NCBI GenBank assembly: GCA_014523525.1
Contig: JAATVL010000187.1
Location: forward strand, 1-10,093
Direction: 5' to 3'
From: Nitrososphaerales archaeon TH703
GTDB taxonomy: Archaea; Thermoproteota; Nitrososphaeria; Nitrososphaerales; Nitrososphaeraceae
Length of the DNA stretch: 10,093 bases
Part shown: in pieces, positions 1 through 10,093 of the stretch
How positions within the stretch are numbered: position 1 is the stretch's first letter
Layout of the letters: every line of letters starts with the position of its first letter
Notes under the pieces: model-generated
Database searches by the model: none
Told to the model about the DNA's origin: nothing
Seen by the model: only the letters and a program-made list of their open reading frames with translations
Program-made: the position numbers and the translations under genes

Positions 1-390
1 AAGTCACTAAAAGCTGTAAATTTTGCAATACAATACAAGTATAATCCTGAAGCTGTTAATCGTTTAGTAGGAACAATAAGTCTTAAGAATATAGATTCTG
101 ATAACAAGAAAGCAAATATGGGATATTGGATTGGAGAGCAATATTGGGGTAACGGGATAGCAACAGAGTCCGTAGAGCTAGTTATTAATTATGCGTTCTC
201 TGTTCTAGGATTAGAAGAAATTTGTGCATTTGTATATTCTGAAAATAAAGCTTCAATACGAGTCCTAGAAAAGAATGGAATGACAAAGAAAGAAGAGGTA
301 AATGAATATAACCAGATGTCTGGCAGATATAAAAATACAATCAAATTTGCGATACAAAGACGGTACAAAATGAACAAGCTGAAGTTCTAA
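1..390 (+). CDS. GNAT-family N-acetyltransferase (RimJ/RimL type), 5' truncated by window edge
   Basis: The frame is open from base 1 and closes with TAA, giving the last 129 residues of a GNAT acetyltransferase, which moves an acetyl group from acetyl-CoA to an amine. The ATG at 118 is internal, because the homologous-looking sequence runs on upstream of it (RLVGTISLKN, a GNAT core strand pattern). Motif A is visible as GYWIGEQYWGNGIATES, with the Q/R-x-x-G-x-G/A acetyl-CoA loop in the form WGNGIA. The classic late motif SENKASIRVLEKNGM follows, placing it in the RimJ/RimL-like branch that often acts on protein N-termini or small molecules. Full proteins of this branch are about 170-190 residues, so roughly 45-60 residues lie outside the window. 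The substrate cannot be told. The gene converges on the small frame and the phosphatase to its right. Confidence 0.93.
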   Translation, partial: KSLKAVNFAIQYKYNPEAVNRLVGTISLKNIDSDNKKANMGYWIGEQYWGNGIATESVELVINYAFSVLGLEEICAFVYSENKASIRVLEKNGMTKKEEVNEYNQMSGRYKNTIKFAIQRRYKMNKLKF

Positions 391-497
391 ATAATATTGA
401 GATTCTCAAATTTATTCTACTTTTCCCCACTCGGTTCTTCTAAACTCTTTTTATGATCAAATCCTGTGGGTTTCACCGTAATTATACTGTTTCAGTG

Positions 498-605
498 CTA
501 CCAGTGTTCTTGTAGAGGGACAAAAAACAAGGTACTTATCAGTACAATTCCTAATACCATTCCTACAACATAGATGTTTGATTTTACGTATTTCAAGATA
601 CTCAT
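498..605 (-). CDS. Candidate 35-residue single-span membrane peptide
   Basis: On the minus strand an ATG at 605 opens 35 codons ending in TAG at 498. The peptide starts MSILKYVKSNIYVVGMVLGI and continues with a hydrophobic stretch to FFVPLQEHW. It has a short basic N-terminus (Lys5, Lys8) followed by one span at about residues 11-30, which predicts N-in topology. It fills an otherwise unexplained gap between the acetyltransferase and the phosphatase and lies 139 bases downstream of the latter on the same strand. A weak TATA-like stretch (ACTATAGTA on the minus strand, near 635-643) lies about 33 bases before the start. No family is recognised. A chance frame of this length is quite possible; the orderly basic-then-hydrophobic layout is the main argument for it. 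Confidence 0.4.
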   Translation of the reverse strand: MSILKYVKSNIYVVGMVLGIVLISTLFFVPLQEHW

Positions 606-656
606 ACTATTCTTTCGGAGTACAGCTATTACTACTATAGTCAACACTTAAGCTGA

Positions 657-680
657 GAATTCATAATTGAATTTGAATTC
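657..680. repeat. 7-bp inverted repeat GAATTCA/TGAATTC
   Basis: GAATTCA at 657-663 and TGAATTC at 674-680 are perfect inverted copies separated by 10 bases. They lie between the phosphatase terminator region and the candidate small membrane peptide, upstream of that peptide on the minus strand. This could be an operator or a chance AT-rich repeat. The arms are AT-rich, so a hairpin would be weak. Confidence 0.3.
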
Positions 681-726
681 TACACATCAAGTTTGCTAAT
701 ATATTCTTGGAATACCAAAGATATAA

Positions 727-736
727 TAAAAAAATT
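727..736 (-). terminator. Oligo-T terminator after the phosphatase gene
   Basis: On the minus strand a run of seven T residues (728-734) follows the TGA stop of the phosphatase gene by about ten bases, after CCCTAA. Archaeal RNA polymerase commonly terminates at oligo-T runs without a hairpin, so this is a likely 3' end. Confidence 0.55.
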
Positions 737-744
737 AGGGTGGT

Positions 745-2370
745 TCATTTATTCTGGTTAATGTTTTGATGAGGGATGAGATCCATGTGTGAATCGGGTC
801 GTGGAAGACCATCCTCTCCTATTATTGAAGCAGTTAGGTGAATTAAGCCATCCATACCTTTGTGGATTTTGAAATATGCAAAGTTGTAGATTCCTCCTTC
901 AACATACAAGGTGGTGGGTTGAAAGGTGGGATCAAATTTGGGAAGTGGAATTCCTGGTATACCAAAACGAATAGCACTTAGTGGGCCGCAGACAATCTCA
1001 TAGACATTAATTGGATCTCCATCGCCATTAACATCAGCGTTATACTTCAATATGGCAGGGAAATGAGCATCTGTAGTCACGAAGACTACATCATTGATGT
1101 TATGGTCATCTATGAACTTCATTAGATGCCGAAGTTCTCTTTCGAATCCAGTCTTGGAAGAAAAATCTGTATCTGTTCCATCTGCCCATCCATCTCTTCC
1201 AAACTTAGATGCGTTTGCGCCAGTTGGGATGGACATGGGAACATCACTGCTTATTATCTTCCATGTGGCATTCGAATTTGTCAATGATTCCTTTAACCAC
1301 GACAACTGATCCCCGCCTAGCAACGTTTTATTATTCTGTTCTGTGTCTGGAAGATCATTTCTACTTCTGTAAGACCTTGCATCTAAAATTAGGAGATCCA
1401 TGTCCTTTCCCCAGTGAAACAATCTATAGATTCTATCAGGATCGTGTTGGTTCCTTTCTATAGGAGAGAAATTAAAGAAGGTTTCTCTACCTGCTTGTAC
1501 AAGATTCTCGTATCCTGTCCTGTTCTTGTTTTGGGAATTCCAGTAAGTCCATTGAGATCCGAAATCATTAATGACTTCATGGTCATCCCATTGGATGTAC
1601 ATCGAGGTATTACCAAGAAATCCTTGTAAATGTGGGTCACCCCTGTTGTAAAGCCAATGTTTCAGATAGGTATCATAAACCTGAATTTGATTGTTCCAGT
1701 CAAGCTTTGAATCTGCAATTCCAGAGAAGTTTCCTGGAATATTCTGGCCACCATCTGGTCGTTCTTTAGGACAATCATTAATGGCATAGATCATATCACC
1801 ATTCTGTATGTAAAAGTCTGGCAATAGCGATTTCATTTTTTCAAATATCAAATATCCGTCCTTTACTTCACGGCAGAACTTTTGACCACCAATATCTGCA
1901 CCTAGTATGAAACTTATCGAATTACCACTAGAATTTGGATTTGGTGCAGTTCTGAACTTTCCCACAATAACTGAACTGTTAGTACGGTTATCCGTGCTAG
2001 AGAACCAGACTTTATAAAAGTACTTTGTGTTAGGATTAAGATCATCTATCTTTATTTTTCCTGCAAAATCTGTCGTATTATCAACCCGTTTTATTGTTGA
2101 ATTAGGATGAAGGAATGCTGAATTATTATCATATTTAATATGCATAATGGATTGATTATTAACCCTTGCCCATATCATTGCACTCTTATACGTGACATCT
2201 CCACTAGACACCCCCTCATTAATAAAAAGAGTAGGATTGTTTGTTGTCTGACCATGTAGTTGGGACGGTATATTAGTAATGTTGCCAATATTACCAATAA
2301 CTAGTATTGACAAAAGTATTGATGACAATAATCGATTTATCGAGTATTGTACCTCAATTTGCTTTTTCAT
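745..2370 (-). CDS. phoD: Secreted PhoD-type alkaline phosphatase / phosphodiesterase
   Basis: A 541-residue metallophosphoesterase of the PhoD family, expected to release phosphate from phosphodiesters or monoesters outside the membrane. Residues 1-42 look like a signal peptide or anchor (MKKQ then LLSSILLSILVIG). The PhoD N-terminal beta domain follows (about 50-145, with GVSSGDVTYKSAMIWARV), then the catalytic domain. Visible metal-site motifs are GAD (157-159), Cys166 five residues before Gly-Tyr at the place of the Fe-binding Cys of Bacillus PhoD, NGD (190-192), WDDHE (261-265), LDAR (329-332) and TTDAH (432-436). The frame is open up to 2514, but the ATG at 2370 is preferred because the signal peptide begins there; the 48 extra residues have no signal-like order. 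No tight operon partner is seen. The family call is secure; substrate and metal are inferred. Confidence 0.93.
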   Translation of the reverse strand: MKKQIEVQYSINRLLSSILLSILVIGNIGNITNIPSQLHGQTTNNPTLFINEGVSSGDVTYKSAMIWARVNNQSIMHIKYDNNSAFLHPNSTIKRVDNTTDFAGKIKIDDLNPNTKYFYKVWFSSTDNRTNSSVIVGKFRTAPNPNSSGNSISFILGADIGGQKFCREVKDGYLIFEKMKSLLPDFYIQNGDMIYAINDCPKERPDGGQNIPGNFSGIADSKLDWNNQIQVYDTYLKHWLYNRGDPHLQGFLGNTSMYIQWDDHEVINDFGSQWTYWNSQNKNRTGYENLVQAGRETFFNFSPIERNQHDPDRIYRLFHWGKDMDLLILDARSYRSRNDLPDTEQNNKTLLGGDQLSWLKESLTNSNATWKIISSDVPMSIPTGANASKFGRDGWADGTDTDFSSKTGFERELRHLMKFIDDHNINDVVFVTTDAHFPAILKYNADVNGDGDPINVYEIVCGPLSAIRFGIPGIPLPKFDPTFQPTTLYVEGGIYNFAYFKIHKGMDGLIHLTASIIGEDGLPRPDSHMDLIPHQNINQNK

Positions 2371-2586
2371 TTTATATGAAGGACAGAGTGAAAGTATTAT
2401 GAAAATATTTCTCAGGCTGGTGGCTACATAATGCAATTGATGCTGTTTTGTTGATATTTGAAATCGTGAAATTATGAATGATAGATTTATTTGTATTGTT
2501 AAGAGTACCGTCACTAAAAGTTGAGAATCCGCATCTTGCCATTCTATTTATTTTAGGTATCTTCGAGAGTAAAAAATTATTACCAA

Positions 2587-2632
2587 TACTGGTGGGTCGT
2601 TTAGGAAGTGATAGACAATTTACCCACCAGTA
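2587..2632. repeat. 11-bp perfect inverted repeat with 24-base spacer
   Basis: TACTGGTGGGT at 2587-2597 and ACCCACCAGTA at 2622-2632 are perfect inverted copies. The arms are GC-richer than their surroundings, so RNA or cruciform pairing would be fairly stable. The spacer has no clear further structure. It could be a hairpin in an untranslated leader or small RNA, a regulator site, or the end of a decayed mobile element. No transposase remnant was seen beside it. Confidence 0.6.
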
Positions 2633-2685
2633 GATGTACTTTTGTCTCGAACCTTTCATCAGATATGGACAGAGGAGGAGAGTTG

Positions 2686-2754
2686 ATGCACGCAGGCATA
2701 ACTACATCCTCGAAAGCCGTATCTGTGTTGGTGATACATCTATCTACAAGATAA
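2686..2754 (+). CDS. Doubtful 22-codon frame with strong Shine-Dalgarno, possibly a CBS-domain gene relic
   Basis: AGAGGAGG (2671-2678) lies seven bases before an ATG at 2686, the strongest Shine-Dalgarno match in the window. The frame reads MHAGITTSSKAVSVLVIHLS and stops at TAA after two more residues. The opening MHAGITT resembles the first strand of a CBS domain (typically M-H-x-G-x-x-T), so it could be the start of a decayed CBS gene. It could also be a leader peptide for the dehydrogenase gene about 100 bases downstream, or chance. No continuing CBS similarity could be followed in other frames. Confidence 0.2.
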   Translation: MHAGITTSSKAVSVLVIHLSTR

Positions 2755-2780
2755 TAAATAAGAATTCATGATCTTATTTA
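2755..2780. repeat. 9-bp inverted repeat upstream of the dehydrogenase promoter
   Basis: TAAATAAGA at 2755-2763 and TCTTATTTA at 2772-2780 pair perfectly around eight bases containing the palindrome TCATGA. The repeat ends six bases before the TATA-like box of the dehydrogenase gene. That is where archaeal activators or repressors often bind, so an operator is plausible. Confidence 0.4.
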
Positions 2781-2785
2781 AGCAA

Positions 2786-2842
2786 GATATAAAAACTGCA
2801 CTTGTTTTATTTGTGTATTCAGGTATCTGGGGGTTCAGAGGT
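2786..2842 (+). promoter_or_regulatory. TATA-like box and Shine-Dalgarno of the NDH-2-type gene
   Basis: GATATAAAAA at 2786-2795 matches an archaeal TATA box. Transcription would begin about 26 bases downstream, near 2815-2820, leaving a leader of about 35-40 bases. Within that leader GAGGT (2838-2842) complements the 16S rRNA tail and lies 12 bases before the ATG at 2855. This supports a leadered transcript starting at that ATG. Confidence 0.5.
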
Positions 2843-2854
2843 AATTAATTAATA

Positions 2855-4864
2855 ATGAAAGGCAAAGCTACGGAAATAAGAGTAGATTTTTCTCTTAAAC
2901 GCGAGGTATTCTTCGTAGTAATAGGGGCAATGTTGGGAGCCGTATCCATGCTTATTCCGACTGCATTTGAAGTTGGAATGGGTTTGCCTTATTATGTTAC
3001 ATGGGTAGCATTTGGGCATGTCATAGGAGTGCATTCCTCTAATGCGGCTTTTGCAGGAATAGCAATTCATACAATAACTGCAATTTCAATAGGCATTGTT
3101 ATCGGAGTTTTTCTCTATAAAACTGGAATTCTTAATATAAGTAAGCTTTCAAATGGTTTGCTTTATGGGTTATTCGCCGGTACTGTAGTCCTAATTATTT
3201 TTTTCATACCTGTCTACATGTTAATTTTGCAGCCAGAGATCAATCGTATTCTAACTACAATTATGCCAGAAACCTATGATGAATATGGTACAACATCATC
3301 TCACTATAGCTTCCCCTTGGTAATTGTAAGTTATATTATTATGCATCTTGTTTTTGGGATCATTGTAGGAGTAACTTCATCTGCTTTATCAATTAAATTT
3401 GGCAGCCGTTATAGGTGCACAAAATGTGATATTTCCTTTTCTAGGATCGATTCATACCAAAAACATGTAGAACTTGTTCATGGAGAAAAACCAATTCAAC
3501 AAATAAGGATTTTAATTTTGGGAGGTGGATTTGCAGGAATAGAAGTTTTGCGGCAGCTTCAAAAAGCATTTCAGAATGATATTAGTATTGACATAACACT
3601 GGTAAGCCGGGATAACTTTTTCCTCTTTACACCAATGCTTCCAGAAATATCCTCAGGCATGATAGAGACAAGGCATATAGTAACACCCCTGAGGGCATTT
3701 TGCAATAGAGCAAAATTTTATGAAACCGAGGTAGAGTCGGTTGATCTGGGGAACAAGCAAGTCGTTATAACTCATAGAATAGGAAAGCCTACAAACCCTA
3801 TCGAGTGGCGTAGTCATATATTGAAATACGATTATCTTGTCATATCGTTGGGAAGTGAAACAAACTTCTATGGTATCAGTGAAGCTGCTAAACAAGCATT
3901 CACTCTAAAGAGTCTTGGCGATGCCATAGTCTTACGCAATCATGTCATAAGCATGTTAGAACAGGCCGACATTGAACATGAAGATCTAGACCTTAGGAAA
4001 AGACTGTTGACTTTCGTTGTAGTTGGCGGAGGTTTTTCTGGTGTTGAAATTGTAGGCGAATTGAATGACTTTATATTAGATTCAATAAAATATTTTTACC
4101 ACAATCTGCAAAAATCATATGTAAGAATAATTCTAGTTAACTCGGGTGGAAGGATACTCCCCGAAGTAACAGAGGATCTAGCAGACTTTGCATTACAGAA
4201 GATAAGAAGAAATGGAGTTGAAGTGATTTTAAACACACGAGTGACTGAGATTACCTCAGACAACGTTAAACTAGATCAAGGAACTATTATCAGAACGCAA
4301 ACAATAATATGGGCTGGAGGAGGAAAGCCTCAAACCGTACTTTCGGCTCTTTCCTGTGATCACGACAAATCTGGTAGAATAATGACCAACAATTATCTTG
4401 AAGTTACTGGATTTACTGATAGTGTTATCGCCTTGGGTGACTGCGCTTGTGTCACAGACCCTAATACAGGGAAGCCTTATCCGCCAACTGCTCAACACGC
4501 ATTGAGACAGGGAAAGATTGCTGCAATCAATTTAATCTCTAAGATTAAGGGTAAAGAAAATCATAAAGAACCATTTGATTATAAGACAAAAGGAGTTATG
4601 ACGTTGATAGGAAAGAGAAATGGTGTTGGAATTATACTCGGGCATAAGGTTCATGGATTTGTGGCTTGGTGGTTTTGGCGCTCATACTATCTAGTTAATC
4701 TTCCTACAGTAGAAAAGAAACTGCGAGTTTCGGTGGACTGGATAATTGACTTATTCTTCAAGCGAGACGTAACCAGACTCAAAACACCTACAGAAGAAAT
4801 TGCTTTCAAGCCTAATATTTCCGATCGTTCCTTTACTAGCTCATCAGAATCTATCCAGAAATAG
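2855..4864 (+). CDS. NDH-2-type NAD(P)H:quinone oxidoreductase fused to four membrane spans and a C2H2 zinc finger
   Basis: A 669-residue protein in three parts. Residues 18-180 hold four predicted membrane spans (about 18-38, 65-88, 101-126, 153-179); the charge pattern places both ends in the cytoplasm. Residues 186-209 form a textbook C2H2 zinc finger: Tyr186, Cys188, Cys191, Phe195, Tyr201, His204, His209. From 217 on it is an NDH-2-like flavoprotein: FAD-binding ILGGGFAGIE (221-230), NAD(P)-binding VVGGGFSGVE (389-398), the second FAD contact IALGDCA (525-531) and the quinone-side PPTAQHA (543-549). The C-terminus (about 579-640) carries the aromatic and basic stretch that usually docks such enzymes to the membrane. 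The expected reaction is NAD(P)H oxidation with quinone reduction and no proton pumping. Usual NDH-2 enzymes have 400-450 residues, so the first ~210 are an addition. The flavoprotein call is strong; electron donor, acceptor and finger role are not known. Confidence 0.92.
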   Translation: MKGKATEIRVDFSLKREVFFVVIGAMLGAVSMLIPTAFEVGMGLPYYVTWVAFGHVIGVHSSNAAFAGIAIHTITAISIGIVIGVFLYKTGILNISKLSNGLLYGLFAGTVVLIIFFIPVYMLILQPEINRILTTIMPETYDEYGTTSSHYSFPLVIVSYIIMHLVFGIIVGVTSSALSIKFGSRYRCTKCDISFSRIDSYQKHVELVHGEKPIQQIRILILGGGFAGIEVLRQLQKAFQNDISIDITLVSRDNFFLFTPMLPEISSGMIETRHIVTPLRAFCNRAKFYETEVESVDLGNKQVVITHRIGKPTNPIEWRSHILKYDYLVISLGSETNFYGISEAAKQAFTLKSLGDAIVLRNHVISMLEQADIEHEDLDLRKRLLTFVVVGGGFSGVEIVGELNDFILDSIKYFYHNLQKSYVRIILVNSGGRILPEVTEDLADFALQKIRRNGVEVILNTRVTEITSDNVKLDQGTIIRTQTIIWAGGGKPQTVLSALSCDHDKSGRIMTNNYLEVTGFTDSVIALGDCACVTDPNTGKPYPPTAQHALRQGKIAAINLISKIKGKENHKEPFDYKTKGVMTLIGKRNGVGIILGHKVHGFVAWWFWRSYYLVNLPTVEKKLRVSVDWIIDLFFKRDVTRLKTPTEEIAFKPNISDRSFTSSSESIQK

Positions 4865-5038
4865 TGTGATAGATTGACCTGATTTCATTCACCATTTTCA
4901 CCTTTAGTACTCTTGAATTCCTGAGTTGATGAGTGATCACTATTGTCGCCGACGGGATAGATATCAGAATCAGATAACCTTGTTAAGTAACCAATGTTAA
5001 GTAAACATTATAACTTATCCTTACTCGCATAATGAATA
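4865..5038. promoter_or_regulatory. Upstream region of the cupredoxin gene with tandem repeats and TATA box
   Basis: A TATA-like CATTATAACTTA (5006-5017) is centred about 28 bases before the ATG at 5039, which fits a leaderless transcript. Just upstream TGTTAAGTAA occurs twice, at 4981-4990 and 4995-5004, with a 14-base period; this is a candidate activator site directly beside the TATA box. Further up there is a perfect palindrome AGTGATCACT at 4932-4941. No strong terminator of the preceding dehydrogenase gene is visible, only short pyrimidine stretches. Confidence 0.5.
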
Positions 5039-5572
5039 ATGATGAATAAGACAAAAGGCTTAGGGATACTAATTGTAGCAACATTCCTTTATATAGGATG
5101 GTTGAATCCATTAACTTCCGGACAAATGCACCAAATATTAAAACCTGCTTTAGGTCAGGGCATTGCTTACGCAATTAAGAGCCAACTCGTATCTTATGGT
5201 AGCATGAACACCGCCATCGCAAGTGGAAATAAGAACACCACGACTAGTGATAAAAACTTGCCATCCAATGCACTTCAATTGAGTGCTAACGAGAAGAAGG
5301 GAATCTACACATGGGCCAACAAGGAGGGTACGAATCCAATTCTAAACTTTAAACAAAATGCAGATAATGTCGTACAGTTAAAGAATCCAACTGACTCAGT
5401 ACATCAGCTGATCATAACCTCGGCAGGAAAGCGAGTTGCGTCTAGTGGTGATATAAAACCTGGAAAATCAGGAGAACTCTCATTTGCAAATGTTAACCAA
5501 GGAGAAACTCTAGAATACCATTGTTTGTATCATCCAAGTACGATGAAAGGGACAATAACAATTTCTTCCTAA
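5039..5572 (+). CDS. Membrane-anchored cupredoxin (plastocyanin-like blue copper protein)
   Basis: A 177-residue protein with an N-terminal signal or anchor (residues 6-23, GLGILIVATFLYIG), a low-complexity Ser/Thr/Asn linker (about 60-80) and a C-terminal cupredoxin domain (about 85-177). The type-1 copper ligands are all visible: His122 in DSVHQL, then Cys162, His165 and Met169 in CLYHPSTMKG. Such proteins shuttle electrons outside the membrane and stand in for cytochrome c in ammonia-oxidising archaea. Its place beside an NDH-2-type enzyme fits a respiratory role, but no shared transcript is shown. Either of two adjacent ATGs (5039, 5042) may be used. The cupredoxin call is firm; the redox partner is inferred. 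Confidence 0.94.
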   Translation: MMNKTKGLGILIVATFLYIGWLNPLTSGQMHQILKPALGQGIAYAIKSQLVSYGSMNTAIASGNKNTTTSDKNLPSNALQLSANEKKGIYTWANKEGTNPILNFKQNADNVVQLKNPTDSVHQLIITSAGKRVASSGDIKPGKSGELSFANVNQGETLEYHCLYHPSTMKGTITISS

Positions 5573-5582
5573 TTTTTTCTTT
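5573..5582 (+). terminator. Oligo-T terminator after the cupredoxin gene
   Basis: TTTTTTCTTT begins directly after the TAA stop of the cupredoxin gene, as expected for hairpin-free archaeal termination. If it works, the small membrane protein downstream needs its own promoter or lives on read-through. Confidence 0.55.
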
Positions 5583-5624
5583 AACAACTTAATATCTCAA
5601 TTCCTATAGAATGATATCATAAGC

Positions 5625-5828
5625 ATGTTATATACTAGATTGAGAGAAAGATGGAAATTCATTCTCTTGATTGGAGGATTGTGGCTCCTGTTCCTCTTTC
5701 CAATTCCTGTTTTACCCTTTTTGGGATATCACCTAGACAGAAATTCTCTAACTGCCCTGTACTTGGTTACTGTCATAGTATCAATACCATTTACATTGCT
5801 AGCGATATTTATGAATCATAAAAAGTGA
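5625..5828 (+). CDS. Small two-span membrane protein, unknown function
   Basis: A 67-residue protein with a basic start (MLYTRLRERWK), two hydrophobic spans (about 11-34 and 42-63) joined by the short loop GYHLDRNS, and a basic tail NHKK. The charges suggest that both ends face the cytoplasm. The first span is rich in Trp, Phe and Pro (GGLWLLFLFPIPVLPF), reminiscent of small accessory subunits of membrane transporters or oxidases, but no family can be named. It begins 52 bases after the cupredoxin stop on the same strand. TTAATATCTC at about 5587-5596 is a possible TATA box. A small partner protein of the neighbouring respiratory genes is a guess. Confidence 0.7.
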   Translation: MLYTRLRERWKFILLIGGLWLLFLFPIPVLPFLGYHLDRNSLTALYLVTVIVSIPFTLLAIFMNHKK

Positions 5829-5885
5829 ATGAAAAATAGACATCAAGACCAGAAAGTTTGAAAAACTCAATTAAGTCTCAGCTAA

Positions 5886-5900
5886 TCTTTATATGTATAA
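5886..5900 (+). promoter_or_regulatory. TATA-like box of the CBS-domain gene
   Basis: CTTTATATGTATAA lies about 30-40 bases before the TTG start at 5928. It predicts transcription from about 5915-5920 and so a very short leader. The match to the archaeal TATA consensus is good. Confidence 0.5.
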
Positions 5901-5927
5901 CAATTAATTCTATTTAGCGTAGACAAT

Positions 5928-6377
5928 TTGACAAAAATAGGTGATTTAATGACTGAAAAACTAGAGACTATTGAGACATCTTTATCTGCCCAAGAAGCAG
6001 CGATGAAAATGCGCGACAGAAATGTAAGTTCACTAGTAGTGATTGACGCTAACAGCAAAACAGTGGGCATAATAACAGAAAGAGATTTAGTAAGAAAGGT
6101 ATGTGTTCATGATGCGAGCAGTAAAGATACCTCAGTACGAGATATAATGTCTGATGCTCTAGTCACAACTGATGCGATATCGGAAGTGGGAGTAGCAGCT
6201 GATATAATGATACAAAATCAAGTCAGACATTTGCTTGTAGTAAAGGATGAAGACATAAACAAACCATTAGGCATAATTACACCTAGTGACTTAGCACGTT
6301 ATTTAAAAGAAAATTTGGATATTGATGATGTAAATGCTACAATAATTAAATCCTTAATAGAGACAGAAAAAGAGTAA
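5928..6377 (+). CDS. Tandem CBS-domain protein (adenosyl-nucleotide sensor)
   Basis: A 149-residue protein made almost wholly of two CBS domains, roughly residues 5-58 and 70-127. Each has the usual opening (KIGDLMT, SVRDIMS), the strand SSLVVID or HLLVVKD, and the closing GIITERDLVRK or GIITPSDLARYL. Paired CBS domains form a Bateman module that binds AMP, ATP, SAM or similar ligands and normally regulates a partner. No catalytic domain is attached, so the partner must be separate. The start is TTG at 5928; the first ATG (5949) would remove KIGDL and break the first strand, so TTG is preferred. The GTG or TTG codons further in are not better. The family is certain; ligand and target are unknown. 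Confidence 0.93.
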   Translation: MTKIGDLMTEKLETIETSLSAQEAAMKMRDRNVSSLVVIDANSKTVGIITERDLVRKVCVHDASSKDTSVRDIMSDALVTTDAISEVGVAADIMIQNQVRHLLVVKDEDINKPLGIITPSDLARYLKENLDIDDVNATIIKSLIETEKE

Positions 6378-6601
6378 GTATATAACCTTGTAAATTAATG
6401 GGCATAATTTAGAAAAATGTAGGCAACTAATAGTATTCAGACCTGAAATAGCGCACCTTATTATAATCAATTTTACTATCAATCTATGTTTAACTAAAAG
6501 CATTATGTGATTAAACCCGTTAGTAACCATTGTTGGTATTTAGAATTTTAAGAATTGATTACACGTTAAGAGAGAATATTATGACTAATTTTGCAAAGTA
6601 G

Positions 6602-6622
6602 AATTCAAATTTGGAATTTTTT
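6602..6622 (+). terminator. Possible hairpin plus T6 terminator
   Basis: AATTC (6602-6606) pairs with GAATT (6614-6618) around seven bases, and a run of six T residues spans 6617-6622. It lies about 225 bases after the CBS gene, so it would be a distant terminator. The stem is weak. Confidence 0.25.
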
Positions 6623-6668
6623 ACCTTTATCATTGATTTTAAATGTCACTTTCGCGTTAAGTATTAGT

Positions 6669-6738
6669 ACAACTGGTCGGATCTTTTGGACTATGCTTGA
6701 AGTCCATTGTCTTCGATTCATTACCTCCGATCAGTTGT
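6669..6738. repeat. 70-base element with 13-bp stem and nested 6-bp hairpin
   Basis: ACAACTGGTCGGA (6669-6681) pairs with TCCGATCAGTTGT (6726-6738): twelve Watson-Crick pairs and one G-T pair, which stays paired as G-U in a plus-strand RNA. Inside, TGGACT (6687-6692) and AGTCCA (6701-6706) form a second hairpin with an eight-base loop. It is GC-richer than its surroundings and lies between convergent genes. It may be a small RNA, a structured 3' end or a miniature repeat. It does not fold as a tRNA: the TTCGATTC near 6712 lacks a matching T-stem. Confidence 0.6.
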
Positions 6739-6870
6739 TGATTTGCAAAGTTTTCTAAATGGTTAATAAGTAATCTACGTTTTTCGTAATCTAATTCATT
6801 TTAAGGATAAAATGCAAATAATTTTAGAATGGACTTATCATTTATTTTTTATTCCCAAAGTTAGCCGAAA

Positions 6871-7080
6871 TCATCCTTTGTTGGGATTAGTAAATTTAAA
6901 TGAATGATCTGGTTTGACAGGAAAACTTGACAATTTGTCTTGATTGCAAACTGGACACAAGTTGTTAGTTCCAAGGATTTCATGCAGATATAATTTATTA
7001 ACACAAGTTACATTCCAGAGACACTGATCACAAATTAGAAATATTTTTTCATTATCCTTTAGATTTTTAGCGTAACCCAT
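6871..7080 (-). CDS. Small zinc-ribbon protein, unknown function
   Basis: A 69-residue protein starting MGYAKNLKDNEKIFLICDQC. Five cysteines are seen: Cys17, Cys20, Cys26, Cys42 and Cys45, with two C-x2-C knuckles (CDQC and CPVC) able to hold one zinc ion. The layout is that of a minimal zinc ribbon, as found in many small archaeal nucleic-acid or protein-binding factors; no specific family is named. A TTG at 7098 would add ATKTV after the initiator and is the alternative start. TTTAAATA (minus strand, 7123-7130) is centred about 28 bases before that TTG, so transcription likely starts near 7098. That gives either a leaderless TTG start or an ATG start with an 18-base leader; ATG is preferred on codon grounds. 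Confidence 0.75.
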   Translation of the reverse strand: MGYAKNLKDNEKIFLICDQCLWNVTCVNKLYLHEILGTNNLCPVCNQDKLSSFPVKPDHSFKFTNPNKG

Positions 7081-7122
7081 AACCGTTTTGGTAGCCAATA
7101 ATGATAACTTTACTTTTTCAGT

Positions 7123-7130
7123 TATTTAAA
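7123..7130 (-). promoter_or_regulatory. TATA box of the zinc-ribbon gene
   Basis: TTTAAATA on the minus strand is a good archaeal TATA match. Its centre is 28 bases before 7098, which predicts the transcript start there. Confidence 0.5.
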
Positions 7131-7277
7131 TTTCGATTATTTATGTTAAGCTAAGTAAATTTCTATCTTCATAATATACCAGCTGTTGTTATGAATAACG
7201 CAAAATTGTAGGACCTTTAGGGAATATTGATTGATAAGCCTTAAAGTATTTCTTAAGTTATTTAAAAAAGAGGGGTT

Positions 7278-7286
7278 AAAAAAAAA
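7278..7286 (-). terminator. T9 terminator after the single-span protein gene
   Basis: On the minus strand nine consecutive T residues begin about seven bases after the TAA stop at 7294-7296, followed after AACCCCTC by a second T6 run (7264-7269 region). This is a strong candidate for archaeal oligo-T termination and separates the gene from the zinc-ribbon gene downstream. Confidence 0.6.
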
Positions 7287-7293
7287 TATTAGC

Positions 7294-7563
7294 TTATTTT
7301 GAGTCACAGGATGATAATGTTAATTTAAACTCTTCTGGACTCTTGTAAATTCCACTTTGTTCGTAGCCTATTATTTTATCTCTACACGCAGAATATTGTT
7401 TCATCATACCTTGTGTGTACGATAGGCCTGCGTACATCAATAATACAATTGCCATTGTTATTGCTACTGATATCAGTAAGATAGATAAGGTCTTAGGTTC
7501 AATATGCTTTGAATTTGTAATGTGTTTTGTTCTTGAGAGCGGAGTATCTAGCATGATACTCAT
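7294..7563 (-). CDS. 89-residue single-span membrane protein, unknown function
   Basis: The protein starts MSIMLDTPLS, has a basic N-terminal part (Arg11, Lys13, Lys19, Lys24), one membrane span at about residues 25-47 (TLSILLISVAITMAIVLLMY) and an external tail of about 40 residues with two cysteines (Cys60 and Cys86) that could form a disulfide. The frame is open to a GTG at 7623 and also has an ATG at 7605. The ATG at 7563 is chosen because AAGGTGAT (minus strand, 7570-7577) lies six bases before it and matches the Shine-Dalgarno consensus. No family is recognised. The gene is transcribed alone, ended by an oligo-T run. Confidence 0.65.
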   Translation of the reverse strand: MSIMLDTPLSRTKHITNSKHIEPKTLSILLISVAITMAIVLLMYAGLSYTQGMMKQYSACRDKIIGYEQSGIYKSPEEFKLTLSSCDSK

Positions 7564-7631
7564 TTTAAAATCACCTTTTTGATCATTTTTGGATTCATAA
7601 TTCATTATTGGTGAAACGACCACTTTAAGTC

Positions 7632-7653
7632 TAGTAAGACGTCTTTATTACTA
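7632..7653. promoter_or_regulatory. Candidate operator: palindrome AAGACGTCTT within a wider inverted repeat
   Basis: AAGACGTCTT (7636-7645) is a perfect 10-bp palindrome. TAGTAA (7632-7637) and TTACTA (7648-7653) form an outer inverted pair, slightly off-centre. It lies about 70-90 bases before the ATG of the single-span protein in a divergent gap, the usual position for a dimeric regulator. No regulator is identified. Confidence 0.4.
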
Positions 7654-7670
7654 ATACCAAGCTTCTGATA

Positions 7671-7709
7671 TTTTTAATGTTAGATTCTTATTTTTCTGTT
7701 TTTAATGTT
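7671..7709. repeat. 11-bp direct repeat, 28-base period
   Basis: TTTTTAATGTT occurs at 7671-7681 and again at 7699-7709. A shorter pair, TAGTGGA, follows at 7725-7731 and 7743-7749. Both lie in the 228-base divergent gap 7564-7791 and could be regulator contacts. The T-rich repeat is close to background composition, so chance is possible. Confidence 0.35.
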
Positions 7710-7791
7710 GACTAGGCTTATCTTTAGTGGAATTAATTTTTGTAGTGGACATCACAATTTAGTACTCGTTGGCAAATAAGCCCAATGGATT

Positions 7792-7992
7792 ATGATTGAA
7801 TATTCGACCGGAAGATTAGTGGAAATTCAAAAACTAGAATTTTATAGATGTAAAATTGAGGAGCATTATTTTATGAGCCCATCCGGGAACCATATTGTTA
7901 TCGATTCCTATCCAAACGTTGATACAATTTATAACTATTGCACTAGCATTTTTGTTACTAAGTGTGGTCATTTAATGACTTTGTATCAATAA
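7792..7992 (+). CDS. Doubtful 66-codon frame overlapping the alcohol dehydrogenase 3' end
   Basis: An ATG at 7792 opens 66 codons that run 35 bases into the end of the alcohol dehydrogenase gene on the other strand. The product starts MIEYSTGRLVEIQKLEFYRC and has three Cys residues after that tract's first one is counted with Cys50 and Cys58; it has no membrane span and no motif that can be named. A weak TATA-like CAATTTAGTAC (about 7754-7764) lies some 30 bases upstream, and no Shine-Dalgarno is visible. It fills a gap otherwise empty of genes, but a chance frame is equally likely. Confidence 0.3.
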   Translation: MIEYSTGRLVEIQKLEFYRCKIEEHYFMSPSGNHIVIDSYPNVDTIYNYCTSIFVTKCGHLMTLYQ

Positions 7993-9016
7993 CAAATCGA
8001 TAGCGAACGTCACTATTAACAACCCTTGGGTAAGCTTGATTGACGTTTTGAATTGGGATAAGCTCAATATCACTTGTAATGTTATATTTATTACAGAAAT
8101 CAAGCATATCCTGGGTCTCACGTATTCCTCCGATAACAGACCCTGCAAGATTGCGACGAGGATTAATTAGCGATGATGCGCCAAGTAGCGTTTCCTTCTC
8201 GGGAATCCCTACTACGACCATAGTCCCGTCAAGGGCTAACAGATTCAGATAACGATTCCAATCAATTTCTACTGACAGTGTATTGATGATCAGATCAAAA
8301 TAACCCTCCATATTCTTCAAATTGTCAGTTTCAGATGTGTTATAGAATTTATCTGCTCCCATCTTCTTGGCCTCATCGTGTTTTTTTTGTGAATGGCTTA
8401 ACACGCTGACATCGGCATTTAAAGCATGTGCTATTTTTACTCCCATGTGACCCAATCCACCCAGACCTACTATACCAACTTTCTTTCCGGGACCTGCTTT
8501 CCAATGCATGAGAGGAGAATACATAGTGATACCAGCACAGAGGAGCGGCGCTGCACGATGCATAGGAAGCTTGTCAGGAATCTGAAGTACGTAATTTTGA
8601 TCTACTACGATTTTGTTGGAATAACCTCCTTGAGTTCTAGTTTTTCCATCTTTTTCAACTCCATTGTATGTCAAGTTTGGCCCCTCCACGCAATACTGTT
8701 CCATACCTTCAAGACAAGGGGTGCATTTTCGACAAGAGTCCACAAAACAACCAACGCCCACTCTGTCATCCACTTTGTAGTGTTCCACTTTTTTTCCAAC
8801 TGCCGTAACTATACCTGTGATCTCATGACCTGGAACCATAGGATATGTTGACCTTCCTCCCCACTCATCATTCACTTGGTGTATGTCTGTATGGCAGATC
8901 CCACAATATTGAATGTCAATTACCACATCATTCTCTCCAGGATTCCTTCTTTCAAAAGTGTATGGGCCAAGCGACGCTTTAGCCTGCTCAGCTGCATATC
9001 CGTGAACCTTGATCAT
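7958..9016 (-). CDS. Zinc-dependent NAD(P)-linked alcohol dehydrogenase, CAD (cinnamyl-type) family
   Basis: A 352-residue medium-chain dehydrogenase that should interconvert aldehydes and alcohols. The catalytic zinc ligands are Cys38 (CGICHTD), His64 with Glu65 (PGHE) and Cys160 (PLLCAG). The structural zinc is held by Cys95, Cys98, Cys101 and Cys109. The nucleotide-binding loop is GLGGLGHMG (184-192). After the second strand comes VLSHSQKK with no acidic residue at its end, which favours NADPH over NADH, as in CAD and YahK-like enzymes. Length is normal for the family. The ATG at 9016 gives the normal N-terminus (MIKVHGYAAEQA). No clear TATA box or Shine-Dalgarno was found just upstream. 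The 3' end overlaps the doubtful plus-strand frame. Natural substrate is unknown; a broad aldehyde reductase is the usual guess. Confidence 0.95.
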   Translation of the reverse strand: MIKVHGYAAEQAKASLGPYTFERRNPGENDVVIDIQYCGICHTDIHQVNDEWGGRSTYPMVPGHEITGIVTAVGKKVEHYKVDDRVGVGCFVDSCRKCTPCLEGMEQYCVEGPNLTYNGVEKDGKTRTQGGYSNKIVVDQNYVLQIPDKLPMHRAAPLLCAGITMYSPLMHWKAGPGKKVGIVGLGGLGHMGVKIAHALNADVSVLSHSQKKHDEAKKMGADKFYNTSETDNLKNMEGYFDLIINTLSVEIDWNRYLNLLALDGTMVVVGIPEKETLLGASSLINPRRNLAGSVIGGIRETQDMLDFCNKYNITSDIELIPIQNVNQAYPRVVNSDVRYRFVIDTKSLNDHT

Positions 9017-9115
9017 ATTCTTGTCAAAATTAAAGCCCAGTTAAGAACGTAATGAGAAGAGTACATGGATTCGCAAGGATATACTCTAAAAGAACATTCT
9101 ATGTAATATTATTGG

Positions 9116-9691
9116 TCAATTTAACATTTGACTGTCCTTCATACTATCAAATTCCATCCTGAACGCTTCCAATGTTTCCTCATCAAGAATACGGAACTCT
9201 ACAGTTTGAAGAGAACTAGCTCTTGGCTTCGAGCTGGAGTTTGTAATAAACCTTATTGATTCATTAACCAATATCTTTGCACATCTATCTTTAGGAAAAC
9301 CAAATATTCCCGAGCTTATGGCAGGAATAGATATACTTTTGAATCCATTTGCTTGAGCAAGTATTAAAGCATTTTTCATAGCTGATCTTAGCTTTTGATC
9401 CTCTTTTCCTTCACCAATTTTTGGTCCTACTGCGTGAACAACTGCTTTACATGGCAAGGTTCCAGAACCTGTTATAACAGCGTTACCAACTGGGACAACA
9501 CCTATTTTGTCACTGTCCTCTTGGATTATTTTTCCCCCTTTTCTTACAATGGCAGCCGCTAGTCCTCCTCCGTGTCTCAAATAAGAATTTGCAGCATTTA
9601 CTATTACATCTACGTTTCTTTCCGTAATATCGCCTCTAACTAGTCTAATTATTTTTCCCTTAATTGAAATTTGAGATATTATTTCTTTCAA
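9116..9691 (-). CDS. Macrodomain protein (ADP-ribose binding / deacylase type)
   Basis: A 191-residue stand-alone macrodomain. Visible ligand-loop motifs are GDIT (20-23), VNAANSYLRHGGGLAAAI (31-48), VGNAVITGSG (68-77), HAVGP (86-90) and ISSGIFGFP (125-133). Such proteins bind ADP-ribose and may remove it from proteins or hydrolyse O-acetyl-ADP-ribose; the Asn-Gly-Gly-Gly loop favours catalytic MacroD/YmdB-like behaviour, but this is inference. The start is TTG at 9691: no ATG exists before residue 105, and GGGGTGGT (minus strand, 9702-9709) sits about ten bases upstream as a Shine-Dalgarno-like site. AAAATATAAG (minus strand, 9737-9746) is a fitting TATA box. About 100 bases separate it from the alcohol dehydrogenase on the same strand, so co-transcription is possible. 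Confidence 0.93.
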   Translation of the reverse strand: MKEIISQISIKGKIIRLVRGDITERNVDVIVNAANSYLRHGGGLAAAIVRKGGKIIQEDSDKIGVVPVGNAVITGSGTLPCKAVVHAVGPKIGEGKEDQKLRSAMKNALILAQANGFKSISIPAISSGIFGFPKDRCAKILVNESIRFITNSSSKPRASSLQTVEFRILDEETLEAFRMEFDSMKDSQMLN

Positions 9692-9700
9692 ATATTTTTA

Positions 9701-9746
9701 ACCACCCCTACTTATTTGGACGATTTATTATTTATTCTTATATTTT
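9701..9746 (-). promoter_or_regulatory. TATA box and Shine-Dalgarno supporting the TTG start of the macrodomain gene
   Basis: On the minus strand AAAATATAAG (9737-9746) predicts transcription from about 9715, and GGGGTGGT just before 9701 lies about ten bases before the TTG. Together they give a leader of about 24 bases and support the unusual start. Confidence 0.45.
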
Positions 9747-9839
9747 GCAAATTGTATATAATGGTAACAAACTTAGTTTAAGTACTAAAGCAGGTTACTA
9801 TTTCACAAACTCTAATTAACTTGTTACTATAACTTGATG

Positions 9840-10025
9840 CTATATTTTATTTGTAATCTTTGATTTAAAGAACTTTAGTGTTGAATTGTTCAATTCCCTA
9901 AAATGTATTATAAAATGACTTACTCCCAAGTCGATATATTCACTCAAACCTTTAATTATCTTTTCAGGAGTTCCTATCAAATTACCGCCTGCGAGAGGAT
10001 ATCATAATCTGCTGTAAGTGTTAAT
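9840..10025 (-). pseudogene. Truncated, frameshifted remnant of a luciferase-like (F420/flavin-dependent) oxidoreductase
   Basis: The minus strand from 9986 down to a TAG at 9840-9842 encodes GNLIGTPEKIIKGLSEYIDL followed by GVSHFIIHF and a tail STLKFFKSKITNKI. This is the C-terminal end of a luciferase-like monooxygenase: G-T-P-E-K-I then a helix, then E-Y-x-D-L-G-V-x-H-F-I-x-H-F. Just upstream the next frame reads LTADYDILS; one missing G near 9991 would join them as LTADYDILSAGGNL, so a one-base deletion is likely. Further upstream that frame meets a stop at 10031-10033 and the end of the universal stress gene. Only about 60 of the usual 300-plus residues remain. Family members use F420 or FMN; this copy cannot be active. 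Confidence 0.65.
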
Positions 10026-10093
10026 CTACTTCACTGTCAACACTGGACAATGCGCATGTCTCACAACATCTGAGGCAACGCTACCAAGCACTA
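10026..10093 (-). CDS. Universal stress protein (UspA family), C-terminal end only, cut by window edge
   Basis: The last 21 codons are visible, ending in TAG: VLGSVASDVVRHAHCPVLTV plus Lys. This is the closing signature of the UspA fold: G-S-V-A at the ATP-phosphate loop (final G-S of G-2x-G-9x-G-S), then V-x-R-H-A-x-C-P-V-L-x-V. Most UspA proteins have about 140-150 residues or double that. The rest lies beyond the right edge. Its stop codon touches the relic of the luciferase-like gene. Confidence 0.85.
   Translation of the reverse strand, partial: VLGSVASDVVRHAHCPVLTVK

Follow-up and report, generated by a model that had tools for sequence, protein, structure and literature searches.

The accessible text of PMC5220320 describes type II NADH dehydrogenase (NDH-2) as a monotopic, single-subunit flavoprotein, and the family study PMC5299459, in its accessible part, recognizes such enzymes by two GxGxxG-like motifs, the second of the form GxGxxGxE, and reports an AQxAxR variant of the quinone-site motif in 15% of 1762 NDH-2s. 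We analysed a window of 10,093 nucleotides from Nitrososphaerales archaeon TH703, an entire contig of a draft assembly (1.95 Mb, 309 contigs, 88% complete), which holds a gene that shares with known NDH-2s both dinucleotide motifs, the YD and GD pairs, the quinone motif, the C-terminal membrane-association domain and the fold. Unlike them, its product adds four N-terminal membrane spans and a C2H2 zinc finger, has Asn at the position of Glu198, and carries AQxAxR and not the commonest AQxAxQ. A precedent for an added small metal- or thiol-bearing module is the set of NDH-2s with EF-hand or CxxC inserts; those, as far as the accessible text of PMC5299459 goes, lie between the GD motif and helix alpha-7, whereas in the window protein the finger stands on the N-terminal side, after TM4 and before the FAD domain. 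Within the literature collection available to us, our search returned no report joining NDH-2 with a zinc finger in archaea, and none on C2H2 fingers in ammonia-oxidizing archaea.

The gene (2855..4864, + strand) is open through 669 codons plus stop and joins a four-span domain, a C2H2 finger and an NDH-2 flavoprotein. The limits of the membrane domain (residues 1-183; 2855..3403, +) come from hydropathy, from the structural model and from its free-standing four-span homologues. Consistent with the original prediction, the hydropathy profile has four spans, at about 12-44, 63-96, 97-130 and 150-183, and the model places helices at 14-38, 64-90, 98-135 and 152-182 with short ones at 44-56 and 138-148. 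The finger follows (residues 186-209; 3410..3481, +), with putative ligands C188, C191, H204 and H209. A charge bias of six Lys or Arg after TM4 against none in loops 1-2 and 3-4 fits the cytosolic side that had been predicted for it. The remainder comprises a Pyr_redox_2 flavoprotein part with two dinucleotide-binding domains (residues 218-553; 3506..4513, +; 138.8 bits), which contains GxGxxG at 223-228 and GxGxxGxE at 391-398, the quinone-site motif (residues 546-551; 4490..4507, +), and the C-terminal membrane-association domain NDH2_C (residues 579-638; 4589..4768, +; 35.3 bits against a cut-off of 27.7).

That the flavoprotein would be a complete NDH-2 was borne out, with both Pfam families above their cut-offs and the motifs complete. 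The core aligns to Ndi1 over residues 203-639 and to C. thermarum NDH-2 over 218-609, and structure comparison places the whole-protein model nearest to Ndi1, mycobacterial NDH-2 and C. thermarum NDH-2. Both GxGxxG-like motifs of the family are present, their residues G223, G225, G228, G391, G393, G396 and E398 being invariant across 22 alignment rows; the C-terminal membrane-interaction extension is supplied by NDH2_C, and the quinone-site motif reads AQHALR, a named variant. Within the 88%-complete assembly, only this gene matches NDH2_C. The four predicted spans and the finger depart from a monotopic enzyme free of fused domains; since the accessible text of PMC5299459 uses the absence of fused domains as a filter on its data set, such domains mark a variant and not a non-member. 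That same exclusion may explain why fusions of this kind have gone unremarked.

The original prediction read Y186, C188, C191, F195, Y201, H204 and H209 as the seven consensus positions of a classical C2H2 finger, and each is filled exactly as claimed. The pattern C-x2-C-x12-H-x3-5-H with its three hydrophobic core positions is satisfied, and the segment scores 19.8 bits against Pfam zf-C2H2, under the curated cut-off of 25.2. All seven positions recur in each of the 120 best homologues listed (79-99% identical where aligned, and named by their sources as Nitrososphaeraceae and Thaumarchaeota MAGs), and a regular-expression recount again gave 120 of 120. Precomputed Pfam annotation marks the finger domain in only one of these 120 (P0069), so standard annotation can easily overlook it. 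Among 400 genomes of the order, 52 matched a profile of the four-span-finger segment (E <= 1e-25); two of them (G028 and G659) have only free-standing four-span proteins, and the remaining 50 hold 53 places of the four-span-finger-NDH-2 type, a count that includes contig-end pieces and the gene of G153, which is divided between two overlapping frames.

The ligand pattern C-x2-C-x12-H-x4-H is kept at 48 of these 53 places, and free loss of the ligands, which would have counted against the finger, was not seen overall. The five exceptions comprise two substituted copies (C191H in L077, the same place as L018, and C191H with H209Q in L221, whose frame ends early), one altered spacing (C-x3-C in L076, the same place as L017), one copy interrupted within the finger (L230) and one finger cut by a contig end (L228). 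Over columns 8-217, conservation is 100% for C188, F195 and H204 and 96% for C191 and H209, whereas most residues between them vary. Conservation of the ligands extends over two families within the order, and full-length members reach down to about 42-43% identity. A chance or vestigial motif that binds no zinc would suit the sub-threshold Pfam score and the degenerate or broken copies, but we find it scarcely credible: 48 of 53 places are canonical down to about 42% protein identity, the model is zinc-finger-like and the spacing is fixed. We rejected a chance motif on the 120 of 120 listed best homologues and the 48 of 53 diverse places that conserve the finger. In the window's genus the gene is present in 4 of 12 listed genomes, all drafts, and for that reason it is either patchy there or partly missed. 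As a separate observation, L221 (in G230) and L230 (in G195, its gene broken in several frames) are apparently second copies in decay, through true decay or assembly error.

At the level of structure, AlphaFold was applied to the whole protein (mean pLDDT 85.4) and to residues 1-218 alone (80.0), and in both cases it predicts a strand pair, near 184-187 and 194-195, followed by a helix at 198-208, the hairpin-plus-helix arrangement of a classical finger at the very segment where the original prediction called for a structural check. With the 1-218 model, Foldseek gave mostly helical noise, but its matches also include the finger domain of Kaiso (E 4.2, probability 0.80; 1.6 A over 29 columns), a finger of BCL6 (E 4.8, probability 0.66; 4.5 A over 32) and, at 41% identity, a chain of 62 residues from the 70S ribosome of P. 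furiosus (E 2.0, probability 0.98; 0.6 A over 27 columns). The output gives no range for the alignments; the region aligned is presumably the finger, and the ribosome chain is presumably a finger protein in its turn. The top PDB sequence matches of the segment are C2H2 fingers as well. A zinc-finger type of fold is thus supported in prediction, the E-values of the Foldseek finger matches being weak, at 2 to 5.

The classical C2H2 zinc finger is usually viewed as a eukaryotic DNA-binding module. Fingers of the Zif268, ZBTB and Kaiso type have the same seven consensus positions and the strand pair and helix predicted here; in contrast to them, the window presents a single finger in a respiratory-type membrane enzyme, with no tandem DNA-binding fingers evident. 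A membrane-tethered finger that binds DNA or RNA could be argued from the nearest PDB sequences, which are DNA-binding fingers, and from an archaeal virus finger that binds DNA (accessible text of PMC3541406). We consider it very improbable, with one finger only, beside a flavoprotein, and with no residue above 50% at helix positions 199, 200 and 202; the likeness to DNA-binding fingers mirrors what has been solved. The finger ends in HGEKP (window 3479-3493, +), which is not kept in more distant members. TGEKP is the linker between tandem eukaryotic fingers, and the likeness, judged from sequence, is probably a coincidence.

To place this architecture among its relatives, we labelled 120 distinct NDH-2 cores, a gathered sample and not a census, by hydropathy and by a finger pattern that also permits His at the second ligand and C-x3-C. 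The four-span-finger-NDH-2 form accounts for 35 cores, all archaeal; 9 have the finger and no fused membrane domain (8 intact archaeal ones and the split gene of G153), a further 7, from bacteria, have a membrane domain and no finger, and 69 have neither. L154, from Ca. Nitrosopumilus salaria, is an example of an NDH-2 that bears the finger and lacks the membrane domain. Because each occurs on NDH-2 without the other, finger and membrane domain are separable additions. On the core tree (a short search with SH-aLRT as its only support measure; of 117 inner branches, 30 are open), every finger-bearing core falls within one archaeal group of 62 rows (support 98), and the bacterial four-span fusions form a separate clade (97). 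Since 18 of the 62 cores in the archaeal group carry no finger, the finger is dispensable for NDH-2 as such. The simplest reading of these sequences, though not a proven one, would be a single gain of the finger in this group and several losses.

The bacterial fusions (L130, L158, L163, L165, L173, L176 and L180, from Chloroflexi, Armatimonadetes, Bacillota and Rubrobacteraceae) likewise join a similar four-span-type N-terminal domain to NDH-2, but the finger that the window protein has is absent in all seven. By hhalign the fused domain matches free-standing four-span proteins at 99.8% over 168 columns, and by profile comparison it matches the bacterial N-termini more weakly, at 94.5% over 138 columns. 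The novelty claimed for the architecture therefore stands in part. Homologues and predicted structures show that the four-span domain, the putative C2H2 finger and the NDH-2 core with NDH2_C make up one conserved archaeal protein; a unique membrane fusion was rejected, a related domain being present on the seven bacterial NDH-2s. In G153 (L094:4499-5914 and 5866-6414, -) a membrane ORF and a finger-NDH-2 ORF lie in overlapping frames, as a true split or a sequencing error. The fusions L089-L093 and L111-L114 are 717-801 codons long, roughly 50-130 residues more than the window protein, with the extra residues apparently mostly inside the NDH-2 part.

The same sample bears on the cofactor. Asn429 (4139..4141, +) aligns with E198 of C. 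thermarum NDH-2, a residue that disfavours NADPH in the accessible text of PMC5220320, where an Agrobacterium NDH-2 is also cited in which a Glu-to-Gln change moves specificity toward NADPH. Position 429 is non-acidic in 35/35 four-span-plus-finger cores (Ser 18, Asn 11, Ala 3, Gln 2, His 1) and in 9/9 finger-only cores (Ser 8, Val 1); it is His in 7/7 bacterial fusions and acidic in 29/69 other cores. N429 predicts use of NADPH or dual use of NAD(P)H. By homology, FAD would accept hydride from cytosolic NAD(P)H in an enzyme that probably prefers or accepts NADPH, and the electrons would be handed to the membrane quinone pool with no pumping. To our knowledge, how NAD(P)H connects to the quinone pool in ammonia-oxidising archaea has no settled answer.

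The position of the finger between its two neighbours is held closely. C188 lies 12 residues beyond S176 of TM4 in 50/50 readable fusions, and the last ligand position and the FAD GxGxxG are separated by 13 residues in 44/50, the six exceptions having 12 (three), 18 (one) and 20 (two). In the finger-bearing cores without a fused membrane domain, the same 13-residue spacing to the FAD motif is found in 9/9; because this distance is kept where the membrane domain is absent, the finger probably belongs with the flavoprotein and not with the membrane domain, and it is with the flavoprotein that it would act. The original prediction had proposed a zinc-controlled hinge, whose flexible form is disfavoured by the near-fixed spacing on both sides: a loose tether would not need it, so a rigid module is preferred, and we favour a rigid coupler or docking face. 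On balance, and with some reserve, we regard the protein as probably a polytopic type II NAD(P)H:quinone oxidoreductase with a zinc-clamped rigid finger module that serves coupling, docking or both. The finger would bind zinc and form a small clamped unit beside the FAD domain and, as spacing and architecture suggest, would fix the flavoprotein relative to TM4, present a docking face, or do both.

Fixed spacing directly at the FAD domain would also accommodate a zinc or redox switch, in which the finger unfolds when it loses zinc, or when copper, nitric oxide or peroxide oxidizes C188 and C191, and so alters electron entry into the quinone pool. By analogy, the EF-hand or CxxC inserts of other NDH-2s are proposed to be regulatory in the accessible text of PMC5299459. 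Spacing and conservation suit a structural role equally well, however, and we think a switch unlikely; a rigid coupling or docking module remains our preferred reading.

The membrane domain has a life outside NDH-2. In the phylum, matches to the first 212 residues (E <= 1e-5) occur in 28 of 398 genomes when fused ones are counted, and among the matches listed most are free-standing ORFs. These archaeal proteins have the same four-helix domain, several with a C-terminal C2H2 finger of their own; unlike the window protein, they are without a flavoprotein domain. Two four-span proteins with no NDH-2 part, L240:1041-1721 (-) and L242:1410-2120 (+), carry one C-terminal C2H2 finger each, and a third, L238:938-1684 (+), carries two terminal fingers and scores above the Pfam zf-C2H2 cut-off. 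A search with L240 found 11 relatives, 7 of which end in a C2H2 finger; among the others, P0124 is without the last His, P0131 has a different Cys/His pattern and two end before the finger. DUF6789 (PF20587) gave no match in the window protein at E <= 1, free-standing four-span relatives score 23.2 and 18.3 against it (cut-off 27.1), and P0124 and P0131 carry PF20587 in precomputed annotation.

Single fingers also recur elsewhere in the source genome. Besides the window gene, 19 other ORFs with the C2H2 pattern lie under PF00096 matches (L189, L191-L206, L209 and L210), 16 of them only 31-101 codons long, and two, L197 and L198, combine CBS domains with a C-terminal finger. The accessible text of a 2013 paper (PMC3541406) calls C2H2 fingers scarce in archaea and reports its virus finger family to be without a homologue in Thaumarchaeota. 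On sequence grounds, the single fingers look like a module reused within the lineage. This recurrence, on the two CBS proteins among others, and that of the four-span-plus-finger combination without NDH-2 would agree with a docking or addressing module, in which a partner protein docks on the finger and the pair is kept at the membrane by the four-span domain. We find this rather doubtful as the main function, as exposed helix positions are variable and no conserved neighbour gene around the window hints at a partner.

These comparisons show an archaeal group that made NDH-2 polytopic, with a predicted classical zinc finger at the joint. Four-span-NDH-2, finger-NDH-2, four-span-finger and four-span proteins alone form a natural comparison set for the role of each part. 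More tentatively, and as an idea we consider unlikely to hold in full, the finger might gate or address a polytopic NADPH:quinone oxidoreductase in ammonia-oxidising archaea and their kin, with the four-span-finger platform reused as membrane zinc-finger adaptors. If the gating or addressing is true, zinc status, thiol oxidation or a docked partner would set electron entry into the quinone pool; if the adaptor reading is true, the four-span-plus-finger proteins without NDH-2 would be an undescribed family.

The neighbourhood was compared across the window and 42 loci, several of them duplicates of a genome already represented, with neighbours listed for the window and 15 loci and six neighbour proteins scanned. 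Over the window and the 42 loci, no neighbour family in five or more loci suggested a function, and the commonest reverse-strand ORF family (30/43 loci) was disregarded, as it overlaps the gene itself. An aminotransferase class I/II gene lies directly upstream on the same strand, within about 50 bases, in L080-L085, L119 and L121, and ArsR-HTH or DoxX genes lie near some of the loci. In the window itself, a secreted-looking cupredoxin-like protein is encoded downstream on the same strand (5039-5572, +; Cupredoxin_1 at 24.1 bits against a cut-off of 27).
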